Shown piece after piece: positions 1 through 37,623 of a stretch of 37,623 bases of DNA; position 1 is the stretch's first letter; every line of letters begins with the position of its first letter. The notes beneath the pieces were generated by a model. It did no database searches. It saw nothing but the letters and a program-made list of their open reading frames with translations, and was not told where the DNA came from. The translations under genes were made by a program, and so were the position numbers. Origin of the DNA: Deltaproteobacteria bacterium (GTDB taxonomy: Bacteria > Bdellovibrionota_C > UBA2361 > OMII01); NCBI GenBank assembly GCA_947488865.1, contig CANLCB010000008.1, positions 1 to 37,623 of the forward strand. The letters are read 5' to 3'.

Positions 1-525
1 AAGGGAGATGAGCCGATCTTAGAGGATATTATCGACCCTGACGTTCGAATCGTGGGCACCGACGCGTTCATCCCCGAAACGTACGTGCCTGATATTGGTG
101 AACGACTCGTTCTCTACCAGCGACTTTCAAACATTCGCAACGATGACGAAGCCTTTGACCTGCAACGAGAGATAGAGGACCGATTTGGTCCGTGCTCCAT
201 CGAAGTAGACAACCTCATGCTTCTCATGCGGTACCGGGGGCTCCTACGCTCGTACGGAGTCGTTAAAGCTGAGGTAACGCCAATCAAGGCCTCTCTCACA
301 TTCAGCCCCCTCGCTCTCCTTCGAGATGGCTACAAACCAAACTCCAACACTCGCGTCGATGGATTGAAGGCCTTAAAGCTGGTTCAAAAGCTGCCTCACC
401 AGTATCGCTTTGGTAGGGGCAATACGTTCTCAATAATATTCGCTAAAGATGAGGAGATGACTATCCCGGACGTCTTTAGGATAACCCAGCAAGCTTTGAG
501 GCTGGTTGAATACCAGGCGAACTAG
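1..525 (+). CDS. mfd: Transcription-repair coupling factor Mfd, C-terminal end (partial)
   Basis: The frame is open from base 1, so the gene begins upstream of the window and only the last 174 codons are present; the GTG at 52 is internal. The visible part matches the C-terminal domain (D7) of Mfd: a segment reading FIPETYVPDIGERLVLYQRL, then a helix ending in EIEDRFGPCS, as in the TRCF domain that follows the helicase motor. Mfd is a cytoplasmic DNA translocase that removes RNA polymerase stalled at lesions and recruits UvrA through an N-terminal UvrB-like domain, which lies outside the window. Reverse-strand and other-frame reading frames here are shadows. The stop is TAG at 523-525. A degenerate UvrA relative lies 3 kb downstream, but nothing in the sequence links the two functionally. 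Confidence 0.88.
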   Translation, partial: KGDEPILEDIIDPDVRIVGTDAFIPETYVPDIGERLVLYQRLSNIRNDDEAFDLQREIEDRFGPCSIEVDNLMLLMRYRGLLRSYGVVKAEVTPIKASLTFSPLALLRDGYKPNSNTRVDGLKALKLVQKLPHQYRFGRGNTFSIIFAKDEEMTIPDVFRITQQALRLVEYQAN

Positions 526-540
526 CGAGACTTTCTTCCA

Positions 541-576
541 ATAAAAAAGGGGCCGGGCGATCAACACCCGAGCCCG
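541..576 (-). terminator. Intrinsic-terminator-like hairpin on the minus strand
   Basis: Arms GGGC-GGG (550-557, one bulged C) and CCC-GCCC (567-575) enclose a short loop. Six A residues at 543-548 become a U-tract for a minus-strand transcript. There is no T-run on the plus-strand side, so it is poorly placed to end mfd. The polarity implies a minus-strand transcript arising between mfd and the SurA-like gene. Seen in the sequence; function inferred. Confidence 0.45.
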
Positions 577-756
577 TGACGCCGACCGTCTCTACAACTA
601 GTCGATGTCGGCTCCAAGAATTCCATTGATTGGGAATAGACCAGACCGATGCGGTCCGAAGTAGAACCGAATCATCGTCGCCGCGGTCCTTTGGTTTTGA
701 CCACTCAAGTAGAGCACTCACCTCCGTTCATCAGCTTAAGGCGGTGCTTATCGAGG

Positions 757-849
757 TTAAAACCGGATGGTCCTCGTTACGGGCGCTCCTGTCAGACAGA
801 CAAAGAGAAACAAGAAGAGAACAAGACTTTGAAGCATCTTCAACGCCAT
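757..849 (-). CDS. Possible 30-residue hydrophobic peptide
   Basis: A minus-strand frame starts with ATG at 849 and ends with TAA at 757-759. It encodes a short peptide with a basic start (MALKML), a hydrophobic core rich in Leu and Phe, and a tail ending TRTIRF. GGGAG lies about 10 bases upstream, a reasonable ribosome-binding site. The frame sits upstream of the minus-strand terminator at 541-576, so the two could form one small transcription unit. It resembles single-span small membrane peptides or a bare signal peptide. No family is recognised and a chance ORF of this length is quite possible. Confidence 0.22.
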   Translation of the reverse strand: MALKMLQSLVLFLFLFVCLTGAPVTRTIRF

Positions 850-870
850 GCTAATCGACTCCCAATGCAC

Positions 871-892
871 GCTAACATTTAGCTAACATTTA
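871..892. repeat. Perfect tandem repeat of an 11-base unit
   Basis: Two adjacent exact copies of GCTAACATTTA lie in the gap between mfd and the SurA-like gene. The unit is AT-rich compared with its surroundings. It could be a direct-repeat protein-binding site near the start of the putative minus-strand unit or upstream of the SurA-like gene. The rest of the 526-1123 gap holds the minus-strand terminator and candidate peptide, and nothing else I can name. Confidence 0.5.
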
Positions 893-1123
893 TCACCCAG
901 TTTGAGGCTCAATCCGCTCGAAATGCAGGAAGAGTCGAGAAGTGTTACTTCCCAGCGCCCCCTCTTTCGGTATTGAGGCCCTCCCATAGGCCAACGCCCG
1001 CATTCAGGTATCGTTCGTCAACTTTTGAACGCCAATATCCGAGCTTTCCCTTCGAAACTATTACAATTATGGCCATCCCCGCCCTTGCCTCCCCCCTCTC
1101 AAGCGCATAAGATTCCCGCTACT

Positions 1124-2110
1124 ATGAAGGTAGCGCTCCACACCGTCCTCTCCGTGCTTGCATCAGTAACGCTCCCCCTTCACTGTGAAGCGGCCCCATC
1201 AAAAAAGACGGCTCCCGCTGCCCCTCAGCAAAGTGAAATACTCATCGACGCGATCGCGGCATCCGTTGACGACAAGCCAATTACCTTGACCGACCTGTCC
1301 GCGCGACTCCGACCACCCCGCAAACTTTCTCTCGCCCAAGCCAGCAAGGACCCAGAGGCTATGAAAGTGCTCGACCAGCTCATTCTGGAGAAGGTGCTTG
1401 AAGAAGAGGCCAAGGTAAAACGGGTAGTGGTAGGCGACTCAGAGCTTGACGACTACATGAATGAAGTCGCCCAGCGAAACAACATGACGCGAGAGCAATT
1501 TGTCGTCGCTCTTTCGAAGGAGGGGCAAGACCTCCAAACGTACAAACAACAGATAAAGCTAGACATTCTCAAGGCCAAACTCGCCTCCACTATCACCCGT
1601 GGAGGAGTCAGCACGAGCGAAACAGAGGTGGATGAGTACTTAGAGAGCCACCCCGACCTTAAGGTTGAGGAGAACACCATCAAGCTGCATCAGATCATCA
1701 TTCGGAAGGAAGGACGATCCACCGATGAAGTGACTCAGAAAGCGGAAGCCGTTGCGCGAGCCCTCGATAGTGGCATCCCCTTCTCGGACGTAGCGGCGAA
1801 ACACGCCGACAACGGAGCGGTTCCTGACGGCACGCTCGTAGGGGTCCTTGCGGAATCGGACCTAAGCGGAGACATCTCATCCGCCGTGGATGGCCTCAAG
1901 ACCGGAGAACATAGCAAACCTGTAGAAACTGAGTCGGGCGTTCAAATCTTCTTTGTTGAACGTCGCTACAGTGACGACGATGATGACAACGAGGAGGCCC
2001 TGCGAGCTGAGGCCCGTCAGATCATACAGAAGCAAAAAACCCAGCAACGCCTCGCGAGCTATTTCGGCGAAGAGCTTTTCAAGAACCACGCCGTAGACAA
2101 AAGACTTTAA
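1124..2110 (+). CDS. SurA-like periplasmic peptidyl-prolyl isomerase/chaperone
   Basis: The 328-residue product starts with a clear Sec signal peptide (MKVALHTV..., hydrophobic core, likely cleavage after CEA at about residue 24). I chose ATG 1124 because an upstream TTG at 1025 would bury the signal peptide behind a proline-rich stretch. The mature part begins with the SurA_N fold: a strand reading DDKPITLTDL, then helices with LDQLILEKVLEEEAKV. A parvulin-type PPIase domain spans about 186-281 (KLHQIIIR, FSDVAAKHADNGA, GVQIFFVERRY). A basic, Gln-rich helix closes the protein. Such proteins escort unfolded outer-membrane proteins to the BAM complex. It has one parvulin domain where E. coli SurA has two. 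An acidic run (DDDDDNEE) follows the PPIase domain. PpiC/PrsA-type chaperone is the alternative name. Confidence 0.8.
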   Translation: MKVALHTVLSVLASVTLPLHCEAAPSKKTAPAAPQQSEILIDAIAASVDDKPITLTDLSARLRPPRKLSLAQASKDPEAMKVLDQLILEKVLEEEAKVKRVVVGDSELDDYMNEVAQRNNMTREQFVVALSKEGQDLQTYKQQIKLDILKAKLASTITRGGVSTSETEVDEYLESHPDLKVEENTIKLHQIIIRKEGRSTDEVTQKAEAVARALDSGIPFSDVAAKHADNGAVPDGTLVGVLAESDLSGDISSAVDGLKTGEHSKPVETESGVQIFFVERRYSDDDDDNEEALRAEARQIIQKQKTQQRLASYFGEELFKNHAVDKRL

Positions 2111-2143
2111 TTACCCCTTTCGGGATAGTATAAGGAGCACACT

Positions 2144-3529
2144 ATGAAGATTAATCCTGTAATTTTTAGAGAATACGACATCCGTGGAACCGTTGGCACC
2201 GAGCTCTCACCAGAGTTCGCGCACACCTTGGGACGCGCTTACGCGACCCTTGCCATCGAGAACAACCTTAATCGCATCGGCATCGGATACGACTGCCGAT
2301 TAAGCTCTCCAGACTACGCGGAAGCTCTCGCTCAGGGCATGGCGGACGAGGGACTCGACGTGGTGTTGACGGGCATGGGCCCCACCCCGCAGCTCTATTT
2401 CTCTGTGTTCTCACAGGACCTCGGCGGCGGCATCCAGGTTACTGGCAGTCACAATCCTCCGGACATGAACGGATTTAAGATCCTCTTGGGGAAGAAGACC
2501 CTTTCAGGGCCGCAGATTCAAGACATGATGGTCCGCTGCGAGCGCGTGCTCACAAAAGCGCCTGCCGCTAAAAAGGGAACTATCTCAAAGCTCGATATCA
2601 GACCTGATTACATTAAGTACCTTATCGAGAACTCAAAGCAACACATGGGACCTCGCAAGCTCAAGGTGGTGGTGGACGCAGGCAATGGCGTCGGCGGAAT
2701 GGTCGGCCCCGAAGTTCTGCGCGGCCTCGGCGTAGAGGTCATCGAGTTGTTCTGTAACCCAGATGGCAATTTCCCGAACCACCATCCAGATCCAACGGTT
2801 TTGAAGAACGTTCAGGATCTGATCGCCTCGGTTAAACAACACAAGGCTGATTTCGGTATCGGATGGGACGGAGACGCGGATCGTATCGGCGTTATTGACG
2901 AACGCGGAGAGCCAGTCTTCGGCGATATGCTCGTCCTCATCTACGGTCGGTCGATCCTCAAGGAGAAGCCAGGCGCCACCATTATCGGCGACGTAAAATG
3001 CTCCAGCCTCCTCTTTGAGGATCTTAAGGCGAAGGGAGCTAACGCTATCATGTGGAAGACTGGCCACTCCCTCATTAAAGGAAAGCTCCTCGAGACTCAT
3101 GGAGACCTCGCCGGAGAGATGAGTGGTCACATCTTCTTCAAGCACCGATTCTTCGGATTCGATGACGCGCTTTACTCTTCATCCCGACTTGTCGAGATTA
3201 TGAGCCACCACACGGGAACCCTCTCCTCGTTGATCTCGGATCTACCAGCGATGGTATCAACCCCAGAGATTCGCGTGGATTGCCCCGAGGAGATCAAGTT
3301 CAAGATCGCTCAAGAGGCGCAATCTGCCTTCAAGGAGTTTAAGGTAGACACTATCGACGGTGTTCGAGTGACGTTCGATAAGGGATGGGGATTGGTTCGC
3401 GCGTCGAACACCCAGCCAGTGCTCGTAATGCGCTTTGAGGCAACGACTCCAGATCTCTTAGAACAGTACAAAAAGACCGTTATCGATCGCATTGAGAACA
3501 TCAAAGCGAAGCTTTCGACAGCAGCTTAA
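2144..3529 (+). CDS. Phosphomannomutase/phosphoglucomutase
   Basis: The 461-residue protein belongs to the alpha-D-phosphohexomutase superfamily (AlgC/ManB type), which interconverts hexose 1- and 6-phosphates for cell-envelope sugars or glycogen metabolism. All four signature sites are visible. The phosphoserine loop is TGSHNPPDMNG with Ser102. The metal-binding loop DGDADR has Asp242, Asp244 and Asp246. The sugar-specificity loop is GEMSGH (324-329). The phosphate-binding loop is SNTQP (421-425). Length is normal for the family. AAGGAG eight to thirteen bases upstream of ATG 2144 is a good ribosome-binding site. The gene follows the SurA-like gene by 33 bases and may be cotranscribed with it. 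Choice between mannose and glucose as the main substrate cannot be settled here, but alpha-glucan genes at 18-24.7 kb would use glucose 1-phosphate. Confidence 0.92.
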   Translation: MKINPVIFREYDIRGTVGTELSPEFAHTLGRAYATLAIENNLNRIGIGYDCRLSSPDYAEALAQGMADEGLDVVLTGMGPTPQLYFSVFSQDLGGGIQVTGSHNPPDMNGFKILLGKKTLSGPQIQDMMVRCERVLTKAPAAKKGTISKLDIRPDYIKYLIENSKQHMGPRKLKVVVDAGNGVGGMVGPEVLRGLGVEVIELFCNPDGNFPNHHPDPTVLKNVQDLIASVKQHKADFGIGWDGDADRIGVIDERGEPVFGDMLVLIYGRSILKEKPGATIIGDVKCSSLLFEDLKAKGANAIMWKTGHSLIKGKLLETHGDLAGEMSGHIFFKHRFFGFDDALYSSSRLVEIMSHHTGTLSSLISDLPAMVSTPEIRVDCPEEIKFKIAQEAQSAFKEFKVDTIDGVRVTFDKGWGLVRASNTQPVLVMRFEATTPDLLEQYKKTVIDRIENIKAKLSTAA

Positions 3530-3535
3530 TTTTCA

Positions 3536-3569
3536 CGCTCTCGCGGCTCCTGTGGGGGCCGCGAGAGCG
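3536..3569. terminator. Twelve-base-pair perfect GC-rich hairpin, no U-tract
   Basis: CGCTCTCGCGGC (3536-3547) pairs exactly with GCCGCGAGAGCG (3558-3569) across a 10-base loop. It starts 7 bases after the phosphohexomutase stop and ends 11 bases before the UvrA-like start. No T-run follows on either strand, so it may be a stability hairpin or a weak terminator. It also lies where a ribosome-binding site for the next gene would be expected, and none is visible. Confidence 0.6.
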
Positions 3570-3580
3570 TCCCGCTCCCC

Positions 3581-5599
3581 ATGGCCACAATAACCGCATT
3601 CTCCCCGTACACCTATTACGCTCGGGCGAACGGTTCTTCGATCCCTCTCTCTGATATCTACCCCGAATTCACCTTCGAGCTACCCGAAACACCGGGCATC
3701 CATCTCAGCGAAGATTCCACCGAACAAGCGGCTCGAACGTGGCTTCCAGCACTTCAAGCACACATCGCCAATCGAGATATTTTCATTCAAGCGCTCGCCA
3801 ACGGGGACATACCTCCGATATCACCGTTATCATCGCGAGATATTCCACTCATAGCGCTCTCCCCTTCATTGGGGCTCCTGCACGCGTCGTCATCTTCGGT
3901 CCTTGATTTCTTAGGCCTGGTAGAGCCATTGGCGGATCTGGCCAACACACAACGAAAACGGTTGTGCCCTTCTTGCGAACGCGAAATCGAACGATCCCTC
4001 ACAACGTCCGATTTAATGGGAACGCTGACCGCGCAGCTACACGACCAGAAAGTATCTATGCGTCTACGAGGCCCTACCTCTGATGTCGCGACATGGAGCG
4101 CCTCAAAAGGCTTTACCCCTCAAACGAGCGGCGAGCACGAATCATCAATTCTGTTGGATACTTTTGTGTGCGACGCGCCCTCCTTCCAAACACGAGCGCC
4201 TCTTATCCGTTCGGCTTTGCAAGTGCCTGGAGGCATACTGGAAGTCCTCACTCCGGAAAATGTCGTTCGGTTCGCTTTTGGAGGTTGGTGTGATCAATGC
4301 TTAAAGCCAGCGCCACCGTTATCACGACGAGACATAGAAAACGCCCTTCGAAGTGGACACGGAGACGCACTGTCCCTACTTCTCGGAACCTTATCGCTCC
4401 GAGAGATACTCGCTCTGCCCATAGAAAGGCTCATCCACACACTCTCACCTCAAGAAACCTCCCCCCTTGAGCCTCTATCACAGATCGCGCACGTGGGGTT
4501 AAGCACGTTAACTCTAGGGACCCTTCTGTCGAACGTTTCGATCCACCATCTCGCCACCTTAGTGGCTTTTCATCTGCTACACGCGCGGTCATCAGGCACG
4601 GACATCGCGGTATTGGATATTCCAAGGGCAATACTTAGCCAATCTCAACTGGAGAAGATTGAAGCGTCCATGACAAGCGCTCGCTCGAAGCAAACTATCG
4701 TCTGGTTGGGCGGTCCACAGACATCCACGATTATTTTCCAACAACCATCGTCAGGAAAAAACTCTGCAAGCTTGGGAACGCTTTCTCTTCTCGAGCAATC
4801 CGTCCCTCCCTATGACATATCATTAGATTCCATAACATGGATCTCGACCAGCCCGTCTAGCGACCCTCAGAGACACGCCCAAGCGATTGCGCTTGCTTTG
4901 ACACATGAAGCCAACACGCCATGGATATTTGAATCCACGAAACGTATCTCAGCACATTTCGTCGAATGCTTCCCCCGCCCCACCACCTCGTCTCGCCTAG
5001 TAGCTCACGACATAGGCGTGCTCGATCCCCTCGCTAAAATGTACGCCGCCTCCCATCAAGCCAAGATGCTTGGAATTCAGGCCAAAGATTTTATCATCGG
5101 CCAAGCCAAGCAAACAAAATATGTATGCCCTGACTGCAAGGGAGCCGGCGTTAGAATAGTTCGCGATACATACTCCTACTTGCCGGCACTATCTCCCTGC
5201 CTGCACTGCTGGGGAATACGTTTCAGAAGTCCCATCAAGGAGATCTCCTTTAAAGGTAAAACTCTAGGAGAGATTCTCAACTCAACGATCAAAGCGTGCG
5301 CGCCAATCCTTCAAGCTCTCCCGAAAATGACCGCGGTTCCCGAACTTGTAGAGCTGCTAGGACTTGCCTCAATTCCGATGGGAATGCCCGTAGCGGCTCT
5401 AACACCCGCGGAGGTACGACGACTATCTATTCTCAAGTTGATGCTTGCGGCCACCGCATCAACTCCCTCGATCATCGTACTCGAGGAGCCGTTTGTAGAC
5501 CTTTCTCAATCTGAGGCAGATCACCTCGTTGCGGCTCTACAACACCCGTCTACTAAGGGGCGCGTCTCGTGGATCCTCGTATCTTCACAGAAACCATAG
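3581..5599 (+). CDS. Degenerate UvrA-like protein lacking P-loops
   Basis: The 672-residue protein follows the UvrA domain order in eroded form. ALSPSLGLL (93-100) followed by a segment rich in small residues corresponds to the UvrA stretch after the first P-loop. CPSC (129-132) and CDQC (237-240) stand where UvrA has zinc-module cysteines. A first signature/Walker B region survives only as TLLSNVS... and DIAVLDIP (about 314-348). PLAKMYAASHQAKMLGI (483-499) resembles the UvrA segment before its C-terminal zinc finger. CPDC and CLHC (516-519, 540-543) flank an LPALSP stretch, followed by FKGKTLGEILNSTIKA. The second signature is reduced to ALTPAEVRRLSIL, and Walker B to IIVLEEPF (631-638). 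Neither Walker A motif is present, so ATP hydrolysis of the usual kind is unlikely. UvrA is normally about 940 residues. The frame is intact, so it is probably maintained rather than a decaying pseudogene. No Shine-Dalgarno precedes ATG 3581. Function is unknown. Confidence 0.72.
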   Translation: MATITAFSPYTYYARANGSSIPLSDIYPEFTFELPETPGIHLSEDSTEQAARTWLPALQAHIANRDIFIQALANGDIPPISPLSSRDIPLIALSPSLGLLHASSSSVLDFLGLVEPLADLANTQRKRLCPSCEREIERSLTTSDLMGTLTAQLHDQKVSMRLRGPTSDVATWSASKGFTPQTSGEHESSILLDTFVCDAPSFQTRAPLIRSALQVPGGILEVLTPENVVRFAFGGWCDQCLKPAPPLSRRDIENALRSGHGDALSLLLGTLSLREILALPIERLIHTLSPQETSPLEPLSQIAHVGLSTLTLGTLLSNVSIHHLATLVAFHLLHARSSGTDIAVLDIPRAILSQSQLEKIEASMTSARSKQTIVWLGGPQTSTIIFQQPSSGKNSASLGTLSLLEQSVPPYDISLDSITWISTSPSSDPQRHAQAIALALTHEANTPWIFESTKRISAHFVECFPRPTTSSRLVAHDIGVLDPLAKMYAASHQAKMLGIQAKDFIIGQAKQTKYVCPDCKGAGVRIVRDTYSYLPALSPCLHCWGIRFRSPIKEISFKGKTLGEILNSTIKACAPILQALPKMTAVPELVELLGLASIPMGMPVAALTPAEVRRLSILKLMLAATASTPSIIVLEEPFVDLSQSEADHLVAALQHPSTKGRVSWILVSSQKP

Positions 5600-5749
5600 G
5601 GCCTTCGATTTTGGGAAACGCGCATAAAGCAGCTTTTTCAACCACTTACAAGGCCATCACTAGAGCACAAACAAACAGTTTCGAACCATAACAGATGAGG
5701 ATGAAGACGCGTGGCTCATGTGCCCCTCTCTTCAACACACGAGGTTTTT

Positions 5750-6067
5750 ATGGTCGGCCCTCAAAAGAAACACAGAACCGAGCGCGGAGAAGCAGAGATG
5801 CTTTTCTTCATCACCGTGGTGGTAATTGCTGCTGTTATATCAGGCGCGATGTGGACGTTCGGCTGGGTACGAGAAACCAAAGACGCGCGGGTAGAAAGAA
5901 TCGACCGAGCTCGCATAGATCGTAATAAGCCAGCCCCGTTCGTCGTGCGAACAGACCCTGGCGAATACTATATCACCTGCCAGAAGCCTCTCTGGTCACT
6001 ATTGAGTAAAGAACTCCCGTGCGAAATCCTTGAGGAATCGTATCGAGAGCTCGAGCTCCGTCCGTAA
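5750..6067 (+). CDS. Small single-span membrane protein, unknown function
   Basis: Three in-frame starts are possible: GTG 5711 (118 residues), ATG 5750 (106, GAGG five bases upstream) and ATG 5798 (89, GGAG about ten bases upstream). I list the middle one. The N-terminal segment QKKHRTERGEAE is charged, then MLFFITVVVIAAVISGAMW forms one membrane helix. After it come a basic region with several Arg and Asp residues and a C-terminal part with two cysteines (ITCQKP, ELPCEILEE). The positive residues beside the helix do not fix the topology. No family is recognised. The gene converges on the small minus-strand gene that ends at 6093. The 150 bases before it hold no clear terminator for the UvrA-like gene. 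Confidence 0.5.
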   Translation: MVGPQKKHRTERGEAEMLFFITVVVIAAVISGAMWTFGWVRETKDARVERIDRARIDRNKPAPFVVRTDPGEYYITCQKPLWSLLSKELPCEILEESYRELELRP

Positions 6068-6092
6068 CTAAAACGAATATAATGTGGGCTTT

Positions 6093-6326
6093 TTAAGGCT
6101 CTGTTGGCTCATCAGCGACAAATGCCTCATCGCTAGGAGCTCCAATAGACTCAATCATATCCGGAGTGAGAGGAATTGACGTCGCGTTCTCATCAAGAAG
6201 AACCATTACGAGGGGAAGACACCCGATGTCCACAACGGCCACTGGGCCTCTTGTTTCGCAATAATTTTTAATAAGCCACTGGAAATCTGGGTCGCTTATC
6301 TCGTGGGGAAAAATTCCTCGTGCCAT
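6093..6326 (-). CDS. Small hypothetical protein with a strong ribosome-binding site
   Basis: The 77-residue product begins MARGIFPHEISDPDFQWLI and ends in an acidic, Pro- and Glu-rich tail (DEAFVADEPTEP). Cysteines are in NYCETRG and DIGCLPLV. On the minus strand AAGGAGGA lies about eight bases before the ATG at 6326, among the best Shine-Dalgarno sequences in the window and the main reason to accept the ORF. The protein is soluble and has no signal peptide. No family is recognised. It stands alone, convergent with the small membrane protein and divergent from pcnB across 583 bases. The strong translation signal suggests an abundant small protein. Confidence 0.55.
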   Translation of the reverse strand: MARGIFPHEISDPDFQWLIKNYCETRGPVAVVDIGCLPLVMVLLDENATSIPLTPDMIESIGAPSDEAFVADEPTEP

Positions 6327-6500
6327 TTTGTTACTCCTCCTTGAGTAATCATTCAGTGATGTAACTGCACCGTTTGCACTAAGCTTACGTCGCTACTTCA
6401 CCGCCTCACTTCCCTCAATTCAGTCGGCGTTGCCGGCCTGATCCGTTGCTTGCTCCGTTCGCTTGCAACGAACTAAAAACCGCTCATACCTCTTGGGGGT

Positions 6501-6573
6501 GGCGAGAGTTGGGTTCTCTCGCCTGTACTAAAGACAGTCGGAAGTCGTAGCGGCAAACTTGAGCACCAAGTTT
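6501..6573. other. Pair of hairpins in a gene-poor interval (6327-6909)
   Basis: GGCGAGAG (6501-6508) pairs perfectly with CTCTCGCC (6516-6523) across a 7-base loop. AAACTTG (6555-6561) pairs with CAAGTTT (6567-6573) across a 5-base loop. An imperfect third hairpin (GCCGAAG with CTTCCGGC) lies near 6634-6651 and is followed by a short T-rich stretch. The 583-base interval has no convincing ORF; a 66-codon minus-strand frame at 6616-6816 lacks recognisable features. The structure could mark an untranslated RNA or the leader of pcnB. I do not recognise RNase P RNA, tmRNA, 6S or SRP RNA here. Confidence 0.35.
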
Positions 6574-6909
6574 CGAGCTCAGGATGGCCAGACACAGCCA
6601 ATCATCACCCTGTATTTATTCACTTATTTTGAGCCGAAGAGCCTTCCGGCATTGCTTTTGGAGCCTCGCGAAAACACCTAAAAAATCCCCAAAAGCGTCG
6701 CACTCCCTCCCAACTGTCGTTTGGATACCGTCGAACCTTTGCCCCATGCCTTGAGAAATCCCCTCATCCCCCGTACACTGCACCCAAGTACAATGGCGCC
6801 AAGATGCTGATATCATTATTCAGATGATGGAGTTCTTGGGCATGAGGCCCGCGTCTTTTTTCTGGAGAGACCTGAAGCGCCCGAGTTTTCGCGGTAAATT
6901 TTTGTAGAG

Positions 6910-8208
6910 ATGTCTCAATCTGAGTCCAACACCTTTAAAGATCCAAGCGATGACGCCGTAGCGGCTGTCTTTGGGCCTAGCGACCACAACATTCGCAAAG
7001 GCGACATAGACGACGACGCACGCAAGATCTGTTACCGACTGCAGAGATCCGGTTTCAAAGCATACGTTGTAGGTGGTGGAGTTCGAGATCTTCTCTTAGG
7101 CAAAGAGCCAAAAGATTTCGACATCTCCACTGACGCGACTCCGCGAGAGATCAAGTCGCTCTTCCGCAACTGTCGTATTATCGGGCGCAGATTTAAACTC
7201 GCTCACCTCTACTTCGCTCACGGAAAAAACATCGAAGTGTCGACTTTTCGTGACACCATCGACCCACCGGAACCAAGTGAGGGCGATGAACCGCAAGCTG
7301 GCCCAATCATCAATGACAATATCTACGGCACAGAAGCCACTGACGCTTTCCGTCGGGACCTCACCATCAACGGACTCTTCCTCGACGTCGCGACGATGGA
7401 GATCCTCGACTACGTCGGGGGAATGCAAGATCTACAACAAGGTATAGTACGCGTCATTGGCGAACCGACTCAGCGATTCAGGGAAGACCCGGTGAGAATG
7501 CTACGGGTAGTCAGACACTCCGCTCGAAACGGATTCCGTATTAATCCCGCGTGCTGGGACTCGATCCTACGAAACTCTGAGCTCATAACTCAGAGCTCCC
7601 AAGTTCGTGTCTTCGACGAGCTCAAAAAAGATTTCTCCTCAGGGTGCTTGCTCACTATTCTTCACCTACTCGGGGAAACCGGGTTGCTAGAATACATCCT
7701 TCCCGAACTCCTTGAAAACAACGGCCGGCTGATGAGCGCTGAGAGTGATTTCAGTCAGTGCCTTGAGCGGATCGACGACCTCGTGGTTGAGGGCGAGCCG
7801 ATTTCACCGACCGTTATTCTTACGATTATCGCGATGTTCACGGCCGGCGATTCCATCTGGCTAGCGGATCTCGCCGAAAAACTTCCTGAGGCAAGCGATC
7901 TAACTGAACGACTCGCGGCTTGCTTTACTCGACTCGTGGTTCCCAGAAAAGAGCGCGAGCGAATTCAACTACTTCTTGGACTGTGGGCTCGAGTACGTTC
8001 GGTTCCAGTTAAAGCCTTGAAGCCAAACTCTCTTCGGCGCAACTCTCTGCTGCCAGATCTTATCGCGCTCCTCGAGGTAACGTGCCTCACGAAAGAGGAC
8101 GCTCAACGCGTAAATCTTCTTCGACCTCTCTTGCACCTTGATGAAGAGCATGGTCATGATGGTGGACATCACAGGTCTCAGCCACATCAACGGAAACATC
8201 ACCGTTAA
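6910..8208 (+). CDS. pcnB: Poly(A) polymerase I (PcnB)
   Basis: The 432-residue protein is a class II nucleotidyltransferase. The head domain has [10 protein letters not shown] (55-64) and the catalytic carboxylates KDFDIS (Asp69, Asp71). Further landmarks are [38 protein letters not shown] (the flexible basic loop of the PcnB/CCA group) and [10 protein letters not shown]. PcnB adds poly(A) tails to RNA 3' ends and so speeds decay. The PcnB name over the tRNA CCA-adding enzyme rests on overall length and the Arg-rich start of the neck region; the two are hard to separate without alignment. The C-terminus is unusually His-rich ([19 protein letters not shown]), a different form of the basic tail seen in PcnB. 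It is followed by lptB after five bases, so the two are probably cotranscribed. Confidence 0.85.
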
Positions 8209-8213
8209 GAAGT

Positions 8214-8942
8214 ATGACAATCTCCCTACAAACTCACGAAGTAACCAAGCGATACGGCGGTCGCAAGGTCGTTGATGGAGTGTCGATCCACGTGCACTCA
8301 GGCGAGATCGTAGGACTACTCGGACCAAACGGCGCTGGAAAAACAACCACATTTTATATGTGTGTTGGCCTCGCGGCCCCCGACACCGGAGCCGTTACTC
8401 TTAACGGAGCGGACATCACCCCAGAGCCTCTGTACTCCCGCGCGCGACTTGGAATTGGATATCTCCCGCAAGAGGCTTCGGTATTCCGAAAGCTCACCGT
8501 TAGAGAAAACGTTCTGGCTATCCTCGAAACCATGGACTTTCCTAATAGCGCCGCTCGAGAAGACCGGCTCAAGGAGCTCTTAGACGAGCTAGGCCTGTAC
8601 GGGTTGCGAAACAGCATGGCAAGCGCCCTATCAGGAGGAGAACGGCGCCGAGTTGAAATCGCGCGCTGCCTGGCCCGCAACCCCCAGTTCATCCTGCTCG
8701 ACGAGCCGTTCGCGGGTATCGACCCACTCGCGATCAAAGATATTCAACAACTCATCTCAACCCTCCAATCGAAGCAGATCGGGGTGCTCATCACCGATCA
8801 CAACGTTCGAGAAACCCTCGGAATCTGCACCCGAGCCTACATCTTGGTCGACGGGAAGGTCCTTGAGGAGGGCAGCCCGAACGCCATCGCGACCTCAGAG
8901 AAGGCAAAGAGGTACTACCTCGGGGGAGATTTCAGGCTATAA
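8214..8942 (+). CDS. lptB: LPS export ABC transporter ATP-binding protein LptB
   Basis: The 242-residue ATPase has a Walker A motif GPNGAGKT (37-44), the Q-loop in [10 protein letters not shown], the signature [15 protein letters not shown] (from 139), Walker [14 protein letters not shown] and the switch histidine His196 in ITDHNVRE. Length and the sequence DHNVRETLG are typical of LptB, the cytoplasmic motor that with LptFG extracts lipopolysaccharide from the inner membrane and drives it across the LptA bridge. Position just before rpoN is the conserved proteobacterial context. Neither lptA nor lptC is next to it; pcnB is upstream instead. The start ATG 8214 has only a weak AAGAAG upstream and may be translated by coupling with pcnB. 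Confidence 0.95.
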
Positions 8943-9030
8943 CTGCCCGGCGCGCCCTATTGTTTGAAGTTCAAGCGCCTACCTTATTCACGCCCCAAAA
9001 CACCTAAACACCTGAAAGATCGAACAATTA

Positions 9031-9059
9031 AGCGTCAAATCGTTATGTGATTTGTCGCT
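9031..9059. promoter_or_regulatory. Long inverted repeat between lptB and rpoN
   Basis: AGCGTCAAATC (9031-9041) and GATTTGTCGCT (9049-9059) are complementary at 10 of 11 positions around a 7-base loop, with one T-T mismatch. The text after it, TTGCCCGATTTTT, is a poor U-tract, so it may be a weak terminator for pcnB-lptB or an operator for rpoN. The rest of the 233-base gap shows only a loose sigma-54-like GG-N10-GC element at 9082-9095. Confidence 0.4.
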
Positions 9060-9175
9060 TTGCCCGATTTTTGCATGGTCAGGCCACTTTTCTGCGGTCG
9101 GTCTGCCCCACTTTAGTCATCTATTATGCGAGGGACTGCTCTAAAATGATGTCCCAATAAGGCGAACGGTACTGT

Positions 9176-10642
9176 ATGGGTTTAGAGGCAAAGCTCGTTC
9201 AAAAAATGGGGCAGTCATTAATGATGACACCTCAACTCCAACAAGCGATCAAGCTCCTACAGCTTGGGCGTCTGGAGTACAAGGACGCTATTGAGCGAGA
9301 GCTACTAGAGAACCCCGCGCTTGAAGAGATGCGCGAAGAGACTCAAGCAAGCGGCCTTCCTTCCCCAGAATCAGAGCCTAATGAACCAACGATCCTGGCG
9401 GTGCCAAACTCTTCGGGGGTAAGCGACGACTCCTCAGAATCTTCAAACAACGTAGAACCACGAGCGGACTGGGACGACTTCGCCGACGCGTTTACCGACT
9501 ACAAAGGATCGGCGTCAGCGAAAGGAACGCACGATGGAGAGGACCGTCAGTATCCAGAGGTCGCCTCAACCGCGTCTCAGACCTTAGAACAGCACATCCT
9601 TGACCAGGTAAGACTGTACGACTTCTCTGAACAGGACCAAACAATCGCTCAACATATCGCGGGCAACCTAGACCGCGATGGGTATCTCGAGTGTTCACAC
9701 GAGGAGATAGCACAAGCGGCTCAGTGCGACCTTGAGGATGTGTTCATGGTCGCGGATACGCTTCGATTCTTTGAGCCAGTGGGCGCATGCACCGGATCCC
9801 TCCAACAGTGCCTTCTTACCCAACTGGAGTTCCGGGGCCTCGCGGATAGTCTTGAGTCACGTCTCATCAAAGATCACCTTGAAAAGCTTGAGAAGCGCAA
9901 ATACGACCTCATCGCGAAAGCTGAGGGAGTTACGATCGACGACATCGCCCGCGCTATCAAATCAATTCGAACACTCGATCCAAAGCCCGGCCGCGCGTTC
10001 TCTGAGGAAACCACTCGATATGTGGTTCCAGATGTGTACGTTCAGAAAGTAGGCAATGACTACGTCATTACCCTTAACGAGGAAGGAATACCCCGATTAA
10101 AGATCAGCCCTTACTACTCAAACCTCATGAAGGATCCAGAAAGCGCTGGAGCTAACAAAACCTACCTGACCGAGAGACTGCGCGCAGCGTCGTGGCTCAT
10201 TAAGAGCATTCAACAGCGACAACAAACGATTTTTCGAGTCACTGAAAGCATCATGAAGTTTCAGCGACCTTTCCTTGATCACGGCATTGAAAAGCTGAAA
10301 CCTCTTGTCCTCAAAGATGTGGCCGACGACATCGACATGCACGAATCAACCGTAAGTCGTGTCACGACCGAGAAGTATGTACATACTCCTCAAGGGATTT
10401 TTGAATTGAAATTTTTCTTTACCTCCGGCATCAAAACCGCGAGCGGCGACATCTCGTCCTCGTCCGTGAAGGAGCGTATCAAATCAATTATCGCGGCCGA
10501 GTCATCAGGCAATCCGATTAGCGATCAGCAAATTGTCGATACGCTCAAGGCGGAGAAGATCGACATCGCTCGACGAACGGTGGCCAAGTATCGCGAGAGT
10601 CTCGGAATCGCCTCATCGTCCCAGCGTAAGAAAATCTTGTAA
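9176..10642 (+). CDS. rpoN: RNA polymerase sigma-54 factor RpoN
   Basis: The 488-residue protein has the full sigma-54 layout. Region I is Gln/Leu-rich (SLMMTPQLQQAIKLLQLGRL) with the ELLENPALEE motif. An acidic Region II (about 50-120) is rich in Ser, Asp and Glu. The core-binding domain includes LDRDGYLE and TLDPKPGR. The helix-turn-helix LKDVADDIDMHESTVSRVT lies at about 378-396, followed by KYVHTPQGIFELKFFF. The RpoN box ARRTVAKYRE (from 465) reads the -24 promoter element. The factor directs RNA polymerase to -24/-12 promoters that need AAA+ activators, none of which is in the window. ATG 9176 is fixed by an in-frame stop 16 bases upstream; the Shine-Dalgarno is weak (AAGG, 14 bases away). 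Confidence 0.97.
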   Translation: MGLEAKLVQKMGQSLMMTPQLQQAIKLLQLGRLEYKDAIERELLENPALEEMREETQASGLPSPESEPNEPTILAVPNSSGVSDDSSESSNNVEPRADWDDFADAFTDYKGSASAKGTHDGEDRQYPEVASTASQTLEQHILDQVRLYDFSEQDQTIAQHIAGNLDRDGYLECSHEEIAQAAQCDLEDVFMVADTLRFFEPVGACTGSLQQCLLTQLEFRGLADSLESRLIKDHLEKLEKRKYDLIAKAEGVTIDDIARAIKSIRTLDPKPGRAFSEETTRYVVPDVYVQKVGNDYVITLNEEGIPRLKISPYYSNLMKDPESAGANKTYLTERLRAASWLIKSIQQRQQTIFRVTESIMKFQRPFLDHGIEKLKPLVLKDVADDIDMHESTVSRVTTEKYVHTPQGIFELKFFFTSGIKTASGDISSSSVKERIKSIIAAESSGNPISDQQIVDTLKAEKIDIARRTVAKYRESLGIASSSQRKKIL

Positions 10643-10740
10643 GAGCACCCCAGCCAAGTAGCTGGAATGGCCACTCTCACATCGTTCTACTGGATACGTG
10701 TTTTACCTATTAGATCAACTATCGCTTCTATTCGGGCCCT

Positions 10741-10765
10741 CCATCGGCGCAAGCGCCACCAATGG
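10741..10765. other. Hairpin in the rpoN-hpf intergenic region (10643-11009)
   Basis: An outer CCAT/ATGG pair and an inner GGCGC/GCGCC pair fold over a 2-base AA loop. Two weaker stems lie nearby: CCAGC/GCTGG at 10650-10665 just after rpoN, and GGAGC/GCTCC near 10810-10835. None carries a U-tract. The 367-base gap has no gene I can support, so hpf probably has its own promoter here and a structured leader. Confidence 0.3.
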
Positions 10766-11009
10766 TTATGAAAAACAGTCGTTCAGCCGAATATATACTT
10801 TGGGCGTAGGAGCTCGATTAAAGCCCGCTCCCCCGAAGAACCAGGCAACAATCTAATGCTCGCATTTAACTCTTTACTTTCATCGACCAGCCTGGCTAAC
10901 CTCAAATTGCGGTTTCAGAGCGTTGCCATTCGCGACTTCGTAGTCTCGGCAGCGTCCGTCGATTTGGGAGATTCGGCATCAAATAACATTAACCATAAAC
11001 GGAGGCACA

Positions 11010-11324
11010 ATGTCTGACTCAGCTCGAGTAATTAACGTAAGCATCGCGTTTCTCAATATTGAATCAACGGACGCGATCAAGCAGTATGCTACCGACAAGG
11101 TAAAGCACTGCGTTCAGAAATTCGCTCATCAAGATACCGAAGCTCATATGGTCCTGAAGGTTGAAAAAACCCGACAGATAGCCGAAATATCGATGCACCT
11201 TTCAGGCGCCGACTTTATCGTAAAAGAGGAGAGCGACAGCTTGTACGCCTCAATCGACAAGCTGACAGACTCACTCTCACAACAACTTCGTAAGCACAAA
11301 GATAAGGTAACGAGCCACCATTGA
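11010..11324 (+). CDS. hpf: Ribosome hibernation-promoting factor (short HPF / RaiA type)
   Basis: The 104-residue protein has the beta-alpha-beta-beta-beta-alpha pattern of HPF/YfiA: VSIAFLNIESTDAIKQYATDK, HMVLKVEKTRQIAEISMHL, then DSLYASIDKLTDSLSQQLRKHKDK with its basic end. It binds the 30S decoding centre and helps inactivate or dimerise ribosomes in stationary phase. The length fits the short form; the C-terminal dimerisation domain of long HPF is absent. GGAGG lies six bases upstream of ATG 11010. Position after rpoN is the conserved proteobacterial arrangement. Its stop overlaps the start of rapZ. Confidence 0.93.
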   Translation: MSDSARVINVSIAFLNIESTDAIKQYATDKVKHCVQKFAHQDTEAHMVLKVEKTRQIAEISMHLSGADFIVKEESDSLYASIDKLTDSLSQQLRKHKDKVTSHH

Positions 11325-12214
11325 GATCCTCGCTCGACGTAGACCACATTAATTCACTTGTCGTAATCGCGGGACTTTCCGGAGCTGGAAAGTCCTCCGC
11401 GATGGATCTGCTCGGAGATAGCGGATACTACATAGTCGATAACCTTCCGGTACCACTCCTCGAACAGTTCCTGTCATACACCAAGAAAGCGGGCCCTCGC
11501 TTTAGAAACACAGCGCTCCTTCTGGATATCGACTCCGAAGAGAATCAAGCGCAACTCTTACCGATGATCGGGACGGCGAGTGAGCGACCCAAAAATCTCA
11601 AGGTAATATTCCTAGACGCGAACACCCAGACAATCGTTAAACGCTACAGCGAAACGAGGCGCCCTCATCCAGGGTTCAACGCCGCTAAGGATAAAACTCT
11701 CAGCGATACAATCGCACGCGAGCGACAGCGACTACAGCCCATCAAAGAAGCCGCGGACCTGCTGCTCGACACCTCCACCTTCACCATCCATACCCTTCGC
11801 AGAGAGCTCAGGGAGTTCTTGACGAATCTCGGCTCTATACCAAAGGGAAACCTGCGGGTTAACTTCTTCTCTTTTGGGTTCAAGCACGGAGTTCCCCTGG
11901 ACTGTGACCTCATCGTGGATGTTCGCTTTCTTAGAAACCCTCACTTTGTCGAAGAGCTGCGACAGCAAGACGGGCGAGACGCCCCCGTTCGAGACTATGT
12001 CTTTGAGTCACCCGAGGCCCAGGAGTTCGTGTCTCGATACGAGGACCTCCTACGATTCCTCCTTCCCAAATATCAATACGAGGGAAAGGCCTATCTCAAC
12101 GTCGGGATAGGGTGTACCGGCGGTCAGCACCGCTCGGTAGCTATAGCGGAAGAGCTGTGCAAACGGCTTCAGGGGGCTGACTACCTCGTAAGCGTGAAGC
12201 ATCGAGAACTCTAA
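11321..12214 (+). CDS. rapZ: RNase adapter protein RapZ (YvcJ/YhbJ family NTPase)
   Basis: The 297-residue protein has an N-terminal P-loop GLSGAGKSS (18-26) followed by YYIVDNLPVPLL, the mid-protein FSFGFKHGVPLDCDLIVD and DVRFLRNPHF, and the C-terminal signature GIGCTGGQHRS (262-272), all diagnostic for RapZ. In enterobacteria it brings GlmY/GlmZ RNAs to RNase E and so controls GlmS; in other groups it is known as a nucleotide- and metabolite-binding regulator. The start is TTG 11321, four bases inside the end of hpf (TTGA overlap), so translation is probably coupled. In many relatives ptsN or hprK lies between hpf and rapZ; here neither gene is present at this place. Confidence 0.94.
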   Translation: MRSSLDVDHINSLVVIAGLSGAGKSSAMDLLGDSGYYIVDNLPVPLLEQFLSYTKKAGPRFRNTALLLDIDSEENQAQLLPMIGTASERPKNLKVIFLDANTQTIVKRYSETRRPHPGFNAAKDKTLSDTIARERQRLQPIKEAADLLLDTSTFTIHTLRRELREFLTNLGSIPKGNLRVNFFSFGFKHGVPLDCDLIVDVRFLRNPHFVEELRQQDGRDAPVRDYVFESPEAQEFVSRYEDLLRFLLPKYQYEGKAYLNVGIGCTGGQHRSVAIAEELCKRLQGADYLVSVKHREL

Positions 12215-12300
12215 CTCATTGAATTCTCACTTGCGGCGCATCCACCCCTAGCCTATCGTCATCCAAATATAACCGCTGTTATTGCTAAAAGGAGGCTTGC

Positions 12301-13479
12301 GTGGCCACTAACCAATATCTCTTTACTTCAGAATCTGTATCCGAAGGACATCCCGACAAAGTAGCGGATCAGCTTAGCGACGCGGTGCTCGATGAATTTC
12401 TCCGTCACGATCCTACCTCTAGGGTCGCTTGCGAGACCCTCGTTAAAAACGACGTCGTTATTTTAGCTGGAGAGATTACGTCCAAGCACACCGTGAACTA
12501 CGAGAAGCTTGCTCGTTCCGTAATCAAAGATATCGGCTACGACGAGCCAGCTCTCGGATTCGACTCGCAGTCATGCTCGATCATGACTTTTATGAGTCAA
12601 CAATCGCCTGACATCAGCATGGGAGTTAACGAGACTGAAGGTCTCTACAAGGAGCAGGGCGCGGGAGATCAAGGATTGATGTTCGGTTTCGCGTGCGATG
12701 AGACTCCCGAGCTCATGCCACTTCCTATCTCGCTCTCTCACCAAATCGTGAAAGCGCTCGCTAAAGCTCGACACTCGGATCCAAGTGGTTTTCTAAAGCC
12801 AGACGCGAAGAGCCAGGTAACAGTGGAGTATCGTGATGGCAAGCCTCACTGCGTGAACACCGTAGTGGTGTCAACGCAGCATGCCGAGAACGCCTCCCTC
12901 AAAGATGTTGAGGAATACGTTGTTGAGAAGATCGTTAAGAGGGTCATCCCGGATCAGTACCTCACCCCGGCCACTCGATATCTGATAAATCCGACGGGGC
13001 GTTTCGTTATCGGAGGCCCAGTTGGAGATTGCGGTCTCACGGGACGAAAGATCATTGTGGACACATACGGCGGCTATAGCCGACATGGTGGAGGAGCGTT
13101 CTCGGGTAAAGATCCATCAAAGGTGGACCGTTCAGCCGCTTATGCCGCGCGATACATCGCGAAGAACGTGGTAGCGGCGGGCCTCGCTGGAAAGTGCGAA
13201 GTGCAGGTAGCCTACGCCATTGGAGTGGCAAAGCCTGTATCCGTATACGTGAATACGTTCGGCACCGCGAAGGTCGCGGAAAGCGCCATATCGGCGGCGG
13301 TTCAAGAAGTGTTCGATCTCACTCCTCGAGGAATCATCCGAAGTCTTGATCTGCTTAAGCCTATCTACCGCGCGACATCGACCTACGGTCATTTCGGGCG
13401 AGAGTCGGGAAGCGACGGTAGCTTCTCATGGGAGCGTACCGACAAAGTGGACGCCCTCAAGGCCGCTCTTAAGGCATAA
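12301..13479 (+). CDS. metK: S-adenosylmethionine synthetase MetK
   Basis: The 392-residue enzyme makes S-adenosylmethionine from ATP and methionine. Signature sites are [19 protein letters not shown] near the N-terminus, [16 protein letters not shown] (substrate-binding loop) and [19 protein letters not shown] (P-loop-like). Length is normal. The start is GTG 12301 with a perfect AAGGAGG about seven bases upstream. The 86 bases after rapZ contain no SAM riboswitch that I can see. A strong intrinsic terminator follows. The window encodes at least three candidate SAM users (the GT2 fusion, the methyltransferase-like protein and TrmB), though none is adjacent. Confidence 0.97.
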
Positions 13480-13500
13480 AAGCCGCTACGAGGGAACACG

Positions 13501-13541
13501 AAGCGGGAGCTTGAGCGAACCTCAAGCTCCCGCTTTTTTTT
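13501..13541 (+). terminator. Strong intrinsic terminator of metK
   Basis: AAGCGGGAGCTTGAG (13501-13515) and its exact complement (13521-13535) form a 15-base-pair stem with a 5-base loop, followed by eight T residues (13534-13541). It lies 21 bases after the metK stop and faces the CheA-like gene that ends at 13578. The minus-strand side has no U-tract. Confidence 0.95.
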
Positions 13542-13577
13542 CAGAGCAAAGAGAAGTCCTAGAGCAGATATTAGACT

Positions 13578-14960
13578 CTAGCGTTTTAGTTCCGCGTCCA
13601 ACGACGACCAGTCATAGTCCCTGCGCCGCGCCTCTGGAATTCGAATTGAGACAGAGGTCCCTCGCCCCTCCTCGCTGGTAAGCGAAATGACGCCTTCAAG
13701 CTCCTGAACGGCCTTGAATACGACATCCATCCCCACACCCCGGCCCGAAACTTCGGTAAGCTTGGAGGCGGTTGAAAATCCCTGCTCGAAGATGAATCTT
13801 CGAATCTCCTCAGAGGAAAGCTTTTCATCCTGCCCCACGAGCCCTTTCTTCACAGCGGCGGACAAGATCGCCCTATCGTTGAGTCCCTGACCATCATCTG
13901 ACACAGTAACGGACACCCCGTCCTCCTCTCGACGAGCGCCAATCGTTATAGTGGCCTCAGTGGATTTCCCCTGAGCCACGCGAGATTCTGATGACTCAAC
14001 ACCATGATCGACCGCGTTTCGAATCACATGAACAAGAGGCGCGGAGAGCTTTTCATACACTGATGAATTGAGCTCGACATCCTCCCCTTCCAGCACGACT
14101 CGAACTTTTTTCCCTTGGGATTGGGCGAGAAGCGTCGCGGTTTTCTGTAGCTTCAACATCAGGCTCTTAATCGATACTCGACGAGCAGCGCCTCCCGTCG
14201 AGTGCAATTCATGCACAAGTCGCAACGTCAACGCCTGAACTGCCTGGGCGGATCTCGCTCTGGACTCCTGATCGTGGGAACCGTCTTTGAGGATCTCCTG
14301 ATGCGACGAAAGCTCACCAACCAGGTCTATAATCTCCTCCAATTTACGTGTCGAAAACTTCAGAGATTCATAGGCGTGATCGAGTTTTTTATGACGCCGC
14401 GCTCGCTCCTCGACAGAGACTTTACCTTTGCGAGGTTTATTAACGCCCCCAGCCGGTTGCCCTTGTTTTTTGTAGAACTCAAGCACCGCCTCCAGATCTT
14501 CGCGACTCTCCAGCGCGGTTGTTGACTTTGAGCGATGTCCTCCCCCGTCAACGTCGGCCCGATCTTTAACGTCTCGGTGAACCACGGCAACTTTGGCAAG
14601 GATATCCTCCACAGAGGGAACATACCGAGGGTTTGTAGAAAGCCCCTGAGCCCAGACTTTTAGCCTTTCATTGGCGGAGATCAGGATGTCCACAACCTCT
14701 CGCGATGGAGATATCTCTCCAACACACAAAAGCTGAATCAAGTCCTCGACCTTGTGGACGAAAAATCCGTACTCATCGAGACCGATCCCCATAGCCGAAC
14801 CTTTTAAGGTGTGCGCGGTTCGGAAAAGTTCACGGAGAGCGTCACCAGACGCGTCAGTCTCAAGAGAAAGAGCTGCACGCTCAAAACCTCGCAACAAATC
14901 GAGGGCATCGACCGCGAAGCTCTCAACCAGTTCTATGTCTAGTTCCTTTTGTTTGTTCAT
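13578..14960 (-). CDS. CheA-like histidine kinase lacking the CheW-like (P5) domain
   Basis: The 460-residue protein starts with an HPt domain whose phosphoacceptor is His50 in FRTAHTLKGSAMGIG. A linker with a charged region (about 130-200) follows. A P3-like helical pair leads into a CheA-type ATPase: N-box HVIRNAVDHG (311-320), G1 DDGQG (355-359), F-box FEQGFSTA (391-398), G2 GRGVGMD (406-412). The protein ends about 48 residues after G2, so the P5 domain that couples CheA to CheW and receptors is missing; CheA proteins are usually 650 or more residues. No cheW, cheY or receptor gene is nearby. It is more likely a stand-alone phosphorelay kinase than a chemotaxis kinase. ATG 14960 is preferred over ATG 14999 because homologous sequence starts near MNKQKELD; neither has a clear Shine-Dalgarno. 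Confidence 0.85.
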   Translation of the reverse strand: MNKQKELDIELVESFAVDALDLLRGFERAALSLETDASGDALRELFRTAHTLKGSAMGIGLDEYGFFVHKVEDLIQLLCVGEISPSREVVDILISANERLKVWAQGLSTNPRYVPSVEDILAKVAVVHRDVKDRADVDGGGHRSKSTTALESREDLEAVLEFYKKQGQPAGGVNKPRKGKVSVEERARRHKKLDHAYESLKFSTRKLEEIIDLVGELSSHQEILKDGSHDQESRARSAQAVQALTLRLVHELHSTGGAARRVSIKSLMLKLQKTATLLAQSQGKKVRVVLEGEDVELNSSVYEKLSAPLVHVIRNAVDHGVESSESRVAQGKSTEATITIGARREEDGVSVTVSDDGQGLNDRAILSAAVKKGLVGQDEKLSSEEIRRFIFEQGFSTASKLTEVSGRGVGMDVVFKAVQELEGVISLTSEEGRGTSVSIRIPEARRRDYDWSSLDAELKR

Positions 14961-15141
14961 ACGATGCGGCTGTCTCGAATGGTAGATCGAGCGAAACATC
15001 GAGAAACTTGAGCCCTAAGTAACGGGAACTACAGTGACAAAGCGGCCCTCCACGAAGCCGCCGACACGTTTCAATTCAAGGGGTTAACCAGACCCCCGAA
15101 CAAGCGGCCCCACGAGAGCGAGCCGGAGGTGGGAAATCCAC

Positions 15142-17169
15142 TTAGAATCGCAGGCGAACGCCAGCCATAGCCGAGGCTCCGGGAAGAGGGGCAACATCTT
15201 TGATGAACGAAACATGATTCCTCGCCTTCTCACTTAAGAGGTTAGTTCCTCTCGCGAAGAGCTCCACGGTGTTCTCCCCAACAGAAAACTCTCGACTCAC
15301 GTAGAGGTTCAGCATCGTGTAGGCGTCCGTCGAAGTCTCGTTCGGCGCGGTTTTGTCCTGAGCGAATACATGCTGAACTTCCAGGCGAATCCGTGCGTAC
15401 CGCTCATCGTAATAGTTTCCACCAACCTTAATTCTTAGCGGTGGGACTCGCGGCACATAGTCATGCGTATCTCGGTCTCGGGCCCACACGTAATCGGGCT
15501 GAAAATCGAACGATACCTCTTGAGCGTTGGTATCTTTTACGAAATACGCCAATTGTGACTCGAACCCCCAAAAATCAGCGTTTATATTTTCGAATTGATA
15601 TACGGGAAGATTATCGTCAACCTGTCCGGTTGGATTGGCTGAGATATAATCCCAGAAACGGTTGTAGAAGCCGCCAACAGAGCCCCGTACGGCTCCTTCC
15701 TCCCTTCTCAAGGTGAGGTCCGTTCCAAGAGATCGCTCAATGTTCAGATCCGCGTCTCCAATTTCGTATACACCGGTAGCCACGTGCCGACCGTCAGCGA
15801 ACAACTCCTGCCCGTTAGGAGCTCGCTCGGTATGAGAAACAGTCAAGCCTAATGAATACTCGTCGGAGACGTCCCAAACAGATCCCCCAGACTGGCTGAA
15901 CGCGTTAAAGTCCCTGCCAACATTATCTTCGTCAACAAGCGCGTCAAATCCTGTGGTATCGACAGTATTCCACTCGTATCGAGCCCCCCCCTGCAGAGTG
16001 AGCGAATCAGTCACTCCGAAATCTTCCATTAAGAAGAGCGAATAATTTCTCGAGTTCGTCGGCGGCTGAAACGCCTCCTCGCCAATCGCCTTAAAATCAT
16101 TACCGACAAATTGAAGCCCCCACGTTCCAGTGACATGAGCGACCTCTTTGTGCGCCATATCGAGTCGCGTCTCGACTCCATTATTGGTGAACTTGGTTCC
16201 CACCTCATCCCCCTCGAACTCCGTGTGATCATAATCCACAAAAGCTCCTCTCATCGTCGCGGCATTGATGAATTCACCTGTATCGTGGACCCCAGCTCTT
16301 GCGTCGACCCGGCGACGATGCGCGTTGACGCTGACATCAGGCTCTCCATTCGGCACACCGTAGATCGTCTTGTAATCTTGAACAGACGCGCCAGCAAATC
16401 CTCGGTCAAAGATATAGGAAGCTCCGCCTGTCACAACATCTGTCTGAGTCTCACTTGAGGGTAAGCGTCCCTTAGGTTCGGGATAATCGGGAGGATCACT
16501 CTCGCGCAAGGCCTCAGTTCGAGCGAATCCTGGGATGTGAATGTCGCCTGTTTTGGACGCGACGCTGTCAATGTGTATCGCCACTGAGTCTACGGCGGTA
16601 TTCACACTACCCAAAACAGTCCGTCCTTTATTGACGCTCTCCCCTCGAGTCTCAAAAGTTCCCTCTACAGGCTTTGATGGTAGCTTTTCAGGTATTCGAT
16701 TGTCGAAAACGTTTACTACGCCTCCAACTGCGCTCGCTCCATAGAGCAGCGTTGCTGGCCCCCGAACTACTTCAATCTTATCGACGAGTGACGACTCCAC
16801 GGTCACTGCGTGGTCAGGACTGACTGAAGAGATATCAAGAGAGCCAACTCCATTTTCAAGAACTCGGATGCGATCTCCGCCAAGACCTCGAATCACCGGA
16901 CGCCCTGCCCCCGGCCCGAATGAGGAGGACGTAATTCCAGCCTCCGTTGCGAGAGTATCCCCCAATGAGGTGGCGCTCTTCATGTCCAGCTCTTCGCCGG
17001 ACAAGACACTCACCGGCTGCGCTTGCTCACTCAGAGTCTTCTGACCACCAGTAGATTGAACGACTATTTCCCTAAGGGCCTGCTCTTGCGCATGCGCCCA
17101 TTTACTCTCTCCAAACAGGGTGGCGATGACCAAGAGCCCAACCGCTATCTTTATCTCACCTACTCTCAT
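15142..17169 (-). CDS. TonB-dependent outer-membrane receptor, ZnuD-like
   Basis: The 675-residue protein has a signal peptide ending AHA (about residue 27) and a TonB box (REIVV). The plug domain contains PVIRGLGGDRIRVLENGV, SPDHAVTVESSLVDKIEVVRG and the LLYGASAVGGVVNV segment. A beta-barrel ends in the required terminal Phe (GVRLRF). Several stretches resemble the zinc receptor ZnuD: SPDHAVTVE, RIPEKLPS, HTERAPNGQELFADGRHVAT and the SFIKDVAPLPG run near the end. The His-rich loop of neisserial ZnuD is not visible, so the metal is uncertain. It would import a scarce metal or chelate across the outer membrane using TonB energy; TonB/ExbBD are not in the window. A palindromic operator lies over its promoter. 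The 181 bases between its stop and the CheA-like gene hold nothing I can identify. Confidence 0.85.
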   Translation of the reverse strand: MRVGEIKIAVGLLVIATLFGESKWAHAQEQALREIVVQSTGGQKTLSEQAQPVSVLSGEELDMKSATSLGDTLATEAGITSSSFGPGAGRPVIRGLGGDRIRVLENGVGSLDISSVSPDHAVTVESSLVDKIEVVRGPATLLYGASAVGGVVNVFDNRIPEKLPSKPVEGTFETRGESVNKGRTVLGSVNTAVDSVAIHIDSVASKTGDIHIPGFARTEALRESDPPDYPEPKGRLPSSETQTDVVTGGASYIFDRGFAGASVQDYKTIYGVPNGEPDVSVNAHRRRVDARAGVHDTGEFINAATMRGAFVDYDHTEFEGDEVGTKFTNNGVETRLDMAHKEVAHVTGTWGLQFVGNDFKAIGEEAFQPPTNSRNYSLFLMEDFGVTDSLTLQGGARYEWNTVDTTGFDALVDEDNVGRDFNAFSQSGGSVWDVSDEYSLGLTVSHTERAPNGQELFADGRHVATGVYEIGDADLNIERSLGTDLTLRREEGAVRGSVGGFYNRFWDYISANPTGQVDDNLPVYQFENINADFWGFESQLAYFVKDTNAQEVSFDFQPDYVWARDRDTHDYVPRVPPLRIKVGGNYYDERYARIRLEVQHVFAQDKTAPNETSTDAYTMLNLYVSREFSVGENTVELFARGTNLLSEKARNHVSFIKDVAPLPGASAMAGVRLRF

Positions 17170-17206
17170 CGTGCCTCTTCGCTATCGTATTGCTACGGAC
17201 CGAGAC

Positions 17207-17244
17207 CTTATACGAGGAAGAAACTAAACGCAACACGGTTGCGT
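17207..17244 (-). promoter_or_regulatory. Promoter with overlapping palindromic operator for the ZnuD-like receptor
   Basis: The plus strand reads ACGCAACACGGTTGCGT (17228-17244), a perfect 7+7 palindrome around a 3-base centre. On the minus strand its proximal half supplies a -35-like TTGCGT, and 15 bases further lies TATAAG (17212-17207) as a -10. The receptor start follows at 17169. A repressor bound to the palindrome would block the -35, the classic arrangement for metal-controlled uptake genes. The sequence is not a recognisable Fur box nor the usual Zur box. A second perfect palindrome, TTTATGCATAAA, lies at 17250-17261. Confidence 0.55.
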
Positions 17245-17258
17245 ATGGATTTATGCAT

Positions 17259-17282
17259 AAAAAAGAGAGGGAATGCCCTCTC
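17259..17282 (-). terminator. Intrinsic terminator of the glycine-zipper lipoprotein gene
   Basis: On the minus strand GAGAGGG and CCCTCTC form a 7-base-pair stem over a 4-base loop (17265-17282), followed by six T residues (17264-17259). It is 30 bases downstream of the stop of the gene at 17312-17734 and separates that gene from the receptor promoter. Confidence 0.85.
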
Positions 17283-17311
17283 CTCTCTATACCGACTACT
17301 ATTGTGAGCTC

Positions 17312-17734
17312 TTAACGATACGGATTAGCGTAGGAAGGGCCGCGATAGATGTACTCCTCTCGCTCCTCCATCGGATTCCCCTGCGGAGCCTCCGAACGCA
17401 AACTCTCTCTGAGCGCGTCGATCTCCTTCTGTCGATCGTAGATGGCTTTTTGATTAATCTTGAGCTGAGCCACCTGAATCTCCTTCATAGTGCGCTCACT
17501 GTGATAATCGTAGATAGCCGCGGCGGCGAGGCCGATGGGCAAACCAATCGCTCCACCGAGAAGAGCGCTTGCTCCGACATCACCATTGGCAATCACCGCG
17601 CCAATTATAGCGCCTGTTCCGGCACCTACAGCCGTACCACCAACGGCTCCCGTGGCAAGCGGAGCGGCGTGAAACCCACACCCTGAGGTTAAAACAGCGG
17701 TGCAAAGAAGGGCTGAAAATATCGTTTTCGACAT
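17312..17734 (-). CDS. Glycine-zipper lipoprotein, unknown function
   Basis: The 140-residue protein opens with a short signal peptide and a lipobox-like VLTSGC (Cys19), so it is probably a lipoprotein. Residues about 27-72 form a glycine-zipper domain with GAVGGTAVGAGTGAIIGAVI and GALLG-like repeats, which can form paired helices in membranes. A Lys/Glu-rich helix with heptad-like spacing follows (KEIQVAQLKINQKAIYDRQ), then a Tyr- and Pro-containing tail (EEYIYRGPSYANPYR). Glycine-zipper lipoproteins of the outer membrane or periplasm affect envelope integrity, but the individual role is not known. It is a single-gene unit with its own terminator, divergent from the glucosidase. No strong Shine-Dalgarno is visible before ATG 17734. 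Confidence 0.7.
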   Translation of the reverse strand: MSKTIFSALLCTAVLTSGCGFHAAPLATGAVGGTAVGAGTGAIIGAVIANGDVGASALLGGAIGLPIGLAAAAIYDYHSERTMKEIQVAQLKINQKAIYDRQKEIDALRESLRSEAPQGNPMEEREEYIYRGPSYANPYR

Positions 17735-17959
17735 AGCGTATCCGGTCTTTTTTTAGACTCTCTAGCTCGATATGAACAGATCCCGCTCGGGTGATACTTA
17801 AGCGACGAGCCACAAACCATCATTGTATCAGGCACTTACGACCAATTCCAGGTTGCAACGAGCTATTTTCTTTAAAGAGACACGGAAATCCTTTTCCAGC
17901 CCCACGCTCAAGAGACTCGTTTTTTACGTCTCCGTCATCTAACAATAGGTAAGGATTTC

Positions 17960-20722
17960 ATGGCGATACGCAAGAAAAGTACAAGCACTTTATCCAACCC
18001 GAACGGCGAGTTCGAGCGGCTCGACGAAGACGAGCGCCGCATCAAGAACTGGAAACGTTGGGGGCCTTACCTCTCTGAGAGACAGTGGGGAACTGTGCGC
18101 GAAGACTACTCCGCGGACGGTTCCGTTTGGTCATACTTCACGCACGACCAAGCTCGCAGCCGCACGTATCGTTGGGGAGAGGATGGCCTACTCGGCATTA
18201 CCGATAGACAGTGCCGTATCTGCTTCTCGCTAGGGCTGTGGAACGGCAAAGATCCTATTCTTAAAGAGAGACTATTCGGTCTCAGTGGTACGGAGGGAAA
18301 TCACGGCGAGGACGTAAAGGAATGCTACTACTACCTCGACTCAACACCCACACACTCGTACATGCGCGCTCTGTACAAGTATCCGCAGACCGCGTTTCCC
18401 TACGCGAAGCTTGTTGAAGAGAATCATCGTCGTGGACGACTCGAACGCGAATATGAACTCATCGACACAGGAATATTCGACAATAACGCTTACTTCGATG
18501 TGTTCATCGAATACGCGAAAGCTGGGCCTAACGATATCCTGGTGAAGATAACCGCTCACAACAGAGCGACAAAGGCCGCTCCACTTTCTTTAGTTCCCCA
18601 AATCTGGTTTCGAAATACATGGGCGTGGGGGCGCACAGGGGAAGGCTACACAACTAAACCGAACATTACTCGGGTCTCTGATGACAAACTTTTGATGGTA
18701 CATCCGCAACTGGACCCTTTCGTTGTGATGTTGGACCCAAAACACAAAAAACTAAAACCTATCTCTCTCTTCACTGAAAACGAGACGAACCTCAAGAAGC
18801 TTTTTGGAAGAGAAAACGAATCTCCCTACGTGAAGGACGCCTTTCACCGATACATCGTGGATGGAGAGCGAGGCGCGGTTAATCCAGCCCAGACCGGAAC
18901 CAAAGCCGCGTTCATGATTAACACGTCGATACCCGGCAAGAGCTCTGTTGAAATCCGACTCCGCCTCGTTTCATCGTTTGCTCCGCAACGCGAAACTTTT
19001 GGCGACGACTTTGATGAAATTTTCGAGACCCGGCGCGCTGAATGTCAGAGCTTCTATACCAACGTGATCCCAGAGACCGCGACTGAAGAGGAACGCGCGG
19101 TGATGGCGCAGTCCTACGCTGGGCTTCTTTGGACAAAACAATTCTACTACTACTCCGTAAAAGAATGGCTGGAGGGAGACCCCACCCAGCCAACTCCTTC
19201 CGACGCTCGTCTACGGCAAAAAAACAACGAGTGGGAGCATCTCTACAATCGAGACATCATCTCCGTCCCAGACAAATGGGAGTACCCGTGGTACGCGGCG
19301 TGGGACCTCGCGTTCCATATGGTCGCCTTCGCTCGAATCGACCTTGCCTTCGCGAAACAGCAACTGATCCTTATGCTCCGCGAGTGGTATATGCATCCCA
19401 ACGGGCAGATACCCGCGTACGAATTTGAGTTTTCCAACGTTAACCCCCCTGTTCACGCGTGGGCATGCTGGCGCGTATATCAAATGGGCGTTGAACAAGG
19501 TAAGCCAGACAGGGACTTCCTTAAACGCGCGTTCGCGAAATTACTTATTAACTTCACGTGGTGGGTAAACCGAAAAGACGCGCTCGGAAAGAACCTGTTC
19601 TCTGGTGGATTCCTTGGCCTCGATAACATCGGCGTTTTCGATCGAAGCGCGCCGCTGCCAAAAGGTGGAAGCCTTCAACAAGCTGACGCCACCGCCTGGA
19701 TGGCCTTCTATTGCGGAACGATGCTGACCATCGCTCTAGAGCTGGCCGCGCAGGACGTCGAGTATGAGGACCTCGCCTCAAAATTCTTCGAGCACTTTAC
19801 CGCGATCGCGTCCGCGATTAACACCTTCGGCGGAACCGGACTTTGGGATCAGTTAGACGGATTTTATTACGACGAGCTCAAACTCGATAATACTCACATT
19901 CCTCTGCGAGTGCGCTCTCTCGTGGGCGTCATCCCTCTTCTCGCTGTAGAGGTGCTCCACAGCTCTACGTTCGATCGATTGCCAGGTTTCAAGAAACGCT
20001 TCGACTGGTTCGTGACCAATCAGAGCGTTCTCTCCAAACAGATCGCCTACGCCTCCCCGGTGAGTAACACGGGCAGCTCGGAGAGCAGAAAAGCCGCCGA
20101 GGATCTTAAGCTCTTGGCTATTCCATCCGCCGAACGTCTCACACGAACCCTCCGGTACATTCTCGACGAAAAGGAATTCCTTTCGCCTCACGGCATGCGG
20201 TCCCTCTCCAAAATTCACGCGGAGTTTCCATATCGACTCTCTCTTGAAAATAGAGACTATGGAATTGATTATTGTCCGGGCGACTCCAACACAGATTTCT
20301 TCGGTGGCAACTCGAACTGGCGAGGTCCCGTGTGGTTCCCAATAAATTTCCTCCTGATTGAAGCGCTCGATCGCTACCACTCGTTCTATGGAGATAATTT
20401 TAAGGTCGAGTGCCCAACAGGATCGGGCGTCTTTATGACCCTCGAACAAGTCGCCGACGAATTAAGTCGCCGCTTATGCTCTCTCTTTACGCGCGACGCT
20501 CTCGGTCGTCGCCCGTGCCACGGCGACGACATGCGCTACGCTTCCGATCCACACTGGAGAGACCTTCTTTTATTCTACGAGCATTTTCATGGGGACAACG
20601 GTCGAGGGATAGGCGCGAGCCACCAAACTGGCTGGACGTCCCTGGTTTCACTATGCTTCGAAAGGATAATTACCCGACAACGTTCTTGCGTAATCCCACT
20701 TGGAAGAGTCACCGGAGCGTAA
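17960..20722 (+). CDS. Large MGH1-type glucosidase (GH63-like)
   Basis: The 920-residue protein belongs to the bacterial proteins with an alpha/alpha-barrel MGH1 domain related to GH63 glucosidases. The N-terminal part starts with RWGPYLSERQWGTVREDYSA, then TYRWGEDGLLGI and CFSLGLWNGKDPILKERLFG. The barrel has WYAAWDLAFHM with the following PNGQIPAYEF and NPPVHAWACW (about 440-505), and GGNSNWRGPVWFPINFL at about 780-795. It has no signal peptide, so it is cytoplasmic. The family probably releases glucose from alpha-glucosides or glucosylglycerate-like compounds; exact substrate is not proven. AAGGA precedes ATG 17960 with good spacing. It converges with the GH57-GT4 pair, four bases apart, which supports a role in alpha-glucan turnover. 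The 225-base divergent gap to the lipoprotein gene shows only a short GAGAC/GTCTC hairpin. Confidence 0.85.
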   Translation: MAIRKKSTSTLSNPNGEFERLDEDERRIKNWKRWGPYLSERQWGTVREDYSADGSVWSYFTHDQARSRTYRWGEDGLLGITDRQCRICFSLGLWNGKDPILKERLFGLSGTEGNHGEDVKECYYYLDSTPTHSYMRALYKYPQTAFPYAKLVEENHRRGRLEREYELIDTGIFDNNAYFDVFIEYAKAGPNDILVKITAHNRATKAAPLSLVPQIWFRNTWAWGRTGEGYTTKPNITRVSDDKLLMVHPQLDPFVVMLDPKHKKLKPISLFTENETNLKKLFGRENESPYVKDAFHRYIVDGERGAVNPAQTGTKAAFMINTSIPGKSSVEIRLRLVSSFAPQRETFGDDFDEIFETRRAECQSFYTNVIPETATEEERAVMAQSYAGLLWTKQFYYYSVKEWLEGDPTQPTPSDARLRQKNNEWEHLYNRDIISVPDKWEYPWYAAWDLAFHMVAFARIDLAFAKQQLILMLREWYMHPNGQIPAYEFEFSNVNPPVHAWACWRVYQMGVEQGKPDRDFLKRAFAKLLINFTWWVNRKDALGKNLFSGGFLGLDNIGVFDRSAPLPKGGSLQQADATAWMAFYCGTMLTIALELAAQDVEYEDLASKFFEHFTAIASAINTFGGTGLWDQLDGFYYDELKLDNTHIPLRVRSLVGVIPLLAVEVLHSSTFDRLPGFKKRFDWFVTNQSVLSKQIAYASPVSNTGSSESRKAAEDLKLLAIPSAERLTRTLRYILDEKEFLSPHGMRSLSKIHAEFPYRLSLENRDYGIDYCPGDSNTDFFGGNSNWRGPVWFPINFLLIEALDRYHSFYGDNFKVECPTGSGVFMTLEQVADELSRRLCSLFTRDALGRRPCHGDDMRYASDPHWRDLLLFYEHFHGDNGRGIGASHQTGWTSLVSLCFERIITRQRSCVIPLGRVTGA

Positions 20723-20727
20723 CGCTC
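20715..20727. other. Inverted repeat containing the glucosidase stop codon
   Basis: GAGCG (20715-20719) and CGCTC (20723-20727) flank the TAA stop codon. It lies at the junction with the convergent GH57 gene, whose TAG begins at 20729 on the minus strand. No U-tract follows on either side. It may act as a compact bidirectional end signal or be chance. Confidence 0.35.
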
Positions 20728-21965
20728 TACGGTTGAACTCGTGGTCCCTCGGCCAAAACTCGCAACGTGGGAGTCTTGGGCGCTCGAGCGCATTCAGCCG
20801 CGAAATCCTTCACCACATTGGAATACGCGATGAAAGCGTCGTACGGACTTTCGAATGGACTAAAGTATTGATGAACAATACCGTCGCCGTATCCCTTCGT
20901 ACACATATAGTAGTAATGGTCAGATGTTTGAAGTCTGCGCCACGTCTCCCGGGCAGCGGTCATTGCCTCGTCTTGAATGTAACGTCCGTGGAACAGGGTA
21001 GCAGCGTCGTAGATACGCCCTAATGACTTTCTCTGCATCTCATTTCCCAGCCACGCGCTTTCATCTCTGCGCGTATCAGCCCAAGATGTCAGTCGAGAGA
21101 AAGACAGTTCACCAACAGCGCTCAGCCGCTCAGCCGCTTCCGTTGGGGTCGAGAACCGCCATTCTTGATTCGATAGAACCGCCTCTGGCAACTTCTTCAG
21201 AAACGCGAGAATGCCCGACTCCTCTCGATGATGTTCGCCGAAAGTCTCATAGTCTAGAAAGAGCCCCACAATATCGGCGTTTCCAGAGAGCTCATGAATC
21301 CAGCTCGCATAGGTAGTCGGAGATAACGAACCTCCGCCGTTTGTAAATCGGAACGCGATATCGTCCGACAGCTTATAGTTCTTCAGCAAGAGTTTCGTGT
21401 TCGCATTAGGAACGCGATACATGAAGTTCGGAGAGCGCCATCCTAGGACGTCGTCCACGCCCTCCGCCAATACCGCCTTAAAACCCAACTCTCCAATCGC
21501 CGCTCCTATATCGTCACTGTAAAGGAGCTCAGTATTTCGAAATACCGTGGGGCGAACTCCGAACTCTCGTTCCATAAGGTCGGAGTGCATCGAGATCTGC
21601 GCGGCCCACTCTCGAAAGTCATACAGAGAAGAGAGTGAGTGATAATAGGTCTCACCCAAAAACTCTACACAACCCGTTTGGGCGAGCTCTTGAAAACTCT
21701 CAAGAGCCTCAGGCGCGTAAGCCCTCATCTGCTCGATAGCGGTTCCAGTTATCGAAAAGGCGACCTTGAACGCTCCCTTAGACTGGCGTATCGCCTCCAG
21801 AAGCACCTTATTCGCCGGAATGTAGCACCGCTCAGCGACTCGGCGAAGGATTGCCTTATTAAGCTCTTCGTCAAAATAGTCGTGTCGCTCACCGATATCG
21901 AAATAGGAGTAGTGCCGCAATCTATACGGCTGATGAACCTGAAAGTATAAGCACACCGCTGGCAT
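20727..21965 (-). CDS. GH57 family alpha-glucan enzyme (alpha-amylase type)
   Basis: The 412-residue protein shows the conserved GH57 regions: HQPYR near the N-terminus (from residue 11), VEFLGETYYHS (100-110), VFRNTELLY with the candidate nucleophile Glu146, and LFLDYETFGEHH with the candidate acid/base Asp238. No signal peptide is present, so it acts on a cytoplasmic glucan. Length (about 410) fits the short GH57 alpha-amylase group rather than the longer 4-alpha-glucanotransferases or branching enzymes; the precise activity cannot be assigned. Its start is separated by one base from the stop of the GT4/GT5 synthase (TAG-T-ATG), so translation is coupled. The coupling suggests it edits or debranches the polymer as the synthase makes it. 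Confidence 0.9.
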   Translation of the reverse strand: MPAVCLYFQVHQPYRLRHYSYFDIGERHDYFDEELNKAILRRVAERCYIPANKVLLEAIRQSKGAFKVAFSITGTAIEQMRAYAPEALESFQELAQTGCVEFLGETYYHSLSSLYDFREWAAQISMHSDLMEREFGVRPTVFRNTELLYSDDIGAAIGELGFKAVLAEGVDDVLGWRSPNFMYRVPNANTKLLLKNYKLSDDIAFRFTNGGGSLSPTTYASWIHELSGNADIVGLFLDYETFGEHHREESGILAFLKKLPEAVLSNQEWRFSTPTEAAERLSAVGELSFSRLTSWADTRRDESAWLGNEMQRKSLGRIYDAATLFHGRYIQDEAMTAARETWRRLQTSDHYYYMCTKGYGDGIVHQYFSPFESPYDAFIAYSNVVKDFAAECARAPKTPTLRVLAEGPRVQP

Positions 21966-21966
21966 A

Positions 21967-23364
21967 CTACATCTCCGGCCTATACACGTCGTGATACACC
22001 TCTATCGTTTTTACGGCGGCGACATCCCAGTGCAACTTCTTCAACTCCTCGCGAGCCATGGCCACAAGGTCATGCCGTAGCTCGGGATGTTCAAGCGCGT
22101 TGATGATAAAATCCGCCATCCGATCGATATCCCAGAAATCAACTTTGAGAGCGTGCTCAATAACCTCTGAGACTCCCGACTGTTTCGATATAATGACTGG
22201 CGTGTCGAAACTTATCGCCTCGAGGGCGGTGATCCCAAAAGGCTCTGAAACCGAGGGCATGACGTACAGGTCCGCCACGGAGAACAACTCTTCAAGCTCC
22301 TCGCCCTTCATAAATCCAGGAAACATAAAGTTCCGCGAGAGTCCGAGTTGCTCCACTCGCTCTTTAACGACGGGCAACATGTCCCCGGAACCGGCAAGCA
22401 CGAAGAGAACATCAGGGATATGCGGAATTACTCGAGCGGCAACCTCAACAAAGTAATCAGGACCCTTTTGAAAGGTCACTCGACCTAAGAATAGAACTAC
22501 ATGCTCAGGCCAAGTTTTATGTTCTCGCGACTCGCTAGCCACATCGTGGGAATATACGCCGTTGTGAACGACATGAATCTTACCACCTGAGATCTTATGA
22601 TGTGTTTCTATAGAGCGTTTAGTAAAATAGCTGACCGCGACTATGCTGTCGGCGTGCACGAGGCCGAAACGCTCAATCTCGTTGATCTGCGTATTAAGAA
22701 ACAATCCAGCTCGGTCATGCTCAAGGCTATGAACGTGCACAACGAGCGGCTTACCCGTCGCCTCTGAAAGCGCGACCGCCGCTGGAAACGTCATCCAATC
22801 GTGCGCGTGGATGACATCAAAATCGTCCTTGGAAAATCGAGAAACGACTTGAAGGGTAAACCTCTCTACCTCCTCGAAGATATCTCTTCCGTACCGACCT
22901 CCGGTATTCTCTCCAGCCACAACCGTGGGTTGTTCATGTTCGAGGGCGGAGACGAGATCGATGCCAAAAACGTCGCCATCAATAAGCGCCCGCGCTACTG
23001 GATCGTTTCGCAGTGACGGAGACAGGGAGGCTACGTGTTGATGAGTAATGGCGGCTAAAGCCTCTTTGAATTGCCCTGGACTCCAATAAGGCGAAAGGAA
23101 GGCGGGAATTCTTGTTGTAGAAACAGGAAGAGCAAGTTCAGCGACTTCCGGCGCGCTCCCCGGATCTTGGCTCCCTACGGCCAGAGTTCGCTTTGCGTCG
23201 AAAAGGGACATATGTTCGGCGCGTTCACCACCGAAGAGCTGCGGCACCACAAAGTGAATGTCCACTCCTTGCCCGGCTAACGCCGTCGTTAATCCCTGAC
23301 ATGCAGTTCCCAGTCCTCCGGCTATGTGCGGAGGGTATTCCCAACCGAGCATCAAGATCTTCAT
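21967..23364 (-). CDS. Glycogen synthase-like glycosyltransferase (GT4/GT5 fold)
   Basis: The protein is 465 residues from ATG 23364, or 488 from an in-frame ATG at 23433; I prefer 23364 because relatives begin MKILMLGWEYPPHIAGGLG. Neither start has a clear Shine-Dalgarno. It is a GT-B enzyme: GGLGTACQGLT near the start is the sugar-nucleotide loop region, HAHDWMTFPAAVALS sits mid-protein, VLFLGRVTFQKGPDYFVEVA opens the second domain, and SEPFGITALEA holds the E-x7-E donor-binding motif. It transfers glucose from an NDP-glucose to a growing alpha-1,4-glucan. The GT4/GT5 choice and the donor (ADP- or UDP-glucose) cannot be fixed. It is the first gene of a coupled pair with the GH57 enzyme. No glgC or glgB is in the window. 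Confidence 0.85.
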   Translation of the reverse strand: MKILMLGWEYPPHIAGGLGTACQGLTTALAGQGVDIHFVVPQLFGGERAEHMSLFDAKRTLAVGSQDPGSAPEVAELALPVSTTRIPAFLSPYWSPGQFKEALAAITHQHVASLSPSLRNDPVARALIDGDVFGIDLVSALEHEQPTVVAGENTGGRYGRDIFEEVERFTLQVVSRFSKDDFDVIHAHDWMTFPAAVALSEATGKPLVVHVHSLEHDRAGLFLNTQINEIERFGLVHADSIVAVSYFTKRSIETHHKISGGKIHVVHNGVYSHDVASESREHKTWPEHVVLFLGRVTFQKGPDYFVEVAARVIPHIPDVLFVLAGSGDMLPVVKERVEQLGLSRNFMFPGFMKGEELEELFSVADLYVMPSVSEPFGITALEAISFDTPVIISKQSGVSEVIEHALKVDFWDIDRMADFIINALEHPELRHDLVAMAREELKKLHWDVAAVKTIEVYHDVYRPEM

Positions 23365-23667
23365 AGGTTCGCGAATATACGGCGCCGGTTCCTTCGTGTT
23401 CGGATTATACGGGGCGTATCTGGGGAAGTCCATGTTACGACGAGGGATTTATACCGCCTCGAGCCTTAGAGTTTCGAGCGGGCGCTACAACTGTTGAGAA
23501 CAGGCTTCATATCGTGTTGGCGATAGTTAGCCATGAGGGCGATCAGTGCTGTCTCCCTACTCCCCTCTCAAAACAATGTTCAGGAACAGGATGCCTGCCC
23601 CCAGAAGCCGCGCCAGAAGGTATCCCCACGGCCGGAAAAGCCCAATTTCACGGGATAAATATTAGCC

Positions 23668-23706
23668 AACGCCGTTTGTCTCTGCTAGAAATCGGAGGCG
23701 TTTTTT
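23668..23706 (+). terminator. Terminator-like hairpin (possible attenuator) just before glk
   Basis: AACGCC (23668-23673) and GGCGTT (23697-23702) form a 6-base-pair stem with a 23-base loop, followed by T residues to 23706. The ribosome-binding site GGAG begins six bases later. A -10-like TAAATATT lies just upstream near 23656, so a transcript would begin close to the hairpin. The rest of the 350-base gap between the GT4 start and glk (23365-23721) shows no supported gene. Confidence 0.4.
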
Positions 23707-23721
23707 GTTCTGGAGATGGTC

Positions 23722-24714
23722 ATGATCATTGCGGGCGATGTAGGCGGAACCAAGGCACGAATCGGATTCTTTGAACGGCGAGCCGGTAAAGTCGAGCTGC
23801 TCGTTTCCGAACAATACGTTAGCAAGGGCTTTCCTAGCCTTGAATCAATCATCTCGGACTTTATTGGAAAACACGGCTCTACCGTCAAAGGAAAGCTTGA
23901 GGCCGCGTGCTTCGGACTCCCAGGCCCTGTCGTTAACGGACGAGTAAAAGTAACCAACCTTCCATGGGAGGTTGCGATGGTGGACGTAGGACAGGCCCTC
24001 GGCATCTCCAAGGTTAAGCTCGTCAACGATCTCGTTAGCACAGCCGCGGCGATCCCTAATTTCAGCGAATCCAGCCTTAAAACCATTTACGACGGACAAG
24101 ATAGCTGGGACCGCGCGGGCTCGTGCGTCGTAGTAGCTCCTGGAACAGGACTTGGACACTCTCTCATCCACAGAGAAGGTGGATGGAGCGTACTTCTCGC
24201 GTCGGAGGGGGGGCACGCTAACCTTGCCCCCACCAATAAGATGGAAATTGAGCTCCTTGAATATCTCCAAGGAAAGTTCTCTCATGTGAGTGTTGAGACA
24301 GTTCTCTGCGGCCCTGGCATTGGAAACATCTACTCATTCCTTCGAGACACAGGTCGAGGTGAAGAGCCTGCTGAGATGAAAACCGCAGAGGCTCAGAGGA
24401 ACCCCGCTGGAGTTATTACAAAACTCGCTCTCGAAGGGGCATCGGACATCTGCGTTCAAACGATGCAGATGTTCTGTTCTATGCTTGGAGCGCATTGCAG
24501 CAACATCGTCCTTACCTACCTCGCGACTGGCGGTGTCTACCTCGGTGGAGGCATTCCACCAAAGATAGTCGACTTCCTGCAGAACGGCTCTTTCATGGAA
24601 GGCTACCTTAGGAAGGGTAAACAGAAAGAGCGTGTTGAAGCGACGCCTGTCCTTGTAATCAAGGACGATCACGCGGCTCTGTTTGGCTCTGCGGCTATCG
24701 CGTCGACGCTGTAA
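23722..24714 (+). CDS. glk: Glucokinase
   Basis: The protein is 330 residues from ATG 23722, chosen because GGAG (23712-23715) is six bases upstream; an earlier ATG at 23716 abuts GGAG. It is a ROK-independent, Glk-type hexokinase: GDVGGTKARIGFF binds phosphate, FGLPGPVVNGRVKVTNLPW and VKLVNDLVSTAAAIP hold the glucose and catalytic Asp sites, APGTGLGHSL is the second phosphate loop, and EGGHANLAP is the Glk hallmark. It phosphorylates glucose with ATP to glucose 6-phosphate. It is divergent from the synthase gene, at the edge of the alpha-glucan locus, consistent with recycling glucose freed by the glucosidase and the GH57 enzyme. Confidence 0.92.
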   Translation: MIIAGDVGGTKARIGFFERRAGKVELLVSEQYVSKGFPSLESIISDFIGKHGSTVKGKLEAACFGLPGPVVNGRVKVTNLPWEVAMVDVGQALGISKVKLVNDLVSTAAAIPNFSESSLKTIYDGQDSWDRAGSCVVVAPGTGLGHSLIHREGGWSVLLASEGGHANLAPTNKMEIELLEYLQGKFSHVSVETVLCGPGIGNIYSFLRDTGRGEEPAEMKTAEAQRNPAGVITKLALEGASDICVQTMQMFCSMLGAHCSNIVLTYLATGGVYLGGGIPPKIVDFLQNGSFMEGYLRKGKQKERVEATPVLVIKDDHAALFGSAAIASTL

Positions 24715-24760
24715 AGCTGGGGGCGGCTTCTTGGTACTTACGGGGCTTTGTACCCGCGGT

Positions 24761-24774
24761 CGGCGGGGCCGCCG
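24761..24774. other. GC-rich palindrome between glk and the TerC gene
   Basis: CGGCGG and CCGCCG meet around a 2-base GG centre in the 99-base convergent gap after glk. No U-tract follows. A second weak pairing, CGGG with CCCG, is just upstream. It may form an end signal for either gene. Confidence 0.3.
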
Positions 24775-24813
24775 GCCCTCCAAGGCCTTCGCGTCGCATT
24801 CCCAGAGTGCCGA

Positions 24814-25545
24814 CTATCCTCTAGCGGCTCGACTCTTAGTGGCGCGGAGATTCAACATCTCAACACCAAGCGAGAAGGCCATCGCGAAGTATATGTACCC
24901 CTTCTCTAAGTGGTGCCCAAGGCCGTCCGCGACCAACACGACACCAATCATGAGCAAGAACGAAAGCGCCAACATTTTGATGGTCGGATTCTTCTCGATG
25001 AAATCGACGATAAAACCAGAAAAGACTAACATCACGCCAACAGCGGTAATCACCGCGCCCGCCATAACTGGGAGGTTGTTGGTCATTCCGACCGCCGTAA
25101 TCACCGAGTCGAGCGAAAACACGATATCGATCAGAACGATCTGAGTAACCACTCCCTTCATCGTTGCCCCCAAAACACCATCGGCTTGATCAAGCTCGCT
25201 TTCATGGTGCAGAGTCTTCTCTCTAATCTCCTTGGTCGCTTTGTAAATGAGGAAAAGTCCTCCCAAGAGAAGGATGATGTCACGACCGCTCAACGGATGA
25301 CCGATCATACTAATCGTTACTATCGGATCGGTAAGAGACGCGAGGAACGACAAGGTGAAGAGCAACATCAGTCGGGTGATAACGGCCAACGAGAGTCCGA
25401 TAAGCCGAGCCGTTCGTCGCTGTTCAACGCGGAGGCGCCCCGCGATGATCGCGATGAAAACGATATTATCTATTCCCAGTACGATCTCGAGAGATGTAAG
25501 GGTAATGAGCGCGACGATATTCTCAATCGTTAACAGTTCCATCAT
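24814..25545 (-). CDS. TerC family integral membrane protein
   Basis: The 243-residue protein has about seven hydrophobic helices and the two TerC motif regions: LTSLEIVLGIDNIVFIAIIA near the N-terminus and VLIDIVFSLDSVITAVGMT in the middle, with conserved acidic residues inside membrane segments. TerC/Alx/YkoY-type proteins act as metal-ion (often manganese) exporters or assist metal loading of exported proteins. ATG 25545 is chosen over the upstream ATG 25590 because MMELLTIENIV starts the family domain; no strong Shine-Dalgarno supports either. A leader hairpin at 25579-25615 overlaps the longer ORF. I looked for a yybP-ykoY manganese riboswitch upstream and did not find its conserved boxes. 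Confidence 0.87.
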   Translation of the reverse strand: MMELLTIENIVALITLTSLEIVLGIDNIVFIAIIAGRLRVEQRRTARLIGLSLAVITRLMLLFTLSFLASLTDPIVTISMIGHPLSGRDIILLLGGLFLIYKATKEIREKTLHHESELDQADGVLGATMKGVVTQIVLIDIVFSLDSVITAVGMTNNLPVMAGAVITAVGVMLVFSGFIVDFIEKNPTIKMLALSFLLMIGVVLVADGLGHHLEKGYIYFAMAFSLGVEMLNLRATKSRAARG

Positions 25546-25578
25546 GGTAGGGATCTCACTTAAGTACTCGTGAGTTTT

Positions 25579-25615
25579 CCCACAGCACATAGGTTATTGA
25601 AAGACCTAACGTGGG
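25579..25615 (-). promoter_or_regulatory. Two-tier leader hairpin upstream of the TerC gene
   Basis: On the minus strand an outer CCCAC/GTGGG pair encloses an inner TAGGT/ACCTA pair with a 9-base loop. It lies about 35-70 bases before the preferred start at 25545, in what would be the leader. It does not match the known manganese riboswitch. If the upstream ATG 25590 were the start, it would partly be coding. Confidence 0.35.
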
Positions 25616-25646
25616 AGGAGGCCAACTACACCAGCAAAGGCGACAC

Positions 25647-25666
25647 CGAAAAGCGGGAGCTTCTCG
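25647..25666 (-). other. Hairpin after the GT2-methyltransferase gene
   Basis: On the minus strand CGAGAAGC and GCTTTTCG pair over the 4-base loop TCCC with one G-U pair. It lies 34 bases downstream of the stop of the GT2 fusion gene and before the TerC gene. No U-tract follows, so it may be a weak terminator. Confidence 0.35.
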
Positions 25667-25699
25667 TTTAGTTTAATGAACGCCGACTACTGCGAGGTG

Positions 25700-27262
25700 C
25701 TAGGCGTCGAACTGCTCGGTCGCCGCAAGCTTAGCTTCCGACACCGGAGCCGCGACCTTGACCCCAGAGGCGCAAGACTCTCTGGTTACCCCTTCGGCTA
25801 GCACCGGCGAAGCGATAGCGATAAGCGACACTCCTCCGAACGGTTTAGCGATGTACGGATCGATGTGCTTCAAAAGAGGCACGAGCTTATCAAAGGTCTT
25901 CGTGTCATTCGCTCGAAGCGTTCGTCGGCCTCGGACTTTACCAGCCCACCACCAACCAATCGCCCCCACAAGGTTGTGCGGGAAAAGACGATGAATCTCA
26001 TACCCCGCTACATCAAGCACCCGGGAGAGTTCCTCACGGGTGTAACGACGGAAATGGCCGAGGTCCTCGTCCATACCACTGTAGATTGCTGGATTTGCCG
26101 GAACGAGCAGAACAAGCCGTCCTCCAGGCTTCAGTATCTGCTTCATGTGCTTAAGCGCTCGCTCATGGTCACAGATGTGCTCAAGCACGTTCGAGCAGAT
26201 AACGGTATCAAACTTCTCATTAAGTAACGCGGCAGGAGGAGGATCTTCCGCGTTCCAAACCTCGCAGCTCAGTCTTCCATCGTGACCAAACCGGTCTTTC
26301 AAGGTGGCTAATGATGTGGCTCGAAGGTCCGTGGCGACCACGGATGTAACGTGCTCGCGGGAGAGAACCTCTCCGATAATGTTACCAATTCCGGACCCCA
26401 CCTCAAGAACGCGACCACGGATCGCGTCGTCTGCGCGCTCGCAGATCCATCCGTTATATCGACGGGCATCTTCAAACGCCTCAAGCGTATCGACGCCCAC
26501 ATCCGGATCTGGCGGAGGAGCAACCATTACATTGCGAATCGCGTGCTTGTCCTTAACGAACGACCGATCAAGGAACGAGTAACGGAAGATGTGCCCTAGC
26601 GCGGCAACTCCGTCTCTCCAAGTAATCTTCTTCCCTTCCGCGTATGAGCGTCCGTAATACCGAATTGGAACCTCATACACACAACAACCGAGACGAGCGA
26701 CTTTCGCGGTTACCTCTGGCTCAAATCCGAAACGAGAGGAACGAAGCCTGATATTTTGAATAATCTCCCTCTTGAACGCTTTGTAACATGTCTCCATGTC
26801 AGTCAGCGTTAGGTCAGTCAAAAGATTGGAGAGGAATGTAATAACTTTATTTCCAATCATGTGTCGGAAATAGAGCACGCGGTGCTCCATATAGAGAAAT
26901 CGCGAACCAAATACGACATCAGCTCTGCCGTTGTCGATCGGACTTAAGAGCGCCTCGTAATCATTGGGATCGTACTCAAGGTCAGCGTCTTGAACGATAA
27001 CCACATCCTTGGTTGCCGCCTGGAAACCAACTTGCAAAGCACTTCCCTTTCCGCTGTTCTTGGGCTGGAGCAAAACTCGCACTTGGGAGTCATTCTCATA
27101 TTCACGCAAAATCTGACGAGTTCCATCCGTAGAGAAGTCATCGACTATAATGATCTCCTTCTCTCGAGGAGTAGCTTTTACCCGTTTGACGATCTCTCGA
27201 ATCGTCTTGCGCTCGTTAAAAACTGGTATGACAACGCTGATGGACGCTGGTTTTTGTGACAC
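25700..27262 (-). CDS. GT2 glycosyltransferase fused to a SAM methyltransferase
   Basis: The 520-residue protein has two complete domains. Residues 8-235 form a GT2 domain of the dolichyl-phosphate mannose synthase type (SVVIPVFNERKTI, IIIVDDFSTDGT, the DAD metal motif at 92-94, MIGNKVITFLSNLLTDL, ETCYKAF). Residues about 265-430 form a class I methyltransferase: motif I LEVGSGIGN (286-294), an acidic post-I TDL, and CSNVLEHICDHERAL (356-370). The last 30 residues are a low-complexity tail. It probably moves a sugar onto a lipid carrier or glycan and methylates a sugar or lipid; the exact product is unknown. Its start is GTG 27262 with AGGGGG upstream, adjoining a palindrome at 27274-27292. 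There is no membrane anchor at the C-terminus, unlike some lipid-linked GT2 enzymes. Confidence 0.87.
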   Translation of the reverse strand: MSQKPASISVVIPVFNERKTIREIVKRVKATPREKEIIIVDDFSTDGTRQILREYENDSQVRVLLQPKNSGKGSALQVGFQAATKDVVIVQDADLEYDPNDYEALLSPIDNGRADVVFGSRFLYMEHRVLYFRHMIGNKVITFLSNLLTDLTLTDMETCYKAFKREIIQNIRLRSSRFGFEPEVTAKVARLGCCVYEVPIRYYGRSYAEGKKITWRDGVAALGHIFRYSFLDRSFVKDKHAIRNVMVAPPPDPDVGVDTLEAFEDARRYNGWICERADDAIRGRVLEVGSGIGNIIGEVLSREHVTSVVATDLRATSLATLKDRFGHDGRLSCEVWNAEDPPPAALLNEKFDTVICSNVLEHICDHERALKHMKQILKPGGRLVLLVPANPAIYSGMDEDLGHFRRYTREELSRVLDVAGYEIHRLFPHNLVGAIGWWWAGKVRGRRTLRANDTKTFDKLVPLLKHIDPYIAKPFGGVSLIAIASPVLAEGVTRESCASGVKVAAPVSEAKLAATEQFDA

Positions 27263-27273
27263 GCTGAACCCCC

Positions 27274-27292
27274 TAACGGCGGAGCGCCGTTA
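27274..27292. promoter_or_regulatory. Perfect palindrome next to the GT2-fusion ribosome-binding site
   Basis: TAACGGCG (27274-27281) and CGCCGTTA (27285-27292) flank a 3-base centre. On the minus strand it directly abuts the AGGGGG ribosome-binding site. It may be an operator or an RNA hairpin that limits ribosome access. A plausible minus-strand -10 (TATATT) is further upstream. Confidence 0.45.
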
Positions 27293-27605
27293 CGATACGC
27301 CTACCTCTAGTCTGGTAAGGCATTGAATATACTCACTTACACCCCGGAACAACCCGAGATATTCCGATACTAATTAAGAGATGCTCCCCAGCGTGTTTTC
27401 GAATCATTAATAATTCAGATAGTTAAGGCTATTTTTGATGCGTCCTTCGCCTCAAAACCTACGTTCCTTGCGCCGGGTCCATCACCGCTCAGCCTGATTC
27501 ATATCCCTAATTTTAGGTTTTATCGACGTGAGCGATGTCATACGCGGAACCACAACACCGAGCTACGGTGTCCTCCCTTCCCCGTTTTGGCTTTTTCATT
27601 TTCAT

Positions 27606-28820
27606 ATGGCTCACACAGCGGTCTCTAAGAGTTCATCCACTTCGCCATCGACTTCTCACTATACCACGCAAGCAACAAGCTCATTTGAACAGGTCGGATG
27701 CGAAACCTTAACCTCGCTGAGCGAGGAATGGTCAAAACTTGCCATGCAGGAGCCGTTTCCTGAGCCGTTTTTTCAACCGTATTGGATTTCAGCGTTCGCG
27801 GAGACCTTTCACAAAGCTACCCCCATTAGCCTACTCACGGTACGACACAACGGCGAGCTGGCCGGCATCCTCCCGATGAAGCGAGAATCAAGGTTCTTTG
27901 GCAAATTCCCCGCAAACACCCTCCGAAGCCTCTCGGGCATCCACTCATCGCGATTCGACTTTATGTGCCAGCCGAAGCGAAGAGATGAACTTACACGAGC
28001 AGCGTGGCTCCAGCTCAAAGCGGAAAAGAGTTGGGATGTGTTTGAGGCGCAGCATGTACCCCACGACGGCAGGCTCCCCGGCATCTTAAAGTACGCCAAA
28101 GAGGACGGATACCTGATAGCTCAATGGCCCAGCCAACGAAGCCCGTACCTTGATTTCCCTCCACCAGGAGGGGACCCATTCAAAAACTCCCCCCCTCGAT
28201 ACAAAAGCTCGCGAAATCGATTAAAAGGCTATCACAAGAAGCTCGCTCAATTCGGAGAGCCTCATTTAGAGGTCACGAACCAATTTCAGGAGCATTTGTT
28301 CGAGCGCTTTATCGCTCTAGAAAAGTCCGGATGGAAAGGGAAACATGGCGGAGCTATTGGGAACAACGCGACAGCCGCCGAATTTTATCGAACCGCGATG
28401 AGTGCCGCGTCACGGCAGGGACACTTCAGGATGTACTCCCTCGTCCTCAAAAACAAGCCCGACCAACCGATTGCGATGGACATGGGACTCCTGATCAATA
28501 ATCGATACTACTCCCCAAAAATCGCGTATGACGAAACGTACGCGAAATGCTCGCCCGGCATTCTCTTGGGGGGAATGGTTCTTACCGATCTAGCGAGCCA
28601 AGGGATCGACCGGTTTGATTTTCTTGGGTCTCAATCTCGGCATAAGAGCATCTGGTCTCTTGCTGCTCGTCCTCACTATCACTGCTACATCTTTCGACCA
28701 ACGCTGTTGGGGAGAGCGCGCCACGCCCTCATCTCCCATGTGCTGCCTAGGATTCGTAAAATCAAATATTCTCTGTACGGGGATCCGCAGGACGTGTCTG
28801 CCCGCACATCGAAAAAGTAG
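27606..28820 (+). CDS. FemAB/BioF2-like GNAT acyltransferase
   Basis: The protein is 404 residues from ATG 27606; GTG 27528 would give 430, and neither has a good Shine-Dalgarno. A Ser/Thr-rich N-terminal segment of about 30 residues is followed by a domain with FFQPYWISAFAETF, a middle segment with RYKSSRNRLKGYHKKLA, and the acetyltransferase region ALEKSGWKGKHGGAIG, FYRTAMSAA, PIAMDMGLLINNRYYSPKIA and FDFLGSQSRHKSIW. These match the GNAT (BioF2/CelD) family, which includes peptidoglycan- and polysaccharide-linked acyl transfer proteins. The substrate is unknown. Its location, divergent from the GT2-methyltransferase fusion, makes a role in modifying a surface glycan reasonable but unproven. 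It converges with glpD, 26 bases away. Confidence 0.72.
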   Translation: MAHTAVSKSSSTSPSTSHYTTQATSSFEQVGCETLTSLSEEWSKLAMQEPFPEPFFQPYWISAFAETFHKATPISLLTVRHNGELAGILPMKRESRFFGKFPANTLRSLSGIHSSRFDFMCQPKRRDELTRAAWLQLKAEKSWDVFEAQHVPHDGRLPGILKYAKEDGYLIAQWPSQRSPYLDFPPPGGDPFKNSPPRYKSSRNRLKGYHKKLAQFGEPHLEVTNQFQEHLFERFIALEKSGWKGKHGGAIGNNATAAEFYRTAMSAASRQGHFRMYSLVLKNKPDQPIAMDMGLLINNRYYSPKIAYDETYAKCSPGILLGGMVLTDLASQGIDRFDFLGSQSRHKSIWSLAARPHYHCYIFRPTLLGRARHALISHVLPRIRKIKYSLYGDPQDVSARTSKK

Positions 28821-28840
28821 CGATTCAGAAGCAACGCTAC
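28817..28840. other. Inverted repeat across the stop of the acyltransferase gene
   Basis: GTAGCG (28817-28822) contains the TAG stop codon and pairs with CGCTAC (28835-28840) across a 12-base loop. It sits at the convergent junction with glpD, which ends at 28847. No U-tract is present. Confidence 0.35.
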
Positions 28841-28846
28841 AGTATC

Positions 28847-30487
28847 CTATCTGAGAGCGGGCTTACCCAAAATGTGGGAGACTCGCTTCATGCGCTCTCG
28901 ATACATCGACAACTCTTTGTCGAAATCAATATCGGGTCGTAGTCGACTGAATACTTCACGGATAATTCGCATATACCGCTCGCCATGATCTTCAGTGTAC
29001 TCAAGCTCAAGACGCCGTCGCAAAACGTCCTCAAGACTTTCGGCTTGCTCAACCTGGAGAGCGAGTGAGACCTCCTCCTCCACAATCCTCTCCACGTTGC
29101 CGCTCGTACCCGAGCAGATCCCCTGCTGCATAAGTCGCCGACCGTAGCGCCCTACCAGCCGTTCTTGATCACCGGTCGAGATCCCTTCATACGCGAGCCT
29201 CTCTCGCACAAGCGACTCCTCAGCGCCACGCATAGAACCCGGCAGCTCCTTAAGATCGGGACGAGTCTTCAGACCTCGATTGGTGATTTCACGCCCTAGA
29301 TATTTCGCGGCGGCTTTAACTCCCTCAAGAGCGGTCCATGATGCTGTAGTGTACTTTCCTCCGAAGAGATTGATAATCCCGTGCGACTGGGTCCACACGT
29401 GTTTTCGCGACAACACCGAAGAGCTCGAACTTTTACCACGTGTCGGCAACGTCCTAATTCCAGCGAAGCAATACACGGCGTTCTCGCGAGTGAGACCAGC
29501 ATCTGGAATATCTTTCTGGAGTCTAGAAAGGATCTCCTCAATCTCATCCCCACTGGGCACCGGATCTAATTCGAGCCCTGAAACCTCACGCTCGGTAGTT
29601 CCCACCAATGTTCCCGCGGGATGAGGCCATACGAAATAGTAACGTGCCTTGCCCGGCATCGGAAGAAAAAGGCTCGGCCCAGTCCATTTGGTGTTAAAGA
29701 TGATGTGAGAGCCTCGACTAAACTTCAGGGAGTGCCCCTCCGCGCCAAGACTCTGGGCCACCGAGGACGCCCAAGGCCCCGCGCAGTTGAGCACAACCTT
29801 GGCGCGCACTGAAAACTCTCGTGCGCCTTTACAATCGCGGACGAATAAAGTCATGAGGTCGTTTTCGTCACGCTGAACCGAAGTTACCTCGCAGTAATTC
29901 AAACAGTACGCGCCATATCTCCGCGCGCCAAGAATATTCTCAAACACGACTCGCGCGTCGCTCATAATACCATCGGTGTAGAGGAAACACCCCATAAGGT
30001 TGGCTCGATCCGCGTGAAATCCAGGGTAGTTGAGCTTACGACGCGGTATCCAACGGTGGCGGCGTGCGCCACGCTTAACAAGAAGATCATAGAGTGAAAG
30101 CCCTATGGAGAGCTTCGTTCGAAACCACCACGCGTGCTTAGGCACTGGGATGAGAAAGTCAGCGGGCTTTACTAAGTGACCAATGCGCTCGAACATCTCC
30201 TCGCGGGCTTTAATTCCCTCAAAGACCTGTTCAAAATCGAAGAGCTCGAGGTAACGCAAACCACCATGCGCCATCTTCGAACTACGGCTGGAGGTAGCCG
30301 CTGCGTAATCCGCTTTCTCCAGAAGGGCGACACGAAATCCGAGCCCCGCGGCTAGCCTCGCCGCGGCCGCTCCATGAATTCCTCCGCCAACGACCACCAT
30401 ATCAAACGGCTCAGAGGAACTGAGCGCCTTCAGCACGTCGCCACGACAAACAACATCTGGGTGAAGAGGAGAGCTCGAAAAAGTCAC
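28847..30487 (-). CDS. glpD: Aerobic glycerol-3-phosphate dehydrogenase
   Basis: The 546-residue flavoenzyme oxidises glycerol 3-phosphate to dihydroxyacetone phosphate and passes electrons to quinones at the inner membrane. The N-terminal FAD fold is VVVGGGIHGAAAARLA with GGGIHG at 34-39, followed by EKADYAAATSSRSSKMAHGG, the FAD-contacting stretch typical of GlpD. HPAGTLVGTTERE, CFAGIRTLP and GIINLFGGKYTTA are further hallmarks. The C-terminal helical DAO_C domain ends near 520. The start is GTG 30487 without a clear Shine-Dalgarno. No glpF, glpK or glpR is nearby, so the glycerol phosphate could come from lipid turnover. It is divergent from the MFS gene; a 5+5 palindrome TGACG-AATA-CGTCA at 30533-30546 could be its operator. 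Confidence 0.92.
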   Translation of the reverse strand: MTFSSSPLHPDVVCRGDVLKALSSSEPFDMVVVGGGIHGAAAARLAAGLGFRVALLEKADYAAATSSRSSKMAHGGLRYLELFDFEQVFEGIKAREEMFERIGHLVKPADFLIPVPKHAWWFRTKLSIGLSLYDLLVKRGARRHRWIPRRKLNYPGFHADRANLMGCFLYTDGIMSDARVVFENILGARRYGAYCLNYCEVTSVQRDENDLMTLFVRDCKGAREFSVRAKVVLNCAGPWASSVAQSLGAEGHSLKFSRGSHIIFNTKWTGPSLFLPMPGKARYYFVWPHPAGTLVGTTEREVSGLELDPVPSGDEIEEILSRLQKDIPDAGLTRENAVYCFAGIRTLPTRGKSSSSSVLSRKHVWTQSHGIINLFGGKYTTASWTALEGVKAAAKYLGREITNRGLKTRPDLKELPGSMRGAEESLVRERLAYEGISTGDQERLVGRYGRRLMQQGICSGTSGNVERIVEEEVSLALQVEQAESLEDVLRRRLELEYTEDHGERYMRIIREVFSRLRPDIDFDKELSMYRERMKRVSHILGKPALR

Positions 30488-30532
30488 TAGGGGATTCTCT
30501 AAACGGATACGCGCTCTCAGTCTAAGGGATTA

Positions 30533-30546
30533 TGACGAATACGTCA
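30533..30546. promoter_or_regulatory. Palindrome in the glpD / MFS divergent promoter region
   Basis: TGACG and CGTCA surround a 4-base centre, AATA, 46 bases before the glpD start. It could be a repressor site for glpD. The rest of the 169-base divergent gap shows no clear promoter pair. Confidence 0.3.
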
Positions 30547-30656
30547 GGCCCTCTTTCGAGCACGAGGGGCGCCTTAAGAGATTCAAAAGTATAACAGTAT
30601 TCAGAACAGAACACTTTGAAGATGGTTAAGGTCGCCCAGGATGGTAGAGTCTGACG

Positions 30657-31844
30657 ATGTCTCTCCACCGAAACCTCATTCTCGGGTCCGCACATAGCTT
30701 CTTCTCGATGTTTCTCGTCCTCGTGCCTGTGCTCGTACCATTTTGGCTCTCGCTGGGACTCTCCATGCGGGAGATTTTAGAAATTCAGGCGATCTTTGGA
30801 ATTTCTGTCGCGCTTTTTGAGGTTCCCACCGGCTATGTGGCGGATATGTGGGGGCGGCGTGCCTCTCTCATCGTAGGCACGTTCTTCTCGGGCGTGGGCT
30901 TCAGCATCCTTCCGTTCGCCGACACCTACTGGGCGCTTGTTTTATTCGAAGTTATCGTAGCTTTCGGCGGCAGCTTTGTATCAGGGGCGGACATCGCTTT
31001 AGTGTATGACTCCCTGCCTCAGGACGCTAACCGCCTACGGAGGCTAGGTTCTCTCAGCCAATGGGCTTTAATTGGAGAGGCTATCGCGGCGCTCGCCGCG
31101 AGCCTTCTCGTAGCATGGTCCTTCACCTACATTCTCTGGACTCAAGTAATCGTCGCGTGGATCCCGTTCGCGCTCTCCTGGTTTTTTATTGAACCTCCCA
31201 TCCAAAAGATGGAGCATCGCTCGCCCTTCAAAAACTGCTGGAGCGTGACTCGCTTCATTTTGGCCGAGGATCCAGTCCTTCGCCTTATCTTCCTTAACTC
31301 TCTTATTTGGGGACTTTCAAGCTTCTGCATCGTGTGGCTCCTGCAGCCATACTGGACACAAGAAGGAATTCCGCTGGAGTATTTTGGAATCTTATGGTCC
31401 GCGTTGATGTTCGTCGCCGCGGGAGCAAGTAAGTGGACGCACGTTCTTGAGAGGTGGCTCGGGGCATCAGGAATACTGATTACTCTCGCTCTCAGTGCGT
31501 GCCTGGGATACTTCCTTATGGCTTTCGCCGGCGGAGGAATTGGTGTCATCGCCGGCATACTCTTTTACGTGAATCGAGGCCTAGCGTCCGTTATCTTCAC
31601 AGACGCTTTCAACTGGAAGATTCCTTCCGCCTTTAGAGCGACAGCGAATTCGCTACGAAGCTTCGCGTTTCGATTGAGCTACGGGCTGATTGGTCCTCTT
31701 ACTGGCCTCGTGATTGAACGGTACGGTCTATCAGCGGCACTGGGAAGTCTCGGGGTGTTTTATACTCTCCTCTTAGGAGTCACCCTGTTACCACTCTGCA
31801 AACAGATGCAAGAAATTAAGGGCGATTACATACCGGCGGAGTGA
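30657..31844 (+). CDS. Major facilitator superfamily transporter
   Basis: The 395-residue protein has about 12 hydrophobic segments. Between helices 2 and 3 the MFS signature loop is seen as GYVADMWGRRASLIVGTFF, and GADIALVYDSLP is a further conserved segment of this subgroup. A central hydrophilic loop (EPPIQKMEHRSPFKNC) divides the halves. The sequence EVPTGYVAD is typical of small MFS drug or metabolite exporters, but the substrate is unknown. ATG 30657 lacks a good Shine-Dalgarno. It is convergent with the methyltransferase-like gene. Confidence 0.85.
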   Translation: MSLHRNLILGSAHSFFSMFLVLVPVLVPFWLSLGLSMREILEIQAIFGISVALFEVPTGYVADMWGRRASLIVGTFFSGVGFSILPFADTYWALVLFEVIVAFGGSFVSGADIALVYDSLPQDANRLRRLGSLSQWALIGEAIAALAASLLVAWSFTYILWTQVIVAWIPFALSWFFIEPPIQKMEHRSPFKNCWSVTRFILAEDPVLRLIFLNSLIWGLSSFCIVWLLQPYWTQEGIPLEYFGILWSALMFVAAGASKWTHVLERWLGASGILITLALSACLGYFLMAFAGGGIGVIAGILFYVNRGLASVIFTDAFNWKIPSAFRATANSLRSFAFRLSYGLIGPLTGLVIERYGLSAALGSLGVFYTLLLGVTLLPLCKQMQEIKGDYIPAE

Positions 31845-31850
31845 CGCCGG
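31833..31850. other. Inverted repeat with the MFS stop codon in its loop
   Basis: CCGGCG (31833-31838) and CGCCGG (31845-31850) form a 6-base-pair stem whose loop GAGTGA contains the TGA stop codon. It is 11 bases before the end of the convergent methyltransferase-like gene. No U-tract follows. Confidence 0.4.
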
Positions 31851-31861
31851 GAACTACTCTT

Positions 31862-32713
31862 CTAGGAACGAGTGTCGGAATTGAACCAAGCTCGAGCCTC
31901 CACCCGATGAATGGCCCCCTCTGTATCGGACTCAACGAACTGAGGCGCGAGATGCCACAGCCACGCCTCACCGCAAGAACCTGAACTTTCAACGAGCATA
32001 TCGTCGAAGGCGTCTCTGGATTTTCCATGAAGGGCGGGATCGACCGTCCAGCTACTCTCGTCGACACGGTACGTGTAATACTCAGTATCGGAGATCGCGA
32101 TAGCCCACCCAGAGCTCACCCGGTTAAGAGCCTCAATATGAGCGATTTGCAAGCGCCCCATACTCCCCTGAAGAGCGGCGTTCTCATCATCATTTAATTG
32201 AGGGTTAAGATTGAGAACTCGGTCCCTCCAGTAAAGAGGAAGCTGTCCGATAATGTTTAGCGAAATAACGCCATCGTAGCCCTGATGCTCCCAGGCGCCA
32301 CTACCAACTTCAAGTTCAGAGAGATACTCTTTAAGCTTTCCTGCCCTACCCGCTCGCGAAAGTCCTCGGGTCCATCGGGCGAGAGATCCCGTGACATCCT
32401 CAATGTGCCCAAAAACTTTATCGCCGTACGCGGAACCGGCCTTTTTCTTCCAACTTGAAATCACCGTTGGATCCGCGTCGTAAAGATGAATTTGATCGAA
32501 GCGGGCCACTAGTTCTAGAAGATTAATATCCAACAATCGACCGGCCCCAAGCACCGCAAGCGTGCCGCCCTCGCGAACATTGTTGGCTACAAAGGCTTTG
32601 CTGCACTCAAGATGGGGCTGCCAATAATCGGCGCATCTGGCATACCGGGACTCGATCCCCTTGCCCATGCGAATAAAGTCCCATCCGGTCATTCGTTGAA
32701 TTAATTTCTTCAT
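31862..32713 (-). CDS. Putative SAM-dependent methyltransferase-like protein
   Basis: The 283-residue protein has a Rossmann-like start: TLAVLGAGRLLDINLLEL (51-68) resembles methyltransferase motif I, and IHLYDADP (75-82, Asp79/Asp81) the acidic end of strand two. A motif IV-like DGVISLNIIGQLPLYW follows, then a long Trp-rich C-terminal part (SSGWAIAISDTEYYTYRVD, CGEAWLWHLAPQFV). The N-terminus is basic (MKKLIQRM) with no signal peptide. I do not recognise a specific family; the core resembles class I methyltransferases but the glycine loop (LGAGRLLD) is atypical. It converges with the MFS gene and is divergent from trmB, so there is no operon to hint at a substrate. Confidence 0.55.
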   Translation of the reverse strand: MKKLIQRMTGWDFIRMGKGIESRYARCADYWQPHLECSKAFVANNVREGGTLAVLGAGRLLDINLLELVARFDQIHLYDADPTVISSWKKKAGSAYGDKVFGHIEDVTGSLARWTRGLSRAGRAGKLKEYLSELEVGSGAWEHQGYDGVISLNIIGQLPLYWRDRVLNLNPQLNDDENAALQGSMGRLQIAHIEALNRVSSGWAIAISDTEYYTYRVDESSWTVDPALHGKSRDAFDDMLVESSGSCGEAWLWHLAPQFVESDTEGAIHRVEARAWFNSDTRS

Positions 32714-32877
32714 GAGCCTAAAGCTGTTTTGCGTCTTTTTTGGAAATGCGAGCTTCCGTCGGGGCGCTAACCCCCTTATTCATCACGCCTTTTATAGGAT
32801 TCACCAAGGGCGTGTTTGGACTCACTTGTTAGCGGGCCGATTTGAATTACACCAACACTCTAGCGTATCGTGTGGGC

Positions 32878-33528
32878 ATGAGTTGGGAAAATCAGTACAT
32901 GCAGCTCGTTACGACGAAACCTGGAATCATCGTCGCTGAGCATGACCGAGAACTTGCGGAAAATTCACGCATTGAGATCCAGCGTCGCTTGCCCGATTTC
33001 TCGGATTGTTTCGTGGAGCTCGGCTCGGGATCGGGGATGCACCTCATAACTCTCGCGCAACGCAATCCTCAAGCATTGTGCGTCGGATTCGAGATTCGAT
33101 TTAAAAGAGCCTTCAAAACCGGCGAGAAAGCGGAGCTTAAAGTTCTGAACAACGTTATGGTTGTTCGCACAGACGCCCGGCAGATTAAGCATCTGTTCTC
33201 TCCGGGACAGGTATCAGGATTTTTCGTCAACTATCCAGATCCCTGGGACAAGAGGCGATGGCTCAAGAATCGATTACTGAATCCTGAGCTCTTACAGACC
33301 ATGCGAGACCTTTTGAAAGAGAAAGGGTTTCTGCGATACAAGACCGACCATCAGGAGTATTTTGCGTCCACCTGCAAACTACTTTCAGCAGAGCAATGGC
33401 AAACGGTTAAACACACTACGGACCTCTTACAGAGTCCGTACGCGGAAAACAACATCCCGACAGAGTTTGAAATGCTGTTTAAATCTCAACAGAAGCCGCT
33501 GTGCCTTCTTGAGACAGTTAGGACCTAA
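32878..33528 (+). CDS. trmB: tRNA (guanine-N7-)-methyltransferase TrmB
   Basis: The 216-residue protein is a TrmB family enzyme that makes m7G46 in the tRNA variable loop. Motif I is VELGSGSGMHL (from 46), the next strand GFEIRFKRAF, then the TrmB hallmark NYPDPWDKRRWLKNRLL (118-134) and LRYKTDHQEYF. The C-terminal segment NIPTEFEMLF is the conserved tRNA-binding end. I prefer ATG 32878 to the TTG at 32842, since MSWENQYM lies a normal distance before the SAM loop; GTGGG upstream is a weak Shine-Dalgarno. The gene is followed by 145 bases without a gene and then the ABC exporter. Confidence 0.92.
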   Translation: MSWENQYMQLVTTKPGIIVAEHDRELAENSRIEIQRRLPDFSDCFVELGSGSGMHLITLAQRNPQALCVGFEIRFKRAFKTGEKAELKVLNNVMVVRTDARQIKHLFSPGQVSGFFVNYPDPWDKRRWLKNRLLNPELLQTMRDLLKEKGFLRYKTDHQEYFASTCKLLSAEQWQTVKHTTDLLQSPYAENNIPTEFEMLFKSQQKPLCLLETVRT

Positions 33529-33673
33529 CTCGTTGTCTTTCCCGCACATTCTACTGTTCCTTAGGCTTCAGAGACCGCGAACAACTCTCTGACTCTCAAG
33601 CATCTAAACGTAGTAGAGGCCGCACCCTCTCGACCCGTAGCGGGGAATGAGGGGCGCCCGAGGAGCGTTCGAG

Positions 33674-34408
33674 ATGATTACGATAAAAAACCTTACGAAA
33701 TCGTACGGCTCATTTGTCGCTGTGAACAACATCTCCTTGGAGGTTGCGGCGGGCGGAATCTTCGCCTTCCTGGGTGTGAACGGCGCGGGAAAAACAACGA
33801 CCATAAAGATGCTCACCGGCATTCTTCGCCCCTCAACGGGTTCAATCTTTCTCGGAGGATTCGATCTTCTCGCTGAGCCTCAACACGCGAAGGCGATCAC
33901 TGGATACATTCCCGACCGTCCGAACCTGTACCCCAAATTAACTGGACGAGAGTTCCTGTATTTCATTTGCGACATGTACAAGATAACGGGGAAGCAAGCG
34001 GAACGTCGGATCGATCAGGTTCTTGAGGAATACTCTCTTGTCCAGTGGCAGGATGAACTGATCGAAAGCTACTCACACGGGATGAAGCAGCGAGTCGCGA
34101 CATGCGCCGCGCTTGTACATGAGCCAAAGGTTCTCATTGTTGACGAGCCTATGGTGGGACTCGATCCACACGGCGCGCGCAACCTAAAAGACGCCCTAAA
34201 ACGCTACGCTCAGGCAGGCACCACGATTTTTTTATCGACTCATTCGCTCAACGTGGCTGAGGAGCTTGCGGACAATCTCGCGATCATCCATCAAGGGTCG
34301 ATTCTGACTCGAGGAACTCTGGAAGACATTCGTCAACTCACAGGGAAGCACGAAGAGGGGCTTGAGCATATGTTCTTGGAACTCACAGCGCCGCTCGTTC
34401 AGCATTAA
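33674..34408 (+). CDS. ABC exporter ATP-binding protein
   Basis: The 244-residue ATPase has Walker A GVNGAGKTT (34-42), the signature loop YSHGMKQRVATCAAL (His in place of the usual Gly, common in ABC-2 exporters), Walker B VLIVDEPMVGLDP and the switch STHSLNVAEELAD. GYIPDRPNLYPKLTGREFL contains the Q-loop position occupied by Asp-Arg. ATG 33674 is chosen over 33647 because GAGGAG lies nine bases upstream. The gene is followed after 18 bases by a large integral membrane partner, so the two form one ABC-2-like exporter. The substrate is unknown. Confidence 0.9.
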   Translation: MITIKNLTKSYGSFVAVNNISLEVAAGGIFAFLGVNGAGKTTTIKMLTGILRPSTGSIFLGGFDLLAEPQHAKAITGYIPDRPNLYPKLTGREFLYFICDMYKITGKQAERRIDQVLEEYSLVQWQDELIESYSHGMKQRVATCAALVHEPKVLIVDEPMVGLDPHGARNLKDALKRYAQAGTTIFLSTHSLNVAEELADNLAIIHQGSILTRGTLEDIRQLTGKHEEGLEHMFLELTAPLVQH

Positions 34409-34426
34409 GGAGAGAGAATTCGTCTT

Positions 34427-36115
34427 ATGTCACTCGTACCAGTACTCCTAAAGCCGAGACTTTGGGCGATAAAGAATCGCTGGTTCAAGAGTGGCCGAAA
34501 TGGACTCAAAGAGCTGGGCGCCGTCATCTTCTCTAGCCTTATGATGTGGGGAATATACGCCGGAACGAAATCGGCGCTGAGAGATCTTGATAGAACTCTT
34601 CAGGGAACGACGGTGGATCCAACGGTTCCACTTGGTCTTCTTCTCGCCGCTCTCTTTGTAATGATCGTAATTCCCGCGGGAGTGAGCGCCATGGGCGCGT
34701 TCTTCTTCGCTAGAGACCTGGATCTTACACTCTCAGCCCCGCTCAACCCTCGCCAATTTCTTATGGGTAAAACCTGCGATGTCGGAATATCGGTCTCGTG
34801 GATGCTCTGTATCTTCGGCCTTCCATCTCTCCTCGCGGTTGGAATCTTCTACTCGAGCGGACCACTCTACTTCGTCGGCGCCCCGCTTCTCTGTCTCGCG
34901 TTCTTTTCAGTCGCCGTTCTGATTGGAATGATGGCGGCACTTCTTTTTGCGGCCATCGCGCCCACCAATCGTGGAAAACAACTGTGCGTAGCGCTTATTT
35001 TTCTAGTCGTTGGAGTAGTCGTCGCCATGCTCCGAGGCGGCAACGGAACGACTGGCATACCCGCCATGCTTGCATCGCCTGATCTCTTAAAGAAGCTTCC
35101 TCAATCGATTTCACATTCGTGGCTTCCTAGCATTCACTGCGCTCAAGGACTTACCGCGCTACTTCGAGGACAAACGACCGACGCCCTGCTCGTCTTTTCC
35201 GAATTCTTCGCGCTCGTAGCTATTCTGTGGATGAGTTTGCGGGCGTTATTTTCCAAGCTCTATGACCAAGGACTCTCCCGCGTCCATACGGCGGCTCCTT
35301 TTTTTCGAATTCACAGTCGATCCTCCCAACAGGTCGCGAAATGGATCTTCCCTTTCGCGTCTTCACCTACTCGAGCGGTCGTAACAAAGGAGTACAAGAT
35401 ATTTTCACGGGACCTGACCCATACCATCCAACTGGGAATGCTGTTGGGGATCACCTTCGTCTATCTATACAACTATAGGTTCCTTACTGGCCCAGCAAAG
35501 GCCAGCCAGGAAGTGTTAAACATCTGGAGCATCTTCCTCCTCATTAGCAATATAGCTCTCGGCGCGCTGGTGGTGACCTCTATTTGCTCTCGCTTCGTGT
35601 ACCCTTCGGTCTCGATGGAAGGAACCGCCTTCTGGATAGTGCAGTCGGCGCCGATCTCACTGAAGGATCTGCTTAAAGCGAAATTTAAGAGCTGGCTCAC
35701 TCCGGTCTCCTTAATAGCGGGAGTTATCTTCATATCAGGAGCTATGGCCCTCAACGCTGACGTTCCCCTTGTTCTGGCGTCCTGCGCGGCGGGAATTATC
35801 CTCTGTCACGGGCTAGTCGCCCTCGGTATCGGAATAGGCGCCGTTTTCTCGCAATTCGAGTGGGAGCACTCAACGCAACTTTCTATGAACCTTGGAAGTT
35901 TTATCTTCATGCTGGTGAGCATGTTCTTTGTGCTGCTGAATCTTGTTCCTCTCGGGCTTATGTTTGGAACCTACGTCCTCGTACCTGACGAGTCAGAAGG
36001 GGGGCACTTTTCGACTTTTGTCCTGACAGGCGGACTTACCGTCACCTACCTCATTAATCGACTCGCGAGCTGGTGGGCGCTCTCCGCGGGAGCTCGCGCC
36101 CTTCAACCTAAGTGA
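34427..36115 (+). CDS. Large ABC exporter permease, unknown substrate
   Basis: The 562-residue protein has about 12 hydrophobic segments, including FSSLMMWGIYAG, LLLAALFVMIVIPAG, FFSVAVLIGMMAALLFAAIA and FLVVGVVVAML in the first half and a similar set after 300. A long hydrophilic region lies between the halves, with THTIQLGMLLGITFVYLYNY near 325-345. The first half includes the segment RDLDLTLSAPLNPRQFLMGK, typical of the putative ABC exporter permeases of this size. The two halves may be an internal duplication. AAGGAGAGAG precedes the start. It is coupled to the preceding ATPase. The stop overlaps a palindrome facing upp. Confidence 0.82.
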   Translation: MSLVPVLLKPRLWAIKNRWFKSGRNGLKELGAVIFSSLMMWGIYAGTKSALRDLDRTLQGTTVDPTVPLGLLLAALFVMIVIPAGVSAMGAFFFARDLDLTLSAPLNPRQFLMGKTCDVGISVSWMLCIFGLPSLLAVGIFYSSGPLYFVGAPLLCLAFFSVAVLIGMMAALLFAAIAPTNRGKQLCVALIFLVVGVVVAMLRGGNGTTGIPAMLASPDLLKKLPQSISHSWLPSIHCAQGLTALLRGQTTDALLVFSEFFALVAILWMSLRALFSKLYDQGLSRVHTAAPFFRIHSRSSQQVAKWIFPFASSPTRAVVTKEYKIFSRDLTHTIQLGMLLGITFVYLYNYRFLTGPAKASQEVLNIWSIFLLISNIALGALVVTSICSRFVYPSVSMEGTAFWIVQSAPISLKDLLKAKFKSWLTPVSLIAGVIFISGAMALNADVPLVLASCAAGIILCHGLVALGIGIGAVFSQFEWEHSTQLSMNLGSFIFMLVSMFFVLLNLVPLGLMFGTYVLVPDESEGGHFSTFVLTGGLTVTYLINRLASWWALSAGARALQPK

Positions 36116-36123
36116 GCGCTCAC
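36112..36123. other. Twelve-base palindrome containing the permease stop codon
   Basis: GTGAGCGCTCAC is a perfect 12-base palindrome in which TGA at 36113-36115 is the stop codon of the permease gene. It lies ten bases before the end of the convergent upp gene. No U-tract is present. Confidence 0.4.
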
Positions 36124-36132
36124 GACAAGGAG

Positions 36133-36768
36133 CTACTTGGTGCCGTAGATTCGGTCTCCCGCGTCACCGAGCCCAGGCACGATATAGCCGTGCTCGTTTA
36201 ATTTTTGGTCAATTGAGGCGGTGAATACGGGAACGTCTGGATGAGCCTCGGTAAACACGTCAAGTCCCTCTGGGGAGGCGATAAGACATACAAACTTGAT
36301 CGAGAGTGGCGACACCTCTTTAATTCGAGAGATGGCGGCCGCCGCTGAATTTCCGGTGGCGAGCATCGGATCTACTACAATGATATCTCGCTGAGAGATG
36401 TCGGGGGGCATTTTGAAATAATACTCAACGGGCACGAGAGTCTCTGGATCGCGATAGAGACCGATGTGCCCCACTCGAGCCGATGGAATAAGCTCAAGCA
36501 TCCCATCAAGAATTCCGTTTCCGGCCCGCAAAATAGAGACCAATGTTATCTTCTTTCCGTCGATGACCTTGGCTTTCATCGCGGTAATCGGAGTTTTGAT
36601 ATCAATTTCAGCGAGAGGGATATCGCGGGTAACCTCATACGCCAGCAACATACTCACCTCTCGGAGTAGGCGGCGAAATTCAGCGCAGGGAGTTTCCTCC
36701 ATACGCATGATCGATAGCTTGTGCTGAACGAGGGGGTGATCAATCACTGTGCAACTTTTCTTCTTCAT
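36133..36768 (-). CDS. upp: Uracil phosphoribosyltransferase
   Basis: The 211-residue enzyme makes UMP from uracil and PRPP. The PRPP loop reads [18 protein letters not shown] (128-145) and the C-terminal uracil-binding stretch [18 protein letters not shown] (194-211) is intact; [13 protein letters not shown] is the other conserved block. Length is normal for bacterial Upp. AGGAA lies about 10 bases upstream of ATG 36768. It is downstream of the DUF1688 gene by 45 bases on the same strand, so both are probably cotranscribed. In the URC uracil-catabolism pathway of yeast, the UPRT (Urc6) acts with the DUF1688 protein Urc4. No uraA permease is here, the common partner in simple uracil salvage. 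Confidence 0.95.
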
Positions 36769-36813
36769 GCGAGCGTTTCCTGATGATGAGAAGCAACTAA
36801 AAACTATCGTACA

Positions 36814-37623
36814 CTAAAAGACGGTACCGTCACTCTGAATCCTCAAAGGGGGGGATCCATCGGAACGACCACCCGAGGCGAGCTTTCGCCCCATCGTCCA
36901 CGTTCCCCCTTGAAGAACCTTGGCGAGGGGCAGCTCCGCCGCGGTCTTACCCATCGCCGTCCGCATCCTTTGGGCTACGTGGTCCAGTAGAATAACGGTC
37001 AAAGCGCGCCATTCAACGATGAGTTCAGATCCTGGCGCGTGAATCACGCTGGCAGCGGAAGGATCTTTTAAAAGAAGAGCGCCTCCATCAATGAAGAGTC
37101 CCCCGTTTCGATATTCGGCTAGCCCTGTGAGGCTATCCAGGTTTTTGACGGCGATTCCAAATTCCTCAAGTGGCTCTAGGAGAGAGTACGTCAACCATTG
37201 GGACAGCTTATGGAACGGGACGAGCCCCTTGGTCTTTCCAGCCCCTCCAACTTTACTGTGCGGCCAAACATCACCGAGATTTTTACCCTCAAGGATTATT
37301 CGTCCAGGCCAAATATCCGCCAAAGCCTCAAGGATGAACGAGAGCAGCGCTGAAGCCTCAACGGAAGAACCGTCACCTAACGCCACTATAGGCTCTAACA
37401 TTCCACCAAGTCTGCCCGGGCGCCCCTTGAAATACTGAGACTGACCCTCAATTACTTGTCCCAGGGTATTCAGCATCGCGCATCGGCCCTCAAGACCTAC
37501 GAGCGCGTTCTCCGGGCGTACTTGAAACGCTTGACCTAATTCTTCTACCGAAAGGGCTTTAAGCTTCGTCGAGGATACCGTAAGGGGTTCCCCAAAAACT
37601 CCGTTCCAAAACGCGTATACGGA
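36814..37623 (-). CDS. DUF1688 family protein (URC4/Urg3-like), N-terminus cut off
   Basis: The frame is open to the end of the window; 269 residues are visible and the start lies beyond base 37623 (the family is about 400 residues). Family landmarks are NALVGLEGRCAML, LTGLAEYRNGGLFIDGG, ELIVEWRALTVILLDHVA, LPLAKVLQGGTWTMGR and the end PPLRIQSDGTVF. These match DUF1688, whose yeast member Urc4 is required for the URC route of uracil degradation, and Urg3 of fission yeast. The catalytic role is not established. Being 45 bases upstream of upp gives direct support for a uracil link. The GTP cyclohydrolase II-like partner (Urc1) is not in the window; upstream, past the right edge, is where to look. 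Confidence 0.85.
   Translation of the reverse strand, partial: SVYAFWNGVFGEPLTVSSTKLKALSVEELGQAFQVRPENALVGLEGRCAMLNTLGQVIEGQSQYFKGRPGRLGGMLEPIVALGDGSSVEASALLSFILEALADIWPGRIILEGKNLGDVWPHSKVGGAGKTKGLVPFHKLSQWLTYSLLEPLEEFGIAVKNLDSLTGLAEYRNGGLFIDGGALLLKDPSAASVIHAPGSELIVEWRALTVILLDHVAQRMRTAMGKTAAELPLAKVLQGGTWTMGRKLASGGRSDGSPPLRIQSDGTVF

Follow-up and report, generated by a model that had tools for sequence, protein, structure and literature searches.

An intact UvrA-derived reading frame without ATP sites in a class-wide mfd-surA-pmm locus, and a second degenerate UvrA relative that co-occurs with it

UvrA is usually described through its two ATP sites, so what is an uninterrupted UvrA-like reading frame that has neither of them doing a few kb from mfd? 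The DNA examined here (the window, the whole stretch analysed, 37,623 bases) is contig 8 of a 1.47 Mb genome that is 70% complete and comes from a bacterium in an uncultured class of deltaproteobacterial type, and the genomes with which it was compared are largely metagenome assemblies. We call the UvrA-derived gene family that includes window gene 3581-5599 family A, and the protein which that gene encodes P0001. The relevant features of the locus are as follows:

1-525, + strand: 3' end of mfd (TRCF domain, PF03461); the rest lies off the contig, and sister genomes have a full-length mfd
1025-2110, + strand: surA-like gene, second in the conserved locus
2144-3529, + strand: pmm (phosphomannomutase type), directly upstream of the family A gene
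3535-3570, + strand: strong hairpin, stem of ~16 bp, between pmm and the family A start
3581-5599, + strand: family A gene, UvrA-derived, predicted ATPase-dead protein of 672 aa (P0001)
5711-6067, + strand: small membrane-anchored-looking protein, the conserved next gene in the genus
6910-8208, + strand: pcnB, the next conserved locus marker

The family A frame starts with ATG and runs for 672 codons with no internal stop, when 25 stops would be expected at its own base composition (probability of no stop 5e-12); the other five frames over the region have 18-43 stops each. A sequence-only reading of this DNA had placed an intact UvrA-like frame at 3581-5599, and its coordinates are exact. When P0001 is searched as a single sequence it matches UvrA significantly in its C-terminal part only (TIGR00630 positions 702-882, E 2.5e-17; UvrA structures such as 2r6f, E 1.3e-15), and its score of 62.4 bits against TIGR00630, the UvrA equivalog model, is below the curated cut-off of 729.8. 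A profile built from 10 orthologous sequences, on the other hand, aligns with UvrA end to end and collinearly in hhalign (629 columns, probability 99.7, E 3.4e-27), so the profile match that the earlier reading had proposed as a check was obtained. None of ten family A members has a Pfam domain above cut-off. A wider taxonomic search with the family A alignment A3 found two relatives, both Deltaproteobacteria. P0001 had no match at E <= 1 among the PADLOC defence families, and a reading of family A as a UvrA-like anti-phage defence system was dropped on that ground. As judged from these alignments, P0001 is UvrA by descent, yet it fails the tested features of the UvrA enzyme family.

Which parts of UvrA have been lost and which kept can be read from the profile alignment and, for residues 113-262, from a domain model (all features are on the + strand):

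3710-3736, +: Walker A1 place, now EDSTEQAAR (residues 44-52; GLSGSGKSS in UvrA), lost (profile alignment)
3917-4366, +: residues 113-262, Zn1 plus a domain matching UvrA's UvrB/Mfd-binding domain (domain model and Foldseek)
3965-3976, +: first cysteine pair of Zn1, C129/C132, invariant in ten genus orthologues
4289-4300, +: second cysteine pair of Zn1, C237/C240, invariant in the genus
4373-4378, +: gap at residues 265/266, where the UvrA insertion domain and Zn2 are missing (profile alignment)
4535-4558, +: signature I place, now VSIHHLAT (LSGGExQR in UvrA), lost
4607-4627, +: Walker B1 remnant AVLDIPR, Asp kept, Glu lost
4847-4873, +: Walker A2 place, now TSPSSDPQR, lost
5126-5209, +: Zn3 module, C516/C519 and C540/C543, invariant in the genus
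5399-5422, +: signature II place, now LTPAEVRR (LSGGExQR in UvrA), lost
5477-5494, +: Walker B2 remnant VLEEPF

Both UvrA-type ATP sites are absent from all ten genus proteins save for acidic Walker B remnants; the Walker B2 Glu is retained in P0001 and is Y, L, R or A in most sister proteins. At the motif positions the profile alignment agrees with the earlier description of both Walker A loops as gone and both signature/Walker B regions as eroded. The four CxxC pairs that had been noted are all present (C129/C132, C237/C240, C516/C519 and C540/C543), as is the FKGKTLGEILNSTIKA stretch at residues 557-572, and nowhere is the protein better conserved than in the signature-II region around Zn3. 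The statement that UvrA domain order is kept holds for the order itself, which is collinear, but not for completeness: the insertion domain and the Zn2 module are missing in one large gap at residue 265/266, and so is the tail that UvrA has beyond Walker B2. P0001 is ~250-270 residues shorter than UvrA, in line with the ~270 first given. In sum, family A shares with UvrA (TIGR00630, PDB 2r6f/3pih/3zqj) the collinear domains, Zn1, a UvrB/Mfd-binding-type domain and the signature-II/Zn3 core, and lacks its Walker A loops, LSGGE signatures, full Walker B pair, insertion domain, Zn2 and tail.

Is such a stripped gene maintained? It is present in nine of 11 sister genomes of the genus; in one of the other two the contig stops just past pmm, and the other genome is 60% complete. 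The orthologues are only 23-38% identical to P0001, whereas the flanking genes (surA and the small protein aside) are 65-93% identical, but all their frames are open, the eight Zn1/Zn3 cysteines are invariant in 10/10 proteins and none has regained an ATP motif. Comparison of sister genomes gives a pN of 0.34-0.46 and a pS of 0.73-0.80 (these are reported in place of an exact dN/dS, synonymous sites being saturated even for the closest pairs), and differences at codon position 2 (0.30-0.39) are about half those at position 3 (0.67-0.71). Family A exceeds its neighbours in dN, pmm by a factor of ~8-11 and surA by a factor of 2-3; it evolves fast but not neutrally. A uvrA pseudogene or a chance frame was rejected on the low pN relative to pS, the codon-position pattern, the invariant cysteines and the open frames. 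Selection had been argued from the uninterrupted frame alone; the orthologues and their substitution patterns, including the comparison across orthologues that had been called for, show in codon terms that family A is maintained by selection. With the profile alignment they bear out the core of the sequence-only reading, an intact, selected, ATPase-dead UvrA paralogue.

Elsewhere in the class the same locus holds family A proteins of 595-935 aa, some of them with intact ATPase motifs. All ATP motifs are present in the f17 proteins (861-935 aa) and both Walker A loops in that of f7 (830 aa); Walker A1 alone is left in families f2, f16 and f22, and no Walker A in f1, f6, f11, f12 and f19. Those motif-free proteins that can be placed lie apart from one another in the genome tree, and the ATP sites were therefore lost more than once. 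Zn1 and Zn3 are each complete, with their two CxxC pairs, in 14 of the 14 A proteins that have no Walker A at all. Loss of both Walker A loops in several lineages with Zn1 and Zn3 always kept, as these alignments have it, is a new observation and the strongest argument for selection on a function other than ATP use. The class spans UvrA relatives from the motif-intact proteins of f17 (~860-935 aa) to the motif-free ones of the genus (672 aa), and with such a series one could tell the UvrA functions that depend on ATP from those that are scaffolding, and ask whether a UvrA relative free of ATP can be recruited by transcription-coupled repair.

The family A gene had been described as lying about 3 kb from mfd, and the mfd end is indeed 3.06 kb upstream. 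That there was no direct link to mfd proved too cautious, since an mfd-surA-pmm-(UvrA-like) arrangement is found class-wide. Genus members have mfd, surA, pmm, family A, the small protein, pcnB, lptB and rpoN, in that order. The order mfd-surA-pmm-A recurs in families f2, f16, f17, f19 and f22; f7 has surA-pmm-A, f24 a partial mfd-surA-pmm-A with the intact start of A after pmm, and f9 two genes inserted between pmm and A. In f6 (G016) A is on the other side of mfd, still within a few kb of it, and in f12 (G022) surA is followed by an A gene with an in-frame TAA. The gene thus belongs to a class-wide mfd-surA-pmm locus, which is described here for the first time. Families f3, f4, f5 and f13 have no UvrA relative after pmm, and since mfd-surA-pmm is kept also where A is absent, A may be linked to mfd only passively. 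The TAA of G022 splits its A copy (L126 10086-11990) into parts of 454 aa and 180 aa with all four CxxC pairs kept; on sequence it may be an assembly error, a broken gene or a split gene.

Could family A then be a relic under weak selection, on its way to being lost? A dN ~8-11 times that of pmm, the complete absence of A (and of family B, below) from f3, f4, f5 and f13, and the in-frame TAA of G022 would all fit such slow decay. However, frames that stay open down to 23% identity, invariant cysteine sets, fewer substitutions at codon positions 1-2 and the repetition in several lineages of the same outcome, ATP motifs lost and Zn modules kept, make it improbable.

What was kept bears more directly on function. 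Residues 113-262 of P0001 fold confidently alone in a domain model (pLDDT 80.5), and the top six PDB matches of this model in Foldseek are all UvrA at its UvrB/Mfd-binding domain (3uwx/4dfc/3fpn among the matches), with a prob of 0.99 for 4dfc, the core UvrA/TRCF complex. At best 0.0035, the Foldseek E-values are modest, but the order of the matches is in line with the sequence alignment and leaves little doubt that the modelled fold is of the UvrB/Mfd-binding type. A full-length AlphaFold model of P0001 made from three sequences is poor (mean pLDDT 42.8) and was relied on for residues 130-240 only; its best Foldseek matches are likewise UvrA, so the structural match that had been suggested as a check was found with both models.

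The contact residues within and beyond this domain are less well preserved. For the UvrB-contact pair (E. coli numbering), E222 is lost in 10/10 genus proteins and R216 kept in 6/10. Among the UvrA DNA-contact arginines R712, R722, R724 and R730, only the 722 position is basic in 10/10 genus proteins, the other three being lost or mostly lost, and this makes it doubtful, as far as residues can tell, that family A binds DNA in the manner of UvrA. The earlier description of P0001 as a non-catalytic DNA-binding or regulatory relative therefore stands in its first part, with the ATP motifs absent, and is not backed by the contact residues in its DNA-binding part. In E. coli UvrA, joint mutation of the four arginines abolishes both global and transcription-coupled repair, as does deletion of residues 131-248, which form the domain that binds UvrB and probably Mfd, whereas without the insertion domain or the proximal ATPase global repair suffers more than transcription-coupled repair (PMC3025350). 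The latter two parts are missing from family A and the UvrB/Mfd-binding domain is kept, in keeping with a function connected to Mfd.

We therefore favour, tentatively and at somewhat less than even probability, a reading of family A as a non-catalytic UvrA-derived scaffold, a putative Mfd-linked accessory that probably works with family B (below). An extra, originally ATP-competent UvrA homologue would have settled in the mfd-surA-pmm locus of the class ancestor and then been remodelled into a non-catalytic scaffold (a pseudo-ATPase). What the genus protein gave up would be ATP binding, the insertion domain that reads damage and most of the DNA-contact arginines; what it kept would be the Zn1 module around the domain that meets UvrB/Mfd and the Zn3/signature-II core. 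Such a scaffold would assist transcription-coupled repair or the release of RNA polymerase, linked to Mfd and probably to B, and we infer that it would act by protein-protein contact, not as a damage sensor. Against this stand the residue losses (E222 in 10/10, R216 in 4/10 and three of the four DNA-contact arginines lost or mostly lost), an mfd linkage that may be passive, mfd-surA-pmm being kept without A, and at least nine class genomes that have neither A nor B.

If A kept a partner-binding domain without an ATPase, might it occupy UvrB or Mfd as a decoy and so restrain repair by canonical UvrA? The layout is that of a classical dominant-negative paralogue. UvrB and UvrC are present elsewhere in the window genome, and its canonical UvrA, sought as had been advised, is a fused double protein of 1813 aa with four Walker A loops (L044, G000:C43 958-6396, - strand). 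Against the decoy, the surface with which UvrB binds UvrA is normal in the genus, whereas in A E222 is gone and R216 partly so. Mfd has changed as well in D2, its UvrA-binding domain:

L053, L055, L058, L060, L061: Mfd D2 changes in the five genus members with full-length Mfd, Lys for Arg165 (the UvrA/D7 contact) and Phe185 replaced

A canonical contact is thus not obvious on either side, and of the alternatives weighed here the decoy seems to us the least probable. The D2 changes are a hint only, because Phe185 of Mfd is also lost in families without A and only Lys for Arg165 is genus-specific; as a case of co-evolution with A they were set aside as weak.

Family B is a second, different UvrA relative. 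Most of its genus members have ~690-760 aa, and nearly all sister genomes carry it, ten with a complete or almost complete copy and one with a fragment:

G007:C221 9339-11531: family B gene L071/L123, with orthologues L111-L119
L101, L120, L064, L065, L106, L107, L140, L141, L144, L050: further family B genes

In the genus copies of B Walker A1 is gone, Walker A2 and an LSxGE-like signature I are kept in most, and the Walker B2 Glu is lost. The B locus is fixed across the class, adjoining a transglutaminase/TPR/MoxR-type block and a CDP-alcohol phosphatidyltransferase gene. In a tree of the better preserved copies A and B lie outside the canonical UvrA clade (support 100/99); branches are long and finer placement is unsafe. 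L105 (G045) groups with A in this tree and was left out of the B counts, and G045 is outside the A/B comparison that follows. Where both loci could be read, 18 genomes have both A and B, nine have neither, two have A only and none B only (Fisher p 5e-6, uncorrected for kinship; phylogeny explains part of it). B is thus a degenerate UvrA relative with a fixed locus of its own that co-occurs with A, and it too is new here. The co-occurrence suggests that A and B share a joint function. It was not used as proof of a complex, since on the genome tree it reduces to 2-4 independent contrasts and a sign test is not significant. Neither B nor its neighbour gene was found in the window genome (70% complete), so the B locus is probably missing from the assembly.

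The main rival to the Mfd-linked accessory is that A and B form their own heteromeric nucleic-acid-binding or regulatory complex outside excision repair, the mfd neighbourhood being accidental. That A and B co-occur, that B adjoins the transglutaminase/TPR/MoxR-type block and not repair genes, and that A has not retained the residues with which UvrA contacts UvrB and DNA would all fit it; moreover the canonical UvrA is a covalent double, with which mixed dimers look unlikely. It does not account for the Zn1 of the UvrB/Mfd-binding-like domain being kept in every A without Walker A, or for the short distance of a few kb between A and mfd, found even in G016 with A on the opposite side of mfd, and we regard a free-standing complex as rather unlikely. 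The A-B pair probably has a job that needs a UvrA scaffold and not a motor. A bolder version of the Mfd-linked accessory would make A and B the halves of a heteromeric coupler independent of ATP hydrolysis, used by Mfd instead of or upstream of canonical UvrA, with Mfd's UvrA-binding surface adapted to them (in the genus Arg165 is replaced by Lys and Phe185 is absent, the UvrB surface being normal); this is a long shot.

How does family A compare with other UvrA relatives? UvrA2 proteins lack the UvrB-binding domain and keep two ATPases and the insertion domain. Family A resembles UvrA2 (class II, PDB 2vf7) in being a shortened UvrA homologue of uncertain function, but it is the reverse on all three points, with a UvrB-binding-type domain present and the ATPases and insertion domain absent; P0001 was for this reason not assigned to UvrA2. 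The fused double UvrA (NF001885-type; G000:C43, 1813 aa) is homologous to A, in the same genome and likewise without an insertion domain in its second half, but it has four intact Walker A loops, and A and B branch outside the canonical clade. Ecm16/DrrC-type resistance proteins (PDB 7sh1) are, like A, UvrA-like and outside canonical excision repair. They bind nucleotide (Ecm16 was solved with ADP; PMC10192343) and are tied to antibiotic clusters, whereas A lacks an ATP site and is not flanked by such a cluster. The closest parallel is within Mfd itself, which carries at its N-terminus a UvrB whose ATPase motifs are dead (PMC7835731): this module and A are both repair scaffolds, A putatively so, with dead ATPase motifs and a partner-binding domain kept (PMC7835731), but the Mfd module is UvrB-derived and fused to a translocase. 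By this analogy family A would be the UvrA counterpart of Mfd's ATP-free UvrB module. In the open-access literature we found no ATPase-dead UvrA paralogue.

Some smaller features deserve mention. The fused double UvrA (~1650-1900 aa) recurs through the class, and reading of its sequence indicates that the second half has no insertion domain. A GC-rich hairpin without a T-run precedes the family A start in four genus members (the window and L053, L060 and L061), and in the window (3535-3570) no clear ribosome-binding site follows it; between pmm and family A it could be a terminator, an attenuator or a processing site. The protein encoded at 5711-6067 has no Pfam match above cut-off; it has one hydrophobic stretch and is conserved at this place in the genus at 38-56%.
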